A DNA stretch of 64,000 nucleotides from Candidatus Chlorohelix allophototropha (GTDB lineage Bacteria > Chloroflexota > Chloroflexia > Chloroheliales > Chloroheliaceae), in NCBI RefSeq assembly GCF_030389965.1, contig NZ_CP128400.1, positions 930,001-994,000 on the forward strand, given 5' to 3'. The translations under genes and the position numbers were made by a program. Shown one piece after another: positions 1 through 64,000 of the stretch. Positions within the stretch are counted from its first letter, which is position 1. Each line of letters opens with the position of its first letter. The notes under the pieces were generated by a model. The model was not told the origin of the DNA. It was given only the letters and a program-made list of their open reading frames with translations, and searched no databases.

Positions 1-332
1 ATCGGGAAAAGACGCTGATCTGACTTAACCAAATCCATAATGGTGGGGCGACCTTGCGGGTCAGTAACGGTGCTGAGATAACCAACGGGCTTATTCAAAG
101 CTATATATATTTTTTGCGGGGCATTATCCGGCTTTATCGAAACCGCTAACCCATCAACTGTAACTTTATCGGTGGCAGGGTCAATTTTTGTGCCAAGTTT
201 TTTAACAATCTTACCGTTTACCATTACCCTACCGGCAGTTATCATCTCCTCACATGTTCTGCGGCTGGCTATACCTGCTCTTGCCAGTACCTTATGTAAT
301 CTTTCGCCATCATCCTCAGATATTATTACCAT
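1..332 (-). CDS. RluB/RsuA-family 23S/16S rRNA pseudouridine synthase, N-terminal part
   Basis: The reading frame leaves the window at the left edge, so only about 110 residues are visible. They begin with an S4 RNA-binding domain (ERLHKVLARAGIASRR, then a GRVMVNGK segment) and continue into the start of the catalytic domain (ALNKPVGYLST, DPQGRPT). This is the standard opening of the RsuA/RluB/RluE/RluF family, which isomerises uridine to pseudouridine in rRNA. The catalytic Asp lies outside the window, so the subtype cannot be given. I chose the ATG at 332 because a GGAG lies just upstream; an in-frame ATG at 368 lacks a clear ribosome binding site. Confidence 0.88.
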   Translation of the reverse strand, partial: MVIISEDDGERLHKVLARAGIASRRTCEEMITAGRVMVNGKIVKKLGTKIDPATDKVTVDGLAVSIKPDNAPQKIYIALNKPVGYLSTVTDPQGRPTIMDLVKSDQRLFP

Positions 333-391
333 CAATCTCCAGCCTTTGCCAAATATTTTAATTACCATTAAATTATAACAGATAGGTGTGA

Positions 392-397
392 TATAAT
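392..397 (+). promoter_or_regulatory. Candidate -10 element (TATAAT) for the GNAT/TIR operon
   Basis: A perfect TATAAT lies in the short divergent gap between the pseudouridine synthase and the GNAT gene, about 45 bases before the GNAT start. The matching -35 position (about 369-374) is poor, so this is a weak or activator-dependent promoter if real. Confidence 0.4.
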
Positions 398-440
398 CGA
401 ACTATGCTGCACTGAAAAGCACCCTTTTTTGAGGTTTGAG

Positions 441-1364
441 GTGACCAAAACGGGTAAAGCACACGATGGTTTTAAAGTGCGCCATACCAGCGCCAGCGAA
501 GCTTCACTGGTAGCATTTCTTGATTCTGTGCTGCGTAAGACAATGGCGCTAACCGAAAGTGACTGGAAGAATTACCTCGAAGAGATTCAAAAAAGAGGCG
601 GGGTAGCGTTTATTATAGAAGTGCAAGGCAAAGCGGTGGGCTACGCCGTTACGCCGCCCGTACCCGGTTTACCCAATTATAATAGCCTTACCGGTGGAAT
701 CTTGCCGGAATATCAACGCAAGGGTTTCGCAACAGCCTTGCTCAAAGAAACCCTCCGCGAATTACAAGCAAAAACCGGCGAGGCGCGCCGGGTAGTTGCG
801 CGAATCGAACTCAACGACACAGCAATCAAATCTTTTCTGATAAAATCAGGTTTTAGCCTTCAGCATTGTGATATACACATGGAACTGGATAACTTAGACC
901 GAATTCCGGCAGTTGAAGTTCCTCCGGGTTTCCGGCTTAAGACTTTCAAGCGGGATAGTGACGAAGCTGCCTTCATTGAGTATCATCGCCTAGCCTTCCA
1001 AGATCAGCCTCGTTTCCAGCCCTATTCATTGGAAGATGTAACAGCAGCGCAAGGACCTGATTTTCAGGATGATGATGTAATTTTACTTGAAAACGAGGAT
1101 GGTTCACCTGCCGGCTTTATTTGGACAACAATGCATGGTGATATTGTGCAGATTGAGCCACTGGGAGTCTCGGCACAATGGCGCGGAAAAGGTCTGGGTA
1201 AGTTGCTACTCAACATGGGTTTGCGACATGGGCGGGCGCGGGGCGCTACCGGTGCCGAATTATGGACAGGCGAAGACAATCAGATTTCGATAAACCTCTA
1301 TAAAAAATTCGGCTTCACTATAGCCGGGGGCTTTGCAATTTATTATATAGACATCGGTTCCTGA
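441..1364 (+). CDS. Tandem GNAT-domain N-acetyltransferase
   Basis: The protein holds two GNAT folds in tandem. Each has an acetyl-CoA-binding motif A: EYQRKGFATALL in the first half and QWRGKGLGKLLL in the second. Each ends in the usual 'KSGF' or 'KKFGF' strand. Tandem GNAT proteins include mycothiol synthase (MshD) and many uncharacterised acetyltransferases; the substrate here is unknown. I chose GTG at 441, with GAGG at 431-434, over the upstream TTG at 429. The next gene starts 27 bases downstream on the same strand, so it is probably the first gene of the TIR operon, although it could simply be a neighbour. Confidence 0.8.
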   Translation: MTKTGKAHDGFKVRHTSASEASLVAFLDSVLRKTMALTESDWKNYLEEIQKRGGVAFIIEVQGKAVGYAVTPPVPGLPNYNSLTGGILPEYQRKGFATALLKETLRELQAKTGEARRVVARIELNDTAIKSFLIKSGFSLQHCDIHMELDNLDRIPAVEVPPGFRLKTFKRDSDEAAFIEYHRLAFQDQPRFQPYSLEDVTAAQGPDFQDDDVILLENEDGSPAGFIWTTMHGDIVQIEPLGVSAQWRGKGLGKLLLNMGLRHGRARGATGAELWTGEDNQISINLYKKFGFTIAGGFAIYYIDIGS

Positions 1365-1391
1365 AAACACCCTGATAGGAGAGCAAGGGTA

Positions 1392-2093
1392 ATGAACGAG
1401 CGCGAATCCACACAACGCATATTAGAAATGCATAAACGCAACCTGGCTATTCTAGAAGAACAATTAGCTGCTTTTGGCGACCTATTTGCACCCCCCCATA
1501 TCAAAATCCAGATTCAGGACAAGAAAAAAATTATTGCTGAACTCGAAGCCAAACTCGAACCTACCAGTTTGTCAAAAGCCCCTATTGCAGCATCTCCATC
1601 AGAAAAATCTGCCGAATATATCACTACTACCGCTAGCGAAACTGCTAAATCGGCACGTTCCAAAGTATTCATCAGCTATAGCCCGCGTGACTCAAAATGG
1701 TTAGAGCGGTTGAAAACTCATCTTGTGCCGCAAGAGCGTGAAGGCAAACTGGAAATCTGGGATGATACAAAAATCAAACCCGGTATGCGCTGGCGTGAGG
1801 AAATCCAGAAAGCCCTAACCGGAGCAAAAGTCATTGTAATGCTTATCAGCGCCGATTTTCTCGCCTCCGATTTTTACAGCGAAGAAACTCCTAGATTATT
1901 GGCTGCCGCCGAAAAAGAAGGTGCAGTTATTTTGCCGTTGATTATCGGTTATTCAAGGTTCACCGATACTCCCCTATATCAGTTTCAAGCAATTAATTCA
2001 CCTGAAAAACCCCTTTCGGGTCTCAGGCAGTACGAACAAGATGAAGTACTGGTGAACGCTGCCAGAGCAATCGATCAAGCCTTAAAAAGATAG
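1392..2093 (+). CDS. TIR-domain protein with N-terminal helical adaptor-like region
   Basis: Residues 1-55 are predicted helical, with a CAPPH-like turn (LFAPPHIKIQIQDKK). They resemble the helical effector-associated segments that precede effector domains in many Chloroflexota conflict proteins (inference from pattern). Residues 91-230 are a TIR domain: KVFISYSPRD opens it, WDD follows the second strand, and LISADFLASDFYSEE carries the Glu at the position of the NAD-cleaving Glu of TIR NADases. An enzymatically active TIR is therefore plausible. The gene is followed after 19 bases by a second TIR gene. Its TIR is clearly related to those at 2113-3303 and 3321-4814, sharing the WDD, FLxSxF and YQxxN features, so the three look like paralogues. 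Confidence 0.85.
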   Translation: MNERESTQRILEMHKRNLAILEEQLAAFGDLFAPPHIKIQIQDKKKIIAELEAKLEPTSLSKAPIAASPSEKSAEYITTTASETAKSARSKVFISYSPRDSKWLERLKTHLVPQEREGKLEIWDDTKIKPGMRWREEIQKALTGAKVIVMLISADFLASDFYSEETPRLLAAAEKEGAVILPLIIGYSRFTDTPLYQFQAINSPEKPLSGLRQYEQDEVLVNAARAIDQALKR

Positions 2094-2112
2094 CTAACAT
2101 TGCCGAGGTTTG

Positions 2113-3303
2113 ATGGAAAATATCAATAATGAACCGCAAGCACAATTGGTATTGCTAAATTCTCTACTTAAAGGGCAAGTAGAGTCCTTACTAACCCACA
2201 CCGATACCCTGATGCAGCGCAATAATTTGCTAGAAAATTATGTTTCTTTGCTGACCGAGTTTATCAATAATCAGCTTGGAATCAAGCCGCCGGATATTCC
2301 TATAGCCTTTCCCAGTCGCCAACCTGAAATATTGATAATCTACAGCCAAAAGGACGATGGGCATTGGTTGGAACGGCTGAAAACCCATCTCGATTCACTC
2401 AATCCCAAAGCCCAGATAAGATATTGGGATGACGAAAAACCTAAGCTAATCCAAAATTGGCGTGGTACGCTTGCGATAGACCTTAAATCGGCGGACGCAA
2501 TAATTCTATTATCCAGTCATAGCCTTATGTCTTCGGAGTTAATGAAGCCCACCGATGATACCACTACCGATACGCTGCCCGATTTTCTCAACGAGGCGCG
2601 GGGAAAAGGCATCCAAACCCTGACGGTATTGCTTGATCCGGTGGTACTTGAGGATGAGGGCTTGAATGAAACTTATCTGGTTAAACTTACCGCCAAGCCT
2701 CCCAAGCCATTGAACAAATTCAGAACCAAAAACGAGCGTGAGGCTGAAGGGGAAAGAATCTTCGCCGAAATAGCCCGTCTCAGCCAACAATTGATTAGCA
2801 CCGGGAAGTTGCCCGAACAACCGCCCGCCAAAGCTGCCAAAATCTCCAACCTTGCCCAATCCGCCCGAACATCTATCTTTATTTCATATTCGCACGTGGA
2901 TAAACAATGGCGTGAACGAATTGAGATGTTCCTGAAACACCTTTCGCTCGAAAAAGAGGTGGAATGGTGGTCAGATGAAAAAATAGATGCGGGCGACTTA
3001 TGGCGAGATGAAATAAACCAAGCGCTGGCAAAAACCCGCGTGGCAATTATGCTGGTAAGCCAAGAGTTTCTTATCTCGAAATTCATCAATCAGGTTGAGC
3101 TACCCGGACTGTTAAATGCAGTAAAAGCAGAAGGCGTGGCGTTGAAGTATTTCCTAATTAGCCCCTGTACGGTAAAATTAACCATACTCAGCGAATATCA
3201 GCGAGTAAACGATAAATATCTTATTGATATGAGCGAATCAGAATGGCGGCAGTCTTTTAACGCACTGGTTGACGAATTAAGAACTATCTTTGGTGTTTTA
3301 TAA
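2113..3303 (+). CDS. Double TIR-domain protein (degenerate TIR followed by intact TIR)
   Basis: A helical N-terminus (about 65 residues) precedes two TIR domains. The first (PEILIIYSQKDD, YWDDEK, ILLSSHSLMSSE) keeps the fold signature but has a DTTTD stretch where the catalytic Glu helix should lie. It is probably inactive. The second (TSIFISYSHVDK, WWSDEK, MLVSQEFLISKFINQVE) retains the Glu. ATG at 2113 is preferred over TTG at 2110 because GAGG at 2105-2108 is then better spaced. Gaps to the neighbouring TIR genes are 19 and 17 bases, so an operon is very likely. One inactive and one active copy in a single chain suggests a scaffold plus effector arrangement (inference). Confidence 0.82.
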   Translation: MENINNEPQAQLVLLNSLLKGQVESLLTHTDTLMQRNNLLENYVSLLTEFINNQLGIKPPDIPIAFPSRQPEILIIYSQKDDGHWLERLKTHLDSLNPKAQIRYWDDEKPKLIQNWRGTLAIDLKSADAIILLSSHSLMSSELMKPTDDTTTDTLPDFLNEARGKGIQTLTVLLDPVVLEDEGLNETYLVKLTAKPPKPLNKFRTKNEREAEGERIFAEIARLSQQLISTGKLPEQPPAKAAKISNLAQSARTSIFISYSHVDKQWRERIEMFLKHLSLEKEVEWWSDEKIDAGDLWRDEINQALAKTRVAIMLVSQEFLISKFINQVELPGLLNAVKAEGVALKYFLISPCTVKLTILSEYQRVNDKYLIDMSESEWRQSFNALVDELRTIFGVL

Positions 3304-3320
3304 ATAGATAGAGGTAAATT

Positions 3321-4814
3321 GTGGCAGCACCAAGTCAGATACAACCGGGTTATCAATTTGGAAATTACCAACTGGTAGGACCAATCTTCCAACGTGGTCG
3401 CGAAGAAATATGGCATGCGCACCATCACCGAATTCCTGACATCGAAGTTGCCGTTAAAATTATTCTCGCACCCCAACCGGGTGAACTAAAGCTCATTGAG
3501 CGGGAATTTACAATCCTCAATAAAACTCGTAATTGCAAGAATGTAATAAATATCGATGATTTTGGAGAGCAGGACGGGTTAGTTTATATGGTTATGCAGT
3601 ATGCCTCGGCAGGGGATTTGACCGGGCGCATACAGCAAGGTCTCGATTTAAAGACCATCTCTACATTCCTAAAAGCAGCCTCGGAGGGGTTGGATTTTGC
3701 GCATAAACTGGGCATAATTCATCGGAATCTTAAACCTGATAATATTTTTTTAGATAAAGATGGAACGCTACTGCTGACAGATTTCAAGCTGGCAAAAGAC
3801 CCTGAACTTGATCTGCCGGTTTCCAACGCGGGAACGCCCGAATATGAAGCTCCTGAGCAATTTACCGATTTCGTCAATGTCAGTCCGGCTGCCGATATCT
3901 ACAGCCTCGGTATAATTACTTTCCAGATGCTAACACGCTCATTACCTTATGGTTCGCGCGTGCATGGAGTCAAAGTTACTGAGCTTGAAATGCGTCACAA
4001 AACTGCCCCAATTCCCATACTTATACAGCTAAAACCCGATTTGCCTTCTGCTCTGCAAGAAATAATCGAGAAAGCCTTGGCTAAACAACCGTCTGATCGA
4101 TACACCAAAGCCAGTGAGTTCGCCACCGCTTTTGAAAAGGCTATTTCCAACGTTTCAGATGAGGATATCGGTACACTGATTAATTTTATTCTTCCGAAGA
4201 ATATTGTCGAAACGCAGCCTGCGCAGGTTGATTTGATTCCGGTTGAAAACAGCATAGCAGCGATAGAGGGGGCAACACCAACCATAACTGTACCGGAAAC
4301 CACCCAACCATCAGCAGTAATTACACCACCACCAACGACTCCTGCCGTCATTACAGATTCCGCACAACCTGTGCGCGATAAAGTTTTCATCAGCTACAGT
4401 CACAAAGACGCGGAGTGGTTGGCAAAACTGCGAAGTTTTCTGGTACCGCTGGAACGCATGGGCATTCCTATTTGGGACGATACCCAGATCAAACCGGGTA
4501 ATTTGTGGCGCAATGAAATCAAGAAAGCTTTATCCAGCGCAAAAGTGGCTTTATTGCTGGTTAGTTCCGACTTCCTTGCCTCCGATTTTATCAATGATCA
4601 AGAATTACCGACGCTGTTGAAAGCCGCACAGAATGATGGAGCGCTTATCCTTCAAGTGGTACTCAGACCGGTTATGCTGGAAGGTACAACCCTTTACGAG
4701 TATCAAGCGGTTAATAGCGCGTCCAACCCTCTTTCCGGTGTAGATAAAAACAAACGTGAGGAAGTTTTTGTCGAAATAGCCCGACTGATCAAACAGGCTT
4801 ACAAACCAAATTAG
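3321..4814 (+). CDS. Protein kinase-like (probable pseudokinase) fused to TIR domain
   Basis: Residues 12-275 match a bacterial Ser/Thr kinase fold: VAVK with Lys46, IIHRNLKPDN at 132-141, a GTPEYEAPE activation segment end and ADIYSLGI. Key catalytic positions are changed: the HRD Asp is Asn136, DFG reads DFK at 154-156, and the glycine loop is degenerate. Lys46, Lys138, Asn141 and Asp154 remain, so ATP binding is possible but phosphotransfer is doubtful. A Thr/Pro-rich linker (about 295-350) leads to a TIR domain at 353-492, with KVFISYSHKD, WDDTQ and a conserved Glu428. The GTG start has GAGG at 3311-3314. The natural reading is a sensor-like pseudokinase controlling a TIR effector, which is inference. 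Confidence 0.85.
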   Translation: MAAPSQIQPGYQFGNYQLVGPIFQRGREEIWHAHHHRIPDIEVAVKIILAPQPGELKLIEREFTILNKTRNCKNVINIDDFGEQDGLVYMVMQYASAGDLTGRIQQGLDLKTISTFLKAASEGLDFAHKLGIIHRNLKPDNIFLDKDGTLLLTDFKLAKDPELDLPVSNAGTPEYEAPEQFTDFVNVSPAADIYSLGIITFQMLTRSLPYGSRVHGVKVTELEMRHKTAPIPILIQLKPDLPSALQEIIEKALAKQPSDRYTKASEFATAFEKAISNVSDEDIGTLINFILPKNIVETQPAQVDLIPVENSIAAIEGATPTITVPETTQPSAVITPPPTTPAVITDSAQPVRDKVFISYSHKDAEWLAKLRSFLVPLERMGIPIWDDTQIKPGNLWRNEIKKALSSAKVALLLVSSDFLASDFINDQELPTLLKAAQNDGALILQVVLRPVMLEGTTLYEYQAVNSASNPLSGVDKNKREEVFVEIARLIKQAYKPN

Positions 4815-4823
4815 GGTAATAAA

Positions 4824-5105
4824 TTGGGAAGACTATTACTTTGGGCAAGGCGCGATAAATTAATTGCTTTTTATCTGGTAGGGATAATGATAATGCTGGC
4901 GCTGATTATAATCGTGCTGGTTATGTTTTTAAGCGAGCAATCGCACCCTGTAACTTCTCGCCAGTTGCCCAACCCAACCCAAACGATAGTCTTACCTACT
5001 GAAACTCCCTTCAGCAACCCGCTCACGATTATGCCAAATCAAGGGCGTGATAATGCACCGCCCCCACCTCCCACCAAAATAGTACCTATAATTACAATAC
5101 GTTGA
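4824..5105 (+). CDS. Small single-pass membrane protein ending the TIR operon
   Basis: This 93-residue protein has a basic N-terminus (RLLLWARRDK), one strong transmembrane helix at about residues 14-37 and a Thr/Pro-rich tail with a run of five prolines. By the positive-inside rule, the tail should face outside. It starts at TTG only nine bases after the pseudokinase-TIR gene, with AGGG upstream, so co-transcription is likely. I do not recognise a family. In conflict systems, a small membrane protein beside an effector is often an anchor or membrane-acting partner, but nothing here proves that role. Confidence 0.6.
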   Translation: MGRLLLWARRDKLIAFYLVGIMIMLALIIIVLVMFLSEQSHPVTSRQLPNPTQTIVLPTETPFSNPLTIMPNQGRDNAPPPPPTKIVPIITIR

Positions 5106-5184
5106 GTACTTTATCTCAAAGTGGTACAATCCCAAAAAGTTGGTGGATTTTTAAGCGGGCTTCCTGAATATAATGAATGTACCC

Positions 5185-5331
5185 TATAAACTGGATAAAA
5201 AAGCGAAGAGAAATAAGGTGTGAAAAGACAAGCAAATGAGCAAGCGAAAACATTATTCCTCAACATTTAAAGCCGAAGTAGTCCAAGAGCTTTTGAAAGA
5301 GGAGAAAACTTGGAACAGTTCAGACCAGTAA
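5185..5331 (+). pseudogene. Remnant of an IS transposase OrfA (left end)
   Basis: An ATG at 5236 opens a 31-codon frame (MSKRKHYSSTFKAEVVQELL) that looks like the first helix of an IS3-type OrfA. It stops at 5331, far short of a complete OrfA. The preceding sequence from about 5185 (TGTACCCTATAAACTGG) could be the element's left terminal repeat, but no matching right end is visible nearby. Confidence 0.6.
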
Positions 5332-5404
5332 CTTGGGAAGCTGCTTTAGCTTCAAGCTGGGCATAGTTGATTTGAAGTTGTGTTAACTGTTCTTCTAGCG
5401 TCAT
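5267..5404 (-). pseudogene. Second IS-like coding fragment, opposite strand
   Basis: On the - strand, an ATG at 5404 begins a coiled-coil stretch (MTLEEQLTQLQINYAQLEAK) typical of transposase N-termini such as IS66-type proteins. The similarity-like portion ends near 5320 where it abuts the OrfA fragment. Two broken ends joined head to head suggest nested insertions followed by deletion. Family assignment is weak. Confidence 0.35.
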
Positions 5405-5415
5405 TATTTTAGTCT

Positions 5416-5440
5416 ACCAGCCTCAGTTGACGAGGCTGGT
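5416..5440. repeat. Perfect stem-loop next to IS remnant
   Basis: CCAGCCTC and GAGGCTGG form a perfect eight-base-pair stem around a seven-base loop. It sits between the IS debris and the terminator of the next gene. It may be a terminal structure of the lost element or a terminator for the + strand. Confidence 0.4.
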
Positions 5441-5463
5441 TGAACTGTTATAAAAAACTAATG

Positions 5464-5491
5464 AAAAAAGGCTGAAACTAATCACTCAGCC
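5464..5491 (-). terminator. Rho-independent terminator after the coiled-coil membrane protein gene
   Basis: Read on the - strand, GGCTGA and TCAGCC form a stem followed by six T. It lies about 30 bases after the stop codon of the gene ending at 5524. Confidence 0.7.
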
Positions 5492-5523
5492 TATAGTGCA
5501 AATCTATTATCAGGAAATATAAT

Positions 5524-8292
5524 TTATTTCTTAGCGCGATATAAGTTGGTAACCCAACCGCTAATCCAATCGTTTTCTACCAGCCAATCGAGCGTATGAG
5601 GCGAGATATTTATCTCACCGGCGGGATACTCCATATGATTCACTTGCAAAAGCTTCTCTAGCTCGCTATCTTCGGTTAACTGGAAGAAAACGGCGGGGCG
5701 GTTGGTGAAAAGGAAACGCCAGATAGAATCTTTTGGGGTCTCTTGTTTTGCAATCTCCGAATAGCAATTTGCGAATCCCAAGATTTTCTTGCGCCAAACG
5801 GGATGTACAATCAACTGGATGTACCATGCGGGTACATACATATCGCTGGTGTGGCGTACTGCACGGTCGCCACGTACACTGCGTTCAAACTCGCGCACTA
5901 TGCCGGAAATGTTAGTTTCAAGGTTTTGGCGTAACGAGTTTGCTTCTTCCAGCAAACGATGTGACAAGCGCAGATGTTTTTGCAAAAATTTTTCCGAGAT
6001 ATCGCAAAGCTCCTGCATACTGCGCAAACCCAATTCCAGATGTGCTATTTCTGCATCTCTGGTCTGGATAAAAGCGGTAATATGTTCCCTTATCTTTTGC
6101 AGCCGCTCGACTTTTAGCTCTTCCAGCCGTGCAAGAATGAGATTATGCTTGCGTTGCACCTCCGCTATTGCTGCTGCAACTTCATCTTGAACACGCCGTG
6201 TTTCCTCATCATTTTGACTCAGCAGAGCTTCGAGTTGGGATAATTCCGCTTCAAGTTCGCTCAACCGCTCTTGAGTGCGTGCAATTGTCCCGGCTAAGCC
6301 GCCTAGTTCGTCCAATTCACGCTGCAAGCCAGCCGCAAGATTATATAGGTTCTGGAAAGTGGCAGGGCGCGACATTTCCGGGCTATGCGGAGCCATCACA
6401 AGACTACTATGCAAACTGCTCAGGGCGGTTTCAAGCCCTTCTAGGTGACGTTGTGCATCGGCAAGTTGGTTGTTATAAGCGGTTGCACCCAATTCCCGAA
6501 CTGCAACTTCCAGCCCGCACCATTGTCGATTAAGCCGCTCAAATTCCCCATTGAAATCGAGATAAACCGATACCGCTTCGCCTACTTCCCCTGCTATAGC
6601 CAGCAACTGTCCGCTATTGCGGAAATTAATTAGGCTGCCAAGCCATTGAGTGGATTGCCATTTGGTGCCGGTTCCAATCTGTTGGCGCAACCGCCCCAAC
6701 TCATCCAGCGGCTCAAAGCGTAGGCGGGCGTAGCGGTTTAGTGCGTCATTGACATCGCTGGTTGCCAGGCGTGCATCGGCTCTTAACTGCGTTAGTAAGC
6801 GCAAAACTTCTTCGCTTTCCTGTGCCAAGGGGGGAACACCGTAATCGCTTCGGAAATGCAATATGGTAGGCAAGCTGTAACTGCGTTCGGTTAGGTCAGT
6901 CAGCAATTGTTTGAGATTTTCAAAGCGGGTATTGGTAGAGTTATCCAATTGCACGCGCTGGTCGTTCAGACGCTTTAGCTCAGCCTGTAATACACGCTGC
7001 TCGTCCTGTCTCTCTTCCAACCCGCTGCTTAGCTCTTGATGTTGTCGATCAAGGGTTGCGAGTGTGCCATCTCGTTCACCTTCCAGCAATTCAGTCTGGG
7101 TGGTATAGAAACGCTGCACCTGCGAGCGGTAAAAAGCCGATTCGGCATCCAGCCTTTGTACTGCCGGGCGCACTTCTACTTCCAACGCAGACTCGACTCT
7201 GGCAAAGCCTTCGCGAGCTGCCACAATTACCAGTTCGCAACGTGAAAGCAAACTCTGGTTAAATGATTTCTCGCGTTCTGCATGGTCATGCCATTGTTGG
7301 ATTTCGGAGGCTACAAGCTCAAGATTATCCTCGACTTTGGCGGCTATCTGGTTATGAATGGTAGTAATACCTTCCTGACCAAGCGCAAGTGCATCGTCTA
7401 GGCTCGAATAATCTTCAACCTCATGTGTCAATAATTCCAGATGTTCAATTTCTCCGGCTTGTGGTGGCACTGGCATAGTGTGGTGCGAAATTTCGACGAT
7501 ATCTTTATCATCGAGCGCTTGTAACCAGAATTTATCCAAAACCAGCGTTTTATCTGCTTGGATGTAAGGCGTAGTTGCCGCCATACTGGCAGTAGATTTC
7601 AAAGGAGCGATCAGACGACTAAGCTCGTTTAGGGTGCGCTTCTTGCGTCCGGTTTCCTCCTCATCATCCGGTTTCATTTTGGTGCCTAGTTCATCACTAT
7701 CACGATAGAGTGCAAAGAAATTATCGCGTAGTCCGGGGAAATCCGGCACAGCTATAGTAGGGTCAACCCAAACCGAGCCGCCACTATCCAGTTGGATGCT
7801 TACAAAACGTCGATAGAAACGACCGAACGATACAACTCGCGGCAAGGTGAACCAAGCGTAAGCAATCGCACTTACCAGCAGCACGAAAGTAATCACTGCC
7901 CCAATCAAGAACAGATTAGAGACGTTATTTTTAGTTAGTAAACCTATCAACCCGGCAATTAAAAATAGGGGAGTGAGGGCAGCGAAAAGATATATAAACC
8001 AACGGCGTGTTTCCCACCAAGTTCGGCGATAGCGATCATATTCGGAATACAATATAGCAGCATCGAGCTGTTGCTCGTCATGGAAATTATCAGTACCATC
8101 GATCAAACCACGAAAGGAGGTGGCATCTGGTAATACTTGAGTATCATTATCCGAGGCAAGCTTGTTGAGGTTGCCCGGCATTGCCGAGTTATTTGCATTT
8201 GGCACGTTATCCCAACTTGGAATTTCTTCGTTTCCAGCATTGGACACGGCAAAAGCCTCACGGCGAGTTATTTCAGGCTCAGAGGGGGTCAT
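5524..8292 (-). CDS. Large coiled-coil protein with two transmembrane helices
   Basis: The 922-residue protein has an acidic, disordered N-terminus (about 1-90), two adjacent membrane helices at about 98-119 and 125-148, and then a long cytoplasmic region. That region is dominated by predicted coiled coil (about 320-780, rich in Glu, Gln, Leu and Arg). The C-terminal segment of about 130 residues seems globular. I do not recognise a named family. Only seven bases separate it from the bactofilin-like gene upstream, so the two are probably translated from one mRNA. A membrane-tethered coiled coil paired with a polymer-forming cytoskeletal protein suggests a cell-envelope or shape role, which is inference. 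Confidence 0.7.
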   Translation of the reverse strand: MTPSEPEITRREAFAVSNAGNEEIPSWDNVPNANNSAMPGNLNKLASDNDTQVLPDATSFRGLIDGTDNFHDEQQLDAAILYSEYDRYRRTWWETRRWFIYLFAALTPLFLIAGLIGLLTKNNVSNLFLIGAVITFVLLVSAIAYAWFTLPRVVSFGRFYRRFVSIQLDSGGSVWVDPTIAVPDFPGLRDNFFALYRDSDELGTKMKPDDEEETGRKKRTLNELSRLIAPLKSTASMAATTPYIQADKTLVLDKFWLQALDDKDIVEISHHTMPVPPQAGEIEHLELLTHEVEDYSSLDDALALGQEGITTIHNQIAAKVEDNLELVASEIQQWHDHAEREKSFNQSLLSRCELVIVAAREGFARVESALEVEVRPAVQRLDAESAFYRSQVQRFYTTQTELLEGERDGTLATLDRQHQELSSGLEERQDEQRVLQAELKRLNDQRVQLDNSTNTRFENLKQLLTDLTERSYSLPTILHFRSDYGVPPLAQESEEVLRLLTQLRADARLATSDVNDALNRYARLRFEPLDELGRLRQQIGTGTKWQSTQWLGSLINFRNSGQLLAIAGEVGEAVSVYLDFNGEFERLNRQWCGLEVAVRELGATAYNNQLADAQRHLEGLETALSSLHSSLVMAPHSPEMSRPATFQNLYNLAAGLQRELDELGGLAGTIARTQERLSELEAELSQLEALLSQNDEETRRVQDEVAAAIAEVQRKHNLILARLEELKVERLQKIREHITAFIQTRDAEIAHLELGLRSMQELCDISEKFLQKHLRLSHRLLEEANSLRQNLETNISGIVREFERSVRGDRAVRHTSDMYVPAWYIQLIVHPVWRKKILGFANCYSEIAKQETPKDSIWRFLFTNRPAVFFQLTEDSELEKLLQVNHMEYPAGEINISPHTLDWLVENDWISGWVTNLYRAKK

Positions 8293-8298
8293 AGCCAG

Positions 8299-9153
8299 TT
8301 ATCTCTCCAGTGTAGCCAGCTCAGCCAGCAATTTTTCCAATTCAACGTCACTGAGAATGGTGATAATGGTCCCCTGCGCCGGACGCACCCCATCCTGATA
8401 GGGGCTAGGAGCGCGTGCCAGCCTGAATGTCCCGTCGGCGGCGCGTGACAGGTAGAATAGCTGACTGGATAGGTCTGCCAAGCGTCCGCTATGTCCCAAT
8501 TTTACCGAAATACGCGCATCTACTTCGCCGTTTTGCACAAATAGACTGTGCGCCTCCAGTTTTAAATAATCTTTTTCACTACCCTGCAACGAAATATTTT
8601 TAACTGCTACCAAGGATTGTGCCTCAAAAGTACCGTTTAGTTTAAACTCACCTCGGCACACTACGGGTCCTTGCACTTTTACCAATCCGTTGATAACGAT
8701 TTCTTCGCCCGATACTGTGCCTTCAATCCGGCTGCCATCTTCGATTTGTAGGCTACCACCCGAAATCAAATGACCTTCCACTACGCAATTTGAGCCAACT
8801 GATACGCTTTTTATGCCTATCACGTTCCCCTTTACCCGAATATCCCCGGTTAACCTGACATGCTCTCCTAATACCGGAGCGCTAAGTTGAGTTGGTCCTT
8901 CCAGCGTTATGGTTTTTTCCAATTCTTGCTTGCTGGTAGGATACCAGGCTTTAGCAATTTGGGCTTGGGTATTTTCCGAAACAAAAGGGTTAAAATTGAA
9001 GCGCAAGAGACTCAAATCGAAACCGGGGTCGGTTTCTGCCACAAACTTTTGGAAGGCAGACTCAAATTCAGCCAGATTATTCTCGAAATCAGGCTGTGGA
9101 GAGTCGGATTTAGGCGAAGAGCTTCCGCCATGTCTAGGCGAATAATAGCTCAT
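8299..9153 (-). CDS. Bactofilin-like polymer-forming (DUF583-type) protein
   Basis: The central region (about 95-205) is a run of short beta-helical repeats: VRLTGDIRVKGNVIG, VEGHLISGGSLQIED, IEGTVSGEEIVING and VQGPVVCRGEFKLNG. These resemble bactofilins, which self-assemble into filaments without nucleotide. The N-terminal about 85 residues are poorly conserved in pattern, and the C-terminus adds about 75 residues not expected in a minimal bactofilin. The gene leads a two-gene unit with the membrane coiled-coil protein. A strong ribosome binding site is not visible before the ATG. Confidence 0.65.
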   Translation of the reverse strand: MSYYSPRHGGSSSPKSDSPQPDFENNLAEFESAFQKFVAETDPGFDLSLLRFNFNPFVSENTQAQIAKAWYPTSKQELEKTITLEGPTQLSAPVLGEHVRLTGDIRVKGNVIGIKSVSVGSNCVVEGHLISGGSLQIEDGSRIEGTVSGEEIVINGLVKVQGPVVCRGEFKLNGTFEAQSLVAVKNISLQGSEKDYLKLEAHSLFVQNGEVDARISVKLGHSGRLADLSSQLFYLSRAADGTFRLARAPSPYQDGVRPAQGTIITILSDVELEKLLAELATLER

Positions 9154-9310
9154 AATTACTTTTTTCGAGTACCTTTTTAAGGTGAAGAAATTTGACGTTT
9201 CGCACAGAGTCCTGTTTAGTATTATCGCTTGTCAGGTTGTGCCTTGTCAAGGTTTTATGTAACTATTCGGTACTTTTGTGTGACCATTTATCAATTTTAG
9301 GGCTTTAACT

Positions 9311-10126
9311 TCACATGTAGGGAGCAGCGCCGAGAAAAAGATGACGAACTAGTGCAGTTGCACCAAATTCAACTAGGCTGAACAGAAAAACCACCACCAA
9401 AGTAGGCAATACGTCCCAAGAATCGCGATACAGATTTTCGCGGCGTGCCATCACAACATAAATGAGCAGGTTAAAGACGCTCATCATCCACAGTCCGCCT
9501 AGCACTGTTAACGTAGCTAGTGGCAAGAACAGCCAGTCCCAGCCCGACATTACCAATACCATCAGCGTTGCGCCTAATATAAGGAGCGCGCCGAATTCAA
9601 CCCATTTCTGAAATGGGGCTATTTTCCACGGGAATTTCCAAATTGCGAAATTGTAAAGGGGGTAAACAAGTCCTGCTAATCCGATACCGCTCATCGTACC
9701 GGTTAATAATCTAAGCCAGTTCTGGGGTTGGTAGGGATGAAACCAGCCAAAATCGTAGAAGGTGGCATTAATCCCATCCAGTACCATAGACAGTACCATC
9801 AGCCCTAACAATAGATTTATATTCCATCTGGAGAGTTTTCCGGCGCGGGTGCGCCCGATGAACCATAGAAATATCCAAGTGAGTAGGAATCCGCAGAAAA
9901 TACCGACCATCCGAGCTTCTACCGGCAATTTTTGGTTGCCAAGATAATAGGTATGGGCGGGACGTTGGGCGCAAGAACCGCTGCAAATAAGCAGATATTT
10001 TTCACTGAGGCTGCCGGGGGTGAGTACTAGCAGTAGTATCAATATGAAAGCAACCGCTCCCGCCACCACTAAAGGTTTTAGACGAGAGCGGTCAAGTTCT
10101 ACCCCAATGGGCGGTTTTTCCAGCAT
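9311..10126 (-). CDS. DUF2085 integral membrane protein
   Basis: The protein has about seven hydrophobic helices. After the first, it carries a CSGSCAQRPAHTYYLGNQKLP segment followed by EARMVGIFCGFLL. This corresponds to the 'CHQxPxRSFFLxGxQxPVCARCxGIYxG' signature of DUF2085, although the Cys/His pattern is partly altered (EARM instead of CAR). The function of the family is unknown. Its ATG directly abuts the stop codon of mtnP, so it is translated with that gene and rbfA. Confidence 0.7.
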   Translation of the reverse strand: MLEKPPIGVELDRSRLKPLVVAGAVAFILILLLVLTPGSLSEKYLLICSGSCAQRPAHTYYLGNQKLPVEARMVGIFCGFLLTWIFLWFIGRTRAGKLSRWNINLLLGLMVLSMVLDGINATFYDFGWFHPYQPQNWLRLLTGTMSGIGLAGLVYPLYNFAIWKFPWKIAPFQKWVEFGALLILGATLMVLVMSGWDWLFLPLATLTVLGGLWMMSVFNLLIYVVMARRENLYRDSWDVLPTLVVVFLFSLVEFGATALVRHLFLGAAPYM

Positions 10127-10999
10127 CTACAAGTATTTGTTGACCAGTAAACCTAACTTCTCAATCGAGGCGGCAGGGATTTTGCTGCGGTCGGTCATAA
10201 TGGCATTTTCAAGGGCGTTATCGCAGCCACAACCAGCCTGAATTAGTTCTGCGATTTTTGGAATAGCTAGGCGGATGATTTGCTTGGCGCGTCCCACGTT
10301 CTGGGTCAGGTTATTGACTACCATCTCGATAGTCACACTCTCTTCGCCTTCGTGCCAGCAGTCGTAATCGGTGGAGCAAGCCACCACCGCGTAATGGATT
10401 TCAGCTTCACGGGCGAGTTTTGCTTCTGGCAAAGCAGTCATACCGATAATATCGCAATCCATTTTACGGTAGAAGTTGCTTTCAGCACGGCTGGAGAAAA
10501 GCGGTCCTTCCATACAAACGTAAGTGCCACTGTTGTAAACCTTACGCGCTCCGGTTTGGTTAGCGGCTTCGTACAGAATACCTCTAAGCGTATTACAGAA
10601 GGGATCGGCAAAGGTTACGTGTGCTACGATACCCAAATTGTCGCCAAAATAGGTGCGAGGGCGTAGGCTGGTGCGGTCAAATATCTGATCGGGGATAACA
10701 AGGTCAAGCGGAGCAATTTCCTCACGCAATGACCCTACTGCGCTGATAGAAATTATCCATTCTACCCCTAGCATCTTGAAGGCATAGATATTGGCACGTA
10801 CTGGAAGGTCGGTAGGGTTAAAGCGATGTCCCTTGCCGTGACGAGGCAAAAAAGCCACTCTTTGTCCTTCTAGTGTTCCAACCGTAATTGCATCACTTGG
10901 TTTGCCCCAAGGTGTATCGGGATAAAACTCTTCAATGTCCTCTAAACCTTCAATTTGGTACAGCCCGCTACCGCCGATAACGCCGATCTTTGCTTCCAC
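10127..10999 (-). CDS. mtnP: S-methyl-5'-thioadenosine phosphorylase
   Basis: The protein converts methylthioadenosine and phosphate to adenine and 5-methylthioribose-1-phosphate in methionine salvage. It opens with IGVIGGSGLYQIEGLED. It then shows FLPRHGKGHRFNPTDLPVRAN, SAVGSLREEIAPLDLVIPDQ and GMTALPEAKLAREAEI, all hallmarks of the PNP/MTAP family. The ATDYDCW-like segment (STDYDCWHE) indicates MTAP rather than purine nucleoside phosphorylase. Its 290 residues match the family size. GTG at 10999 is chosen, with GGAG eight bases upstream. It lies between rbfA (21-base gap) and the DUF2085 gene. Confidence 0.93.
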   Translation of the reverse strand: MEAKIGVIGGSGLYQIEGLEDIEEFYPDTPWGKPSDAITVGTLEGQRVAFLPRHGKGHRFNPTDLPVRANIYAFKMLGVEWIISISAVGSLREEIAPLDLVIPDQIFDRTSLRPRTYFGDNLGIVAHVTFADPFCNTLRGILYEAANQTGARKVYNSGTYVCMEGPLFSSRAESNFYRKMDCDIIGMTALPEAKLAREAEIHYAVVACSTDYDCWHEGEESVTIEMVVNNLTQNVGRAKQIIRLAIPKIAELIQAGCGCDNALENAIMTDRSKIPAASIEKLGLLVNKYL

Positions 11000-11020
11000 G
11001 CTGCCGACTCCTTCCTGATT

Positions 11021-11398
11021 CTAGGATTCTTTCGTTTCTGGGGGTTGGTTTTGTTTTTCTTCTTGTTCTATAGCTTGCAGAATACGCTGAATTTTATCAC
11101 CATGCTCTATGCCACCATCAAACTCGAAATGAAGTTCTGGGACATACTTCATCTGCAATTGGTGAAATAATTCGCGTCGTAGGTAACCGCTAGCGCCTTT
11201 TAGCGCCTTAAAGGTGTCTTTTCTAGCTTCTTCAGTTCCCATAACACTAAATAATAGCTTAGCGTGTTTGAGGTCGGGACTTACTTCTACGCGAGTAATG
11301 GTAACGAAGCCAAGCCGCGGATCGCGCAATTCGCGCTGAATCAACGTACTGACTATTTCTTTTATCATCTCCGCAACTTGTTCTGTTCTTCTTGACAT
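11021..11398 (-). CDS. rbfA: 30S ribosome-binding factor A
   Basis: The 125-residue protein has the single KH-like fold of RbfA: RTEQVAEMIKEIVSTLIQRELRDPRLGFVTITRVEVSPDL, then AKLLFSV and a C-terminal LHFEFDGGIEHGDKI. RbfA binds the 30S subunit during late maturation and cold adaptation. The acidic/Gln-rich tail is short. It is the first gene of an rbfA-mtnP-DUF2085 unit; the usual neighbours nusA, infB and truB are absent here. Confidence 0.94.
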   Translation of the reverse strand: MSRRTEQVAEMIKEIVSTLIQRELRDPRLGFVTITRVEVSPDLKHAKLLFSVMGTEEARKDTFKALKGASGYLRRELFHQLQMKYVPELHFEFDGGIEHGDKIQRILQAIEQEEKQNQPPETKES

Positions 11399-11496
11399 GG
11401 CTCTTTTTTGTAGCTCAGGCTATATTTCACTATAATTAAATTGTGTTTCAATTATAGCACACTCAACTTAATCCTATCGAATTGGTAGGAATTGTA

Positions 11497-11525
11497 TTGA
11501 CTAAGCCAAAGCCTACAGGTATAAT
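11497..11525 (+). promoter_or_regulatory. Sigma-70-type promoter of the A-type Fe-S protein gene
   Basis: TTGACT (11497-11502) and TATAAT (11520-11525) are separated by exactly 17 bases. Transcription would begin near 11532, giving a 5' leader of about 150 bases. The leader contains two perfect palindromes: CCCGATCGGG at 11598-11607 and TAAGTTAACTTA at 11628-11639. Either could be an operator. Confidence 0.7.
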
Positions 11526-11682
11526 TAAGCCTGACACAATCGTGACAATATAGCCCAACTTCAATGTTGTACCAAAAGGCATGATTAAAGTAGAGAGCCC
11601 GATCGGGTTCTGTTCATTATAGATATTTAAGTTAACTTATAACAACACAAGTTTGTTTTTAAGATTTGGGAGGTCTCTGGAG

Positions 11683-12051
11683 ATGATAACATTAACCGAT
11701 TCGGCGACAGATCAATTGAAAAAGATTATTGAAGAAGAAAACGACTCTACGCTTGGCTTGCGCGTGTTTGTAGCAGGCGGCGGTTGCAGCGGCTTCCAAT
11801 ACCAGATGGTATTGGAAAACGAAATCCGCGATGGCGATGAGATCACCGAACTCAACGGCGTTAAACTGTATGTCGACTCTTTCAGCCAAAAATATATTGA
11901 TGGCGCTGAAATTGATTTTGTCAACAGCCTGATGGGTGGGGGTTTTACTGTACACAATCCGAATGCAGTTTCAAGCTGCGGTTGCGGTAGTTCTTTTGAT
12001 ACCGCTGATGGAGCCGGGAAAGCTAGCTCACGTTCTTGTGCTTGCAGCTAA
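11683..12051 (+). CDS. A-type iron-sulfur carrier protein (IscA/ErpA/HesB family)
   Basis: The domain runs from ITLTDSATDQLKKII through GGGCSGFQYQM to a CGCGSSF segment. This supplies the three conserved Cys of A-type carriers, which hold a cluster or iron and deliver it to apo-proteins. A Ser/Cys-rich tail of about 18 residues ends in CACS, which is unusual and could bind metal. I start at ATG 11683, where the family begins and a GGAG precedes; an upstream in-frame ATG at 11653 would add ten unlikely residues. Fe-S supply is relevant to the bchXYZ enzyme, but no direct link is shown. Confidence 0.9.
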   Translation: MITLTDSATDQLKKIIEEENDSTLGLRVFVAGGGCSGFQYQMVLENEIRDGDEITELNGVKLYVDSFSQKYIDGAEIDFVNSLMGGGFTVHNPNAVSSCGCGSSFDTADGAGKASSRSCACS

Positions 12052-12080
12052 TCTCAATCGCGCGTTTATTTTTGAAATAA

Positions 12081-12110
12081 AAAAGGGCGGGGTTATCCCG
12101 CCTTTTTATT
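12081..12110 (+). terminator. Rho-independent terminator, probably bidirectional
   Basis: GGCGGG (12086-12091) and CCCGCC (12097-12102) form a stem followed by five T, with an A run on the other side. It can serve the Fe-S gene and the convergent VOC gene. Confidence 0.85.
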
Positions 12111-12124
12111 TTTGATAATGTGTT

Positions 12125-12472
12125 TTACGCTTGTTGTACTCCATCCTGTACTAGCCCGATGATATTCCCATCCACGTCTTTGACTGATCCAATCAGCCTT
12201 CCCCCACCGACATGTTTGATCTCTTCGAGTATTTGTGCGCCAGCATCTAACAGCGCCTGCAAGCTCTTATGTATGTCGCTTACTTGAAAGTAGCCTGTCA
12301 TTCCCTCTTTATGACCATTAGGGTCTAGCCCTATTTGCTGATCTCCAACCTGAAAACCAACATAATATTCCGAATCCACAAACGGCTCGACCTCTAAAAG
12401 TACACTATAAAACTGCTTTGCCCGATTTATATCTGTGACGGGATAGATAATTGTCTTTATACCTTGATTCAT
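12125..12472 (-). CDS. VOC (glyoxalase/bleomycin resistance) family protein
   Basis: The 115-residue protein has the paired beta-alpha-beta-beta-beta layout of the vicinal oxygen chelate superfamily: IKTIIYPVTDINRAKQFYSVLL, then FQVGDQQIGLDP, FQVSDIHKSLQALLDAGA and VKDVDGNIIGLVQD. Substrate and metal use cannot be told. ATG at 12472 has a clear AAGGAG six bases upstream. A longer frame reaching 12544 lacks a site and adds a basic stretch, so I rejected it. Confidence 0.8.
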   Translation of the reverse strand: MNQGIKTIIYPVTDINRAKQFYSVLLEVEPFVDSEYYVGFQVGDQQIGLDPNGHKEGMTGYFQVSDIHKSLQALLDAGAQILEEIKHVGGGRLIGSVKDVDGNIIGLVQDGVQQA

Positions 12473-12611
12473 AAAAAACTCCTTATATATTCTCTGATTC
12501 ATTGAACTTCTTACCGACTTTGTTTTTTTGGCTGGAAAAGCCATTGCACAAAGCTGCTCTCCGTGCAGTAGTTTGATGGCGACATTGTACGGATGAACAT
12601 TTAAATACTTG

Positions 12612-13256
12612 TTAATTTAGTTTTTCTGCCTCTTTATCGTAGCTCTTTTGCAGCAATTCCGCTTCTGCACTGGCGAACTGCGAAACAAGGCTCGTGCCGC
12701 TAACCACTTCTCGTCCACCCGCTTCGGGTTCAATCGTTTCAGAATTGGAAACACCTAATACGTTTGAGCGATCTTGATTTAGGGAAATAGCGCTTCGATA
12801 AATTCGATCTTTCGAGTTTAGCAAAGCAGCAGGATCGGTATAACGATTCTGTGGGTAAGTAGTCATACCCCGATTGCTAAAAACTTGGCGAATTTCTCGG
12901 TCGTAGGCTCCGGCTGTGCGCATCGTGTCACTGATTTTATTCCCTAGTTTTTCTTCCGAGAGTTTACCTTTGCTTGGATTGGTAGGTATAAACGCCGCCA
13001 CAATCACTTTGCCCTTTTCTACCTCTGCCTGATAATATTCAGCATCTTCTTCGGTAATGTCCGCTTCAAAAATGGCCTCCCGGTATTCGGCTACAGGCGC
13101 AGCTTCGATGGTATTATCAAAAGAAGGCTTTTCATCATCACTTGTTTTTTGAATCAGATTTATTAATTCGGGAGCATAGTTATCTTCCAACATTCGTTTA
13201 ACGAAACGTTCGGCTTGTCCTAGATTATTAAAATACCCGATTACGGTTCTAGCCAT
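12612..13256 (-). CDS. Hypothetical protein, YflT-like general stress domain at N-terminus
   Basis: The first about 90 residues (VIGYFNNLGQAERFVKRMLEDNY, then DADITEEDAEYYQAEVEKGKVIVAA) resemble the alpha-beta 'heat-induced stress protein YflT' domain. That domain is common in Deinococci and Chloroflexota. The rest (about 100-214) is polar and probably disordered. No catalytic motif is visible, and it is a single gene between the VOC gene and tRNA-Val. The functional label is tentative. Confidence 0.55.
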   Translation of the reverse strand: MARTVIGYFNNLGQAERFVKRMLEDNYAPELINLIQKTSDDEKPSFDNTIEAAPVAEYREAIFEADITEEDAEYYQAEVEKGKVIVAAFIPTNPSKGKLSEEKLGNKISDTMRTAGAYDREIRQVFSNRGMTTYPQNRYTDPAALLNSKDRIYRSAISLNQDRSNVLGVSNSETIEPEAGGREVVSGTSLVSQFASAEAELLQKSYDKEAEKLN

Positions 13257-13442
13257 TAACTTTCTCCTGTTACATCCCGGCTTCAGTATTACTTCAGGAT
13301 TTCATTATATCAAAAGAAGGCTTATTTTCTAGAAAAAAGAAAATGGATGTGTAATATTAGGTAAATAGATTTTTACTATTGATGTGTATTTCTAAAATCT
13401 AGGGTTGTGAAAGGGGCTATTTAGGGAAGATGGCACAAAAAA

Positions 13443-13515
13443 TGGGCAGTACAGGACTCGAACCTGTGACATCCACGGTGTAAGCGTGGCGCTCTACCAA
13501 CTGAGCTAACTGCCC
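13443..13515 (-). tRNA. tRNA-Val (anticodon TAC)
   Basis: Read on the - strand, the 73 bases fold as a full cloverleaf. It has acceptor stem GGGCAGT/ACTGCCC, D arm TAGCTCAGTTGGTAGAGC, anticodon stem CCACG/CGTGG around CTTACAC, and a T arm with GGTTCGAGTCC. The anticodon TAC reads GUA valine codons. CCA is not encoded. A T-rich stretch follows and could end transcription. Confidence 0.96.
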
Positions 13516-13540
13516 GAAACAACGGCTAATAATATACCAG

Positions 13541-13603
13541 AAAAAACAGACCTTGGCAAATCGTTTTAGATACGGATTACCTATTGGGATTATGCTAGGT
13601 CTG
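13541..13603 (-). terminator. Possible terminator of the YjbQ gene
   Basis: On the - strand, CAGACCT (13597-13603) pairs with AGGTCTG (13547-13553), which is followed by six T. The loop is long (about 43 bases), which weakens the call. It lies between the YjbQ gene and tRNA-Val on the same strand. Confidence 0.4.
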
Positions 13604-13629
13604 CTTATTGTCAGAATATAAAATTACTT

Positions 13630-14226
13630 CTAAATACCGGAAACCATTACCGACACAGTGCGTGGCAGCGGGCGATCAAGTTCTACTAGGAAAATGCTCT
13701 GCCAACGTCCGATAGTCATTTGACCTTCCACCACCGGAATAGTTTCGCTGGTAGATAGCACCAAATGTTGACAGTGTGAATGACCGTTAGGAGTTTCCCC
13801 CGGATTCATATTATGGGTACGAATGCTGAAATCATTGTGGCGATAATACTCATCCGATGGGAAGAGCTTGGAGATTCGCTGGCACATATCAATCAATAGC
13901 AGCGGTTCGTTCTCATTAATGACGATGGAAGCGGTGGTATGTTTTGAATAAACCGTAACAGTACCCATGCGGATGCCGGACTGGGTAACTACCTGGCGTA
14001 CAGCTTCGGTTATATCCGTGAAATTTGGAATATCTATCTGAGTTTCAATACTCAGTTGGACTGAATGACAATGGTAACTTCCGCTTTGGGTTACCGCAGC
14101 GTTAGTAGGTTGTGCACTGGTATTCTTGGGTTCATTGGGTACGGCGTGATAACCGTTTAATTTACTTAAACCGTTAGTCACAATGGGATTCTGATTTTCG
14201 ACTACAATATCAGGTTGAAAGGGCAT
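13630..14226 (-). CDS. YjbQ/UPF0047 family protein
   Basis: The C-terminal about 140 residues are a full UPF0047 domain: VTVYSKHTTASIVINENEPLLL, then HCQHLVLSTSETIPVVEGQMTIGRWQSIFLVELD. The conserved His residues and the 'GxWQxIFxxExD' ending are present. E. coli YjbQ has weak thiamine-phosphate synthase activity, but the physiological role of the family is unsettled. About 55 extra, probably disordered residues precede the domain. The ATG at 14226 has AGGAGG-like sequence (GGAGGTAATAG read on the - strand) upstream. Confidence 0.88.
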   Translation of the reverse strand: MPFQPDIVVENQNPIVTNGLSKLNGYHAVPNEPKNTSAQPTNAAVTQSGSYHCHSVQLSIETQIDIPNFTDITEAVRQVVTQSGIRMGTVTVYSKHTTASIVINENEPLLLIDMCQRISKLFPSDEYYRHNDFSIRTHNMNPGETPNGHSHCQHLVLSTSETIPVVEGQMTIGRWQSIFLVELDRPLPRTVSVMVSGI

Positions 14227-14394
14227 CTATTACCTCCATTATTCAATATAAACTTGCAGTATTTTAGCTAGAAAAATTGAAGTCGGCAATGATAAAAGCT
14301 ACTAAAATAGCTATATGCTACTATTTATCCTCGAAATCAAATCATTTACTAACTATTATCCGGTTTTTTAAGCATTAAGGGCAAGGATTACACT

Positions 14395-15207
14395 TTGGAA
14401 TCTCCTGAAATTACTATAACGCGCGGTTTTATCTCGCTGGATTGGGGACAGATTCATTACCGGACGGCAGGGCAAGGTATTCCGCTGGTGCTTTTGCATA
14501 AAACCTATTTCTCATCGCGTAGCTATAGCAAGGTATTGCCCTTGCTTGCCGACGGTTTCCGGGTAATTGCGCCCGATCTGCCCGGAAATGGTGAATCCGA
14601 TGATCCTCCTCGCCAATGGGAATTGGAAAGGTATGCGATAGAGCTACTTAAGTTTTTGGATAAATTGGGGATAGCTAGATTTCACATTGCAGGGGCGAGT
14701 TCAGGGGCGGCGCTTGCCTGCGAAATTGCCGCAAGTTATCCAGAGCGGGTCTTAAAACTTGTCTTGTTTGGGTTGCCGCGTTGGTTTGATGAGGCGGCGC
14801 GAGAAACAATGCGCCATGACCCGGTTTATTACGGGGCGCTTAAAACCAGTGAGGATGGCAGCCACCTGACCGAAATCTGGCAGCGCAATTATCCGAACTG
14901 GCAGCATTTACCTTTTGAGAATTTCCACCACTATTTTATGGATTTTATCTCGCGCAAGCCCCGCGCTTACGAAATGGTTGAAGCAGTTTTGCGCTATCCT
15001 GAAGCGAGTCGCCTGCCACTGATCCTGCCCACCATCCCGACTCTGCTTGTATCGGGCGATGCTGACGAGCGGTTTGCGCCATTCATTGAGGATACAAAAA
15101 GGTTAGTACCGCACGCGCAGGCGGTAGCGCTTCCACCCGGCAGTATGTTGGCATTGCGCGACCCTACGCTATTCGCCTCTACTATCAGGGAATTTGTTTC
15201 CGGTTGA
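14395..15207 (+). CDS. Alpha/beta hydrolase
   Basis: The protein has the alpha/beta hydrolase core: HYRTAGQGIPLVLLHKTYFSS (oxyanion region), APDLPGNGESDDP, and the nucleophile elbow GASSGAALACEIA with Ser. A late LLVSGDADERF supplies a plausible acid. The usual late catalytic His is not clear: the stretch after VALPPGSMLALRDP lacks the normal 'GHxxxxE' context, so activity needs caution. Translation probably starts at TTG 14395, after AAGG. The 3' end overlaps the convergent HEAT-repeat gene by 23 bases. Confidence 0.8.
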   Translation: MESPEITITRGFISLDWGQIHYRTAGQGIPLVLLHKTYFSSRSYSKVLPLLADGFRVIAPDLPGNGESDDPPRQWELERYAIELLKFLDKLGIARFHIAGASSGAALACEIAASYPERVLKLVLFGLPRWFDEAARETMRHDPVYYGALKTSEDGSHLTEIWQRNYPNWQHLPFENFHHYFMDFISRKPRAYEMVEAVLRYPEASRLPLILPTIPTLLVSGDADERFAPFIEDTKRLVPHAQAVALPPGSMLALRDPTLFASTIREFVSG

Positions 15208-15880
15208 GCTTTCGTAGGGCTTCATCTATTGCGGTGCATTCGACGCAATCAGCGCCGAGTAAGTGAGAGTCGCTATGGCGGGCGCGTACCAGTGCAGTAA
15301 TTGCAGTACGCTCACCTAGTTCGCCTAGGGCAGTGGCGGCAGCAGCTTTAACAAGGCTGTTCTCATCTTTAAGAACCGCGATAAGGGCTGGAACAGCGCG
15401 ACGGTCGCTCATTTTGCCGAGCGCATCGGCGCTATATTGCCTGACTAAATAATCGTCCGACTCGTCTTTCCGCTGCAAGTTGTCCACTAAGAGCTTGAAA
15501 GCGGTTTCGGAGTTAAACCGCGAAAGAGCAGCGGCGGCTTCTACTCTTACCATTGGCTCGGAATCTTTCAAAGCATTTGTCAGAGCAGGGAGTGTTGCTT
15601 CATCCCCGCTTTTCCCAAGACAACCCACTAGGCTGACTTTCACTCCTCGGTCGGTTTCTTTAGTCAGTAGCGCCAATATTGCCGAGCTTTCCGGTTTACC
15701 GGCAGTGGAAATTAATGCGCGGGCGGCGGCGCGGCGGGTAGCTCCCGGATAACCACCCTCTAAAATTTCCAACAATCCCTGAATATTACCTTGCGCTTCA
15801 AGCTCGGTAACCATCTGAGCGTAATCTCGTAGAGGACGGGTGGGTGGTCTGAACTCTGGAAACTCCCAATCGCCACTCAT
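15185..15880 (-). CDS. HEAT-repeat protein
   Basis: About five to six HEAT/PBS-lyase-type repeats are visible, for example PMVRVEAAAALSRF, LVRQYSADALGKM and SLVKAAAATALGEL. Such proteins are scaffolds; in phototrophs some act as phycobilin lyases, but nothing here indicates that. A short Cys pair (CVEC) lies near the end. ATG at 15880 overlaps the pheA stop codon as ATGA, a translational-coupling arrangement, so I chose this start over the longer frame to 15922. Confidence 0.8.
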   Translation of the reverse strand: MSGDWEFPEFRPPTRPLRDYAQMVTELEAQGNIQGLLEILEGGYPGATRRAAARALISTAGKPESSAILALLTKETDRGVKVSLVGCLGKSGDEATLPALTNALKDSEPMVRVEAAAALSRFNSETAFKLLVDNLQRKDESDDYLVRQYSADALGKMSDRRAVPALIAVLKDENSLVKAAAATALGELGERTAITALVRARHSDSHLLGADCVECTAIDEALRKLNRKQIP

Positions 15881-16737
15881 ACTTTGCTGCTCCGATTCCA
15901 CCAGCCTAGAACTTTCGCCCATGTAGTTTCGGAAGCCAGTTCGTGCAGCGCATTAGCTACGTGCGGTTGTCCGGGTTGTCCTTGTAGGTCGATAAAGAAT
16001 ACGTAATCCCATGCTTTTTGCTTGCTTGGGCGACTCTCGATGCGCACCAAATTAATATCATAGCGCATAAAAATATCGGTGACGGCATGCAAAGTTCCGA
16101 CCTTGTCTTTTATTGAAATCATGATGGCGGTAATTGGCACACCCTCATCGCTATTGTTAAGCACGGGCATAGGCCAGCGCGGGCGATGCTTGTAAATTAC
16201 GAAGAAGCGAGTTTGGTTGAAATCAGCGTCTTGAAGGTCGGAAGCAAGCACTTTCAGGTTGTAGGCTTCGGCGCAGAGAATCGGGGCAATTGCTGCTGCA
16301 TCGGTTCTACCCGCTACCAATTCGGCAGAACGTGAGGTGCTGGTTTCTTCTACTATTTCAACGTTAGGCAGGTTATTCTGTAACCAACCTCGCGCTTGCC
16401 CTAGCGCCTGTGGGTGGCTAAGCACCACTTTAATCTCATTGAGACTTTTGGGTCCGTTCTGCGCTACCATCAAATGGCTGCGTATCGGGAGCATGATTTC
16501 AGCGCAAATCATTATTTCATCCAGATCAGCACGCCCAAACATATCCAGTGTATAGGTAACGCCGCCTTCCAGCGTATTCTCTACCGGCACTACTCCGTAA
16601 TCAAGCTGCGAATTTCCTACCGCTAGAAAGACATCGGCGATGGTACGCATCGGAATTAACTCAGCTTCGCTGCCGAATTGTTTCAAAGCGGCTTCATTAG
16701 TATAAGTAGCAGCAGGTCCTAAATAACCAACTTTCAT
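15877..16737 (-). CDS. pheA: Prephenate dehydratase
   Basis: The enzyme converts prephenate to phenylpyruvate in phenylalanine synthesis. The dehydratase domain opens with VGYLGPAATYTNEAA, has DYGVVPVENTLEGGV, and ends with the catalytic TRF motif (DFNQTRFFVI). A regulatory ACT domain follows, with KVGTLHAVTDIF and the ESRPSK Phe-binding motif, so feedback inhibition by phenylalanine is expected. It is a stand-alone dehydratase without chorismate mutase, with normal length. It is translationally coupled to the HEAT-repeat gene. Confidence 0.94.
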   Translation of the reverse strand: MKVGYLGPAATYTNEAALKQFGSEAELIPMRTIADVFLAVGNSQLDYGVVPVENTLEGGVTYTLDMFGRADLDEIMICAEIMLPIRSHLMVAQNGPKSLNEIKVVLSHPQALGQARGWLQNNLPNVEIVEETSTSRSAELVAGRTDAAAIAPILCAEAYNLKVLASDLQDADFNQTRFFVIYKHRPRWPMPVLNNSDEGVPITAIMISIKDKVGTLHAVTDIFMRYDINLVRIESRPSKQKAWDYVFFIDLQGQPGQPHVANALHELASETTWAKVLGWWNRSSKV

Positions 16738-16959
16738 GGAATATTATCGCTTTTCCTTATCAAGAACAAATTATAGAATTGAAACACTAAGGGTATGATA
16801 GCTACTTTCTGTGGGCTGTCAAGAAAGAAGAGTAAGGGTGTGGTACTTAGGACTTCTACCTACGCTCGCCCACTACTTATTTCCCATAACATGAACTGGC
16901 ACTCAAAATGAATAAGAGTTATTCTTATAGTATTAAGACGATAAGTGGCTTTGTGCTAC

Positions 16960-16974
16960 TTCAATCGAATTGAA
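16960..16974. promoter_or_regulatory. Candidate operator upstream of the gene at 17008
   Basis: TTCAAT and ATTGAA form a perfect six-base inverted repeat around a three-base centre, 33 bases before the start codon. The rest of the 270-base divergent gap shows no strong promoter. Confidence 0.3.
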
Positions 16975-17007
16975 CGTAGTTGAAATGTTGTAGTCTGGAG
17001 GTGCCTT

Positions 17008-17751
17008 ATGGCTGCCTTGCATAATACCACCGCACGGCATCCTAGCTTGCCCGGATGGAATATAGCCTGTATTCCGCTACTGGAATTAATCAATACTGAT
17101 TCAGACCCTTCTTTTTTTGGGGCAAGTGTATCTGGTATTCAAGCACAGAAGATTTGTAGTATCCTCGAAAAAACAATCGCGAGATTACCCTATCGTACCC
17201 TTATTGCTCTTGATCTAAAAGGCATTGCCAACATGGAAGCTCCCACGTGGGAATACTTTGGTCCAAAATTGCTGGAAAGGGTATTAGCCGGAGAATTTGG
17301 CGCTGAAAAAAGGCTGGTTTATCTGGTGGGTGATGAGCATTGGCTTGCTGACGATTTGCAATGGGCTTTCGAGCGAATTTTCGAAAAAAGCAAAGCCAAA
17401 GCCTATAATTGTGCGGCACTCGTGCCAAATGCGGGTAAGGGCTATTGCGGTATCCTCGTTCCTATTTATGCTGAGGCGCTCAACCTTTTGAATAAATATG
17501 GCAATCTCAGCACTCTTGAGCTATATTCGCTGCTGCGTCGTCGTTACAGCCTCGCGCCAGCCCATGCCGATCGTTGTTTGGCAGCGCTCTCGAAACTTGG
17601 TTTAATCTATCGGCAGAGTTCATTCGACCGCATCCAGTCACCTTACGATTTAAATGCGCGTGGCTACGCTCTAACTATGACCGAAGTAGAGATAAGATCA
17701 GCCGTTGCAGAAGCCCAATCTGCTTCTGACTACCGCTACTTCGCAGTCTGA
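17008..17751 (+). CDS. Unknown protein with alpha/beta N-terminus and winged-helix-like C-terminus
   Basis: I do not recognise the family. Residues about 40-115 alternate hydrophobic strands and helices (TLIALDLKGI, KRLVYLVGD) in a STAS-like pattern. Residues about 155-225 look like a winged helix: LNKYGNLSTLELYSLLRRRYSLAPAHADRCLAALSKLGLIYR. This suggests a regulator that could bind DNA or another protein. The start is firm, with GGAGG seven bases upstream. It lies 233 bases before bchX on the same strand, so a role in controlling bacteriochlorophyll genes is possible but unproved. Confidence 0.55.
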   Translation: MAALHNTTARHPSLPGWNIACIPLLELINTDSDPSFFGASVSGIQAQKICSILEKTIARLPYRTLIALDLKGIANMEAPTWEYFGPKLLERVLAGEFGAEKRLVYLVGDEHWLADDLQWAFERIFEKSKAKAYNCAALVPNAGKGYCGILVPIYAEALNLLNKYGNLSTLELYSLLRRRYSLAPAHADRCLAALSKLGLIYRQSSFDRIQSPYDLNARGYALTMTEVEIRSAVAEAQSASDYRYFAV

Positions 17752-17932
17752 ACTACCTCGAATCGCCCCATTTTCTGTAGTTTGTAATACTCATATATTA
17801 GCTCATATATGTTAACCTACTAACCAGATTAACCCCATTGAATAAAAAACCGCAAAATTATCCTGTTTGGCTGACTCAGGGGTACCAGCCACTAGATTAA
17901 CTTTGCCCTGCAAAGGGATCGACTTTAAGCGA

Positions 17933-17950
17933 GTAGTAGCAAGCTGCTAC
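17933..17950. promoter_or_regulatory. Imperfect palindrome in the bchX upstream region
   Basis: GTAGTAGC and GCTGCTAC form an eight-base dyad around AA, followed by a -10-like TATAAATATACAT. The two-base centre makes a DNA operator likelier than an RNA hairpin. It lies about 35 bases before bchX. Confidence 0.35.
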
Positions 17951-17984
17951 CCGCTATAAATATACATAGAAAGGCTAACTCTAG

Positions 17985-18869
17985 ATGTTGCAAAGAGTAA
18001 TAGCAGTTTACGGTAAGGGCGGCTCCGGCAAAAGCTTTCTCTCCTCATGTATAAGTGTGCGCTTGGTACAACGCGACACCCGCGTGCTGCAAATCGGTTG
18101 CGACCCCAAACACGACTCAACTGCCACCCTCTTCAAAGGTGTACTTCTTCCCACCATTCTCGAAGTTTGGCGCGAGTTCCATGAAAACGGTGATGACGAA
18201 AGCCTGAGCGCGGGCAACGTTATTTTCGAGCGCAACGGCGTTTATGCCGCTGAACTGGGTGGTCCTGAAACCGGACGCGGTTGCGGAGGCAAAGGCATCG
18301 TGCTAGGCTTTGACACTTTGGCAAAGCTAGGGCTTTTTGAATGGGATTTCGATGTAGTGCTGTTGGATTTCTTGGGTGACGTGGTATGTGGTGGCTTTGG
18401 AATGAGCTTTGCGCGGAGTATCGCCCGTGAAATTATCATCGTGGCAGGCAACGACCAGCAATCGCTCTATGTGGCAAATAATGTCAGTCGCGCGGTAGCG
18501 CATTACGCTGAAGAAGGTAGCGAGAGCCGTGTGCTAGGCATTATTATCAACAAGGATGATGGTACAGGAGTAGCGCAAGAATTTGCAGATCGCATTGGAG
18601 TGCCTGTATTGGCGAATATGCCGTTTATCCCGGAAGCGGTAATGGCAAAAGATGCATTTGAAGTTATGGAAATTCCCGCTATGCGTGACGCAGTTGACCA
18701 ACTTATAGAAAGTATCAATAGGCATGAAGCGGTAATCCCAAAGCCGCTAGATTTTGAAGAGTTTTACAAGATGTTTCGCCAGAAAGCGCGCGGCAAGTTG
18801 CGCAGCGCAAACCTAGATGAACTGGTAAGCCGCGAAACCGCAGGGAAGGAGCTTCTGTATGTCCGATAA
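17985..18869 (+). CDS. bchX: Chlorophyllide a reductase iron protein subunit X
   Basis: BchX is the NifH-like ATP-dependent reductase that passes electrons to BchYZ. BchYZ reduces ring B of chlorophyllide a on the way to bacteriochlorophyll a. The P-loop GKGGSGKS is at about residues 10-17, and GCDPKHDST follows. The two cluster Cys lie in GRGCGGKG and GDVVCGGFG. GPETGRGCGGKGIV and LQSLYVANNV-type sequence (QQSLYVANNV) separate it from BchL and NifH. Length is slightly short for BchX because it lacks a long N-terminal extension. Its end overlaps bchY by 11 bases. Confidence 0.95.
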   Translation: MLQRVIAVYGKGGSGKSFLSSCISVRLVQRDTRVLQIGCDPKHDSTATLFKGVLLPTILEVWREFHENGDDESLSAGNVIFERNGVYAAELGGPETGRGCGGKGIVLGFDTLAKLGLFEWDFDVVLLDFLGDVVCGGFGMSFARSIAREIIIVAGNDQQSLYVANNVSRAVAHYAEEGSESRVLGIIINKDDGTGVAQEFADRIGVPVLANMPFIPEAVMAKDAFEVMEIPAMRDAVDQLIESINRHEAVIPKPLDFEEFYKMFRQKARGKLRSANLDELVSRETAGKELLYVR

Positions 18870-20226
18870 GCCGCTGGATGATTTAAAAGCGGGGCGCAGC
18901 ATCAATCTCGCTGCAAAGGGTGAAAATGTTGGAAATGGCAAAGGCGATTGCAGTATGCACAGCGCTACCATGTGTCCGGCTTTCGGCTCGTTGCGCGTTA
19001 CAATGCGTATCGAAGGGCTTGTGCCGGTACTGGTAGGGGCGGTGGGTTGCCTCTATGGGCTGGATTTTGTCTCCCACTTTTATGCTGCCAACAAGCCAAT
19101 CGTGTCTCCTTCGCTTACACCGCGTGAGTTGGTACAAAGCGACCTAACCGATAAAGTGATTGATATTGTAAAAGACGTTGTATCCCATGAAAACCCGCGC
19201 ATGATTGCGGTAATGTCCTTGTGTACTCCTGAAACTTCCGGCTTACATCTTGAGCTTATCCCGCGCCGTATCGGGCAAACCGAAATTATACCGATGCGCG
19301 TTCCGGCTTATAGCGTGCCAACTCATGCCGAAGCTAAGGACGTGGCAATCAGCCAGATTCTCAAGCGTATTGGCGAGAACAATGAGGCAGCGGGTGTGGC
19401 TTCCGCGCAAGATGGGCTAGTTTCTATCGGGGAAGTGTTTCCCACCGATCCGGTGCAATTGCAGATTGCAATAAGCCGCCTCGGTATAAAAATGCAAGCT
19501 GCCTTGCCCAGCAAGGAAATTTCCACTTACTATGATGCGCCAAAAGCTAAAGTCGGGGCGTTGTTACATCCTTTCTACGACCGCACCGCTCGCGAACTGC
19601 GCGATCAGGGCTTGAAGATTTTGCACAGCGCACCCGTAGGGGCAGAAGGCACTTTTAGCTGGTTCATGAATCTGGGTCGTCTTTTGGAGCTTCCCGCCCA
19701 TGAAGTGCGCGATATTGCCAATGACGAAGCTAATAAAGTGGCAGACGAGCTTGAGAAAAGTCGGTTGGACGGCACGCGCATTATGATTGCCGGTTATGAG
19801 GGAGGCGAATTGCTCTTTGCCCGTCTGATGATTGAAGCGGGTGCAACCGTCACCTTTGTTTCAACTAGTGTGAAAGCCGGAGCAGGAACCAAAGAGGATG
19901 CCGAGTGGTTAGCTGATCGCGGCGTGAAAGTGATTTTCCGCAAGCGACATGAGGACGATATTGAAGAATTGCTCAATAACCCACCTGACCTGTGTATAGG
20001 TTCTAGCAACCTTGAAGCGCATGCCAAACGGCGCGGTATTCCTTCGGTCTATTTCACCAATATAGTGTCCGCGCGCCCGCTGCTATTGTCCAGTGGAGTA
20101 CGCCCGTTAGTGGAACAGATGAAGTTAATTCTCAGCCAAACCAACCGCTATACCGCTATGCGCGATTTCTTCGCGGATGCCGCTATTGAAGTGGGCGTGC
20201 GTGAGCCGATTTCGCTGAAACAGTAA
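18859..20226 (+). CDS. bchY: Chlorophyllide a reductase subunit Y
   Basis: BchY is the NifD-like half of the chlorophyllide oxidoreductase catalytic component. Cys39 (ATMCPAFGS), Cys64 (GAVGCLYG) and Cys122 (MSLCTPETSG) are spaced 25 and 58 residues apart, as expected for the three BchY ligands of the [4Fe-4S] cluster; the fourth should come from BchZ. The C-terminal half has the expected Rossmann-like layers (ILHSAPVGAEGTFSWF, GYEGGELLFARLM). The N-terminus is somewhat shorter than in purple bacteria. It overlaps bchX, so translation is coupled. Confidence 0.94.
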   Translation: MSDKPLDDLKAGRSINLAAKGENVGNGKGDCSMHSATMCPAFGSLRVTMRIEGLVPVLVGAVGCLYGLDFVSHFYAANKPIVSPSLTPRELVQSDLTDKVIDIVKDVVSHENPRMIAVMSLCTPETSGLHLELIPRRIGQTEIIPMRVPAYSVPTHAEAKDVAISQILKRIGENNEAAGVASAQDGLVSIGEVFPTDPVQLQIAISRLGIKMQAALPSKEISTYYDAPKAKVGALLHPFYDRTARELRDQGLKILHSAPVGAEGTFSWFMNLGRLLELPAHEVRDIANDEANKVADELEKSRLDGTRIMIAGYEGGELLFARLMIEAGATVTFVSTSVKAGAGTKEDAEWLADRGVKVIFRKRHEDDIEELLNNPPDLCIGSSNLEAHAKRRGIPSVYFTNIVSARPLLLSSGVRPLVEQMKLILSQTNRYTAMRDFFADAAIEVGVREPISLKQ

Positions 20227-20291
20227 GGGCAAGAGGGCGTTAAAATGCGCCCTCGTACCAATTCGCAACTAGAAAGAAAGGCAATTCACTC

Positions 20292-22265
20292 ATGCCGAAT
20301 AAAGACCCATTTTCCGCTGATTTTGACCCAATGGATGAAGATGCTTTGAATTTGGGAACAACCCAAGCCGTAAAAACCAAACCCGTTGTCGCTAATGGTG
20401 TTAAACCTAAAGCAGTTGCCAAAGTATCTAACGACCCTATGGAACAGGATATTGGCGAAGCTGAAATTGGATTCACTCCTGCTAACACCGGAGTCAGCAA
20501 CTTCTGGACAACCAAAAAGTCGGCAACGCCCGCTCCGGTAGCCCCCCCTCAGAAACCTGCTAAAGACCTCGGCTACGAAGACGCTGATGAAAATAACGCC
20601 GCTTTCACCCGCCGCAAAGCCGTGAAAGGCGAAGAAAGCCAGCGTGAGCATATCCGTGCCAGCGCCAGTCGCATTTTTGGCGAGGAAGAAGGCAGAAAAG
20701 CGCCCAATATCCCGCTGGATACGCCCGTTTCCAACGGCTACTGGGGCGCAATGTTTACTTTTACTTGTATGAGCGACGTGGAGGTGGTGGTGGATGCCCC
20801 GGTAGGTTGTTACAGCCTGCCTGCCACCGCGACCATTAACTATACCGATGCTTTGCCTGAAATCGGCAACCTCGCCAGCAGCAATATCACCGAGGTTGAA
20901 GTAACGCTAGATGGCACTACCCGTAGGGTTATGGACGCGGTTCGCCGCGTAAAGGAACGTGAGGAACGCGCCGGGCAAAAGAAGCATCTCATCGTGGTAA
21001 GTAGTCAGGAAAGCGAGCTTATCGGGGCTGACCACGTTATGAGCTTGCAGCGCAAACATCCTGATGTCATTTATTTTAGCAGTCGCGCTTTTGAACTAGA
21101 CGAATGGAAGGCACGGGATGTTTCATTGCTATGGCTCTATCAAGAACGCAAACGCCGTATTGCTGCCGGATTGGTCGAAAAATCCCCGCCCGCCAATTTT
21201 GCCAGCACTCCCACTCACCGAGTGAATATCATTAGTTCAACCTACAGTTGCTTTAACAGCTATGCCGATTTGCATGAATTGGAAAGGCTGGTGCGTGGCG
21301 CGGGTGGCGACCTGTATTTCAGTTTTCCCTTTGGCGCAAAGTTCGCCGATATGGACAGGCTGGATGAGTCGGCGGTTAACGTGGTGATGTACCGTGAGTT
21401 TGGCGAGTCGCTGGCAAAAGAATTGGGCAAACCCTATCTGTTTGCGCCGTTCGGGATGCAAGAAACTACCGAGTTTGTTTTGCAACTCGGCAAATTACTC
21501 GGCACCGAAGAACAGGCAAAAGCCTTTGTGGCAAAAGAAAAGCGCGAAACGCTACTGCCTATCTGGGACATTTGGCTTGGCGCGCCACAGGACTTTTACA
21601 ATACTACCAAACTTGCCATTATTGCCAATGAAAGTTATGCGCTAGGCTTGACCAGATTTTTAGGCGATGAACTTGGCATGGAAATCGGTACGGTTATCAA
21701 TCGCCAGAAATCCAACGATACCAATAATTATATGCTGCGTAATCGCTTACAGGCAGAACGCCCTACCGTAGTGATGGGCAGTATGAATGAGCGGATTTAT
21801 ATGGCGGAAGCAGGATTGACTGCCCGTTTTATCCCGGCGGCTTTACCCGTACCGTTTATCAACCGTTCGGTTGGTACGCCCTATATGGGTTATATGGGGG
21901 CGGTGTATGTGATTCAGCTTGTCACAAATGCAATTTTTGATGTGTTGTTTGATATTTTGCCGCGCGAACGGCGAGATGCTACTGGATTACCGGCAGGACC
22001 CGGCGGTATGCGCCCTACCGCAAATGCCGCCCCGCCTGCGCAAGGTGAAAAGCACTCGGCGAAACTGGATGAACTCAGCGAGTTGAAGTGGCGCGATGAG
22101 GCAAAGGCAATATTCGATCAGCTTCTTGAGAAAGTTCCCTGGGTAGCGCGTATTTCTGCCAGTGATAAATTAAGGCAAGCTGCCGTATCTGAAGCGCGTG
22201 CGGCTAACCTTGAGGAAGTTACGGTAGAAATGGTGATGAAAGCGCTACCTCAAGTTATGCGATAA
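20292..22265 (+). CDS. bchZ: Chlorophyllide a reductase subunit Z with long N-terminal extension
   Basis: The BchZ core starts near residue 148 (NGYWGAMFTFTCMSD). It supplies the cluster ligand Cys173 in DAPVGCYSLP and continues through YTDALPE, MQETTEFVLQLG and PVPFINRSVGTPYMGYMGAVYVIQ. It ends with a PCP_red-type C-terminal domain (LKWRDEAKAIFDQL, ISASDKLRQAAVSEAR). In purple bacteria the equivalent Cys lies near residue 35, so about 138 additional residues precede the core. They are charged, Pro/Ala-rich and probably disordered. AGAAAGAAAGG precedes the ATG at 20292, and no later start is obviously better. It is 65 bases after bchY. Confidence 0.95.
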   Translation: MPNKDPFSADFDPMDEDALNLGTTQAVKTKPVVANGVKPKAVAKVSNDPMEQDIGEAEIGFTPANTGVSNFWTTKKSATPAPVAPPQKPAKDLGYEDADENNAAFTRRKAVKGEESQREHIRASASRIFGEEEGRKAPNIPLDTPVSNGYWGAMFTFTCMSDVEVVVDAPVGCYSLPATATINYTDALPEIGNLASSNITEVEVTLDGTTRRVMDAVRRVKEREERAGQKKHLIVVSSQESELIGADHVMSLQRKHPDVIYFSSRAFELDEWKARDVSLLWLYQERKRRIAAGLVEKSPPANFASTPTHRVNIISSTYSCFNSYADLHELERLVRGAGGDLYFSFPFGAKFADMDRLDESAVNVVMYREFGESLAKELGKPYLFAPFGMQETTEFVLQLGKLLGTEEQAKAFVAKEKRETLLPIWDIWLGAPQDFYNTTKLAIIANESYALGLTRFLGDELGMEIGTVINRQKSNDTNNYMLRNRLQAERPTVVMGSMNERIYMAEAGLTARFIPAALPVPFINRSVGTPYMGYMGAVYVIQLVTNAIFDVLFDILPRERRDATGLPAGPGGMRPTANAAPPAQGEKHSAKLDELSELKWRDEAKAIFDQLLEKVPWVARISASDKLRQAAVSEARAANLEEVTVEMVMKALPQVMR

Positions 22266-22279
22266 ACAGTAGCTTTATA

Positions 22280-22308
22280 AAGGACGTGGGTAACTGCGTC
22301 CTTTTTTT
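22280..22308 (+). terminator. Rho-independent terminator of bchXYZ
   Basis: AAGGACG (22280-22286) pairs with CGTCCTT (22297-22303), followed by a run of T, 15 bases after the bchZ stop codon. It shows that the operon ends with bchZ. Confidence 0.9.
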
Positions 22309-22325
22309 GATTTCAAGGCATAATA

Positions 22326-22358
22326 AGAGGGGGCGAAGTTTTGTACCTCTCCCCCTCT
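22326..22358 (-). terminator. Terminator-like hairpin after the metal transporter gene
   Basis: AGAGGGGG and CCCCCTCT form a strong eight-base-pair stem just after the transporter stop codon. On the - strand, only a broken T tract (TCTTATTAT) follows, so it is a weaker call. Confidence 0.55.
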
Positions 22359-22374
22359 AAATAAATCAACTATT

Positions 22375-24078
22375 TTAAGCGCCGATCGCCATGTTGATTA
22401 CCTTGAAAACCAGCACAATTGCAGTCATTCCCAGATAGCCCCACATACAAAGCATTGCCAGATTCTTAGTAGTTGACCAGATTGGTTTAGGCAGACTATT
22501 CAAAGGACTCATCCGCCAGCTATTTTTATCTAGTTTTGGCTCTCTAACCATACCTTCATTCTTTTTCTGCCGACTGATGAAGGCGATTACTCCAGTGATC
22601 AGCAACCCAACGGTGAGAATTGTCGCCAGAATAAGCGAAAGGATGGTTACATCAATTTCCGGGAAAACTGTGGTTATTGCCATCACAAATGATAGCATCA
22701 TCAGTACCCCGATTATAACTGTGCCAATAACGTTTAACCAAGTCGGGTTAGTCCATGGACCTAACACATGTTTGTCGTTGCACAGCAGCAGTAGAAAGAC
22801 CGTTGCGCTGGGCAATAGCAATCCGGCTAAAGCTTGTACACCCATAGTAATCAGCCCAAGAGGGGCATTAGGGATTAGCACTATTGCTGCCGCTACTATT
22901 ACTAACCCTGCATAAAGCACATAGAATAGCCGCGCATCCTTGAAATTGCGATGCAGCGAATGTTTAATACCAAAGGTGTCGCCAAAGGCATAAGCGGTGG
23001 ACAGCGAAACGGCGGCGGCTCCAATTATAGAGGCGTTAAGCAAAAAGATTGAGAACATCGCGCCCATCCAGAAACCGGATACATCGGCAAAGCCCTTGGC
23101 TACTGCACCGGCATCACTGAACTGTCCGTGAAAAGAAGTTCCGTTAAAGGCAAAGGCAGCCGCAATAATCAGGGCGGCGGCTCCAAAAGCTGTAATGAAA
23201 GCGCCGATATAGGTATCCATTTGTTCGTACTTAATCCAGCGCGGGGTGATGCGTTTGTCAATTACATTGGATTGCTGGAAGAATAGTTGCCAAGGTGCAA
23301 CCGTAGTACCTACGATTCCGATAATCAACAGCAAAGCTTTTGAATCAAATTTACCCTCAAGACCCGGAATGAATGTATCATGCATAATCTGTCCGGCTGA
23401 AGGATGGCAGAAAATTATCAATAGCGGAACTAAAATCAGGTTAAGTGCGATAAAGAGATACATAAAACGTTCCCAGCGGCGGAAACTGCCGGTTATCACC
23501 ATAATAATCAGCAAAGCGGCTGAAACCGGAACCGAAATAGCTTGCTCAACTCCAAAAAAGCTCAACGCCATCGCAATACCGATAAATTCAGTTACAATGG
23601 TTAGGAAGTTTAGAAGGAACAGGTCTCCAATCGAGAAAGCCGCCCAGAATTTACCGAAGCGTTCCAGAATCAAGCGTGCATGCCCTACGCCTGTGACTGC
23701 ACCGAGACGAACAACCATTTCCTGATTAACAATCAAAACCGGGATGAGTAAAACAATTACCCATAAAAGACTGGTTCCATAGTTCTGCCCTGCTTGGGAA
23801 TAGGTCGCAACTCCACCAGCATCGTTGTCGCCCACCATCGCGATCAAGCCGGGTCCCATGATTGCCAACATGGTCAGGATTTTCTGTTTCAAGGAGCGGC
23901 GCGGGGTGGTATCGTTCACCCGGATGGTGCCCAACGCGCCTTTGATGTCGCCCAGATGTGCCTCATCCAGCACAGCGCTCCGAGCGACGGAGACATTTGG
24001 CTCAATCAACGAGACGTTTTCATTTATGGTCATAGCTTCACCTCTTCCTTCTGCTTGAAATTCAGATAGTAAATCCAT
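22375..24078 (-). CDS. NRMT/Nramp-family divalent metal ion transporter
   Basis: The 567-residue protein has about 11 membrane helices on the Nramp plan. Helix 1 reads GPGLIAMVGDNDAGGVATYSQAG, where classic Nramps have DPGN. Helix 6 reads TTVAPWQLFFQQS, where classic Nramps have a metal-binding MPHN. Loss of the Met and the DND motif place it with Nramp-related magnesium transporters (NRMT-like) rather than manganese/iron MntH, although Mn cannot be excluded. The start at 24078 has AGAGG nearby. ATG at 24033, after GAGGTG, is an alternative. A Mg role fits the divergent MgtE-N protein and the adjacent bchXYZ genes (inference). Confidence 0.88.
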   Translation of the reverse strand: MDLLSEFQAEGRGEAMTINENVSLIEPNVSVARSAVLDEAHLGDIKGALGTIRVNDTTPRRSLKQKILTMLAIMGPGLIAMVGDNDAGGVATYSQAGQNYGTSLLWVIVLLIPVLIVNQEMVVRLGAVTGVGHARLILERFGKFWAAFSIGDLFLLNFLTIVTEFIGIAMALSFFGVEQAISVPVSAALLIIMVITGSFRRWERFMYLFIALNLILVPLLIIFCHPSAGQIMHDTFIPGLEGKFDSKALLLIIGIVGTTVAPWQLFFQQSNVIDKRITPRWIKYEQMDTYIGAFITAFGAAALIIAAAFAFNGTSFHGQFSDAGAVAKGFADVSGFWMGAMFSIFLLNASIIGAAAVSLSTAYAFGDTFGIKHSLHRNFKDARLFYVLYAGLVIVAAAIVLIPNAPLGLITMGVQALAGLLLPSATVFLLLLCNDKHVLGPWTNPTWLNVIGTVIIGVLMMLSFVMAITTVFPEIDVTILSLILATILTVGLLITGVIAFISRQKKNEGMVREPKLDKNSWRMSPLNSLPKPIWSTTKNLAMLCMWGYLGMTAIVLVFKVINMAIGA

Positions 24079-24383
24079 TTTTCCTCTTACATTGCTACTT
24101 AATTAAGCGTATTGCTCGCCCTCTCGCTTGATAGAGACTACTCAGGAGAGCCGATAAGCAGCGCAAAACAACACGGTAATTTCCAATGCGTCATTGCACC
24201 AAGAACCGACTATCCCCAGAAACGATCTAGGGAGTTAGAGCTATTCTTTTTACCTGTAATACCCGTTGTGCTGCAATGTTAATTAACGAACCAAGAGGGT
24301 GCAGGCTGAAAAACTAAGTAGCATGTGGAAGAAAATGCGGGAAATAACGGAAGGTAAATGCGCTAATAGCGCAGAAGAGATAA

Positions 24384-24432
24384 AAGGAGGTGAAGCCAAT
24401 AATATTAAAGGTTACGCTACCTTTACCTCCTT
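24384..24432 (-). terminator. Candidate attenuator terminator in the transporter leader
   Basis: On the - strand, AAGGAGGT (24425-24432) pairs with ACCTCCTT (24384-24391), and an inner AAAGGT/ACCTTT stem forms from 24419-24424 and 24407-24412. Four T follow. The 5' arms lie inside the small leader frame at 24412-24480, so a translating or stalled ribosome would control the fold. The T tract is short. Confidence 0.45.
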
Positions 24433-24480
24433 ACCTTGGGTTTTCCCAAAGTCTTCCAAGTTACTACGGTCTGCATCCAT
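24412..24480 (-). CDS. Candidate 22-residue leader peptide of the metal transporter mRNA
   Basis: An ATG at 24480 follows AAAGGAG with ten bases between, and opens a 22-codon frame ending TAA at 24412. The peptide begins MDADRSNLEDF and is rich in acidic residues early on. Its last codons form the 5' side of a terminator-like hairpin. Acidic N-termini destabilise translating ribosomes at low Mg in E. coli and Salmonella (the MgtL principle). By analogy, this peptide could sense Mg for the transporter 334 bases downstream. The frame is visible; the function is inference. Confidence 0.4.
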   Translation of the reverse strand: MDADRSNLEDFGKTQGKEVKVA

Positions 24481-24885
24481 AAAAGGATGACTCCTTTCAC
24501 TAAGCCGATAGTTACAATTGTTCCTTATAGGAAAGCGGGAACAACTACTAAATATGCATGTAACGATCAGTAAATCAATAACCTTATCAAGTTATTTATA
24601 ACATTTTCGATGGTATTAGTCAACCCCTTGTGGTAAAATTCACAATTAAATATTGGTAACGAGTTTAAAATCAATGTGTTAAAAAACGATTATTACTCAA
24701 CTCTAACACTACTAATTAGCCTGTGCTATCTATGATTCTAACCCTTCATTCTGTAGGGTAGTAGCATCATAACCTGATCTAATATTAGAATATCATTAAT
24801 CTATTGACTTAATTCTATTCCCAAACATACAATGATTATAAGTACCTATACTTTTGCTGGCTTGTTCCGGTCAGCTACCTAGCAT

Positions 24886-25689
24886 ATGCCATTAGTATTG
24901 TTAAGCCATCTTCTTGATACTCCAGTCCTAGATAAGTCGGGGAAAGAAATAGCTTCTCTGAAAGACCTTTCGGTTTGTTTAAACCCGGCGGGAAAGAATA
25001 ACCAACTAAAGGAACCCCATCCTCACCTAACGGGGTTGGTAGCCGAGAAGGATGATGAGGAATGGTGGATTCCCCTTCGGCAAGTCCAATCATTTGGTGA
25101 AAAAGAAATAAAATTATCTGTCTCGGTCAAAGAGATTGTTAAGTTTGAGCGTTTCCCAGGCGAAGCTTTGCTAAATGAAGATATACTCGATAAACCTTTG
25201 GTAGATTTGCAAGGGCGAAGAGTTGTACATGCTAATGACCTAGTGCTTAGCATAGTTGGCAACCAACCAGTTATCTGGCTAATTGCAGTAGATGTGTCCC
25301 TGCAGGCTCGGCTACTACGCCTTATACCCTTTCTTTCGAAAAAAGGCGGGTTGTTGGCGTTGGATGATGAAATGCTGGATTGGTCTGATGTGGAATATCT
25401 GACCAGTAGCGCACCCGAAGCGCGCCTTGACATCGAGCACGAACACCTAGAAGGGTTGAGCGTGGCTTATCTGGTGCCTCTATTAGAGGAATTACCCCCA
25501 GAGCTTGGCGCCGAAATCGTGGAGGATTTAAGCCCGAAGGTTGCGGCATCAGTGCTGGAAAACATAAGACCCGATTGCGCTGTAGATATTCTGCAGCTAC
25601 TAAAAGAAGAAGACCGTTTGGAAATTTTCACTAATATGAGTCCGGCGGTAGCGAATCGTCTATCTGAAGTTCCTGACCGATTGTTGTAA
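24886..25689 (+). CDS. PRC-barrel-like and MgtE N-terminal domain protein, lacking CBS domains
   Basis: Two PRC-barrel-like units occupy about 1-160: LLDTPVLDKSGKEIASLKDLSV and LLNEDILDKPLVDLQGRRVV. The last about 80 residues are an MgtE intracellular N domain of short helical repeats: LVPLLEELPPELGAEIVEDL, KVAASVLENI and AVDILQLLKEEDRLEIF. In MgtE magnesium channels this domain senses Mg together with CBS domains. Stand-alone versions are often encoded near NRMT-type transporters. Here the chain stops after the N domain, without CBS or transmembrane parts. No clear Shine-Dalgarno precedes the ATG. A role as Mg sensor or partner of the divergent transporter is inferred. Confidence 0.75.
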   Translation: MPLVLLSHLLDTPVLDKSGKEIASLKDLSVCLNPAGKNNQLKEPHPHLTGLVAEKDDEEWWIPLRQVQSFGEKEIKLSVSVKEIVKFERFPGEALLNEDILDKPLVDLQGRRVVHANDLVLSIVGNQPVIWLIAVDVSLQARLLRLIPFLSKKGGLLALDDEMLDWSDVEYLTSSAPEARLDIEHEHLEGLSVAYLVPLLEELPPELGAEIVEDLSPKVAASVLENIRPDCAVDILQLLKEEDRLEIFTNMSPAVANRLSEVPDRLL

Positions 25690-25777
25690 TTCAGAACTAC
25701 GCCCTTAAATTTTGGTGCGGTTTGCAGCCCATCTATGCCTGTGCTAAACTGCCATGCGGTTATGGTAAAAACGATGC

Positions 25778-26989
25778 ATGGAGGTTGTTTACCCCTTGTT
25801 CCGCTCTTCTGTGATACGTTATCTTATTTTAACGGGTATATGTGGTTTAACCTTACTGGCACTTGCCGCCTGTGCCGGTGGTGATTCCACCCCTCTCAGC
25901 GATATATCGCTGGATAGCCCCGTGCTGGCGGTGGATGGGCTTGGCGCACCTAAAACGGTGAATCTAAGCTACCGAATTAATGAACCATCGCAAGTTAGTC
26001 TTACCTTAGAAGGTTCTGGCAACACCCGCTACCTTATACGTCAGAATGAGGCGCGTCCTCCCGGTAACTACACCACTATCCTGAACGGGCTGGTTGATTT
26101 GGATGAGAACGGGTTGCCACAACATCGTCTTTTACCCAACGGCAATTACCGTTATATACTGGCGGTTACTTCTGGAAATCAAAGCAATTCTGCGCAAGGG
26201 CAATTGAGTTTGAGCGGCAACTCCAACGAGGGCGCACCTGAAATCAGCAACCTCTCCGCCTACCCGTCCGTTATCAGTCCCAATTTTGATGCGCTGGACG
26301 ATGTAACGACTTTGAACTGGCGCACTTCACGCCCTGCTACCGTGACGGTTTCGATTTCAGGGCAAAATAGCTTTAACAAAGTGCTGAAAACAATTAAAAA
26401 CCAGCCTGCGCAAGAAGACCAACTGGTTTTCGATGGGCGCGACCTCAAAGGTGACCCGCTGCCTGATGGCATTTATACTTACACAATTACCGCGGCGGAT
26501 GCTTACGGGCAGGTGACGCGACGTAGCAGCACCCTTGAGGTGCAGGGCGGCGGCAAGCCCAGCGTAACCGTAACTTCGGTTGATATAGGTCCTGAAGAGA
26601 TTATCAGCGGAAACGAAGTGACCTTGCACATCAAAGTCAAGAATACTGGCAAAGTTCCGGTGCGCTCACAAGGTCCTTATAGCGGTTTCAGCTACAGTTC
26701 TCGCGAAGTGTATAGTAGCATCGAGAACGGCAATTATGATGAGAAAGCCGGATTCTGGCGCATCGGCGTGGATTTCGAAGCGAACAACAGCGCGGGAGCA
26801 ATACGCTATCCTTGGCGTTGGGGTTTTGGCAAAGAGTTCCTGATGCCCGGTGAGGAAGCCGAGGTTACAGGCAAAATCCGAATAGACCGTAATGAGCAAC
26901 GCATCGTGTTGTATGTGGGCTTGATTCAGGAAAAAATAGCTCTACGCGCCGACCGTTTGAAGGTAGTACAGGTTAAAATTAGCTACTAA
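25778..26989 (+). CDS. Secreted lipoprotein with FlgD/Ig-like domains
   Basis: A signal peptide with lipobox LLALAACAGG puts the lipidated Cys near residue 32. Two FlgD-type Ig-like modules follow. Their hallmarks are ISPNFDALDDVTTLNWRTSRPATVTVSI and VFDGRDLKGDPLPDGIYTYTITAADAYG. A C-terminal beta-rich domain ends the protein. It is probably anchored outside the membrane with a structural or binding role; no enzyme motif is seen. The start is uncertain. ATG 25778 adds a few residues before the signal peptide, while TTG at 25796 follows GGAGG and gives a more typical N-terminus. Confidence 0.75.
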   Translation: MEVVYPLFRSSVIRYLILTGICGLTLLALAACAGGDSTPLSDISLDSPVLAVDGLGAPKTVNLSYRINEPSQVSLTLEGSGNTRYLIRQNEARPPGNYTTILNGLVDLDENGLPQHRLLPNGNYRYILAVTSGNQSNSAQGQLSLSGNSNEGAPEISNLSAYPSVISPNFDALDDVTTLNWRTSRPATVTVSISGQNSFNKVLKTIKNQPAQEDQLVFDGRDLKGDPLPDGIYTYTITAADAYGQVTRRSSTLEVQGGGKPSVTVTSVDIGPEEIISGNEVTLHIKVKNTGKVPVRSQGPYSGFSYSSREVYSSIENGNYDEKAGFWRIGVDFEANNSAGAIRYPWRWGFGKEFLMPGEEAEVTGKIRIDRNEQRIVLYVGLIQEKIALRADRLKVVQVKISY

Positions 26990-27012
26990 CCCCTTGTAGC
27001 TTTGCATATCGA

Positions 27013-27047
27013 GGTTTAACAGGCTGTCTTATGCCTACTGTTAAACC
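27013..27047 (+). terminator. Stem-loop after the lipoprotein gene, no T tract
   Basis: GGTTTAACAG and CTGTTAAACC form a perfect ten-base-pair stem 24 bases after the stop codon. Lack of a T run makes it a weak terminator or an mRNA-stabilising hairpin. Confidence 0.45.
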
Positions 27048-27241
27048 CGATGCTGCGAAATATTCTCCACTTTGCGCCCACCACAAAAAAGCTAAAAGAG
27101 GTCAAGGAGACATCACTTGCACTCCCTTTCCGCCTTTGCCTCCGCTCTATCCGCATCAAATGTTTAACTAATAAATTTTGCCTGAACCCTATTGACAACT
27201 TATTTGGTTGGGAGTAAGGTGGGATTTGGTTAATTAACTAA

Positions 27242-27257
27242 TTGATTAATTAATCAA
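27242..27257. promoter_or_regulatory. Perfect 16-base palindrome, candidate operator
   Basis: TTGATTAATTAATCAA is a perfect dyad, 21 bases before a short frame with a good ribosome binding site. A TTGACA element lies upstream at about 27192. It could be an operator of a regulator gene now reduced to a fragment. Confidence 0.4.
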
Positions 27258-27278
27258 AAAGAGGAAGAGCAAAAACTG

Positions 27279-27350
27279 ATGGCAAGACCCAACACAAATT
27301 CTGAAGAAAAGAAGACACAGCTTGCGAGAGTGGTACTGCATAGGTCGTAA
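27279..27350 (+). pseudogene. Short frame, possible decayed 5' end of a regulator gene
   Basis: ATG at 27279 follows AGAGGAAGAGC and encodes 23 residues starting MARPNTNSEEKKTQLAR, then stops. The opening resembles N-termini of TetR-type repressors, but nothing recognisable follows in any frame. The 845-base gap from 26990 to 27835 otherwise holds AT-rich DNA and no gene. Confidence 0.3.
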
Positions 27351-27835
27351 AAATCTCTCTTATTCCGATTGAGGAATTGAAACAGGGAGAAAGTGTTCCT
27401 TTGGTAAGATTTTGGGTAACTATTCAGATACGTCATATTGATTTGAGTGTTTCGAAAATACAATATATTGTATAGAATACCCTATTTTAGGTATATGATA
27501 ATCTTGAAAAACCTACTAAATAGATCAAATCTTGATAATGATCTACCCTATATAGAGTTTTGAATTTATTTCCTACAACATATCGGTGTAGGGGGTCTGA
27601 ATAATTACAGTTTTTTACTATTTTTTTATTTTATCCTTTGCAAATGCTTTGTAAATTTATGCCTTTTTTTAACATAGTCTTGTTATTATTTACAGTGGCA
27701 AGCAATAACTGCTTTTTATATTTTAGAACTTACGGCTGGAGCAGTAAAACGATTCTGGGATATAATTAAGGGGCTTAAACCTCTTACCTGAAGCGAAAGC
27801 CTTAGTATTTCTGGTAATTTCGAGGAGATTTTTTA

Positions 27836-30382
27836 ATGGATGAGGAAAAGGGTATTGTACCCGAAACAAAAGCTTCAAAAGTAGAAACGACTAAAGGTGG
27901 CAAGAAAGTTGCCTCCAACGCTGACATTAAACGCCCCGGCGAACTTGCAACATCCGGTGCGGATAGTGGTGAGCCTGCCGGAAAGAGAATTTCGCGGTTG
28001 GGTAAGCCTGTTTCCAAACGCAAACGACGCAAAGTATGGCCCTGGCTCGTGGCACTAGTCGTACTAGCTGGAGCAGGCGCAGCCTCCTATTTCATCTGGT
28101 TTAATAACTCCCAAAATTCCAATGCTATTCCCGCTCAAACTTCCACTGTAAGCGCAAGCTCAGTAGTAGGGCTTTCGGTAGCTTCCACCGGACAGGTGCA
28201 AGCTAAAGCAGACCTTGCGTTAACCTTTGGCGCTGGTGGAACCGTTACGCAAGTGCTTGCAAAGCAAGGGGATGCCGTCAAAAAAGGGGATGTAATTGCC
28301 AAAATTGATGATAAAGATTTGCAAACAGCGGTTACAACCGCGCAGGCAAGCCTGAGTTCAGCCAAAGCAAATTATGATAAACTTAAAGCTGGTTCTACCG
28401 ATATTGATTTGCAGAAAGCACAAGAGCAATTAAAACAGGCTCAGATTTCGGCGCAAAAAACCCGCAGCGGCAACGCTCTGCCTACTGATATTCAAAGCGC
28501 AAAATCCCAAGTTGAATCGGCTAAAGCACGCTTAGCGCTAGACAAACAGGGCGGAAGCGACTATGACAAAGCGGCGGCTCAAGCATCGGTTAGCTCAGCA
28601 CAAGCAAACTTGAGTTCGGCGCAGGCAAAATTGGATGCCTTACTGGCAGGACCCGATGCTGCTACAATCTCGGCAGCACAAGTAAAATACCAGCAAGCAC
28701 TATCAAACCTCGATAAAACTAAAAGTAACCTCTACACCTCGGTAGTGAATGCTCAGGTTTCCCGCGACCAAGCTTTGAATGCTTTGAAAAACGCGCAGGA
28801 TAACTATAGCTCTATCTATAATATTAACCACAATGCTGATGGTACACTCAAATCGGGTGTAAAAGATGCTGACATCACTAAAGAAACCACTGCCCAACGC
28901 GCTTTGCAAGATGCACAGGGTGCATATAATCGTGCTGATATAGCACTGAATGATGCAAAAGTAAGCTATGATACCGGCATTCGTAACGCGCAGTCTACTG
29001 CCGACGACGCGAAGGTGCAATTGGACAAGGTAATGGCAGGTCCACTCGCTTCTGACATTTCCACCGCCCGCGCTGCGGTTGATCAGGCTACTGCCTCGCT
29101 AAACAACGCTCAGGCAAGTCTAGTCAAGCTAACCCCTACCGATTCTACAATTGCTTCGGATCAGGCTTCAGTCGATTCAGCGATTGCCAACCTTGCCAAG
29201 CTAACATCAGGCGGTACTGCCAGCGATATAGAAATCGCCGATTCTAACGTTAAACTTCAGGAACTGACTTTGCAAAACCTGAAAAACGGCACTACCCCTA
29301 GCGATCTGGCAGTGGCACAAGCACAAGTAGATTCGGCACAAGCCAATGTGGATAAAGCGAAAACGCAACTCGCGAATGCTTTAATTGTTGCGCCGTTCGA
29401 TGGCATCATCTCTTCGTTGCCGCTGGTGGTCGGTCAGGTAGTGGGTGCAAGCACTACTGCCGCGCAAATTGTTGACATTTCGGAACTGCACGCTGATGTC
29501 AACGTAGGTGAGTCGGACATTGCCAAAATCAAATTGGGTATGGGTGTTACCCTCAACTTCGACTCAATCGCAAATCGTAGCTTTACCGGGAAAGTCACCT
29601 TTATATCGCCTAAAGCTGTGGTTCAAAGCAATGTTGTCTCCTACCTCGTCACCGTAACGATGGATGCACAGGGCAAGAACAGCCTTCAGGACGCTTTCCC
29701 TGACCAGTATCAGAAGTATCTCGCCGCAATCCAACAGAATCTACGGCAAGGTCGCCCCGGAACGACAGGTACTCCTGTGGCAGGTGCTACAACAGGGGCG
29801 GCAGGTGCTACTACTGAAGCGGCGCAATCTCCCGGCGCAACTACTGCCGGTGGTCAAGGACGGCAAGGTGGGCAGGGTACTGGCGCTGCTGGCGGACAAG
29901 GTGCGGCGGGTGGACAAATACCCGGTGCTGCTGGCGGACAAGTACCCGCGCAGTTCCAAGCGCAAACTGCTCAGCTACGCAATCAGTTAGGCTTCTGCGG
30001 CTTCACCCCCTCCTTTGGTGGCGGCAACCAACAGCAGCAAGTACAGCCCAAAATTGGTATGACTTCTAACGTTATCTTCTGTTTGGATGCTAAAGCCGGA
30101 GTGCTCTCTGTACCTACCCGCGCCATCAAAACTGGCACAGGAACCGATGGTAGACCATATCGTTATGTGCAGGTACAGGATGCTAACGGCGCGACCGTAA
30201 ACAAAACCATAACTCTCGGCTTGCAGGGCGATAGCGCCACCGAAGTAACCAGTGGTGACCTGAAAGAGGGTGACAAGGTAGTGTTAACCGTGACAGTTAC
30301 TACCAGAACCACCACCAACAATGGGGCTAACCCATTCGGAGGTGGCGCTATTCCCGGCGGCGGTGGAAGGATTGGTGGTTAA
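27836..30382 (+). CDS. MacA/HlyD-type efflux adaptor with very long coiled-coil hairpin
   Basis: A basic cytoplasmic N-terminus leads to one membrane helix (about 68-88). A lipoyl-like half-domain follows ([29 protein letters not shown]), then a long Ala/Gln/Ser-rich coiled coil (about 165-505) in several tandem hairpin-like units. The second lipoyl half is [20 protein letters not shown], followed by a beta-barrel domain. A Gly/Gln-rich insertion lies at about 640-710. The normal MacA length is under 400 residues, so this protein is much enlarged. It is two bases from the ABC ATPase gene and should couple MacB-type transport across the envelope; the substrate is unknown. Confidence 0.85.
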
Positions 30383-30384
30383 GT

Positions 30385-31110
30385 ATGATCAGCATTCATA
30401 ACATCACTAAAACCTACTGGATGGGAGATGTGGAGGTCAACGCCCTACGGGGCGTTACCTTCAACATACAAGACGGTGAGTTAATCGCAATTATGGGACC
30501 CAGTGGTAGCGGTAAATCTACGCTGATGAACATTCTGGGTGCGCTTGACCAACCTACCAGCGGCAGCTACGAAATTGACGAAGAAGAAGTTGCCGATATG
30601 AATGAAAACCAACTTGCTGAATTGCGAAACCGGAAAATCGGCTTCGTATTTCAGAGTTTTAACTTGCTGCCAAAGCTCTCCGCGCTTGCTAACGTGGAAC
30701 TACCTATGCTTTATACCGGCGCTTTTAACAATGCCGAAAGACGCGAAAGGGCAGAAGCAGCATTGGAAGCAGTTGGCTTGGGCACAAGAATGCACCATAA
30801 GCCTAAAGAGCTATCCGGTGGTCAGCAACAGCGCGTGGCTATTGCGCGGGCGTTGGTAAATGACCCTTCAATTATTCTAGCGGACGAACCAACCGGAAAC
30901 CTTGATAGCAAAAGCAGCGTGGAAATTATGAGCATTTTTCAGCAGCTAAACTATGACGAAGGTATGACGATTGTGTTCGTGACGCACGAACCGGATGTGG
31001 CAGCATTCACCCGCCGAATTGTGCGTATTCGCGATGGCGTAATCGAGAGTGATATACCGGTAGTGAATCAGAAATTGGCTTATCAGCCTGCTGCGGCTTT
31101 ATTAAAATAA
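30385..31110 (+). CDS. MacB-type (LolD/FtsE family) ABC transporter ATPase
   Basis: The 241-residue ATPase has Walker A GPSGSGKS, signature LSGGQQQR, Walker [12 protein letters not shown] and the switch His in VTHEPDV. Sequence such as [23 protein letters not shown] marks the family that works with MacB/FtsX-type permeases. It lies between the adaptor and permease genes in one operon. Such systems are mechanotransmitters for export of peptides, antibiotics or lipids; the cargo is unknown here. Confidence 0.93.
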
Positions 31111-31145
31111 TTACCAACCCATAAGTCGAATGACGAGCCTGAAGT

Positions 31146-32384
31146 ATGAATATAATTGAATCAATAAGAATGTCCTTATACAACTTGGTCAGTAATAAAA
31201 TGCGTTCTATGCTGACCATGTTGGGCATTATCATCGGGGTGGGGTCGGTAATTGCCTTGCAAAGTATCGGTGAGGGAACTATCCAGAATGCACTGGCGCA
31301 AGTACAACGCGCCGGTACAAACCTTATCACGATTAGCCCATCCAACCAATCTTTTCTAGGTATTGCTACCGGAGCTGCTAACCAAACTCTATCCTACGAA
31401 GATTATCTCAACCTCGCTGCTGACCCCAGTCTGACAGCAGCAGCCGGAGTTGACCCGGAGCTTAATAACGGTGGGCAAATCGTATTCGGTTCGCTAAACG
31501 CTAATGGACGCATTATCGGCACTACCCAAAGCTACCCTACGGTACACGACCAGACCCTTTCCAGTGGGGATTGGTTTACCGATGCCGATGTAAGCAGTAA
31601 CAGCACGGTAGTGGTACTTGGTTCCAGCATTGCCGATACCCTCTTCCAGGGCGATGATCCGATTGGCAAGCAAATTCGTATCAACCGCACCAGTTTTACT
31701 GTTGTGGGGGTTATGACTGCGCGAGGTGGTACGGGCTTTGGCTCGGTCGATAGCCAAGTTTATATGCCGATAACTACCGCACAAACCAAGTTATTCGGCG
31801 CACGCAACCAAGGAGCAACTACCACCGGCAAGCGTGTGGACAGCATCGTGTTGAAAGCCAGTAGCGCTAATAATGTGGAGAAACTCATCGGGGAAGCCAC
31901 ACTGGCTATGCGAGACCTACACAAGATTCAGGGCACTCAGGATGATTTCACTATCACCAACCAGCAAGATCAACTACAAGCAGCGCGCGACCAGCAAAAC
32001 ACCCTTAACACCTTCCTAATAGTAATCGCTTCGATTTCGCTATTCGTCGGTGGTATTGGCATCATGAATATTATGCTGGTAACCGTAACCGAGCGCACTC
32101 GTGAAATCGGTATTCGCAAAGCCATCGGCGCGAAACCCTTTGATATTCTGCTGCAGTTTATCATTGAAAGCATAACGTTGTGCTTTGTCGGGGGGCTTAT
32201 CGGGGTAGTGCTAGGAGTAATTGCCTCAGAAATTGTGAATGCCACCTTTATCCACACGGCGGTAAACGTCTCGGTGATGTTTATGGCAGTTGGATTTGCA
32301 ATTGCAGTGGGTTTATTCTTTGGAATTTACCCGGCTAGACGCGCCGCAAAACTCCACCCCATAGATGCGCTGCGTTACGATTGA
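31146..32384 (+). CDS. MacB/FtsX-type ABC transporter permease
   Basis: The 412-residue permease has the four-helix MacB layout. One N-terminal helix (MLTMLGIIIGVGSVIAL) precedes a large extracytoplasmic domain (about 55-285) and three C-terminal helices. Between the last helices lies the family signature ERTREIGIRKAIGAKPFDILLQFIIES, and the C-terminus reads YPARRAAKLHPIDALRYD. It completes the adaptor-ATPase-permease operon. A terminator follows at 32399. Confidence 0.93.
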   Translation: MNIIESIRMSLYNLVSNKMRSMLTMLGIIIGVGSVIALQSIGEGTIQNALAQVQRAGTNLITISPSNQSFLGIATGAANQTLSYEDYLNLAADPSLTAAAGVDPELNNGGQIVFGSLNANGRIIGTTQSYPTVHDQTLSSGDWFTDADVSSNSTVVVLGSSIADTLFQGDDPIGKQIRINRTSFTVVGVMTARGGTGFGSVDSQVYMPITTAQTKLFGARNQGATTTGKRVDSIVLKASSANNVEKLIGEATLAMRDLHKIQGTQDDFTITNQQDQLQAARDQQNTLNTFLIVIASISLFVGGIGIMNIMLVTVTERTREIGIRKAIGAKPFDILLQFIIESITLCFVGGLIGVVLGVIASEIVNATFIHTAVNVSVMFMAVGFAIAVGLFFGIYPARRAAKLHPIDALRYD

Positions 32385-32398
32385 TCAATTCCTTCAGG

Positions 32399-32423
32399 CA
32401 AGGGGCATAAGCCCCTTGTCTTT
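32399..32423. terminator. Terminator-like hairpin between convergent transporter genes
   Basis: CAAGGGGC and GCCCCTTG form an eight-base-pair stem with loop ATAA, followed by TCTTTAA. It serves the MacB permease gene and possibly the convergent fused exporter gene. Confidence 0.65.
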
Positions 32424-32441
32424 AATAGCTCGCACTGCTAT

Positions 32442-35400
32442 TTATTGACCAACCAGTTCGACCTGATTGCGGTAAAGCTGAAAGTAGATACCCCGTTTCT
32501 CAATCAATTCCTCTTGCGTACCCATTTCGGCAATCTGCCCCCGCTCGACTACAATCACTCGGTCAACATCGCGAATCGTACTCAAGCGGTGCGCGATAAT
32601 CAGAGCAGTGCGCTTTTCCAGCAACTTCCTGAGCGCATCCTGAATAATCGCCTCGCTTTCGGTATCAACGCTAGAAGTGGCTTCATCCAGAATCAAAATC
32701 GCGTTCGGGTTGTAGGCAATGGCACGGGCAAAACTCAACAATTGGCGTTGCCCTGCCGAAATATTCGCACCGCGTTCCTGCAAGGCATAATCGTAACCAC
32801 CGGGAAGGCTATCTATAAAAGCATCTGCGCCAACCTGATGGGCGATATGTCGCATTTCAGCATCGGTAAGATGTGGGTTTCCAAGCCTGATGTTTTCAGC
32901 AATTGTTCCCTTGAATAGCACCGGGTCTTGTAGCACCAGCGCGAGGTATTGGCGTAAATCTTCCTGCGTTACTTCACGAATATCCACGCCACCGATGGTA
33001 ATGCTGCCCTGCTGTATATCGTAGTTGCGCCCTAGCAAGCTCACGATGCTGGTTTTTCCTGCTCCGGTTGCCCCGACAATGGCTATTTTTTCGCCCGGCT
33101 TGATGGTAAAAGACATATCTTTTATTACCGGGAACTCAGGGTTATAGCCAAAGAGTACATGCTCGAAGCGCAACTCTAAACCTTGCGCTAAAGTACGCTG
33201 ATCTTCCACCAAAGGGCGCGGGTTGACAGGGTCGTTCACTTCTTTTGGCATATCCATCAGACCGAAAATGCGCTCGCTACTGGTGCTGGCAGCCTGAAAC
33301 GAAGTGTAACGCTCGGCAAGGTCGCGAATGGGCTGGAAGGCGCGTTCGGTGTATTGCAGGAAAGCTACCAGTAAGCCAAAAGTCACTGTGCTACCTGACG
33401 TAAATAACCAACCGCCTACTAAAATGAGCAACGCGCTGGCGAAGTTAGATAGGAAAGCCACCAGCGGCAGAAATATTCCGTTGGCATATACAATATAGCG
33501 GTTGCTCTGGTAATAATCATCGTTTAATTCGCTGAAACGGGCATAATTGAGAGGTTGGCGGTTAAATAGTTGCACCGTTAGCATACCGGCATAGTTTTCT
33601 GCTAGATAGCCCACCAATATTGAATACTTACGGCGTGAGTCGCGCCACGCTCGGCGCATCACTCCCCGAAAGAAAAAAGAAACGAAGAATAAAATCGGCA
33701 TTACTGCCAAACTGACCAGCGCAAGGCGCCAATCTAGCAGGAACATAGTAATAAGAATAGCAAGTAGCGCCACTACATCGGCAACAATTGCCACTGCCCC
33801 TAGCCCTAGCAGATCATTGATAGCGTCCATATCGCTGGTCAAACGCCCAATCAGGCTGCCCGCCGGATAGCGATCGAAAAAGCCGAGCGAGTGCGATAGC
33901 AATTTTTTAAAGAGTTGCACCCGTAGGTCGCGCACCACAAATTGCCCCACTTTTTGCATCAAGTAGGCGCGTAGGTAGCGCGTTACAAAACCCGCTACGG
34001 TGGCAAGGATGAATAGCAACAGGATGATTTCGTAGCCCTGTAGCTTGCCGGGGACAATATACTGATCGATAGCGGTTTTGCTTAACAACGGACCGACCAC
34101 TTCCAGCAAAGACCCCACGATGATTACCGGAGTAGCTAACAATAACAGTGTTTTATACTTGAAAGCATACTGCAATAAGCGCGAGAGCCTACCACCTGTA
34201 TAATCCACGCTCAGGATTTCATCACCCTCGCTTTTAACATTTTTCTTGAGAAGTTTACCGCCTTTGCTATCCTCGCGAAGTTTGCGGTCACGATCTGCGG
34301 CGGTTTTACCGGGAAGAGCAGGCGCAGGGGTTTCATCAGCGGTATCCGTACCATGCAAGGTAGCTGCCAGCGCGTCATCATCTAGGAAATTATTCGCGCC
34401 CAAGGTCATTTCGCGGCGATACATCCGCGCATATAACCCGTCATTTTCAATTAGCTCGGCATGTTTGCCCTGCTCTACTACCCGTCCGTCATCCAGCACC
34501 ACAATCCAATCCGAGTCTTTAACCAGCGTTAGACGCTGCGTAATCAGCAGAGTAGTACGTCCTTGTGCAGTTAGAGTTTTAAGATTGGCGGCAATCCGGT
34601 TTTGAGTGCGTGCATCTACGCTACTAAGCGCATCGTCCAGAATAATTACGGAGGAGTTGGGCAGAAGGGCACGCGCAATAGAAGCGCGTTGTTTCTGTCC
34701 ACCGCTAAGTGTCACGCCACGTTCGCCCACCAGCGCATCGAAGCCGCCCGGTATTTGGGGCAAATCCTGAGAGAGTCGCGACAAACGCGCCGCCGACAGA
34801 ACTTCGTTATGCTCGGCATCGCCCTTACCAAAGGCAATATTTTCACGCAAGGAAAGAGAAAAGAGCAGGGTCTCCTGTGGCACATACGCTATTTCGCGCC
34901 GTAAGGTCTCTAGCGGCAAATGGGACACATCCACCCCTTCCAGTAGCACACTGCCCTCATGGGGATCATATACGCGCCCTACCAGCGCTGAAAGCGAACT
35001 CTTGCCTGAGCCAGTTGGACCAACTACCGCTACGGTTTTTCCCGACTCTACCTTAAAACTTACGTCGCGCAAAACCCAGCGATCTTGATAGCGAAAACCG
35101 ACATTCCGAAACTCTATCTCGCCCCGCTTATTTCTAGGTTCGGCAAGTGTCTCCGGCTTGGGAGGGTCGGAGATTTTAGGCTGACGCAGAAAAATAGTTT
35201 GCAAACGCGCCATACTGCTAGAAGCGGCTTGCGCTAACCCAAGCACCTGACCAAAGTTGGTGAGCGGCGGAACCAGCAACAAGAGATAAGCATTGAATTG
35301 TACGAATTGCCCGATAGTTAGGCGACCTGCCTCAATTTCATGACCACCGACCCATAAAACCAACGCAGTAGTCAAGCCGATGGTAAGCGAGATAATCGGT

Positions 35401-36119
35401 ATCAGTAGGTTGTTCCAGCGTGCATAGCGCATGGTTTCTTCCAGATAGGTTTGGCTTTCTTGGGTGTATCGTGCCGACTCTGCGCCCTCACGATTGTAAG
35501 CCTTTACCACCCTGACACCCGCGAATACCTCTTGCGCCCGGTTACTGACCTCGCCCAGTTGATCCTGTGCGGCGCGGTAGTGCTTGTCCATACGCTTGGT
35601 GACATATGCGAAAGCAATTACCATAAACGGCAGGAAAACCAGACCGACCAACGCCAGTCGCCAATTTTGCAGGAACATCAGCGTGAGGGCAATTGAGCCA
35701 AGAAAAAGAGTGTTAAAGCCACTTATGGTAGCCTGTACAATCAGGTTGCGCTGGACGCTTATATCAGAGGTGCTATTTACTATCAGGTCGCCAATACTGG
35801 TTTCATCGAAAAAAGAGCGATCAAGCTTTTGAGTTTTGGTAAACAGGTCGCTGCGGATGTCAGCCTCGATCTGATGCCCGTTACGATTGATCGACCAGCG
35901 TTGCAAAAAGCCCAGTACCAGTTGCAGTAAGCCCAAACCGATCATTATAAAGCTAAGAATGGGTTCAAACTTGCCCTGTTGTAAGCTGTCTATGGCTAAC
36001 CGCATTAAGTAGGGTTGGGTAAGGCTGATACCGGCAGTCGCCAGGAGTACAAAAAGACCCAAAATAAGGCTGCCCTTATACCGGGCGAGGTAGGGCAGCA
36101 AAGTTTTCAGAAAATGCAT
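32442..36119 (-). CDS. Fused ABC exporter (TMD-NBD-TMD-NBD), heterodimer-type
   Basis: The 1225-residue chain joins two complete exporter halves. The first has Walker A GPTGSGKS (about 370), signature LSGGQKQ (about 473) and Walker B ILDDALSS (about 493). The second has GATGAGKT (about 1018), ISAGQRQ (about 1121) and ILDEATSS (about 1143). Asp replaces the catalytic Glu after Walker B in the first half, and the second signature is non-canonical. One ATP site is thus degenerate and the other consensus, as in heterodimeric exporters such as TM287/288 and BmrCD. The charged linker of about 90 residues lies near 570-660. Substrate is unknown; lipid or drug export is usual for the family. Confidence 0.92.
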   Translation of the reverse strand: MHFLKTLLPYLARYKGSLILGLFVLLATAGISLTQPYLMRLAIDSLQQGKFEPILSFIMIGLGLLQLVLGFLQRWSINRNGHQIEADIRSDLFTKTQKLDRSFFDETSIGDLIVNSTSDISVQRNLIVQATISGFNTLFLGSIALTLMFLQNWRLALVGLVFLPFMVIAFAYVTKRMDKHYRAAQDQLGEVSNRAQEVFAGVRVVKAYNREGAESARYTQESQTYLEETMRYARWNNLLIPIISLTIGLTTALVLWVGGHEIEAGRLTIGQFVQFNAYLLLLVPPLTNFGQVLGLAQAASSSMARLQTIFLRQPKISDPPKPETLAEPRNKRGEIEFRNVGFRYQDRWVLRDVSFKVESGKTVAVVGPTGSGKSSLSALVGRVYDPHEGSVLLEGVDVSHLPLETLRREIAYVPQETLLFSLSLRENIAFGKGDAEHNEVLSAARLSRLSQDLPQIPGGFDALVGERGVTLSGGQKQRASIARALLPNSSVIILDDALSSVDARTQNRIAANLKTLTAQGRTTLLITQRLTLVKDSDWIVVLDDGRVVEQGKHAELIENDGLYARMYRREMTLGANNFLDDDALAATLHGTDTADETPAPALPGKTAADRDRKLREDSKGGKLLKKNVKSEGDEILSVDYTGGRLSRLLQYAFKYKTLLLLATPVIIVGSLLEVVGPLLSKTAIDQYIVPGKLQGYEIILLLFILATVAGFVTRYLRAYLMQKVGQFVVRDLRVQLFKKLLSHSLGFFDRYPAGSLIGRLTSDMDAINDLLGLGAVAIVADVVALLAILITMFLLDWRLALVSLAVMPILFFVSFFFRGVMRRAWRDSRRKYSILVGYLAENYAGMLTVQLFNRQPLNYARFSELNDDYYQSNRYIVYANGIFLPLVAFLSNFASALLILVGGWLFTSGSTVTFGLLVAFLQYTERAFQPIRDLAERYTSFQAASTSSERIFGLMDMPKEVNDPVNPRPLVEDQRTLAQGLELRFEHVLFGYNPEFPVIKDMSFTIKPGEKIAIVGATGAGKTSIVSLLGRNYDIQQGSITIGGVDIREVTQEDLRQYLALVLQDPVLFKGTIAENIRLGNPHLTDAEMRHIAHQVGADAFIDSLPGGYDYALQERGANISAGQRQLLSFARAIAYNPNAILILDEATSSVDTESEAIIQDALRKLLEKRTALIIAHRLSTIRDVDRVIVVERGQIAEMGTQEELIEKRGIYFQLYRNQVELVGQ

Positions 36120-36148
36120 GTTAATTTTATTCTCTCAAGCCGCCTTGT

Positions 36149-37129
36149 TCAATTTTGGCGGTAATATACTACGCCCTCATGCTCTTCGGCTAAAATTTGA
36201 CCTTCTAGTTTCAAACGCTCAAGATGGGAAAGAACCTCCATCAAGCCCAGATAACGGTTGAAGCCCTTCAGACGATCGCCCCAGATGGTATGTGCTACCC
36301 CTTTAGCAGTGAGTGGACCATGCTCTAACCCCGCTATGATCTTATTCATACGATGGCGATGATGTAGCTTCAGATTTTCGATACGGTGACGATGATTTCC
36401 AAAGGGATGCCCATGTGCGGGTAAAATCTCATCGACCTCCAGAGCAGCAAGTTTATCCAGCGAACTCATAAAATCACCCAGTGGGTCGGGGCGAGAACCG
36501 GGATATTGCCCGATATTACTGCTGATGGTAGTCAAAAGATGATCACCTGATAAAAGTAACCGCTGTTCGCGGTTGTACAACACGAAATGACCGTTAGTAT
36601 GTCCGGGTGTCCAAACTACTTCCCAGCCATCAGTCTCATTCCGTAAGCTGACTTTCTCCCCACCTTCCACCAAAGTATCACCGGGCTTTAACTCTACCAT
36701 CTGAATGGGAAAACCGGCAGGATCACCACCTAGATCAGCCGCGCCATTTCGCAATAACCATTTATACATCGCCTCATTTGACTCTTGAGGCTTCGCGGTA
36801 CGGTAGCGCATGAAGTCATGGTCAAGCTGATGGAAAAAGATTTTTGCGCCCGGTGCAGCTTCACGCAGCGAAGAAAGCGCACCGATATGGTCGATATGGT
36901 AGTGAGTCAGAAAAATATCGGTTAACTGTTCAAAAGGAATATTCAGCGCCTTAAAGCCTTGCTGCAAATCTTCCCACGCCATTGGCAAACCTGTATCCAC
37001 CAACGCGAGGCGGTTTGTGCCTTTTAGCAGATAAACATTGATATGGTAAGGTTCAAACGGCATGGAAAGTTTTATTTTGTAGAGATTAGCCGCAACTTCT
37101 TGAATAGCAGATGTACCAGAGTCAGACAT
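36149..37129 (-). CDS. Metallo-beta-lactamase-fold hydrolase
   Basis: The metal site is complete: THYHIDH supplies HxHxDH, TPGHTNGH and SGDHLL supply later ligands, and LPAHGHPFG the last His. The C-terminal about 80 residues (helical, with HRHRMNKIIAGLEHGPLTAKGVA) match the LACTB2-like winged extension. This group includes thioester hydrolases, glyoxalase II-like enzymes and RNases, so the substrate is not determined. It lies 29 bases downstream of the exporter start, on the same strand. Confidence 0.88.
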   Translation of the reverse strand: MSDSGTSAIQEVAANLYKIKLSMPFEPYHINVYLLKGTNRLALVDTGLPMAWEDLQQGFKALNIPFEQLTDIFLTHYHIDHIGALSSLREAAPGAKIFFHQLDHDFMRYRTAKPQESNEAMYKWLLRNGAADLGGDPAGFPIQMVELKPGDTLVEGGEKVSLRNETDGWEVVWTPGHTNGHFVLYNREQRLLLSGDHLLTTISSNIGQYPGSRPDPLGDFMSSLDKLAALEVDEILPAHGHPFGNHRHRIENLKLHHRHRMNKIIAGLEHGPLTAKGVAHTIWGDRLKGFNRYLGLMEVLSHLERLKLEGQILAEEHEGVVYYRQN

Positions 37130-37317
37130 TAGGAAGGTTCCTTTAAATAAGCCAATTTAAGAGCATAAGGGTTTTATGATTGGTCACAAGTTTATATAAT
37201 AAGCCTGCTAATATTATTACGTAAAAACTTATGTGTCAACGAAACTTGAGATGAGGAAAGGAAACATTAGATGAAAAATACGGGTTTGGCAATAGTGTTA
37301 TGTAAACTTGGGGCGAA

Positions 37318-37346
37318 TTAAAGGGACACCGGAGGTAGTGTCCCTT
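37318..37346 (-). terminator. Rho-independent terminator after arginase
   Basis: AAGGGACAC and GTGTCCCTT form a nine-base-pair stem; on the - strand TTTAATT follows. It lies 20 bases after the arginase stop. Confidence 0.7.
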
Positions 37347-37366
37347 GCACTTTTCAAGCACCTGAA

Positions 37367-38347
37367 TCAGAGTATCCGTTTGCCAAGCGCCGAAGCCACC
37401 AACTCTATGCCCATTTCAACGGTGGCATCCTCTTGCAAAGTAGTGCCACCCTGCGCGAGATTGTGCCTATCTTCAAGATAACCCAAGCGCGGGTTGATTT
37501 CTACCAAATCCATAGAGACTAATGCGCCCGTTTCCGCCAACGCCTCACAGATATAGTGTGCCTCACGGTAATTCAAGCCACCACGCGCTTTAGTGCCGGT
37601 ATTGGGGGCAATATAAGGGTCAAGCGCGTCTATATCGAGGCTAAGATGGATTGGGCGATTGCCGTCTGGGTTTATTGCGTGCAGCGCCATTTCCATCACC
37701 CTACCGATACCGTAACGATCAACCTCCATCATAGTAAAAACCTTGATGCCGGATTCACGTAGCAAAACCCGCTCTTCTGGGTCAATCGAACGCACCCCGA
37801 TAAGAGTCACATGGTCGGGCTTGAGCAATTGCGTTAGCCAATCAAAACCGGGCATTGAACCGGGATTAATTTTGCCCATTAAAGCGGCAAGCGGCATGCC
37901 ATGTAAGTGACCGCTAGGCGAGCTTTCGGGAGTGTTGAAATCGCCATGAGCATCCACCCACACTACCGACACATCCGGGCGCGTCTTAACCACGCCACTA
38001 ATCGAACCCATTGCAATGCTGTGATCACCGCCAAGCGTAAGGCAGAATTTACCCTCACTGGCAACCCTAGCCACTCTTTCAGAAAGAAGGTGACAAGCAG
38101 TTCCCACTTCATGGGCGTATTTTACTTTGCCCAAAGTCACCTGACCAATATCAGATTCTCGGTGATGGGGCAGGTCAAAAGGCAAATCACCCGCATCGTT
38201 AACTTGCCAGCCTAGCTCTAGAATCGCTTGTGCTAACCCCACATCGCGTAAAGCTGTAGGGGCATCTTCTACCCCCGCCAAGTCCTGTCCCAACGCCAGT
38301 GGCGCACCCACCACCGCTACCGTTCTTGGATCGCTCAAATATTTCAT
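37367..38347 (-). CDS. Arginase-family ureohydrolase
   Basis: The binuclear manganese motifs are all present: GGDHSIAMG, VDAHGDFNTP, SGHLHGMPL and LSLDIDALDP. APNTGTKARGGL and a late VEINP complete the ureohydrolase pattern. Overall layout favours arginase (arginine to ornithine and urea) over agmatinase, but substrate choice cannot be proved by eye. ATG at 38347 follows AGAGG with good spacing; the longer frame to 38368 is unnecessary. It is transcribed alone, with its own terminator. Confidence 0.9.
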   Translation of the reverse strand: MKYLSDPRTVAVVGAPLALGQDLAGVEDAPTALRDVGLAQAILELGWQVNDAGDLPFDLPHHRESDIGQVTLGKVKYAHEVGTACHLLSERVARVASEGKFCLTLGGDHSIAMGSISGVVKTRPDVSVVWVDAHGDFNTPESSPSGHLHGMPLAALMGKINPGSMPGFDWLTQLLKPDHVTLIGVRSIDPEERVLLRESGIKVFTMMEVDRYGIGRVMEMALHAINPDGNRPIHLSLDIDALDPYIAPNTGTKARGGLNYREAHYICEALAETGALVSMDLVEINPRLGYLEDRHNLAQGGTTLQEDATVEMGIELVASALGKRIL

Positions 38348-38401
38348 AGTTGCCTCTTTACTCCACAATGAGTTGTTTTTATTCTCCCCGTTGAGAATAT
38401 T

Positions 38402-40678
38402 TTATGACAGTTCGGCAAGTATTTGTTCAAGCCCTTCTGGATTTGCTTCGAGTTCCGCAAAACCTATCAGGCGATTGAAATATTGCTGACCCTCCTGACC
38501 TTTGTAAGCACGCGCCGCGCTCAACGCTTCGGGCAAGCGTCCCTGTAACCAAAGCGCAAAGGCGCTGTATAAATCAAGCTGTGGGGCTGCTCCTTCAGTT
38601 TTACCAAGACCCTGCACCGCTTGCAAGATAACATCGGGGCGGTTCATGATAATACCTTGCCACAACAATATCTTGTAGGCTTGTTCGAGGCTTGGATCAA
38701 GCTCAACGGTACGCAGCAGCGCACTGAGCGCAGATTCCTTCGCCCCTTTCAAGCGATAGCGCAACACCATGTAAAGCCCGGAGCGCGCCGCGACCTTTTT
38801 CAGTTCCGGCATCGTTACGTTGGTAGATAGCACACTCTCATATAGCGAAGCAGCACGATCATACTGCCCGGCTTGTTCGAGTACAAAACCCTGTAACCAA
38901 CGCAGGATTCCCCGAATTTCTGCCTCTCCGCTACCCTTGCCACCCTGCCGCAACCCCAAATTTTCCTGCTTGAACCAACGCCCCCGCTCTGTAGTAGTCA
39001 AACTCTCCAATACCTCAAGCGCCTTGAGTTTTTCCTCAAAAACAGAACGGGGCGAAGTAATAGTGTAATTTTCAGCCAGAAGTACGCGCAAACATGGCAG
39101 TAACTCTCGCCCTTCAGTATAGAATGAGTAGGAAATACTCAACGCTAAGTCATAGAAACGTTGCGCCAGTGACGGGTTATAAGCTAAAGCCATTAGGGCG
39201 CGCGGAAGAGCAAAGAGCCAACCTACCGCTTCATCCAGCAACCAACGATAATAAGCCATATCTAGCACCAATTCGCCCCATTTAGAGTCACGGGCGCGAG
39301 TGGAAAGGCTGCCATTATCATCAGACTGATTTACCAATTGGTGTTCGTGAGCGGTTAGCCGCACCATTATAGCGTTGCGGGCTGACTCAATCACGCCTTC
39401 CTGAACCGGACGACTGAACCTTTGCTTTTCCACCATCAACCATCTCTGCAACGCAGCTTTTAGTGCAGGATGGAGCGGTTTCCAAAGGCTATTACTGTTC
39501 GCGCTGCTATCCCAAAGCCAAAGATATTCGCTATCCAATTGCGTTAATGTCTCAGGGGTAATCGGAAACCCGGCGGCTTCTGCTCTTGAGGCAAAATCCT
39601 CGACAAAATCAGGATGGAAATGGCGCAGGAGTGCAAGCGCAAACAAAGCGGATTTCTGAGATGCAGTAATTAGCCCGCTTTCCTCCACAAAATAAAGGAA
39701 AATGCCTTCCAACGAATTGGTAGGAGTTCTAGCTGCTGCTGCTTCCAAATTTACCAACGAGATGCCTTTAGACTGAAGATCAGCCACCAAGCGTAGCGCC
39801 AGCGGTAGCCCTTGAGCCAGTTTATAGAGCCGCAACACCTCGTCAGAGTTTGGTTTTGCTAATTTGCGTTGTTCAAGATAGGCATCGAAACCTTCCTGCG
39901 AAAGCGCAGAGAGACTGAGACGTTCGACAGTAACATTAGAAGGCAAATTAGAAACCCATGTCGGCTCAGTTTCTACCACCAACGCCCAGAAAAGCTCGCC
40001 ATTGCCGATTATTTGCGCTAACAAACGGGCTGAGTCGAATTCGTGGTAATTATCCAACAGAATATTCCGTCCTTTAGCAGCGAGCATTTTACCAAGCGCC
40101 CCCGCCATCGTTTCGGCAGGACGTAGATAAAGCATCCATTCTTCCTCGCTAAGGTGGGGCTTTAATTTACTACTCACAAAAGCACGCAACTGATTCAAAT
40201 TATTGGCATTCAGTTGCAGCAAATGCTCAAGCCCGGTTTTGACAAACAACGCCGCATCTTCCGATAGCCCGAACATATCATAGGAATTGTAAAGCTTGCG
40301 TATTAGATAATGCAGAGCTTCCGGGGGAATAGCCTGAACCGCCCGTAAACGTGGCTCAAATGGGTCTGAGGCAGTCAGATCGGGCAAGGTTAGCTCGACC
40401 TGTGCCAATTCCACTTTAATTTCAACCTCACGCGCCTGTGCGGTTATACGTGTATATTCGGTGCGATCAATCTCATCCAACAAAGCCTCAATATTATTGA
40501 CACTACTGCCAAAATAACGAGAATCGCCGAAGTAACCGGCGGCGCGTGCTTCATTTAACAAAGCGCTCTTGCCGCTGCCACTTTCGCCCAGAATTAACAA
40601 CAAGCGAGGCTGCCCTTGCGCACCAGCAATTCGGCGTATAATTTCCAATTCTGCATCACGTTCAATCAGATTTGACAT
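38402..40678 (-). CDS. STAND-like P-loop ATPase with helical repeat C-terminus
   Basis: The N-terminus reads LIERDAELEIIRRI then LLLILGESGSGKSALLNEA, a typical AAA-16/STAND Walker A. A Walker B-like NILLDNYHEFD and a helical module with GLPLALRLV follow, as in NACHT/STAND regulators. The C-terminal half consists of TPR-like helices (for example YDRAASLYESVL and KGAKESALSALLRTVELDP). It may be a ligand-controlled switch protein; no effector domain is fused. ATG at 40678 is chosen since the longer frame to 40735 has no ribosome site and would overlap the divergent promoter. Confidence 0.7.
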   Translation of the reverse strand: MSNLIERDAELEIIRRIAGAQGQPRLLLILGESGSGKSALLNEARAAGYFGDSRYFGSSVNNIEALLDEIDRTEYTRITAQAREVEIKVELAQVELTLPDLTASDPFEPRLRAVQAIPPEALHYLIRKLYNSYDMFGLSEDAALFVKTGLEHLLQLNANNLNQLRAFVSSKLKPHLSEEEWMLYLRPAETMAGALGKMLAAKGRNILLDNYHEFDSARLLAQIIGNGELFWALVVETEPTWVSNLPSNVTVERLSLSALSQEGFDAYLEQRKLAKPNSDEVLRLYKLAQGLPLALRLVADLQSKGISLVNLEAAAARTPTNSLEGIFLYFVEESGLITASQKSALFALALLRHFHPDFVEDFASRAEAAGFPITPETLTQLDSEYLWLWDSSANSNSLWKPLHPALKAALQRWLMVEKQRFSRPVQEGVIESARNAIMVRLTAHEHQLVNQSDDNGSLSTRARDSKWGELVLDMAYYRWLLDEAVGWLFALPRALMALAYNPSLAQRFYDLALSISYSFYTEGRELLPCLRVLLAENYTITSPRSVFEEKLKALEVLESLTTTERGRWFKQENLGLRQGGKGSGEAEIRGILRWLQGFVLEQAGQYDRAASLYESVLSTNVTMPELKKVAARSGLYMVLRYRLKGAKESALSALLRTVELDPSLEQAYKILLWQGIIMNRPDVILQAVQGLGKTEGAAPQLDLYSAFALWLQGRLPEALSAARAYKGQEGQQYFNRLIGFAELEANPEGLEQILAELS

Positions 40679-40815
40679 TTTTTCACACTTTCTTAAACTA
40701 TAGTGTGTGGATTCTAACCTAATATCGAAATCCATTCAACATGGAAGCCTTAATTTGTATTAAAACAATAACAAGTAAGGCGCAATCCTTATTTTATTTG
40801 ATAAAGGAGCCAATT

Positions 40816-41418
40816 ATGCCTAAAGTCGTAATCAATGATGAAGAGTTCGAAGGCGCAGAAGGTGATCTTCTACTGGATATAGCGCGACGCAACGGGTCGC
40901 ATATAGGTTTTATGTGCAATGGCAACGGAGCATGCTCAACCTGTGAATGCCGAGTTATCTCCGGAGCAGAGAACCTTTCCCCTCTCAGCGAGGCGGAAAA
41001 AGCGTGGTTAACCCCCGGTAGGTTGGAAATGGGTATGCGGTTGGGTTGCCAAGTGGGACTTGATAACAACAATCCGAATGCCAGCGTGGTGGTTTTAACG
41101 CGCGTTGAGGAATTGCGCCGTCTTTTCTTCAAATTCTTACGGGGTACACCCGAAGGAGAAACTGTACTGGAAGGTAATTTAATCAGCTTTTCTATTCGGG
41201 TTACCCTCGACCATGTTGTGATGGGACCAACAGGGTTGCTTAATTCGGTCAATCGTCTCGGAATCTTCAAAACCCTTGTACCATGGGGAAGCGATTTCAA
41301 TGTCTGGCTCAATGATGGGCTGAAGGTGTTCAGACGAATGACAGGGCGAACTACAAGCTATACTGATGCAATCGATGTGATAGAAATCGAAGAAGCCGAA
41401 GAGATTAAAAAAGATTAG
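40816..41418 (+). CDS. [2Fe-2S] ferredoxin-domain protein, candidate chlorosome envelope protein (CsmI/J/X/Y-like)
   Basis: Residues 1-90 form a plant/adrenodoxin-type [2Fe-2S] domain with ligands Cys34, Cys40, Cys43 and Cys78 (CNGNGACSTC and LGCQVG). The remaining about 110 residues are not ferredoxin: they include a hydrophobic helical stretch (LDHVVMGPTGLLNSVNRLGIF) and an acidic tail. Chlorosome envelope proteins CsmI, CsmJ and CsmX, and CsmY of Chloroflexus, have this same order of a [2Fe-2S] domain then a membrane-associated segment. In a phototroph this is attractive but rests on architecture only. A plain redox ferredoxin is the alternative. ATG 40816 has AAAGGAG upstream. Confidence 0.6.
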   Translation: MPKVVINDEEFEGAEGDLLLDIARRNGSHIGFMCNGNGACSTCECRVISGAENLSPLSEAEKAWLTPGRLEMGMRLGCQVGLDNNNPNASVVVLTRVEELRRLFFKFLRGTPEGETVLEGNLISFSIRVTLDHVVMGPTGLLNSVNRLGIFKTLVPWGSDFNVWLNDGLKVFRRMTGRTTSYTDAIDVIEIEEAEEIKKD

Positions 41419-41431
41419 CTTATCCCATTGG

Positions 41432-41459
41432 CTGCCCCTCCCAAGGGGCAGTTTTTTTT
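41432..41459 (+). terminator. Rho-independent terminator after the [2Fe-2S] protein gene
   Basis: CTGCCCCT and AGGGGCAG form an eight-base-pair stem with loop CCCA, then eight T. A monocistronic message is indicated. Confidence 0.93.
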
Positions 41460-41608
41460 GAGGAAGTTAGTGTATAGTTGAGCTTGCGCCTGCACATCCC
41501 AATACAAATTATGCTATACTAAGCCCGTTATTTTTGCAAGGTTGGATCCGCTCGTAAAATAAAGCCTCAAATAAAAGTGGGAACGAAATCACAAGGAGCA
41601 TTCTCTGA

Positions 41609-41989
41609 ATGAAAAAAGTCGCAATATTCGGTGGCATAGCGGTAGTCGCATTAATTGCAGCTCTTGTCGCGGTGTTAATTTGGGTTGATACCGATTTTCT
41701 GCGAAAACTCTCCTATGTATCATTAAGTATGATGTCGGTATTTGCATGCGGCTTACTAATCGCCGTTACCGCGCTTGTAGCAATACTAGCCGCCCTGATA
41801 CAGGTGCTTAACAACCTCACCCGCGAGAAAGTTAGCCCGCTAATCGATAAAGTCAACGAAGCCGCCGATACGGCGCGGGGTACAGCTGTTTATGTAGGTG
41901 AGGGAATAGTTTCTCCAATGGTACGCCTCGCGTCCTTGCTGGCAGCAGTGCGTGGAGCAGTTTCCGCCCTCTTCACCAAGAGGAGCTAA
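41609..41989 (+). CDS. Small membrane protein with DUF948-like tail
   Basis: The 126-residue protein has two hydrophobic segments (about 5-26 and 37-68). A predicted amphipathic helix with VNEAADTARGTAVYVGEGIVSPMVRLASLL follows. This resembles the small DUF948/YtxH-associated membrane proteins of Gram-positives and Chloroflexota, whose function is unknown. AAGGAG precedes the ATG. It is followed within a few bases by another tiny membrane protein. Confidence 0.6.
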   Translation: MKKVAIFGGIAVVALIAALVAVLIWVDTDFLRKLSYVSLSMMSVFACGLLIAVTALVAILAALIQVLNNLTREKVSPLIDKVNEAADTARGTAVYVGEGIVSPMVRLASLLAAVRGAVSALFTKRS

Positions 41990-41993
41990 TTAT

Positions 41994-42113
41994 ATGCGTC
42001 CTTACCGTGTATATAAAGCCAAAAAAAACAACAATTTCACACAAGGTTTCTGGCTAGGTCTGGTATCTGGAGCGTTGGGGGCATTAATTGTGCTGGGACG
42101 AAATAGAAATTAA
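41994..42113 (+). CDS. 39-residue single-helix membrane protein
   Basis: ATG at 41994 follows AGGAG with an eight-base gap. The peptide has a basic N-terminus (MRPYRVYKAKKNNNF) and one glycine-rich hydrophobic helix (FWLGLVSGALGALIVLG) ending RNRN. This matches the size and style of YtxH-type proteins, which often follow DUF948-type genes. Its last codons overlap the start of the next gene by 26 bases. Confidence 0.65.
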   Translation: MRPYRVYKAKKNNNFTQGFWLGLVSGALGALIVLGRNRN

Positions 42114-42948
42114 TAATTTCCGACGAGAAGGCGTAAACATACGCTATCGCTTCTTTAAGGGGGACGACTCTGCCGACCCCCTTGTTTTTGTGCATGGCTG
42201 GGCTGGTAGCCAAGATGATTGGATGTCCCTTTTTGAAGACAATTGTCAGCGAGGCATAACCTGCCTTGCCTATGATGCGCCCGGTTTCGGGATTTCACAA
42301 TTCGATAGCAAAGCAGAATCACAACGCGCCGATTTTAGCATTGAACGCTACATGGGAGATTTACTGGCGCTGCTAGATCATTTAAAGTTGCAACGGATAC
42401 GGCTAGTAGGACATAGCTGGGGTGGAGTGGTAGCAATGCGTTTTGCAGCACGCTATCCCGATCGAGTCAGCGGGCTGGTAGTGATCGGTGGAGCATACTA
42501 CGACCCTCACAACTGGATTCACCTGATCTTCAAGTGGATTAGCTGGGTAATGGTTTGGCTGATTATAGCGGTAAAACCCCTTTTGCGCCGATACAAACGT
42601 GCCAGAAAATTTGCAGTACGTCGTTACACTTATCGCCCTTTAGCCGAACACGAAGCTGAAGTGGTGATGAACGATGTAATATGTAGCGATAACCGAACGC
42701 TTGAGAAAACTCTTTGGAGCGGTTACACCGTGAAATTCAAAGAAGTCTGTCCGGCAATCACTTCCCCTACCCTATATGTGTCAGGGAAATACGATCAGGT
42801 AGCGCCTCCAATGTTTGTAAAACCCTTCGTGGATATGACTCCCGGCTCACACTACGCGGAACTGGCAAAATGTGGGCATTTCCCCATGCAGGAAGTTCCC
42901 GAACTCCTCATTGAAACTCTCAATAGTTTCTGGGAAAAAACAAGTTAG
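42088..42948 (+). CDS. Alpha/beta hydrolase
   Basis: The core is clear: DPLVFVHGWAGSQDDW (oxyanion HG), YDAPGFGISQFD, nucleophile elbow GHSWGGVVAMRFA with Ser, SGKYDQVAPP near the catalytic acid and AKCGHFPMQEVPELL with the final His. All triad positions can be assigned, unlike the hydrolase at 14395. A cap-region helix (HLIFKWISWVMVWLIIAVKP) is strongly hydrophobic and may contact lipid. The only in-frame start before the fold is TTG at 42088, inside the preceding small gene. Substrate is unknown. Confidence 0.87.
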   Translation: MCWDEIEINNFRREGVNIRYRFFKGDDSADPLVFVHGWAGSQDDWMSLFEDNCQRGITCLAYDAPGFGISQFDSKAESQRADFSIERYMGDLLALLDHLKLQRIRLVGHSWGGVVAMRFAARYPDRVSGLVVIGGAYYDPHNWIHLIFKWISWVMVWLIIAVKPLLRRYKRARKFAVRRYTYRPLAEHEAEVVMNDVICSDNRTLEKTLWSGYTVKFKEVCPAITSPTLYVSGKYDQVAPPMFVKPFVDMTPGSHYAELAKCGHFPMQEVPELLIETLNSFWEKTS

Positions 42949-42985
42949 GCTTAAGCTGATACGGAGTATATGCCTGACAGAATCA

Positions 42986-43023
42986 AATCACAGGGAATAA
43001 CATTGGTATTCCCTGTGATTTTT
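42986..43023. terminator. Strong bidirectional terminator between hydrolase and infC
   Basis: A perfect 14-base-pair stem (42986-42999 with 43007-43020) carries a seven-base loop and ends in T on the + strand and A/T-rich sequence on the other. It serves both convergent genes. Confidence 0.88.
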
Positions 43024-43034
43024 AATTTAACTTC

Positions 43035-43664
43035 TTATTTAAGAACGGTAGGCGGTGTCTGTGCGGGGACATTAGCCGGAGCAGCGGAAGTGGGTGGAGT
43101 TCCCGCTTCATTAGCCGAGCGCGGCGCACCTTCTGGGCGAACGGGCTTCTCCGATTTGGCTGCCCTAGCCATAATCATGGTAAGGGATTTTCCTTCCATC
43201 CGAGGCGACTGATCCAGAGTAGAAATGTCTTTTAACATTTCAATAAGCTGTTCCAGCAAACCCTGACCGATATCGGTATGCGCTAATTCACGACCTCTGA
43301 AACGTACCGTAATCTTAACCTTATCGCCATCTTCAAGGAAGCCACGCGCCAAACGAGCTTTCACTTTAAGGTCATGCTCTGCTATTTTAGGCTCAAGCCT
43401 GATCTCTTTTACAGTAATAACTTTCTGGGTTTTGCGGGCATCGCGCTCTTTTTTGGTCTGTTCGTATCGATATTTACCATAATCGAGTAGACGGCATACA
43501 GGAGGTTGAGCGTTAGGGGCAACTTCTACCAGATCGAAATTTCGCTGTCGTGCCATGCTTAGTGCGTCACGGGTACGCATAATGCCGGCTTGCTCTCCAT
43601 TCTCATCAATAACGCGAACTTCAGGTACGCGGATACGTTCGTTCACGCGAAGATTTTTGCTAAT
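43035..43664 (-). CDS. infC: Translation initiation factor IF-3, probable ATT start
   Basis: The IF3 N domain (NERIRVPEVRVIDENGEQAG, RNFDLVEVAPNAQPPVCRLLDYGKYRYEQ) and C domain (VKEIRLEPKIAEHDLKVKARLARGFLEDGDKVKITVRFRGRE) are complete. An Ala/Pro-rich tail of about 35 residues is added. I start at ATT 43664, preceded by AAAGGAG seven bases away, because IF3 proteins begin exactly there. ATT initiation of infC is known in E. coli and allows IF3 to repress its own synthesis. The ATG at 43715 would add 17 residues and lacks a ribosome site. rpmI and rplT do not follow. Confidence 0.93.
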   Translation of the reverse strand: MSKNLRVNERIRVPEVRVIDENGEQAGIMRTRDALSMARQRNFDLVEVAPNAQPPVCRLLDYGKYRYEQTKKERDARKTQKVITVKEIRLEPKIAEHDLKVKARLARGFLEDGDKVKITVRFRGRELAHTDIGQGLLEQLIEMLKDISTLDQSPRMEGKSLTMIMARAAKSEKPVRPEGAPRSANEAGTPPTSAAPANVPAQTPPTVLK

Positions 43665-43715
43665 AGTAAAACTCCTTTCGGCAAATTTTTTGCTGATAGT
43701 TAACAGTATTGGCAT

Positions 43716-44018
43716 AACGGTTAATCAATCTGATAATTTACCGTTTAGTGCCGGAGTAACTTCTCTACTACGAGTTGGTACTCTGCATAACTTTTAACTT
43801 CAAAAGATATGATCTAAAACCAAGATACCCTTCCGGGGACCAGAGCGATAGCTGAGGTTAGGAGAGGGTAAACTAGTAAACAAGTTGTTCAAGTCAAAAA
43901 AAGAATAAACTTGCTGGTGTTTTAAGCCCGCAGGTTTACACAACATTAATAATAACACGCATATTTCACTACGTCAACGTCATAATGTAGCGCGTTACGA
44001 GAAAAGGTAACACCGACG
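43716..44018 (-). other. infC upstream region, long leader or promoter area
   Basis: About 300 bases between the infC leader and the next hairpin hold no gene that I can support. Short complementary stretches occur, but I could not identify a defined L20-type leader or riboswitch. Confidence 0.35.
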
Positions 44019-44056
44019 AAAACCAAACAGGATGAACCATTTGCCGGTTCATCCTG
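44019..44056 (-). terminator. Rho-independent terminator after the 44132 gene
   Basis: CAGGATGAACC and GGTTCATCCTG form an 11-base-pair stem with loop of seven; on the - strand TTTGGTTTTC follows. It likely ends the long gas vesicle transcript or the last gene's own message. Confidence 0.75.
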
Positions 44057-44131
44057 AAAAGCTACCTGTAATTTATTTGAAAGAAACAGCAAGTAATTTT
44101 TGAAGGTTACTATAATTCTACTCAATCAGCA

Positions 44132-44521
44132 TTAATTATTGAAACCAAAAGGCATCTGCTTTTCTTCCAAAAGTCGGATTTTCTCTCTAAAAGAATTGAG
44201 CGATTGATAATCGCCACTGGCAATAAATTTTTGTGCCACTTTCTCAATGATTTGCGCGTTCCAGCGTTTTAGACCTTCCCATGCCAACGCAGGGTTATCC
44301 CCAAACTCCGCATAAATGTTAACTACCAGAAAAGTAAGATATTCTTTCCAGTTGAAGCTCACCCCAAAGGCAATTTCAGTATCAAGTTCGGAACAATGCT
44401 GCCGAGCAAGCCATTTATCGCCATGGTATTGTTGGTTGAACGCCGCATATATTTTTTCGAATTTTGTACGATTAAGTACACGTATTCCTTCTGCATAAGG
44501 AACGGGTATTGACTCTTTCAC
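44132..44521 (-). CDS. Hypothetical protein downstream of the gas vesicle cluster
   Basis: This 129-residue soluble protein is rich in aromatic residues (FNQQYHGDKWLARQH, FNWKEYLTFLVVNIYAEFGDNPALAWEGLKRW). I do not recognise the family. It starts at GTG after GGGG, 53 bases downstream of the CDC48-type gene. No terminator lies between them, so it may be the last gene of the cluster. No catalytic or membrane motif is visible. Confidence 0.55.
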   Translation of the reverse strand: MKESIPVPYAEGIRVLNRTKFEKIYAAFNQQYHGDKWLARQHCSELDTEIAFGVSFNWKEYLTFLVVNIYAEFGDNPALAWEGLKRWNAQIIEKVAQKFIASGDYQSLNSFREKIRLLEEKQMPFGFNN

Positions 44522-44573
44522 CGCTTTCCCCTACTTGTGTTATATCCCCTTCTAGCAATTAGCAGTCCCTCAA

Positions 44574-46796
44574 CTATTCGTTATGAGAAGAATGATTTTT
44601 TGAGTCCAGGATTTCTTTTAACGCAATTTGGAAATCCTCTGCTGTTAATAACAATTTAATATGGGTGTTGTCAACTTCAGTGCCGTTTTCCCTAGCCGCT
44701 TTTTCGGCAATTACACGCAAATCTACAGCACGCCGTACTGCGTTCAGCGAAGCGCGGTTGCATAGAGCTTCAATTTCTGCACCAACCAACCCTTCGGTAA
44801 GCAATACCAGATTCTCTACTAGATGGGAATCGGACAGCGGTTTGCGGGCGGTGTGTACCTGCAATATTTTGCGGCGGGAAGGCGCATCTGGCAACCCAAT
44901 CGTTAGCTTGACATCGAAACGCCCCGGTCGTAGCAAAGCAGGGTCGAGCATTTCAGGACGATTGGTTGCCGCAATCATAATCAAACCGGCAGCCCGTTCA
45001 ATACCATCTATTTCGGTGAGTAACTGCGCTACTACGCGGTCGGCAACGCTATCATTAACCCGCGCCCCTCGTACCGGTGCAACTGCATCGATCTCGTCAA
45101 AAAAGATTATACAAGGCGCAGCGTGTCTGGCTTTCTTGAAAATTTCGCGAACGGCTTTTTCGCTTTCCCCGACCCATTTGCTTAATAGCTCTGGACCTTT
45201 TATCGAGATGAAATTGACTTCACTCTCGGTTGCCAACGCCTGCGCCAGTAATGTTTTACCACAACCGGGAGGCCCGGATAGCAATATACCGTGTGGCGGT
45301 TTGGTATCGGCTTCTGCAAAATATTCCGGGTACATCAGCGGCCACTCCACCGCTTCCCGTAGCGCCTGCTTTATGTCTTCCAACCCACCGACTCTATCCC
45401 ATGTCACATCTGGAACTTCAGTGTAAACCTCACGAATAGCAGATGGTTCGATTTCCTTTAAGGCACTGAGAAAATCTTCCATCGACACGCTCAGATTGAC
45501 GAACTGTTCGTAGGGTATAGCGGTTTCCATGTCGGGAATGACTCGCCGTACCGCACTCAACCCCGCTTCTCGGCAAAGAGCAGCAAGGTCTGCCCCTACA
45601 AACCCATGCGTGAGTGATGCCAAACGCCCAATGTTAACTTCAGAGGTAAGCGGCATACTGCGAGTATATATTTCAAGAATTTCTTGGCGACCGGGTCTGT
45701 CCGGTACTCCAATGACAATTTCACGGTCAAAGCGACCGGGACGGCGCAAAGCTGGGTCGAGGTTGTTGGGAAGGTTGGTAGCGCCGATTACCATCACATG
45801 CCCGCGCCCCTGTAGCCCGTCCATTAGGGATAGCAACTGTCCGACTACGCGCTTTTCTACCTCACCCTGCACATTTTCCCGGCGCGGCGCTAACGAATCA
45901 ATTTCATCAAGGAAGATGATACTGGGAGCATGCGAGGTTGCTTCCTGAAAGACCTTACGCAGGTTGGCTTCGCTTTCCCCATAAAATTTCTGAATCAGTT
46001 CCGGTCCGCTGACGCTTATAAAGTGCGCTGATGTTTCGTTGGCAACCGCGCGCGCAATCAAGGTTTTGCCGCTACCGGGAGGCCCATATAGCAAAACCCC
46101 TCTGGGTGGTTCAATGCCCAAACGGTCGAATACTTCAGGATATTTGAGGGGAAGCTCAATCATTTCCCGGATATGCGATAGCTGTTTTGACAAGCCGCCA
46201 ATATCTTCGTAGGTTACGCCTGAACCAGAACGCCGCAACGGGCGAGTGCGTGTTTCGTCGCGAGTTGTGCTAAATTTTAGAGCAGTGGCAGGTCCAATCA
46301 CCAGTGCGCCGCTTTTTGGAACCGTTTCTTGCACTACAAATTCCTGAAAGCGACTACCTAGAAAATTAACCCGCAGCAAATCGCCGGACTTTACTACAAT
46401 CCCTTCCAGCGTATGCTTCATATAAAGCTGCCCTTGCACATTCTGATTGTTTGCATCGGGCGAGGATGAATCAGGCAGGGGAGTTAATATCAAGGTTTTA
46501 GCAGGTGTAGCGCTGGTTTTGCGAATAGTAACCCTACCATCCAGCGTTGCGCCGCAGTTAGCTCTAACCAGCCCATCAATTAAGATCAGATTCTTGCCTC
46601 GATCTGCCGCAAAAGCGGGCAAAACCTTAGCAGCAGTGGTACGAGTTCCTCGTACTTCAATAACATCACCGATAGCTAGGTCAAGTTTTTTCATCTCATC
46701 GGGGTCTACTCTGGCAATAGTACGACCCGTATCTCTTGAGGCTGCTTCGGCTACGCGCAAACTTAGTGTGTCAACTTGGTCGGAAGTCTCGTTCAT
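44574..46796 (-). CDS. CDC48/p97-type AAA+ ATPase with two AAA domains
   Basis: The N domain (about 10-110) is double-psi-barrel-like (SLRVAEAASRDTGRTIARVD, LAIGDVIEVRG). Two AAA modules follow, with Walker A GPPGSGKT and GPPGCGKT, Walker B IIFLDEID and IIFFDEID, and arginine finger regions ALRRPGRFD and LLRPGRFD. All catalytic residues seem intact in both. CDC48 homologues unfold or extract proteins from complexes. It lies 75 bases after the GvpH-like gene on the same strand, which suggests a role with gas vesicle proteins (inference). ATG 46796 with GGTGG upstream is preferred over GTG 46805. Confidence 0.93.
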   Translation of the reverse strand: MNETSDQVDTLSLRVAEAASRDTGRTIARVDPDEMKKLDLAIGDVIEVRGTRTTAAKVLPAFAADRGKNLILIDGLVRANCGATLDGRVTIRKTSATPAKTLILTPLPDSSSPDANNQNVQGQLYMKHTLEGIVVKSGDLLRVNFLGSRFQEFVVQETVPKSGALVIGPATALKFSTTRDETRTRPLRRSGSGVTYEDIGGLSKQLSHIREMIELPLKYPEVFDRLGIEPPRGVLLYGPPGSGKTLIARAVANETSAHFISVSGPELIQKFYGESEANLRKVFQEATSHAPSIIFLDEIDSLAPRRENVQGEVEKRVVGQLLSLMDGLQGRGHVMVIGATNLPNNLDPALRRPGRFDREIVIGVPDRPGRQEILEIYTRSMPLTSEVNIGRLASLTHGFVGADLAALCREAGLSAVRRVIPDMETAIPYEQFVNLSVSMEDFLSALKEIEPSAIREVYTEVPDVTWDRVGGLEDIKQALREAVEWPLMYPEYFAEADTKPPHGILLSGPPGCGKTLLAQALATESEVNFISIKGPELLSKWVGESEKAVREIFKKARHAAPCIIFFDEIDAVAPVRGARVNDSVADRVVAQLLTEIDGIERAAGLIMIAATNRPEMLDPALLRPGRFDVKLTIGLPDAPSRRKILQVHTARKPLSDSHLVENLVLLTEGLVGAEIEALCNRASLNAVRRAVDLRVIAEKAARENGTEVDNTHIKLLLTAEDFQIALKEILDSKNHSSHNE

Positions 46797-46870
46797 TTTA
46801 GCCACCCGAAATTTAGCAAAACCCGGTTAAAACCGTATTTTGATATTACAACAGTTATAGGCTATAGGGT

Positions 46871-47605
46871 TCAGACTCGCTTTAATCTGAGCTCAAGCAA
46901 TCCGTTTTGATATTTCTGACTAACAGGTTCAGCTTTTACCATAGCCGGAAGCATAACCTCTTTTTCATAGAGGCAATCCGTGTTTTCACCTTGCACTATC
47001 AAAATATCATCATGAATTTCAAAGTAAACTTTTTCTTCCGCCACACCCGGTAATTCCACAATTACTACAATCTGACCCTCTGCTGTCTCGTCATGTATTT
47101 CTATATACGGCTCTCGGACGGTAGCAACGGGAGTAAGGTTGGCATTATTTGGATTTGGGCGCTGCCCTGCTTTATCCTTAGCGGGAATTGTATATCCGGG
47201 CGTAGCAGCAGGACGAGCAGGCGGACGGCTGGCAAAACCAGGCGGGCGACTGGCGAAAGGTCTAGCTGCGCCGGGGTTATCTTCCAACGTGGAATTATTG
47301 AAGCCCCACTTTACCACAAAGCCCTTGCTATTGAATTCGGATTTTAATTCGCCACCACTTTCATTTCCACTGGCTTCGGCTTCTTTGGCTTTTCTGGATA
47401 GTTCCTCTGCTTTTTCAACAACTTCACTAAGACGTTCGGCAATTTCACCAAGCCCCTTGAAAAAGCCACCCATATTTATATTGCCACCTGCTGAGCTACC
47501 GGAGGAACGACGTGAATTGCGAGAGACGCGCGGTGATTCGGTTTCAGAATCATTAGAATCTGGATCAAAAGAACTAAATTTATCGGTATTTTTATTTTCT
47601 GACAT
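46871..47605 (-). CDS. gvpH: GvpH-like gas vesicle protein with C-terminal Hsp20 fold
   Basis: An N-terminal Ser-rich disordered part is followed by FFKGLGEIAERLSEVVEKAEELSR, a helix seen in GvpH proteins. A Pro/Arg-rich linker with repeated RPPGFASRPPARP comes next. The C-terminal about 85 residues form an alpha-crystallin/Hsp20-like sandwich (YIEIHDETAEGQIVVIVELPGV, YEKEVMLPAMV). GvpH in haloarchaea is a chaperone-like partner of gas vesicle proteins. Position after gvpJ in the operon supports the call. Confidence 0.82.
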   Translation of the reverse strand: MSENKNTDKFSSFDPDSNDSETESPRVSRNSRRSSGSSAGGNINMGGFFKGLGEIAERLSEVVEKAEELSRKAKEAEASGNESGGELKSEFNSKGFVVKWGFNNSTLEDNPGAARPFASRPPGFASRPPARPAATPGYTIPAKDKAGQRPNPNNANLTPVATVREPYIEIHDETAEGQIVVIVELPGVAEEKVYFEIHDDILIVQGENTDCLYEKEVMLPAMVKAEPVSQKYQNGLLELRLKRV

Positions 47606-47640
47606 AAGCTACTTCCTTATCTCTTCTATGCTCACACCAA

Positions 47641-47907
47641 TTATTCCGCCGGCACCACTTCTTCTTTTTCGGACAATTGTTTAGGTGTAATTGCATTTGC
47701 ACTAAGGAAAGGATCTTGTTGCCACCAATTAATGCCCATTTCCATTGCTTTATCTACAGAGGCTATCACCAAGCGAATTTTTATGCTAACCAATTCGACT
47801 TGAGCCAAAGCAATTGTGATATCACCCGCTATTACGATTCCTTTATCAAGTACTCTTTCGAGAATATCTGCCAAGTTAGTTGTTTGAATGCCACTTTGAA
47901 CTGCCAT
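47641..47907 (-). CDS. gvpJ: Gas vesicle protein GvpJ (GvpA family)
   Basis: The 88-residue protein has the GvpA-type core (LADILERVLDKGIVIAGDITIALAQVELVSIKIRLVIASVDKAMEMG). This is followed by the INWWQQDPFLS motif typical of GvpJ, which distinguishes it from the main shell protein GvpA. GvpJ is an essential minor component, thought to act in nucleation of the conical tips. A short acidic tail follows. GGAG precedes the start, and the gene lies 15 bases after gvpK. Confidence 0.9.
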   Translation of the reverse strand: MAVQSGIQTTNLADILERVLDKGIVIAGDITIALAQVELVSIKIRLVIASVDKAMEMGINWWQQDPFLSANAITPKQLSEKEEVVPAE

Positions 47908-47922
47908 AGGAGTATCTCCGAT

Positions 47923-48264
47923 CTAAAGTAAGTTGCCCAGCGGGCCCAGGTTCAGGTTCAATTCTTCATCCTGTAAACCGAATATTTCTTTCAATTCTTT
48001 CATGCGTGCTTCGAGCCGGATAAAGGTGTCACCCATTCGCTCGATTTCAGCATCGGTCAAGGAACCGCCCTCTACTCGTCTGACTGCTTGCCGTTCCAAT
48101 AACTGGCGCAATAGTTCAATTAAAGTCAGTACCAGTTTGGCTAGCCCTTGTTCCACATCATTTGGTGACGCATCTATCCGCGCGATTTTATCGTTTTTTA
48201 GATGGTCGTTGACGGTTTGTTGCAATTCTTCTGCCAACGATTCGATCAACAATTCATTATTCAT
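47923..48264 (-). CDS. gvpK: Gas vesicle protein GvpK
   Basis: The 113-residue helical protein matches GvpK: RIDASPNDVEQGLAKLVLTLIELLRQLLERQAVRRVEGGSLTDAEIERMG and an ending LNLNLGPLGNLL. GvpK is required for gas vesicle formation in most organisms, although its exact place in assembly is unclear. Length is normal. GAGG precedes the ATG. Confidence 0.95.
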   Translation of the reverse strand: MNNELLIESLAEELQQTVNDHLKNDKIARIDASPNDVEQGLAKLVLTLIELLRQLLERQAVRRVEGGSLTDAEIERMGDTFIRLEARMKELKEIFGLQDEELNLNLGPLGNLL

Positions 48265-48275
48265 TAATATTATCC

Positions 48276-48917
48276 TCAGACGAAGTCATAAGGCGGGAAA
48301 GGCCCGGTGACAACGACGGGTATTTCACAACTTCCAATTATATCCTTAAAATCAGCAAGTCTCTCTTGCGGTAAAAGGAAAGATGCTTCTGCGAAAGTAG
48401 CCCCGGGTGTAGGGGTATAATATTGGTAATCCACCGCCAGCTTCGAAAGCTTTTTCACCGCTGCATCGATCAACACTAATTGCTGATCTTCATGCGCCTG
48501 CCGTTGAGATAGCCATTTCATATAATCCAGCCCACGATTTTGCCCGGAAACGAAGGCATGTTCCGCCTCCTTCTTGTTTTGCATGGCAAACCTGATGCTC
48601 ATCTGCAACTTGTTACCGATTTTTACAAGACTGCTTTTGTAATCGGCGACGTTTTCAAGTAACACCTTGCCTATTGCTTCCGGTCCTTCAAAAACCGAAC
48701 CGGCTCGTACCGGCAGGATTGCATTATTGCCGTTATCCCACCATACGTTAATAGCCATCTGATAACGGCGCAATCGCCCAATATCGGTCAGGTCGAAATC
48801 AGGAGTAATAACTTCTACCAAAGCCATCAGGTCACCTGCTGCAACACCCCCGAAACCACTTGGAAGCGCCGGGTTTTGGCTTGTTTTCATTCTGATAGCC
48901 CTGATCTCAAGCTTCAT
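48276..48917 (-). CDS. GvpF/GvpL-family gas vesicle protein (third copy)
   Basis: A single GvpF/L fold of 213 residues is visible: LVEVITPDFDL opens a strand, followed by YQMAINVWWDNGNNAILPVRAGSVFEGPEAIGKVLLEN. It ends in the usual VTGPFPPYDFV motif. GvpF contacts GvpA and helps assembly; GvpL is related, and the two cannot be told apart by eye. This copy is the most divergent and shortest of three in the cluster. Its ATG overlaps the preceding gene's stop (ATGA), giving translational coupling. Confidence 0.85.
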   Translation of the reverse strand: MKLEIRAIRMKTSQNPALPSGFGGVAAGDLMALVEVITPDFDLTDIGRLRRYQMAINVWWDNGNNAILPVRAGSVFEGPEAIGKVLLENVADYKSSLVKIGNKLQMSIRFAMQNKKEAEHAFVSGQNRGLDYMKWLSQRQAHEDQQLVLIDAAVKKLSKLAVDYQYYTPTPGATFAEASFLLPQERLADFKDIIGSCEIPVVVTGPFPPYDFV

Positions 48918-49195
48918 ACAATTCGACCGTTTTTCATACGTACTGCCCCAACGCTGACCGCCTTTTCGGCAGTAGAAACCATTAACCGCAAACCGATGTA
49001 AAGTAAATCTACACCTGCAATAGATAAGGTTAGGTCACCACTTAATATTACGCCTTTGGTCAAGAGCTTATCGAGCAGTTCCAGTAAGGTTACTTCTTCT
49101 TTGGGATCAGGTGGTTGATTTTCGTCCACCAAAGGCAGCCCCAGAACCTCCTCCGCCAACCAAAAATCAAATGGGGATGATATTTGAGGATCCAT
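48914..49195 (-). CDS. GvpA-family minor protein (GvpS/GvpM type)
   Basis: Residues about 37-80 form a GvpA-like core (TLLELLDKLLTKGVILSGDLTLSIAGVDLLYIGLRLMVSTAEKA). The 36-residue acidic N-terminal extension (FDFWLAEEVLGLPLVDENQPP) and lack of the GvpJ tryptophan motif point to GvpS or GvpM. Start and stop overlap both neighbours (TAATG upstream and ATGA downstream), so it is tightly coupled to two GvpF/L genes. Confidence 0.85.
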   Translation of the reverse strand: MDPQISSPFDFWLAEEVLGLPLVDENQPPDPKEEVTLLELLDKLLTKGVILSGDLTLSIAGVDLLYIGLRLMVSTAEKAVSVGAVRMKNGRIV

Positions 49196-50025
49196 TACAT
49201 AGCCTCTTCGCCCAGATTGATAAAGGAGTAGGGGGGCAAAGGACCAATCGCCTCCACCAGACCGCCTCCCAGCGCTTCCCGATCGAGTCGTTCTGCCATC
49301 AGCTTTAATTCTTCGAGACGATCACGACCAAGCAACAAGGATAAATTAATCAAAGGCAGGAAACCTTTTACACCTACAGCAGGTAAAGAAAGAGTTTTCA
49401 TCTGTTCTGGGCTTAAACTAAAAACATTCTTCAAAGTGCCTGCTAGGCGTTGCCCCAGTTGTGGAGCCAATTTCTTCTTTGCTTCTGCCATAGCCAATTC
49501 ATATTTCTTGGCAGAGAAAAAGCTTTTTCCGCCACTCTGGTTAGTTTGGGCGTAGAGAGTTTGCAAATTCTTGTCATTACGAAGGGCAAAAGTATCCAGC
49601 CATTCTTCTTTGGCCCAGATTTTTAAACCAAATTCTGCTTTACCTTCTAATCGTTGGAATTCTGACTGGAAATCCTTGAAGCGAGCCGTCAATAAATCTT
49701 GTACAGCTTGTGGTGAAGAAAAAACGGTGAACAGGCGGAAGGGCAAGAAATTTTTGGACTCTTGGAAAATCTTATCGCATGTGGCAAAGTGGATTGTCGC
49801 AATTTCGCCAACCCAATCCATATCCTCCATACGCTCGGAAACCACATCCTGTCCAAATTCATCCAAGCTAACTTCACAACCAACTGCGCTTATACCATCT
49901 TGCTCAAAAACTATTTCTAGAGGGGCATCCCCAAACCCAACCAATTTGGGGCATGCGGTACCGAGCATTAGTCCGAACACATAACGGGCTGTATCAGTTG
50001 TTGTGAATGAACTGGCCGGTGTCAT
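49195..50025 (-). CDS. GvpF/GvpL-family gas vesicle protein (second copy)
   Basis: This is a 276-residue GvpF/L protein: RYVFGLMLGTACPKLVGFGD opens it, FLPFRLFTVFSSPQAVQDLL follows, and GPLPPYSFI ends it. I start at ATG 50025, preceded by AAGAGG, because the longer frame reaching 50121 adds a basic stretch and no family sequence. The start overlaps the end of gvpG by about 30 bases. It is related in fold to the copies at 48276 and 50303 but not closely similar in sequence. Confidence 0.87.
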   Translation of the reverse strand: MTPASSFTTTDTARYVFGLMLGTACPKLVGFGDAPLEIVFEQDGISAVGCEVSLDEFGQDVVSERMEDMDWVGEIATIHFATCDKIFQESKNFLPFRLFTVFSSPQAVQDLLTARFKDFQSEFQRLEGKAEFGLKIWAKEEWLDTFALRNDKNLQTLYAQTNQSGGKSFFSAKKYELAMAEAKKKLAPQLGQRLAGTLKNVFSLSPEQMKTLSLPAVGVKGFLPLINLSLLLGRDRLEELKLMAERLDREALGGGLVEAIGPLPPYSFINLGEEAM

Positions 50026-50290
50026 ATTCTTCGTCCTCTTCCTCTTCTTCGTCGGTTTCACCGAACCAAAGAGAGTTAATAAGGTCCAGTTGTTCCATAA
50101 TCTGTTGCTCTTGAGCCTCATAGCCGGCTTGATCTACTTCACCCAAATCATAGCGCATCTGGAGATCAAGAAGTTTTTGCTGCCAGACAGTCTCATCGTA
50201 GAGTTCGCGATCTACCGACTTTCTTATCTGCTCAAGTACAAACATTACTCCTTTGTAGGGGCTACTTGCAATTCCGGTTATGAGTCCCAT
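49994..50290 (-). CDS. gvpG: Gas vesicle protein GvpG
   Basis: The 98-residue protein matches GvpG: a short hydrophobic N-terminus (GLITGIASSPYKGVMFVLEQI) followed by a helix with DETVWQQKLLDLQMRYDLGEVDQAGYEAQEQQIMEQL. An unusually acidic tail (DEEEEEDEEYD) ends it. GvpG is an assembly factor that works with GvpF/L and GvpA. It sits between two GvpF/L genes, as in other clusters. Confidence 0.92.
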   Translation of the reverse strand: MGLITGIASSPYKGVMFVLEQIRKSVDRELYDETVWQQKLLDLQMRYDLGEVDQAGYEAQEQQIMEQLDLINSLWFGETDEEEEEDEEYDTGQFIHNN

Positions 50291-50302
50291 CTTTTGATAC
50301 TC

Positions 50303-51088
50303 CTATAGTCCAAGATTAAAATGTACAAAATTATACGGCGGAAGTGGGCCTGCGTACTTGAGAGTCAACCTTCCTCCCAGTTCGTCATCCAGAGCATTTA
50401 CAGCCTCATCAAAGGCAGTTTCTTTTTCGTTATCTACTAGGAAAGAGGCATTCAACACCAGCATATCAAGCGTAATTGCATTGAGTTTTACCTCTCTAGC
50501 CAACGGTTCCAAACGCGCTAGAATCAGTTGAGCGTCTCTTTCTCGCAAATCATTCAGCGCACGTTCAACCGTTTGTCCTAGCTCAATTTTATCCTGTTGC
50601 GATTCGCCAAGCCGCGCTCTAATACTTTGAATTTCTGGCAAAGCAGCAAGTTCGGCGAAAATACGCTCACGTTGCCAGAGCGCTTTTATACCAACCTCAA
50701 CATGCTGCTTAAAACTTTCAAGAAGCTCAGCCAGTTCTGTTTCGCGATTAGTTAGCAACGTCTCGACCAATTCCTTTTCAGAATTGGCAACTGTCCCAAA
50801 TTTAACCGGCAGAACGGGACCCTTAACCGTATTCATTACATGCTCAACCACTTTTTCGTGAGAAAGCAAGTTGGTACGATTTATACTATAGCGGGTGATG
50901 GGAGAATCACTTGTTACGGCTGCTACACGCCCGACTATAATCGAATACACTCTGGTGACACCTTGCGAGTTAGGAACAGGTACACCGGCTATTTCTAACT
51001 CAGGAATAGCGTTATCGGACAAGGTAAAGCAATAGAGATAGCGACCTTTATAGCCCGATTTTGTTTTTTTTACCCCTTCGTCAGACAC
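50303..51088 (-). CDS. GvpF/GvpL-family gas vesicle protein (first copy)
   Basis: The 261-residue protein is the most canonical GvpF/L here: GRYLYCFTLSD, VGRVAAVTSDSPITRYSINRTNLLSHEKVVEHVM, GPVLPVKFGTVANSE and the final GPLPPYNFV. The start is GTG 51088 with AAGGAG seven bases upstream. It may be the true GvpF, being closest to the front of the operon. It lies 12 bases before gvpG. Confidence 0.92.
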   Translation of the reverse strand: MSDEGVKKTKSGYKGRYLYCFTLSDNAIPELEIAGVPVPNSQGVTRVYSIIVGRVAAVTSDSPITRYSINRTNLLSHEKVVEHVMNTVKGPVLPVKFGTVANSEKELVETLLTNRETELAELLESFKQHVEVGIKALWQRERIFAELAALPEIQSIRARLGESQQDKIELGQTVERALNDLRERDAQLILARLEPLAREVKLNAITLDMLVLNASFLVDNEKETAFDEAVNALDDELGGRLTLKYAGPLPPYNFVHFNLGL

Positions 51089-51099
51089 TTTAGTACTCC

Positions 51100-51444
51100 T
51101 TAATATTCAAGGATCACTGGTTCCGGATTTTCCGGTTCTTCATCATCACCATGCATGATAGAATCTATAGTTGGTAGCTTTTTCACCGGAGCAACTCTGG
51201 GAACAGGTGGTCGATTCAATAAATCGATCTGGCTACGATAATAATCAATCTCAGTATCTATCTTGGAAATCCGCCTACGTTTTTGTTCCAGCCGAGCTAG
51301 TAATTCCGCTTCATCCACACAAAGCCGTTCTCTCTCGGTAGCCAAGCGGTTCAACATCAGGAACATAGACCCAGAAGTGCGGGGTATTGCGCTAAAAGTA
51401 GGACGGTTCTGGGTATCGCGGAGGGTTTTTTGCTTTGGCTTCAT
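51100..51444 (-). CDS. Unknown coiled-coil protein within the gas vesicle operon
   Basis: The 114-residue protein has a central predicted coiled coil (LNRLATERERLCVDEAELLARLEQKRRRISKIDTEIDYYRSQI). Basic/polar and Pro-rich ends surround it. I recognise no Gvp family. It is flanked by gvpN (24 bases) and GvpF/L (11 bases), so it is almost certainly part of the assembly operon. It could be a lineage-specific assembly factor; shape alone gives no more. Confidence 0.7.
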   Translation of the reverse strand: MKPKQKTLRDTQNRPTFSAIPRTSGSMFLMLNRLATERERLCVDEAELLARLEQKRRRISKIDTEIDYYRSQIDLLNRPPVPRVAPVKKLPTIDSIMHGDDEEPENPEPVILEY

Positions 51445-51468
51445 GACACTCCCCTTTATCTATTAATC

Positions 51469-52410
51469 CTAACAAAATTCTTCAGCCAGTTGCGCAATTA
51501 TCTGGCGATGTTTTAGTCTTTCGAGTGGATGTAAACCAGAGCTACGTAGCAAACCGCCACCCAATACATCAAAGCAAACTTGCAAGAAGTGCGTATCATG
51601 GGCACTTACTTCAAATTTCTGTAATTCTACCACTTTTGCAATCATAATGGCAGCCCGTACGGTGGGTTTAAGTTCTCCAGTACTTTGTTCACGAAAAGCT
51701 CGAACCAGACTAACGATTCGTTCGGCGCGTTCAACATCCATACCGGCGCGATTTGAAGTAATAAGCGTTTCGGTGGGTTTGTCAAAATAATCTAAATATA
51801 TAGTTATCATGCGGTCGCGTAGCGCGTCCTGAGTTTTATGAACTCCGGCATAGTCTTCTGGATTGCTGGTAAAAATAGCAGCGAAATTGGGATGTACTTT
51901 TAAGTAGCTATTGCCAGCACGTGCTACCGGTAGCACCATTAATTTCTCTTCCAGAACCGAAAGCAAAACATTGTTAGCTTCTGGGCGGGAACGGGTAAAT
52001 TCATCATATACCAAAGTATAACCTTCGCGGCAAGCAATCGTCAGACGGCTATCAGCCCAGCGTTGGGTCATATCTTCTTCGGTCTTAAGCACATTATGTA
52101 CGAAATTATCCACTACTTTGCGGCGTCTGTAACCAAATTGTCCACCCACTAAGTCGGAGGTGCCAAACTGATCATCGCCGGTTAAAAGCATTAAAGGCTG
52201 CCCTAACAGGTTAGCTAGATGCATTGCCAGAGTAGTTTTACCACTGCCACTTGGCCCACAGAAATGAACAGCAAATCCGGCTTTGATATAAGCCATGCCT
52301 CGTTCCATTAATTCTTGGATAAAGGGAGTATTTGCAAATCCGCTGCGGGGTCTTAAATTTAGTACGGGCGGAGGCGGAGTATTAATTGATACAGTCGCAT
52401 TAGTAGCCAT
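51469..52410 (-). CDS. gvpN: Gas vesicle AAA+ ATPase GvpN
   Basis: GvpN is a MoxR-type AAA+ ATPase needed for growth of gas vesicles. Walker A lies in HFCGPSGSGKTTLAMHLA, Walker B in LVYDEFTRSRPE and sensor 1 in FAAIFTSNPEDYAG, with an Arg finger region ALRDRM. Length is normal. It follows the GvpC-like gene and precedes the unknown 51100 gene. Confidence 0.95.
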   Translation of the reverse strand: MATNATVSINTPPPPVLNLRPRSGFANTPFIQELMERGMAYIKAGFAVHFCGPSGSGKTTLAMHLANLLGQPLMLLTGDDQFGTSDLVGGQFGYRRRKVVDNFVHNVLKTEEDMTQRWADSRLTIACREGYTLVYDEFTRSRPEANNVLLSVLEEKLMVLPVARAGNSYLKVHPNFAAIFTSNPEDYAGVHKTQDALRDRMITIYLDYFDKPTETLITSNRAGMDVERAERIVSLVRAFREQSTGELKPTVRAAIMIAKVVELQKFEVSAHDTHFLQVCFDVLGGGLLRSSGLHPLERLKHRQIIAQLAEEFC

Positions 52411-52488
52411 GGTCAGTATTCCTTCCCCAAAGCACAGAAAACCCGGCAGGTGCCGGTAGTTTAAGACGAAATTTAATTATCGACAGGT

Positions 52489-52524
52489 AAGGGTGCAATC
52501 GGAATATTTACCAATTGCACCCTT
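52489..52524 (-). repeat. Eleven-base-pair stem-loop between gvpC-like gene and gvpN
   Basis: AAGGGTGCAAT and ATTGCACCCTT pair perfectly around a 14-base loop, just after the stop codon of the GvpC-like gene. No T run follows on the - strand, so it may protect or process the message rather than end it. A second small dyad, CCGGCA/TGCCGG, lies nearby at 52443-52456. Confidence 0.55.
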
Positions 52525-52528
52525 CAAA

Positions 52529-54052
52529 TCATATTGCCAGGTAAACCTTGTCACTCTTTCGCACTTTACCACTCTCCATCAGTTTTTTGAGATGGGATCT
52601 GAGTTGTTGGCGGCTTAGCCCTAGAGGTAGGAAATGATGTTCCAGTTCCTCATTAGTTAGCCCATCTGGGTTTAATGCCAGAAGAGAGAAAATATCAGCG
52701 GTTCCAATAAGCGTACTAGTGTGGTTAGTTTCAGCTATACTCATCACTGCTTCGGGTTCAGGTTTAACAACCGGCGTGACGGATTCTATTGCTTCACTTT
52801 TAGGCTCTACCACAGGAGTAACCTCTGCCACCATAGTGACGGGCGGTTCAGGCTCGGCAGGTTTGGCTGGCACTTCTACCGGAGTACTCTCTACTTTTAA
52901 CTCAGGTTGCGGTTTAGGTTCAGGCTTTTTGGTTGCGGGAGCAGGCGTAGTTTCGGGTGTAGTACCGAACCGCTCATTGCGGAACCCTGCCAGTAACGCG
53001 GCAACTTCAGTAAGCCTTTGCAATACATTCTGGCGCAGCTTTGCAGCTTGCTCCATAGAGGCGGCAACGCGGGAGGCGTTCGCTACTCTTGTAAATTCTT
53101 CGACGCTATTGTGGCGGATGAGAGAGTCTGTTCTGAGTTGCTGGTGCAAATCATTTGACATCTGGAAGCGACTACCCTGGAAGTTGCGAAGCATATCCAA
53201 AATATTCGATAGTAATTCCATTCTGTCATTTTGAAGCTCTTCAGCCTGTTTTTCTGCACCACTAGCTCTGGAAGCAGAGGTGTCATTCAGAAAATCATCA
53301 ACACTCTGTTTCCGATTCTGTGAATCTGCTTTTAGCTGCTGTTCCTGTTCGCTTGCTTTTTCTGCCCGCGTAGTCTGGTAGCCGTTTAGCATATCCAGCA
53401 TCTGATTGAGCAACGCAAGCCGGTCGGATTGCAACTTTACAGCCTGTTCAGCGGAAAATGTTGTTCTGGAAGAACCAGTGTCCTTCAAAAACTCATCTAC
53501 GCTTTGCCGGCGGTTGTTGGCATTTGTCTGCAAGGTCTGGTGCAATTCTTCTGACATTTCGGCCCTATCTGACATGAAACTCTGGAGCAGATTACTGATC
53601 TCCGTGAGCATCGATACCCGATCGGACTTTAATTTCTCATCCTGATCCCTGGCTTGACTCTGGCGATTCGCCGAGAAGTGACCCAGTAATTCTGCAAGGT
53701 CGGCAGCGCGATCAGCAAAATCTGCGGCTAGGTTTTCATGCAATTCTTGGTGTAGAACAGCCCGTTGCCCACGCAAATTTTGTATATCTTCGGCTACCTC
53801 TTCGGCTCTACTGGCTCTATTCCGGTTTAGATTCTCGCGCATCTCACTAGCACGTTCGGCACGTTCTTTAGCAAAATTAGCAAGCATGTCAGCAACACTT
53901 TGTGTTCGGGCTTTACGTTGTTCAGCAAGATTATCACGAAGCTTGATAGAAAATTCAACGCGTTCCCTGACAAGTTCGCTCATTAGACCGCTAACTTCGC
54001 TTTGTAGATCGAGGACGTATTTAGGAGAGTTGGGATCTTTTTCAGTTATCAT
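52529..54052 (-). CDS. gvpC: GvpC-like repeat protein with C-terminal winged-helix-like domain
   Basis: Residues 21-350 consist of ten contiguous repeats, each exactly 33 residues, with a partial eleventh to about 363. Typical units are AELLGHFSANRQSQARD and LDMLNGYQTTRAEKASE. A 33-residue period is the hallmark of GvpC, which clamps the outside of the gas vesicle and stiffens it. Later repeats alternate as 66-residue pairs. A Pro/Glu-rich linker (about 364-450) leads to a winged-helix-like end (DIFSLLALNPDGLTNEELEHHF, LRSHLKKLMESGKVRKSDKVYL). That end is not part of known GvpC proteins as far as I know. It lies between gvpA and gvpN. Confidence 0.88.
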   Translation of the reverse strand: MITEKDPNSPKYVLDLQSEVSGLMSELVRERVEFSIKLRDNLAEQRKARTQSVADMLANFAKERAERASEMRENLNRNRASRAEEVAEDIQNLRGQRAVLHQELHENLAADFADRAADLAELLGHFSANRQSQARDQDEKLKSDRVSMLTEISNLLQSFMSDRAEMSEELHQTLQTNANNRRQSVDEFLKDTGSSRTTFSAEQAVKLQSDRLALLNQMLDMLNGYQTTRAEKASEQEQQLKADSQNRKQSVDDFLNDTSASRASGAEKQAEELQNDRMELLSNILDMLRNFQGSRFQMSNDLHQQLRTDSLIRHNSVEEFTRVANASRVAASMEQAAKLRQNVLQRLTEVAALLAGFRNERFGTTPETTPAPATKKPEPKPQPELKVESTPVEVPAKPAEPEPPVTMVAEVTPVVEPKSEAIESVTPVVKPEPEAVMSIAETNHTSTLIGTADIFSLLALNPDGLTNEELEHHFLPLGLSRQQLRSHLKKLMESGKVRKSDKVYLAI

Positions 54053-54116
54053 CAGCCTGCACCTTTCTCTAATCTAGCGTGACGACATTTAACTTTTCAG
54101 TTACTAGGACTTGTAA

Positions 54117-54156
54117 GGGCGCTCCACTTACCCTTGAGGATAATGTGTGAGCGCCC
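54117..54156 (-). repeat. Stem-loop between gvpA and the GvpC-like gene
   Basis: GGGCGCTC and GAGCGCCC pair over a 24-base loop, 27 bases after the gvpA stop codon. No T run follows. It could act as a partial terminator or an mRNA 3' stabiliser, giving much more GvpA than downstream proteins, as known for other gvp operons. Confidence 0.55.
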
Positions 54157-54182
54157 CTAAAGTTCAAATGCCAGAGAAAGTA

Positions 54183-54401
54183 TTAGGCGGCGGGGGCAGC
54201 AACGGTTTGGGTTAAACCGATGGCCTCAGCATACTTCAAATAAGTCTCAACCGAAGCAATAACTACACGGGCTTCAATTGCTAAAAGTTCAATACCTACC
54301 AAAGATACACGAGCCCAAGCATCAATTACGATACCTTTGTCCAAAATGCGGTCAATAACTTCGACGAGGCTGCTGGATGAATTGGTTTTCTCGACTGCCA
54401 T
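54183..54401 (-). CDS. gvpA: Major gas vesicle shell protein GvpA
   Basis: The 72-residue protein matches GvpA almost throughout: [52 protein letters not shown]. GvpA forms the ribbed wall of gas vesicles. Length and the conserved core are normal. AAAGGAG eight bases before ATG gives a strong ribosome site, as expected for an abundant protein. It is the first structural gene after the two-component genes. Confidence 0.97.
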
Positions 54402-54497
54402 GATAGTGGCTCCTTTCCCAAAACAAGTTTTAGGTAATAATTAGTTAGTTAATCCGTAAGTTTCATTTCGGTGCAGCAGTTTCCTGACTGCGCCCCA

Positions 54498-54557
54498 ACT
54501 CTCTTTTCTTACAGTACTACTATGCCTTACTCTCTTGTTTAATACTATTACTCTCTT
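54498..54557 (-). promoter_or_regulatory. Three phased direct repeats upstream of gvpA
   Basis: ACTCTCTT (+ strand) occurs at 54498-54505, 54529-54536 and 54550-54557; the last two share TTACTCTCTT. Start-to-start distances of 31 and 21 bases are close to three and two helical turns. They lie about 100-155 bases before gvpA, fitting activator sites. Confidence 0.5.
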
Positions 54558-54571
54558 AAGCCATTCCGTCC

Positions 54572-54617
54572 TACCCATTTGATACTACCTATTTGGGTAA
54601 TACCTGACTTGGGTAAT
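54572..54617 (-). promoter_or_regulatory. NarL-heptamer-like sites upstream of gvpA
   Basis: TACCCAT at 54572-54578 fits the E. coli NarL heptamer TACYYMT. TTGGGTAAT occurs twice, at 54593-54601 and 54609-54617, each containing a TACCCAA in reverse, 16 bases apart. They lie just after the response regulator gene and before gvpA. Confidence 0.4.
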
Positions 54618-54631
54618 GGTGCTAATTTTTT

Positions 54632-55351
54632 TTAATTCACCAGCCCTGAGCGGATTGCTTTGACCGCTGCATTGGTGCGATCTTGCGCCCCCAATTTGGT
54701 AATAATATTCTGCATGTGCTTTTTAACTGTCTCTTCTGAAATCATCAAACTTGTTCCAATCTGACGATTAGTCCAGCCCTCTGTAACCAGCTTTAACACA
54801 TCCAACTCTCGCTCGCTGAGATGATAATTTGCTAGACCCTCACCGCCGCGTGCCAGCGCTTGCCCACGTACATTTGCCATAACCGTAAGCGCATGGCGGA
54901 GCATTTCGCTTTTCACCAGCACATGACCAGCATTAGCATTCCGAATCGTTTCACAGAGCAATTCCTTCGAAGCGTCTTTTAATACATACCCTACTGCCCC
55001 TGCCCTGACCGATTCGATGATATTCGTGTCGGCACTATACATAGTAAGCATTACTACCCTAGTACAGGGTAATTGGGCTTTAAGGCGGATTGTAGCCTCA
55101 ATACCGTTCATACCAGGCATCATTATATCCATCAATATTACATTGGGTTTATATTTTAATGCCTGTGCAATAGCCTCAGCTCCATCTCGTGCCTCACCTA
55201 CTACACTAACCCCAGGATCTTCGCTCAAAATTGATCGAAGTCCTTCCAATACTATTTGATGGTCATCTACAATTAGCACAGTGATTGGGGTAGATGGGGA
55301 GTAGGATGTAATTACAGATTCTTGAAAATAGTCATCTGTTTGACTTATCAT
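54632..55351 (-). CDS. NarL/FixJ-family response regulator
   Basis: The receiver domain (about 24-140) has acidic pair DD29-30, phospho-acceptor Asp75 in LMDIMMPG and a conserved Thr and Lys (MLTMYS, YVLKDAS). The LuxR-type HTH output (about 172-235) reads LSERELDVLKLVTEGWTNRQIGTSLMISEETVKKHMQNIITKLGAQDR. It is preceded by its kinase gene (13-base gap) and followed by gvpA, 230 bases on. This arrangement makes it a strong candidate regulator of the gas vesicle genes. Confidence 0.94.
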   Translation of the reverse strand: MISQTDDYFQESVITSYSPSTPITVLIVDDHQIVLEGLRSILSEDPGVSVVGEARDGAEAIAQALKYKPNVILMDIMMPGMNGIEATIRLKAQLPCTRVVMLTMYSADTNIIESVRAGAVGYVLKDASKELLCETIRNANAGHVLVKSEMLRHALTVMANVRGQALARGGEGLANYHLSERELDVLKLVTEGWTNRQIGTSLMISEETVKKHMQNIITKLGAQDRTNAAVKAIRSGLVN

Positions 55352-55364
55352 AGCGATGCCCTCA

Positions 55365-56138
55365 TCATTCTGATTTATCTACTGGAAGGTTTAAGCGTAT
55401 TGTTGTGCCTTGGTTCTTCATACTGCTCAATTCAAGTGTTGCTCCAATTTCCTGAGCACGTTCTTGCATTGCTATCAGTCCTAAACCACCTTTGCCATTC
55501 CTCCTGATTTTCTTTGGGTCAATACCGACACCCCAATCTCGCAATACAATTTCGAAACTACCATCCTCAAGGAACATCATATGCAATTCAACCCGTTTGG
55601 CAGCAGCATGCTTGCGAATGTTATTTAAACCTTCTTTTAGAATGCTATATATTTTTTCTTGATGATCACGGGGAATATCAGGTTCTTCGGCTTCAAATTC
55701 GTATGCCCAACCTTGCTCTTCCTTGCAACGTTGTAGCTCAAGTTGAAGAGCATCTAAGAGACTCAGGTTTCCTAAATCATCTAGGCGTAACCCTTCAATT
55801 ACGGCTCTGGCTTCGCCTAATGCCTGTTGCACTAGTATACGAGCCTTTAATATCAAATTCGTATATTCATCACGGCGTTCTGGAGGGAGATTCTCGAGGA
55901 TTTGTAAGTAGTGGAGTACGGGTATTAGGGTTTGGGCAACCCCATCATGAATATCATAGCATACCCGGCGAATCTCACGCTCGTGAGACCTAATAAGTTG
56001 TTGAATAACTTTGACTGCATCATATCCGTTACTGACAAAATTATTCAACTCAAATTCTACTGCTTCTGATGCATCAAGCTGGTTACCAGAATCAGCGTCA
56101 TTGTCACGATCCTTGTTTCTATCGTTACGGATTACCAT
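55365..56138 (-). CDS. NarL/DegS-type soluble sensor histidine kinase
   Basis: A HisKA_3 dimerisation domain has the phospho-acceptor His64 in VCYDIHDGVAQTL. The HATPase domain follows, with N box EGLNNIRKHAAAKRV, G1 DWGVGID and G2 GKGGLGLIAMQERA. No membrane helix or recognised sensor domain is visible in the 60-residue, highly charged N-terminus. Input may be an internal signal or a partner protein. It is encoded directly before its response regulator. Confidence 0.92.
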   Translation of the reverse strand: MVIRNDRNKDRDNDADSGNQLDASEAVEFELNNFVSNGYDAVKVIQQLIRSHEREIRRVCYDIHDGVAQTLIPVLHYLQILENLPPERRDEYTNLILKARILVQQALGEARAVIEGLRLDDLGNLSLLDALQLELQRCKEEQGWAYEFEAEEPDIPRDHQEKIYSILKEGLNNIRKHAAAKRVELHMMFLEDGSFEIVLRDWGVGIDPKKIRRNGKGGLGLIAMQERAQEIGATLELSSMKNQGTTIRLNLPVDKSE

Positions 56139-57202
56139 TACCGCCCTATTATTCTGATCAGAGAAAAATCTGCGATCTGGATATTGGCGAAATTTTAATG
56201 TATTTTAACTCATAAGGTTTAGTAACCACTCGAAACAGTAAATATTAAGATTCTCAGGTTTGGGTGTTTTACTGATTGTAGTAGTGAGCAGACTGAAAAT
56301 TTGGTTCGAATTTGAGTATCTGTATAGTTACTTAATATAGAACTAAAATTCCAGAATTAAATTACATTAAAATTTGATCACTCATTTAGATTTAATTTTT
56401 CTTCTGAGTATACCCAAACTTATCTCTACTCAGTTCCATTCATTTTAATTCAGGTTCGAAATAGACACAATAGCAATGTTTTTAATTAAAAGCGTTTAAT
56501 TAAATGGATGCACTAAAGATCACAATATTTACAATTATTGTATCTATAATGATTATGACCTCTAGGATTATAATGTATCTCCGTTTTTAATTAATTATTT
56601 TTAATTAATATTCTCGTAGCTACAATTATAATAATTTTTCTCAAAACCAGCGCAGTTATCTAAATCTCGGATGCAAGAGGTTTGGTTATAATAGGGTAGA
56701 TTGAGCATTTTTTAATGCTTGATTCTGAAGTAATGTTGTATAGGAATTAAGTTAAAGTAGATATTTCGAGTTCAAATATCTTATGAAATAGTACGGCAAG
56801 TCACCATATATCCATTGTAAATACCAAAAGCACGCACTACAAACTTTAACTTGCCTTTTGCTATAAGTAGCTGTTTTAAATAATTGTATCTTAATAAAAA
56901 CTCTAAGCATATTAATATATTATTGTAAATTATATTTTAATGTGCTTGGATTATTATTTCTATTCTAAATACTGGATTCTATTCTAAGTTGTTTTTTGTC
57001 GATTCGAAAATTTGTTGTTTAATATAAGTAACCCTAAAATAGGATGGTTTGTTTAATAATTGTGGGGTTTTCAAGAGGTTTTTACCAATGAAAGAGGGGC
57101 TTTTAGTGACTAACTTCACAAATTATAATAATTCCTGATATACTTAGTCCATCTAAATTGCTGCTTTTTGATAAATTATATCTCCCAGAACTGAGAAATT
57201 AA
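56139..57202. other. Thousand-base AT-rich intergenic region
   Basis: No gene of credible length is found in this divergent gap. It holds paired TTAATTAA palindromes (56483-56504 and 56584-56609) and a GGCAAGT/ACTTGCC pair (56795-56801 with 56849-56855) followed by TTTT, which could end a small transcript. Promoters for the two-component/gas vesicle genes and the CrtO-like gene should lie here. Confidence 0.5.
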
Positions 57203-58804
57203 ATGACAAATCAATTTGATGTAATTCTAGTCGGGGCAGGGCACAACGGGTTGGCGGCAGCTTGCTACTTGGCTAAAGCCGGGTACAAGGTATTAGCATT
57301 GGAAAGGCGTAATATTGTGGGTGGAGCAGTAGTCACCGAAAGCGATATTTTTCCCGGTTTCAAGCTCGATACTTGTAGCAGTTTTCACGTAGTTATTCAC
57401 GGGACACCTGTCGTAAGCGAACTTGAACTTGAGAAATTCGGGCTTGAATATATAGATGTTGACCCTTGGGCTTTTGCACCTTTTCCGAACGGAAACTATA
57501 TAATTTTTTATCGCGATGTTGACCGCACCGCCGAAACCATCGCCCGTTTTTCACCACACGATGCCGAAGCCTATCGCAAATTTATGCGGCGTTGGATGAA
57601 ATTCAACGAAACTATAATGGAAGTCTTTTGCACCCCCCCACGAATCTCCCAAGTAGCAAAAAAGATAATACCGCGCGAAATAAAACATCGGGGCGAATTC
57701 ACCAGAATGGGTATTAATCCTTTTATGTTGCGCGACATCCTCAGTCCCTACGGCAAAGTTATTGAGCGCACCTTCGAGTCGCCGGAAGTGCGAGGGGCTT
57801 TAGCTTGGCTAGGCGCACAAAGTGGTCCCGGTCCGAAAGAAATGGCAAGCGGCGAGCTAATGGCAATGCAACAAAGCCTGTATCATATGCTGGGAGTACG
57901 TCGCCCACGCGGTGGCAGCGGCATGCTCACTCAAGCTATGGCGCGCTGCCTCGAACATTACGGCGGCGAGGTACAGACTTGCGCCGAAGTAAAGCAACTA
58001 CTTGTAGAGCAAGGAATAATCAAGGGGGTTGAACTTGATAATGGAGAGCGGTTTTACGCCCCGGTAGTAGTTTCCAACGCGCATGTACAAACTACCTTGC
58101 TGGATTTATTACCACAAGGCACGCTCAATTCCAAATTTCAGAATAAGGTTGAAAAAATCAAGGTGTCAGACGGTTTTGGCATGACGCTGCGGTGCACCGT
58201 CAACAACCTACCCAATTATAATGCATTGCCAAGCGTGATGGTAGATGGAAAAGTGCAAGCGGGAGAACAGCACCGAGGAATGCAACTGTTATGCCCCTCA
58301 ATCGAATATTTGCAGCGTACCTACGACGAGGCTGAAAAAGGTTTGCCGCCTAGTAAGCCTGCCGTAATTGCCATGACTCCTAGCGTGATAGATGATACAT
58401 TGGCACCAAAGGGCAACCATGCCTTTTATATTTGGGCGCAAACTCACCCCTACCGATTGTCAAATGGCGAGCATTGGGAAGATATACGCGAGAGAGAAGC
58501 CGAGAAATGTCTGGAGGTAGTTGAAGAATATGCCCCCGGCTTCCGAAAAGAAGTAGAGGGAATTTATATCAAAACTCCGGTTGATCTTGAGCGAATCAAC
58601 GGGCTGTTGAAGGGTAATCTGATGCATGTTGATATGTCGCTCAAGCAAATGTTTTTCTGGAGACCATTCTCCCAGCTTGCCAATTATCGCACTCCGATAA
58701 AAGGTCTTTATCTAACCGGAGCAAGCACGCATCCGGGGGGTGGAGTTAGCGCCGCTTCCGGTTATAACGCCGCACAAGTAATGCTGACAGACCTGCACCG
58801 CTAA
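57203..58804 (+). CDS. CrtO/phytoene desaturase-like FAD oxidoreductase
   Basis: The N-terminal FAD site is VILVGAGHNGLAAACYLAKAG followed by LERRNIVGGAVVTES. Later motifs match CrtO-type carotene ketolases: RRPRGGSGMLTQAMARCLEHYGGEV, the HVDMSLKQMFFWRPF stretch and GLYLTGASTHPGGGVSAASG near the C-terminus. CrtO adds keto groups to beta- or gamma-carotene in some phototrophs. The same family includes PYROXD2-like oxidoreductases, so the reaction is not certain. 533 residues is normal for CrtO. Ends with a clear terminator; no other carotenoid gene is adjacent. Confidence 0.75.
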   Translation: MTNQFDVILVGAGHNGLAAACYLAKAGYKVLALERRNIVGGAVVTESDIFPGFKLDTCSSFHVVIHGTPVVSELELEKFGLEYIDVDPWAFAPFPNGNYIIFYRDVDRTAETIARFSPHDAEAYRKFMRRWMKFNETIMEVFCTPPRISQVAKKIIPREIKHRGEFTRMGINPFMLRDILSPYGKVIERTFESPEVRGALAWLGAQSGPGPKEMASGELMAMQQSLYHMLGVRRPRGGSGMLTQAMARCLEHYGGEVQTCAEVKQLLVEQGIIKGVELDNGERFYAPVVVSNAHVQTTLLDLLPQGTLNSKFQNKVEKIKVSDGFGMTLRCTVNNLPNYNALPSVMVDGKVQAGEQHRGMQLLCPSIEYLQRTYDEAEKGLPPSKPAVIAMTPSVIDDTLAPKGNHAFYIWAQTHPYRLSNGEHWEDIREREAEKCLEVVEEYAPGFRKEVEGIYIKTPVDLERINGLLKGNLMHVDMSLKQMFFWRPFSQLANYRTPIKGLYLTGASTHPGGGVSAASGYNAAQVMLTDLHR

Positions 58805-58824
58805 ACCTGCCTTTATATAGATTC

Positions 58825-58864
58825 TCCCCCGTTTCTTTGCATTAAAATTAGCGGGGGATTTTTC
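58825..58864 (+). terminator. Rho-independent terminator of the CrtO-like gene
   Basis: TCCCCCG and CGGGGGA form a seven-base-pair stem with a 20-base loop, followed by five T, 21 bases after the stop codon. Confidence 0.85.
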
Positions 58865-58907
58865 ATTTTCTCTGAAAATAATTAGTTATTTGAAGAAATT
58901 AAAAGTG

Positions 58908-60101
58908 CTATAAAATCCCTTCGTTTTTTAACTCTTCCATCTGGAGCGGGGAATAGCCCAGTTCCGCTAAAATTTGCGCGGTATGTTGCCCTAGCAACGG
59001 TGGCGCATACTTTATTGTAGGCGGAGTTTCGCTCATGTGAATAGGCGACCCCACCACTTTTAAGATTCCGGCAGTGGGGTGCTCAATTTCCTTGACGATT
59101 TCAAGTGCAAGGGTATGCGGATCGCTAAAAACTCGGTCGAGGGTATTTATTGCACCTGCCGGAATATCAGTTGCAATCATCAGTTTGAGCCATTCGGCAG
59201 TGGGACGATTCAGGAAAATTGCTTGCAACAAGGGAACCAGCATCTCTCGGTTTCGCACCCGGTTCTGGTTTTCTTTAAAGCGCGGGTCTTCTGCTAATTC
59301 AGAACAGCCTGCCAACTTGCAAAACTTGGCAAACTGATTATCCGTGCCGATTCCCACCGCAATGCTTGTATCAGCGGTGTGGAAAGGTTGGTAGGGCACA
59401 ACCGTAGCATGAGCGTTTCCATAGCGGAGTGGTAGCTTATCAGTCACAAGATAGCTGCTGGCGATATTTGCCAGCCATGCCAGCGCACACTCATACAGTG
59501 ACACCTCGACCTTTTGACCGCGCTTTTCTGGAGAACGTTCGCGGGCGAAAAGCGCCGCCAGAATGGCGTTAGCTGCGTATAACCCTGTAGTTATGTCAAC
59601 TAAAGCTACGCCCACTTTCATCGGATCGCCTTCGGCTTCGCCGGTGATGCTCATAATGCCGGTTTCAGCTTGCAAAACAAAATCATAACCCGGTCGTTCT
59701 TTATAAGGACCAACCGAACCATAGCCACTAATAGTGCAATAAATAAGCGAAGGGTTTAGCTTGTTAAGACTCTCATAATCAAGCCCCATGCTTGCCATAT
59801 CACCGAATTTAAAATTCTCGACCAGTACATCGGCTTCCTTGACGAGCTTACGTAGTAAGTCGCGCCCTTTTTCTTTTTTCAGATTCAAGGTAATGCTGCG
59901 CTTATTGCGGTTGACACACAGATAATAAGCCGCTTCACCTCCAGCAAAGGGAGGTCCCCAAGCACGGCTACCATCGCCCAAACCGGGTTGCTCTACCTTA
60001 ATAATCTCTGCACCCAAATCGCCTAGAATCTGGGTACAGTAAGGACCCGCCAGAATCCGGCTCAAATCGAGAATTTTTACACCTTCAAGGGCTTTTGGCA
60101 T
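58908..60101 (-). CDS. Class III (CaiB/BaiF) acyl-CoA transferase
   Basis: The family opening LEGVKILDLSRILAGPYCTQILGDLGAEIIKVEQPG is clear, and ALNLKKEKG-like sequence (TLNLKKEKGRDLL) and GYGSVGPYKERPGYD follow. The catalytic Asp is Asp169 in VGVALVDITTG, the same number as in formyl-CoA transferase. Family members move CoA between carboxylic acids; the substrate is unknown. In Chloroflexus, relatives act in the 3-hydroxypropionate bi-cycle, but that assignment cannot be made here. A TetR gene lies upstream on the same strand, with a terminator between. Confidence 0.88.
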   Translation of the reverse strand: MPKALEGVKILDLSRILAGPYCTQILGDLGAEIIKVEQPGLGDGSRAWGPPFAGGEAAYYLCVNRNKRSITLNLKKEKGRDLLRKLVKEADVLVENFKFGDMASMGLDYESLNKLNPSLIYCTISGYGSVGPYKERPGYDFVLQAETGIMSITGEAEGDPMKVGVALVDITTGLYAANAILAALFARERSPEKRGQKVEVSLYECALAWLANIASSYLVTDKLPLRYGNAHATVVPYQPFHTADTSIAVGIGTDNQFAKFCKLAGCSELAEDPRFKENQNRVRNREMLVPLLQAIFLNRPTAEWLKLMIATDIPAGAINTLDRVFSDPHTLALEIVKEIEHPTAGILKVVGSPIHMSETPPTIKYAPPLLGQHTAQILAELGYSPLQMEELKNEGIL

Positions 60102-60175
60102 AGCTTCTAAATTATTTCCCCTTAATAAATAAGTGACTATTTCAAAATTTTAGTGCAATTTTGCAATGTGGTCAA

Positions 60176-60209
60176 ACAAAAATATTGCGGGTAGTATTTA
60201 CCACCCGCA
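60176..60209 (-). terminator. Rho-independent terminator of the TetR gene
   Basis: On the - strand, TGCGGGT and ACCCGCA form a seven-base-pair stem, followed by ATATTTTTG. It lies 49 bases after the TetR stop and before the CoA transferase gene. Confidence 0.75.
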
Positions 60210-60257
60210 TGATTATTTGCACAATCTAAAGTTGATTCTTCAATAGATTTTCTTAAT

Positions 60258-60917
60258 TTAATACCCTGCGCTCAAACCTCCTTTCACATCACCTGCTTCA
60301 TTGCCCAGATAGGCTTTGAAAAGTTCCAGAAATACCCGATTAAGACGACGACGATCAAGGGCACGACGATCAGCCATTGCCCTGATATTGACCCCATCAT
60401 AAACGGCTGTTATCAAAAGAGCGACTGATTCGGCATCAACCGCCCGGATTTGCCCAACATCAATTGCTTCCCGGATTAGTCTAGCATGCAAACTATCCAG
60501 AAAAGAGTACATTTTCTCAAGTTGCACCTGTACGGTCGGGTCAACCATCGCCTGATGCAAGAATTGAACGAAAAGCCGCCCCATTACATCAAAATTGTAA
60601 CGGCGAGCCAATTCTTCTTCTTGTTTTACCAGTTCTCCAGCGATACGGGTTAGGGCTTCAAGGCGCTGGAAAAAATCGGCGGGGGCTTCACTAACCTTCT
60701 GGAAATGGGCTGTAACATCTTCAACCCACAATTCCAACAGGGTCAAAAATATTTCATGCTTGTTATTAAACCAGTAGTAAATGCCACCCTTACTGATACC
60801 GCTCTCGGTAATTATATCCTCGATGGTGGTCAGGTCATAGCCTTTGCGGGCAAAACAAAGCCGCGCTGCCATCATTATTTTTTCTTTGCGTTCTTCCTCT
60901 ACACCGAGTTTGGGCAT
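60258..60917 (-). CDS. TetR-family transcriptional regulator
   Basis: The HTH is typical: KEKIMMAARLCFARKGYDLTTIEDIITESGISKGGIYYWFNNKHEIF. The C-terminal ligand domain (about 70-200) is all helical, with sequence like TetR_C-type regulators of fatty acid or drug genes. A palindromic operator lies 44 bases upstream at 60961-60984. That gap lies between the divergent TetR and lon genes, so it may control itself and possibly lon. Ligand is unknown. Confidence 0.92.
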   Translation of the reverse strand: MPKLGVEEERKEKIMMAARLCFARKGYDLTTIEDIITESGISKGGIYYWFNNKHEIFLTLLELWVEDVTAHFQKVSEAPADFFQRLEALTRIAGELVKQEEELARRYNFDVMGRLFVQFLHQAMVDPTVQVQLEKMYSFLDSLHARLIREAIDVGQIRAVDAESVALLITAVYDGVNIRAMADRRALDRRRLNRVFLELFKAYLGNEAGDVKGGLSAGY

Positions 60918-60960
60918 TGTTAAGCCTAGATTTTATGGGAAATTAGTGCGGGTTATTTAT

Positions 60961-60984
60961 ATAAAACCGCTCAGTCGGTTTTAT
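60961..60984. promoter_or_regulatory. Probable TetR operator between the regulator and lon
   Basis: ATAAAACCG and CGGTTTTAT form a perfect nine-base inverted repeat around CTCAGT. The ACCG-N6-CGGT core is typical of TetR-family operators. A partial copy (ATAAACCG) follows at about 60991. Confidence 0.75.
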
Positions 60985-61091
60985 ATTATTATAAACCGTT
61001 TCCTTGAAATTGCAAGCTCATTCAAGTAGAATATAATTATTAAATAAACTAATACCGAGCGGGATAAATTTTCCGACTCCTGGGGAGAAAC

Positions 61092-63962
61092 ATGCCTGAC
61101 GATCAAAATAATCAGAAGACACGTAAGCGAAAGGTACAACCGGAAAATCCGGAGCCAATCGCAGATAAACCAAAACCTATCCGCAAAAATGTGCGACGTA
61201 AGAAAGAACCGACAGAAGCTTTAGAGGCTAGTCCTAAAAAGCCACGTCGATCTAGAAAAGTTGATGCAAAAACTAACAGCGAGATATTGCAGGGTCTCCA
61301 GGATATTGACCTAGCAGATCTGAAGAACCTAGATGATGATAAAGCTGCCGCCCTACTACGTTTGATAGCTCAGATTGAAGCTGAAAAGAACAAGGGCGAC
61401 AGTGATTCCGAGGATGAAGAGGACAACAAGCCTCAAATCCCCGATATATTGCCAATCCTACCGCTAAAAGACACGGTAGTTTACCCACTAACGGTTTTCC
61501 CTTTGGCAGTTGGACAAGAACGTTCAATTCGCCTGATCGAAGAAGTAGTAGGGATAGGTGGAGATAGGCTGGTAGGGTTAGTCGCTCAGAAAAATATTGA
61601 ACAAGAACAGGCGGGACCCGACGACAGTTTTAAAATCGGAACAGTGGCACTGGTACACAAGTTGCTCAAAGTACCGGATGGTTCTATTCGCCTCGCAGTT
61701 CAAGGAATTGAAAAAATTGAGGTGCTGGAATATATCCAGACCGAACCATATTTAAAAGCGCGTATCCGGATTATACAGGACGTTGAGGAAACAGGAGTAG
61801 AGGTTGAGGCGTTGATGCGCAACTCGATTACTCTTTTCCAACGACTGGTGTCGCTCGTACCGCAAATCCCGGACGAACTGTTGATGGCTGCCATCAACAT
61901 AGAGCAACCTCGTCAGCTTGCCTACCTTATCGGCACCAGTGTACGGATGGATCTTGAGCAACGTCAGGAAATTCTTGAAACTGTCAACGTGCGTGAAAAG
62001 CTGGAAAAGCTCAACGCCTTTCTTACTAAAGAACTGGAAGTGCTAGAACTTGGTCGCAAAATCCAGTCACAGGTTCAGGAAGAACTCAACAAATCACAGC
62101 GCGAGTACTTTCTGCGTGAACAGTTAAAAGCTCTCCAGAAAGAATTGGGCGAGGAAGACCCCCAAGTTGCCGAAATAAACCAGTTACGCGAAACTCTCCA
62201 GAAATCACATATACCGGCAGAAGGACGGCGCGAAGCTGAGCGTGAACTCGATCGCCTCTCTCGCCTACCGCCCGCCGCCGCCGAGTATGGCGTAATCAAA
62301 ACTTACTTGGACTGGCTGGTTAGCCTACCTTGGAATAAAACTACCGAAAACGCGCTAGATATTATCAAAGCGCGTCAGACGCTCGATGAGGATCACTACG
62401 ACCTCGAAAAGGTCAAAGAGCGTATTCTGGAATATCTAGCGGTGCGCAAACTACGCCTTGAGCGCCAGAAAGCAGCACAAGCGGTCGCAGAGGCAGTACC
62501 TTCGGAATCCCTTGCGGAGGATGATCCAACCCATCGCCCACCTACCTTTGAGGAGGTGCATCATTACACGGGTCCGCGTGAGCCTATATTGTGTTTTGTG
62601 GGACCACCCGGCGTTGGTAAAACCAGTCTGGGACAAAGTATCGCAAGAGCGTTGGGGCGTAAGTTTACCCGTATGTCGCTGGGCGGTATGCGCGATGAAG
62701 CTGAGATTCGCGGACACCGTCGCACCTATATCGGGGCGATGCCGGGGCGTATAATTCAGGCTTTGCGCCGTGCCGAATCTTCCGACCCGGTCTTTATGCT
62801 GGATGAAGTGGACAAAATCGGGATGGATTATCGGGGTGATCCGAGTTCAGCCTTGCTGGAAGTGCTTGATCCTGAGCAAAACAGCGATTTCCGCGACCAT
62901 TATTTGGACGTGCCTTTCGATCTGTCCAAAGTAATGTTCATTGCAACCGCCAACTTGCTCGACCCCATCCCGGCACCGTTGCGCGATCGTATGGAGATTC
63001 TAACACTATCTGGTTACACCGAGGATGAGAAAGTTAAAATTGCTTTCAATTATCTGATTCCTAAAATGTTGAAAGCAAACGCACTCACCGAGGAAGATGC
63101 CGTATTTGAAGAAGCGGCAGTACACCGTCTAGTGCGCGAATACACCCGTGAGGCAGGGGTACGCAATCTTGAGCGGGAGATTGCAACGGTACTTCGGAAA
63201 GTAGCCCGAACTGTGGCAGAAGGCAATACCGAAAAAACCCTGATAAACGAAGCCAAAGTAACCGAATTGCTAGGCAAACAACGCTATTTCTATGACGTGG
63301 CGGAGCGTACCCAACAACCGGGCGTGGCGACCGGATTGGCAGTCACCGAAGTAGGTGGCGATATTCTGTTCATTGAGGCAACCCGTATGCCCGGTAGCAA
63401 AAATCTGATGGTAACGGGGCAACTGGGCGATGTCATGCGCGAATCTGTGCAGGCAGCGTTAAGTTATGTGCGTTCTCGCGCCACGCATCTGGGTATTGAG
63501 CCAGCCTTCTTCGAAAAAAACGATATCCACATCCATATTCCGGCAGGCGCGATTCCAAAGGACGGACCAAGTGCAGGTATCACCATAACCACCGCGATTG
63601 TCTCGTTGCTAACCGGACGCTCGGTGCATGGGGATATAGCAATGACGGGGGAAATAACCCTGCGCGGCAAGGTCTTGCCTATCGGAGGGGTCAAGGAGAA
63701 GGTGCTGGCAGCGCGGCGTGCCGGGCTTAAAACTGTTATTCTACCTAAAATGAACGAACGTGACCTTGACGACTTAACGCCTGAATTGCGGCAAGAGATA
63801 ACTTTTGTACTGGTTGATAATATCGATGAGGTGCTGGAAGCAGCTCTGAACAAACCCGGTGAACATAATTTGCCACTCAATGGAGTTGATTTAGAACCCA
63901 TCAAGAACGGCAAAGAAGACAATGAGGTTGTCACCAAACCAAAGAGTCGCAAAAAGCAATAA
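61092..63962 (+). CDS. lon: ATP-dependent Lon protease with charged N-terminal extension
   Basis: The LonN substrate domain starts at ILPILPLKDTVVYPLTVFPL (about residue 118). The AAA+ domain carries Walker A GPPGVGKTS (about 503), Walker B VFMLDEVDKIG and the arginine region APLRDRME. The protease domain has the Ser/Lys dyad in PKDGPSAG (about 828) and GGVKEKVLAARRAG (about 867). Lon degrades misfolded and regulatory proteins. The first about 115 residues are strongly basic then acidic and predicted disordered, longer than in standard Lon. GGGGAG six bases before ATG sets the start. Confidence 0.97.
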   Translation: MPDDQNNQKTRKRKVQPENPEPIADKPKPIRKNVRRKKEPTEALEASPKKPRRSRKVDAKTNSEILQGLQDIDLADLKNLDDDKAAALLRLIAQIEAEKNKGDSDSEDEEDNKPQIPDILPILPLKDTVVYPLTVFPLAVGQERSIRLIEEVVGIGGDRLVGLVAQKNIEQEQAGPDDSFKIGTVALVHKLLKVPDGSIRLAVQGIEKIEVLEYIQTEPYLKARIRIIQDVEETGVEVEALMRNSITLFQRLVSLVPQIPDELLMAAINIEQPRQLAYLIGTSVRMDLEQRQEILETVNVREKLEKLNAFLTKELEVLELGRKIQSQVQEELNKSQREYFLREQLKALQKELGEEDPQVAEINQLRETLQKSHIPAEGRREAERELDRLSRLPPAAAEYGVIKTYLDWLVSLPWNKTTENALDIIKARQTLDEDHYDLEKVKERILEYLAVRKLRLERQKAAQAVAEAVPSESLAEDDPTHRPPTFEEVHHYTGPREPILCFVGPPGVGKTSLGQSIARALGRKFTRMSLGGMRDEAEIRGHRRTYIGAMPGRIIQALRRAESSDPVFMLDEVDKIGMDYRGDPSSALLEVLDPEQNSDFRDHYLDVPFDLSKVMFIATANLLDPIPAPLRDRMEILTLSGYTEDEKVKIAFNYLIPKMLKANALTEEDAVFEEAAVHRLVREYTREAGVRNLEREIATVLRKVARTVAEGNTEKTLINEAKVTELLGKQRYFYDVAERTQQPGVATGLAVTEVGGDILFIEATRMPGSKNLMVTGQLGDVMRESVQAALSYVRSRATHLGIEPAFFEKNDIHIHIPAGAIPKDGPSAGITITTAIVSLLTGRSVHGDIAMTGEITLRGKVLPIGGVKEKVLAARRAGLKTVILPKMNERDLDDLTPELRQEITFVLVDNIDEVLEAALNKPGEHNLPLNGVDLEPIKNGKEDNEVVTKPKSRKKQ

Positions 63963-63966
63963 CACC

Positions 63967-64000
63967 ATGGCTCAAGTCGAAATTATTATCCCAAACTGGA
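63967..64000 (+). CDS. Start of a probable glycosyltransferase gene (partial)
   Basis: An ATG four bases after the lon stop codon opens a frame that leaves the window after 11 residues (MAQVEIIIPNW). The 'IIIPNWN' opening is typical of family 2 glycosyltransferases. So little is visible that this remains tentative. Confidence 0.4.
   Translation, partial: MAQVEIIIPNW

Follow-up and report, generated by a model that had tools for sequence, protein, structure and literature searches.

The minus strand of the window, by which we mean the whole 64,000-nucleotide stretch of Candidatus Chlorohelix allophototropha DNA analysed here, carries a short ORF with an acidic start ahead of a transporter gene, which raises the question of whether this ORF encodes a Mg-sensing leader peptide of the MgtL type. 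The preliminary description had proposed, with no strand given, a 22-codon frame starting MDADRSNLEDF behind AAAGGAG, and the frame is present exactly as claimed, with its ATG at 24480-24478, 22 sense codons and a TAA finishing at 24412 (Table 1). The Shine-Dalgarno sequence lies 10 nt from the ATG, and the translation places two acids, D2 and D4, within the first five codons. The gene after the leader was also correctly named as an Nramp-related Mg transporter (NRMT): the protein matches the Pfam Nramp domain, its best solved relative is 7qia, which we take to be EleNRMT, and the ion-site motif of NRMTs is present, as DAGG and TTVA at residues 86 and 258, respectively. In this motif, as described in PMC8806188, DxxG and TxxA/T replace DPGN and AxxM. 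Judged by inspection of the window and of the sequence of G002, a genome of the same family, the likelier start of NRMT is the ATG at 24033, which has its own Shine-Dalgarno sequence and stands where the G002 ortholog begins. The distance from leader to gene is 333 nt or more in the window, and about 300 nt or more when both genomes are considered.

Table 1. Features of the leader and transporter locus (positions in the window)
Feature	Position	Strand	Basis or remark
NRMT gene	22375..24078	-	Pfam Nramp; 7qia, E 4.5e-62; DAGG/TTVA motif
C/U-rich, G-poor tract (C 35%, G 9%), candidate Rho-binding (rut) region	24318..24395	-	
Hairpin of ORF tail AAGGAGGTAAAGG with CTTCACCTCCTT	24384..24432	-	Folds; read as tract-hiding, not as terminator
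22-codon leader ORF MDADRSNLEDFGKTQGKEVKVA	24412..24480	-	Sequence and ORF translation; start kept in G002
Leader codons 2-6, GAT GCA GAC CGT AGT (acidic D2 and D4, then near-invariant AGT serine)	24463..24477	-	
Shine-Dalgarno AAAGGAG of leader ORF	24491..24497	-	Sequence; counterpart in G002 is AGTGAAAGGAGT
Candidate sigma-70-type promoter, TTGACT-17 nt-TATAAA	24595..24623	-	Upstream of leader ORF

The promoter candidate stands about 115 nt ahead of the leader ATG (TTGACN-N16-18-TATAA has 3 matches in the 64-kb window vs 0.46 expected), so it is plausible that transcription begins upstream and includes the leader ORF. The leader start codon falls within a possible small hairpin, both in the window (24475-24488, minus strand) and at locus L003, and the stem shows a compensating pair change, ATCC..GGAT in the window vs GTCC..GGAC in G002. 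Adjoining the leader is a divergent gene (24886-25689, plus strand) whose product has an MgtE intracellular (MgtE_N) domain. This protein probably belongs to the same Mg locus, because related MgtE_N/CBS genes adjoin Nramp/NRMT genes in other families. A BchZ-like gene, whose match score is below the model's cut-off, also lies near the NRMT locus, and an ABC-F search for EttA gave four relatives, all under the cut-off.

To see whether the leader is kept, we searched four other genomes of the same family, one of which, G002, has a close transporter ortholog (72%). The sole significant DNA match between the two upstream regions (46/59 identical, E 6e-8) spans the Shine-Dalgarno sequence and the start of the leader ORF, MDGDRSSLGDNPVTLPEVGGAMVEKKNN, and the G002 leader starts MDGDRSSLGD, compared with MDADRS in the window. 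Conservation of both the peptide and the hairpin over its end had been proposed as a check; the peptide start is conserved, whereas the hairpin is absent from the G002 leader. Since the gene beyond the leader differs, being the MgtE_N-domain gene in the window and another ORF in G002, the leader travels with the transporter. The pattern GGAG-N4..14-ATGGAYGSNGAYCGN has matches in 25 of 158 genomes of the class, the window's genome and G002 included; the others are probably mostly chance matches in G+C-rich genomes.

We then read the regions upstream of NRMT genes across the phylum. The transporter was sought in 400 genomes, 51 of which had a match at E 1e-90, and 50 NRMT upstream regions were read, namely those of the window and G002 and 48 of the 57 found elsewhere. 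ORFs were counted when they had a Shine-Dalgarno sequence, an ATG, 8-60 codons and a start M[DE]; those in which residue 3, 4 or 5 was also acidic were scored as two-acid leaders. The patterns M[DE] and M[DE]x0-2[DE] were picked after the data had been seen, with MDAD and MgtL as the motive. M[DE] ORFs precede NRMT in 25/50 cases and two-acid ORFs in 16/50, the latter falling in 13 genera by a count of genome labels, compared with 1/144 and 0/144 for control upstream regions (144 genes in 20 stretches of the same genome set). Fisher tests per locus gave 1e-16 and 5e-11, respectively, for loci that include non-independent ones from related genomes. Upstream of other Nramp genes of the same class, M[DE] ORFs were found in 1/28 cases and two-acid ORFs in 0/28. 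A leader common to all Nramp genes is ruled out, M[DE].D occurring in none of these 28 regions, and such an ORF is also missing ahead of both remaining Nramp genes in the window's own genome. The pattern GGAG-N4..13-ATG-GAN-NNN-GAN-NNN-AGT has a single match in the whole 6.1-Mb genome, the leader itself. A chance ORF is ruled out by this single match, by the match in G002, and by the enrichment ahead of NRMT relative to both controls and other Nramp genes. The ORF with its acidic start is conserved and is specifically linked to Mg importers.

Examples of leader starts are MDPDPSRHC, MDPDPGSHC, MEPDPGSPG, MDPDGSQPP, MDTDHSPKR, MDGDGSRQS, MDDDGSPHQ and MEGDDSPNP. Codon 2 is variously GAT, GAC, GAA or GAG; this interchange of D and E points to the residue. 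An acid occupies position 2 in 32/32 compiled leaders, a set that was selected for that residue and that does not contain L068, L069 and L093 of the 25 M[DE] loci. Length differences close to the leader start are whole codons. The M[DE] ORF is absent from the other 25/50 NRMT upstream regions, including most of those of family f31, in which NRMT comes straight after an MgtE_N-CBS gene. When 20 stretches of about 3 kb, mostly from f31, were read, no leader of the expected kind was found before the first gene of the NRMT operon; four M[DE] ORFs, in four of these stretches, lie far upstream and are probably there by chance. The actinobacterial orthologs (L052-L057) have no two-acid ATG leader upstream. 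Two of these loci, L053 and L055, share an acidimicrobial block, GCTGAGCGGGTAAGATC...GTGAAGCCGGTACCC, about 400-200 nt ahead of NRMT; it has no Rfam family match and might represent a leader RNA of a different sort. Families f18 and f55 have a shorter spacing: only about 30-155 nt separate the end of the leader ORF from the point at which the NRMT match is mapped to begin, and this interval contains a hairpin and the NRMT Shine-Dalgarno sequence. In f18 the leader ORF also stands between two genes of a Mg locus.

The acids are followed by a second constant element. Among leaders found without use of the AGT pattern (L229, L230, L239 and L243 being dropped), AGT stands at codon 5, 6 or 7, after the acids, in 40/42, and both exceptions have AGA; L069 and L068 have AGT at codon 4 or 5. 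The share of AGT among serine codons is 6% in f18, 7% in f55, 16% in f30 and 20% in f1. The acids swap D for E, and the AGT codon is nearly constant. This codon after the acids is a new feature of such leaders. Our guess is that it might be a slow codon that adds to ribosome drop-off; alternatively, its constancy may reflect a motif at the nucleotide level.

Similar leaders were found before other genes. M[DE]PDP behind AGGA occurs at 17 places in the 400 genomes, eight of them within long ORFs and nine in short ORFs of 24-30 codons, all in family f30. Six of the nine short ORFs precede NRMT or NRMT-like genes and one an MgtA-type ATPase (1363 bits to TIGR01524); of the remaining two, one stands before a Na/Pi symporter gene divergent from NRMT and one is without a clear target. 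In a search for MgtA, we read eight of the nine places that scored at least 990 bits, and acidic leaders precede 4/8 of these top MgtA-type Mg ATPases; ahead of lower-scoring ATPases, M[DE].D was found in 0/22 cases and an M[DE] ORF in 3/22 (L206, L209 and L222). At L197, in genome G342, two acidic leaders stand in tandem before one MgtA-type ATPase, MEGDRS at 589 nt and MDPDGS at 244 nt. The pattern MDxDxS(AGT) occurs at 21 places, of which 16 are ORFs of fewer than 60 codons, half of them (eight) ahead of Mg genes and half without a known Mg gene adjoining. In two genomes, MDADGS leaders precede MgtE_N-CBS genes that are followed by an Nramp gene. MDxDxS leaders also occur before genes without a known Mg role (L186, L239, L241, L243, L237 and L240), the targets there being a Na/Pi symporter, an ABC permease and others that lack a Pfam match or were unscanned.

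The preliminary description had further claimed that the last codons of the ORF form the 5' arm of a hairpin followed by four T. The pairing is present, between AAGGAGGTAAAGG at 24432-24420 and CTTCACCTCCTT at 24395-24384; the TTTT, at 24385-24382, lies partly within the stem. The leader folds better than shuffled sequences, both over a 161-nt region (z -3.64; 1/200 shuffles as good) and over its whole 412 nt (z -3.74; 0/100). Known riboswitches, the M-box among them, are ruled out: there was no Rfam leader match at gathering score, and none up to E 10 at 24000-24900; a search of L003 and L052-L057 gave no match up to E 3. For the C/U-rich tract, C minus G is 0.26 vs a 90th percentile of 0.27 in 53 control upstream regions, and the bias of C over G after the ORF is modest when 11 leaders are compared with the 53 controls (p 0.02). 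Pairing of the ORF tail with the tract is better than in any shuffle in G002 (0/500 as good) and weak in the window (32/500). Folding the RNA with its stop codon occupied by a ribosome clearly opened the tract in 4/10 leaders, the window's not being one of them. Nine f30 leaders, one of which precedes MgtA, allow two pairings: that of the ORF tail with a second segment (1:2), and that of this second segment, in a hairpin, with a later one whose end is GTGTGAGG or a close variant (2:3). Across seven distinct f30 leaders the own 1:2 pairing was the best of 5040 permutations, and these results support the idea that in the f30 relatives the tail pairs with a segment able to form another helix. Pairing between the later segment and the C/U-rich tract is possible as well, with own pairs no better than crossed ones. 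After the leader ORF, f30 NRMT and MgtA leaders share a hairpin CCTCACGCCTCGC...GCGAGNNGTGTGAGG (L062, L067, L072, L073, L075, L089, L102, L103 and L196).

We consider it probable that the ORF is the leader peptide of the NRMT transcript and that it works like MgtL. This reading is well supported by anatomy and genomic context: an acidic leader stands before NRMT, is kept in relatives, occurs also before the unrelated MgtA and has MgtL-like acids. According to PMC11282234, MgtL governs a Rho-dependent terminator through its early acids. The terminator is kept open in high Mg; in low Mg the acids make ribosomes dissociate, at EPDP, and the terminator is then closed by the RNA. For the window we infer the following scheme, from translation and drop-off to the Mg signal, the role of Rho and the sign of the control. 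With ample Mg, ribosomes would translate the leader to its end, the purine-rich ORF tail would be covered, the C/U-rich tract would lie open and NRMT transcription would be stopped, most likely by Rho, for which a gene is encoded in the window's genome. With low Mg, the acidic start MDAD would destabilise the ribosomes translating it, and they would drop off over the first few codons; the freed tail would pair with the tract and hide it, and NRMT would be expressed. We rate at slightly below even odds a wider proposal, that there are Mg-sensing leader peptides across the phylum, of separate origin from the enterobacterial MgtL, governing NRMT, MgtA and the MgtE_N-CBS gene, in which the acids and a fixed AGU (rarely AGA) at codons 5-7 would be the drop-off site and two helices sharing one RNA strand would switch.

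The terminator function first assigned to the hairpin is the part of the MgtL-type proposal that was not supported. A stable hairpin does lie over the end of the ORF with a TTTT, but attenuation by an intrinsic terminator under the leader ribosome appears very improbable, as the hairpin is absent from the listing of a terminator scan, has a long inner part and a short T run, and is missing in the G002 leader. Its logic would also be reversed, because early drop-off in low Mg would free the tail, form the hairpin and halt transcription of the needed importer; as a cover of the C/U-rich tract, the same hairpin gives control of the correct sign. The leader could instead control translation of NRMT, alternative helices opening or closing its ribosome-binding site as mgtQ does for mgtB. 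In f18 and f55 the short distance from ORF end to NRMT match makes Rho less likely and suggests translational control like that by mgtQ, which, with Asp2 and Glu5, acts in this way in Salmonella (PMC8092293). The greater spacing in the window and G002 speaks against it, and we regard translational control by the leader as rather unlikely.

The signal might also be something other than Mg, such as EF-P status or the supply of proline or serine (charged tRNA), in line with proposals on the proline codons of MgtL and MgtP. The Pro codons (MDPDP) of many relatives and the conserved Ser AGT codon would agree with such a signal, but the leaders of the window (MDADRS) and G002 (MDGDRS) have no early Pro, and what is constant is the acid at position 2, albeit in a set chosen for it; we judge this explanation improbable. 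That the RNA is a structured, riboswitch-like element and the apparent ORF incidental would fit the good folding of the leader and the keeping of AGT at the codon level. With no Rfam match even at E 10, and with whole-codon length changes near the start and interchanging D and E codons, we give it very little credence.

That such a leader had gone unreported also held, in that we found no earlier report of an MgtL-like leader before NRMT or in Chloroflexi in open-access full texts. Among known systems, the M-box, a Mg-responsive riboswitch described upstream of the Clostridium acetobutylicum NRMT (PMC4072509), resembles the leader in being a 5' leader ahead of an NRMT gene and differs in being an RNA aptamer, whereas the window has an ORF and no M-box or other Rfam match. 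Like mgtQ, which lies between mgtC and mgtB in Salmonella and acts on mgtB translation inside the operon (PMC8092293), the leader is a tiny ORF with early acids that would promote a Mg transporter, and the f18 leaders share its position between two Mg-locus genes; unlike mgtQ, the leader in the window stands alone, well ahead of NRMT.

The closest comparison is with MgtL itself, the leader of mgtA in E. coli and Salmonella. The likeness in sequence, judged by eye, is limited to the start pattern, with no Rfam match: E. coli MgtL starts MEPDPT, while the window leader, MDADR, lacks Pro and EPDP, MDPDP and MEPDP being found in the f30 relatives. The target is also different, an NRMT and not the P-type ATPase MgtA, and the Chloroflexota leaders have their AGT codon where MgtL has ACG. 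Both are short ORFs led by a Shine-Dalgarno sequence before a Mg importer, with acids at codons 2 and 4 (MEPDP in MgtL, MDAD in the window), and both are followed by RNA with alternative conformations, as described for MgtL in PMC11282234. Two views of MgtL are touched by this comparison, since the acids are kept here and the prolines are not, and the AGU codon offers a sharp new test of what sets the drop-off point. MgtL is a well-studied example of a cell gauging Mg by the stability of its own ribosomes, described for enterobacteria; if our reading is true, the recurrence of this peptide logic in a distant phylum, ahead of unrelated importers, would make this gauge a general one that evolved or persisted widely. 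We file the leader with MgtL by its probable way of working and not by descent.

Follow-up and report, generated by a model that had tools for sequence, protein, structure and literature searches.

A predicted winged-helix tail on a GvpC-like gas vesicle protein of Candidatus Chlorohelix allophototropha, and similar tails on other vesicle surface proteins

Introduction

Why would a coat protein of gas vesicles end in what appears to be a winged helix? The question is raised by a 507-aa GvpC-like protein encoded in the window, i.e., the whole stretch of 64,000 nucleotides that was analysed, and it touches on how gas vesicles are placed and shared out in bacteria, which is largely an open question. 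The earlier note on this DNA had held a nucleic-acid- or protein-binding module on a gas vesicle surface protein to be undescribed, and we likewise found no published link between a winged helix or DNA-binding domain and gas vesicles or GvpC in a literature search that reached few subscription journals. GvpC-type coat proteins are known; what is new here, within the bounds of that search, is the winged-helix tail on one of them.

The GvpC-like protein and its gene cluster

The gvp cluster lies on the second of five contigs (2,453,413 bases) of a 6.09 Mb genome, where its genes cover about 44.1-56.1 kb of the window. Throughout the genome, PF00741 matched three GvpA-type genes, all of them in this one cluster. 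Read along the minus strand, the order is histidine kinase, response regulator, gvpA, the GvpC-like gene, gvpN, a small coiled-coil ORF, gvpF, gvpG, gvpF, a GvpA paralogue, gvpL, gvpK, a second GvpA paralogue, an Hsp20-like protein, a CDC48-type ATPase, and a 129-aa ORF. The placement of the GvpC-like gene between gvpA and gvpN is repeated in its relatives.

The coiled-coil ORF 3' of gvpN (51100-51444), for which no Pfam or NCBIfam family was matched, is kept in both gvp clusters of G004, a genome of the same family, and the 129-aa ORF downstream of the CDC48-type ATPase (44132-44521) had no family match either. An orthologue of the response regulator stands beside gvp genes in six other clusters of the winged-helix type and in G004, and such kinase and regulator pairs are likely the regulators of the vesicle genes next to which they are found. 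Orthologous pairs with a LuxR-type response regulator adjoin gvp genes in the window (54632-56138) and at loci L116, L124, L127, L140, L145, and L154.

The first part of the protein consists of repeats. The periodicity is strong over aa 1-365 (z 3.0 at 33, 4.9 at 66, 2.8 at 99, and 4.3 at 132 residues), and eleven rows of 33 residues stay in perfect phase. We call the protein GvpC-like because its repeats score just under the curated cut-offs, i.e., 18.0 bits against 18.8 for the NCBIfam model gvpC_cyan_rpt (TIGR02641) and 14.6 bits against 21 for Pfam Gas_vesicle_C (PF01304). With the cyanobacterial and haloarchaeal GvpC described by those models it shares the 33-aa repeats, the gene position between gvpA and gvpN, and an expected place on the vesicle exterior. 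It differs from them at the C terminus, since the cyanobacterial GvpC (Nostoc, L179) is without a winged-helix tail and the haloarchaeal GvpC has a C-terminal domain unrelated in sequence to a winged helix.

The repeats give way to a linker of some 85 residues in which Pro makes up 21% and Glu 16%, and the part of it kept ahead of the modelled domain has pLDDT values mostly below 50 in AlphaFold2. The one match from the search for related loci, which lies in a Pseudomonas genome (L003) and is confined to the linker, was set aside as low-complexity similarity.

Table 1. Features of the gvp cluster in the window, and vesicle proteins of other genomes that end in comparable domains.
Feature	Position	Strand	Basis
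GvpC-like protein, 507 aa (33-aa repeats, linker, predicted winged-helix tail)	52529..54052	-	
Eleven 33-aa GvpC-type amphipathic repeats (aa 1-363)	52964..54052	-	Periodicity and TIGR02641
Pro/Glu-rich linker, presumably flexible (aa 366-450)	52703..52957	-	Composition
Predicted C-terminal winged-helix domain, 57 residues (aa 451-507)	52532..52702	-	Profiles, model
Recognition-type helix H3 (aa 481-494), RQQLRSHLKKLMES	52571..52612	-	AlphaFold2 secondary structure
gvpA, major shell protein without tail	54183..54401	-	Pfam Gas_vesicle, 5e-16
gvpN, AAA ATPase without tail	51469..52410	-	TIGR02640, 7e-105
Response regulator with LuxR-type HTH, adjoining gvpA	54632..55351	-	Sequence
Histidine kinase, partner of the response regulator	55365..56138	-	Sequence
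Remaining gvp cluster (CDC48-type ATPase, Hsp20-like, GvpA paralogues, gvpK, gvpF/L, gvpG, coiled-coil ORF)	44574..51444	-	
GvpC-like proteins with a helix-hairpin-helix (HHH_5-like)	L066 14643; L072 17044-18507; L078 7683-9437; L143 8249-10039; L150 9435-11435; L055 1-1062; L142 6451-8448		
Nostoc sphaeroides GvpN with C-terminal winged-helix-like domain	L179 4766-6055 (plasmid p4)		

The tail is predicted to be a winged helix

Taken alone, the tail of the window protein matches EutK_C (E 5e-4), BLACT_WH, and HTH_24, all below the Pfam cut-offs. The corresponding tail of L041, a GvpC-like protein of G004, reaches the Pfam gathering score for MarR_2 (34.2 against 27), HTH_20, HTH_IclR, HTH_24, and HTH_5, while that of L042 from the same genome matches winged-helix families below their cut-offs. 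In the AlphaFold2 model, helices at aa 451-460 (H1), 467-474 (H2), and 481-494 (H3) are followed by strands at 497-500 and 503-506, which is the helix-helix-helix-strand-strand topology of a winged helix; the pLDDT of the domain is about 84-91 in this monomer model, which was built from an alignment of only three sequences. A Foldseek search of the PDB returned a top list of winged helices with probabilities near 1, yet none at E 0.001. The top rows of the VIA-align search are likewise winged helices, led by archaeal Rpa2 (Z 9.6), RPA32C (9.2), and FeoC (9.0), and its structural matches also include the cullin WHB domain. From these models and profiles, the tail should be a canonical winged helix, a fold that is well supported, though not solved.

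The similarity goes beyond chance, a profile of the tail finding most relatives at E-values of 1e-5 or better. The first profile, built on three sequences, gave one GvpA tail (see below) an E-value of 0.004; in a scan with the final one, the nearest ORF that does not belong to the set comes at E 0.03. The earlier note had proposed, from the letters of the sequence, a small winged helix behind a Pro/Glu-rich linker on a GvpC-like protein; profile, model, and relatives bear this out, in that structure prediction run on the tail gave the winged-helix fold and relatives carry the tail as well.

Conservation of the tail

G004 encodes three GvpC-like proteins, of which L041 and L042 end in the tail and the third, L040, has none. 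Conservation within the protein is highest in the tail, with 59-61% identity between the window and L041 or L042 against 21-33% in the repeats. Between the window tail and that of L041, 37 of the 53 third codon positions differ, as opposed to 37 of 106 first and second positions, and a different codon is used at 24 of the 33 identical residues. Because third positions differ so much more, and because identity exceeds that of the repeats, these comparisons indicate that the tail is kept by purifying selection. Two trivial origins were considered and rejected: an artefact of ORF fusion, as separate genomes, among them two that are complete or almost complete, encode the tail in frame, and a decayed regulator fused by chance, as no other part of the protein is conserved so well as the tail, which shows purifying selection.

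The tail recurs on vesicle surface proteins

We searched 400 Chloroflexota genomes, 57 of which have a GvpA match, and inspected neighbourhoods of 20 kb (or up to the contig limit) around many GvpA clusters and around clusters found through GvpK in the class. By the tail profile, GvpC-like proteins of nine sampled genomes from eight families carry the winged-helix tail (the window genome, G004, G307, G230, G175, G395, G308, G446, and G408), the G308 copy (L154) being a short fragment. In four genomes from four other families (G113, G090, G172, and G331), the tail is fused to the shell protein GvpA itself. True GvpN is present in all the genomes with a tailed GvpC-like protein and absent from the four with a tailed GvpA, and the gvp clusters of these four show no recognisable GvpC-like gene. 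G113 and G172 have no major GvpA other than the tailed one, which would therefore coat the whole shell. The model of a GvpA with tail (A3) has a mean pLDDT of 59.5 and gives the tail three helices at about 62-76 with no wing, so that a winged helix on GvpA is suggested by profile similarity only.

In seven Chloroflexales genomes (G035, G037, G021, G041, G045, G026, and G027), the GvpC-like protein ends instead in a helix-hairpin-helix, apparently a non-homologous replacement of the winged helix at the same position. Other Chloroflexales have short GvpC-like proteins with neither domain.

Outside the phylum, we scanned the gvp clusters on five plasmids, and the sole match to the tail is the C terminus of GvpN from Nostoc sphaeroides (tail HMM E 2e-5; Pfam TrmB 1e-3 and MarR 3e-3), which follows an acidic, Pro-containing linker. 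No such tail was seen among the Chloroflexota GvpN C termini inspected, and none of the GvpA matches in the plasmid collection runs on across the tail, with 80% coverage reached in none of 43 records. The tail of the window protein is thus one case of a recurrent architecture on vesicle surface proteins.

Resemblance to EutK

When a profile of 14 tails was compared with all PDB sequences, the best match was 3i71, the C-terminal domain of EutK (E 8.3e-5), followed by an ArsR protein (6e-4) and, also behind it, MarR regulators. EutK belongs to the shell of the ethanolamine microcompartment and, like the tailed vesicle proteins, carries a small winged helix at its extreme C terminus, and EutK_C (PF16365, PDB 3i71) is the best Pfam match of several vesicle tails. 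The carriers are unrelated, a BMC hexamer in EutK versus a GvpC rod or GvpA here, and so are the organelles; a Pfam scan found no BMC domain in the window protein. Scores stay just below the gathering score of 27.5 (20.4 bits for the window tail and up to 26.8 for the G090 tail), and for this reason the window tail is not a member of PF16365. Given how common winged helices are and how little separates EutK from the regulators in this search, we treat the sequence match as a resemblance rather than proof of common descent.

The EutK C-terminal domain has been called mysterious and possibly nucleotide-binding (PMC5821096). A 2025 study in Salmonella reported that Eut compartments are polar and static once EutK is deleted, and it proposed that EutK has a role in partitioning and that the charged C-terminal domain binds nucleotides (PMC12487888).

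The MarR, ArsR, and IclR DNA-binding domains share the fold and a regulator-like recognition helix with the tails of the window protein and its closest relatives. Unlike those domains, the window tail is not part of a regulator, and its long linker joins it to a vesicle-coating repeat protein.

What the tail might do

GvpC sits on the outside of the vesicle ribs (PMC9994262) and the C terminus of GvpA lies beneath GvpC (PMC10185304), and therefore both kinds of carrier would show the tail to the cytoplasm. By analogy with these structures, we infer that the tail of the window protein is on the outside of the vesicle and faces the cytoplasm. Its last 33 residues (H3 and wing) have a net charge of +6 and the rest of the tail -5. 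GvpC-type tails range from -2 to +6, largely overlapping MarR_2 domains of the same genome (-3 to +5). With net charges of -4 to -10, the acidic GvpA-type tails lie under all the MarR_2 controls, in a comparison that is rough because the control segments were cut unevenly, and their H3-and-wing part ranges from negative to neutral. The helix-hairpin-helix tails range from neutral to slightly acidic (0 to -2).

We tentatively favour a tail that acts as a tether for positioning vesicles, with DNA as the likeliest ligand in the window protein. The GvpC-type repeats would bind along the vesicle ribs and display the winged helix into the cytoplasm on the flexible linker, so that the many copies per vesicle would form a multivalent tether. 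Such a tether would position, spread, or partition gas vesicles, as is thought for EutK in ethanolamine microcompartments, and the window tail would most likely hold nucleoid DNA weakly and without sequence specificity through its basic H3/wing face. This proposal draws on the canonical winged helix, the EutK match, the basic H3/wing, purifying selection, and the surface location of the carriers. It gains further support from the Chloroflexales, where the tail is swapped for a helix-hairpin-helix, a fold often used for nucleic acids.

Several observations weaken the case for such a tether. The GvpA tails are acidic and the helix-hairpin-helix tails neutral to slightly acidic; winged helices also serve as protein docks, as in RPA32C and cullin WHB; the C-terminal domain of haloarchaeal GvpC acts by protein-protein contact (PMC9372576); the homologue L040 lacks the tail; and the EutK mechanism is itself unproven. 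The strongly acidic GvpA tails mean that DNA cannot be the ligand of all members of the family. DNA is thus a plausible ligand for the window tail, judging from its charge, and an unlikely one for GvpA-type tails. Accordingly, of the earlier suggestion that the tail ties vesicles to DNA or another structure, a tether fits the EutK resemblance and the basic face, and the DNA part would hardly extend to GvpA.

The occurrence of the tail on GvpA and of a similar domain on a GvpN points to a general docking module of the vesicle surface. Nearly as likely as the tether, if still somewhat doubtful, is that the tail docks proteins rather than DNA, joining GvpC rods or recruiting assembly factors, and on GvpA forming an outer layer that replaces GvpC. 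Among the genomes with the tail, those with GvpN bear it on GvpC and those that lack both GvpN and a recognisable GvpC bear it on GvpA; where no other major GvpA exists, the tailed form would cover the entire shell. The acidity of the GvpA tails also fits, and in Bacillus megaterium the long C terminus of GvpA2 gives surface density that bridges the ribs (PMC10185304). Protein docking explains neither the EutK match nor why the window tail has a basic face, however, and because the GvpA-tail clusters are without GvpN, GvpN cannot be the docking partner shared by all tails.

Improbable, to our minds, is a direct link between vesicles, in which tails of neighbouring vesicles pair and pack them into clusters. 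Many copies on flexible linkers would suit cross-bridging, winged helices often dimerise, and the C-terminal domains of GvpC self-associate in Halobacterium (PMC9372576), but the AlphaFold2 model is of a monomer only.

That vesicle-free GvpC feeds back on gvp transcription through its winged helix is highly improbable, despite the regulator-like recognition helix and the MarR_2 score of L041, as a dedicated kinase and regulator pair adjoins gvpA here and in several relatives, and as the same tail, acidic in this case, sits on a major shell protein made in such excess as to be ill-suited to a regulator; the coupling of vesicle level to transcription raised by the earlier note is therefore left unsupported.

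A conserved and separable surface tail, recurrent across the phylum and similar to that of EutK, offers a direct handle on vesicle distribution, and it would provide a natural surface-display site on engineered vesicles for ultrasound imaging. A broader proposal, which we consider rather unlikely as a whole, is that a winged-helix tail of the same kind, borne by a shell or coat protein, serves independently in gas vesicles and in bacterial microcompartments as a positioning tether, and that in gas vesicles it has moved among GvpC, GvpA, and GvpN, with the helix-hairpin-helix as its replacement in Chloroflexales. If true, the shared tether would be a general and unrecognised way of placing protein organelles in the cell.

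Other proteins with extended tails or GvpC-like repeats

Two GvpA-type proteins (L130, 11858-12493, and L132, 12473-13084) have long Gln/Pro-rich C-terminal tails that are probably disordered. On contig 1 of the window genome, at about 774.65-775.25 kb (L043, 9652-10254), a 201-aa protein outside the gvp cluster combines GvpC-like repeats with a different C-terminal domain, and its neighbour is a protein with a B12-binding-like domain. The C-terminal domain of this 201-aa protein also occurs inside L042 of G004, directly before the winged helix.
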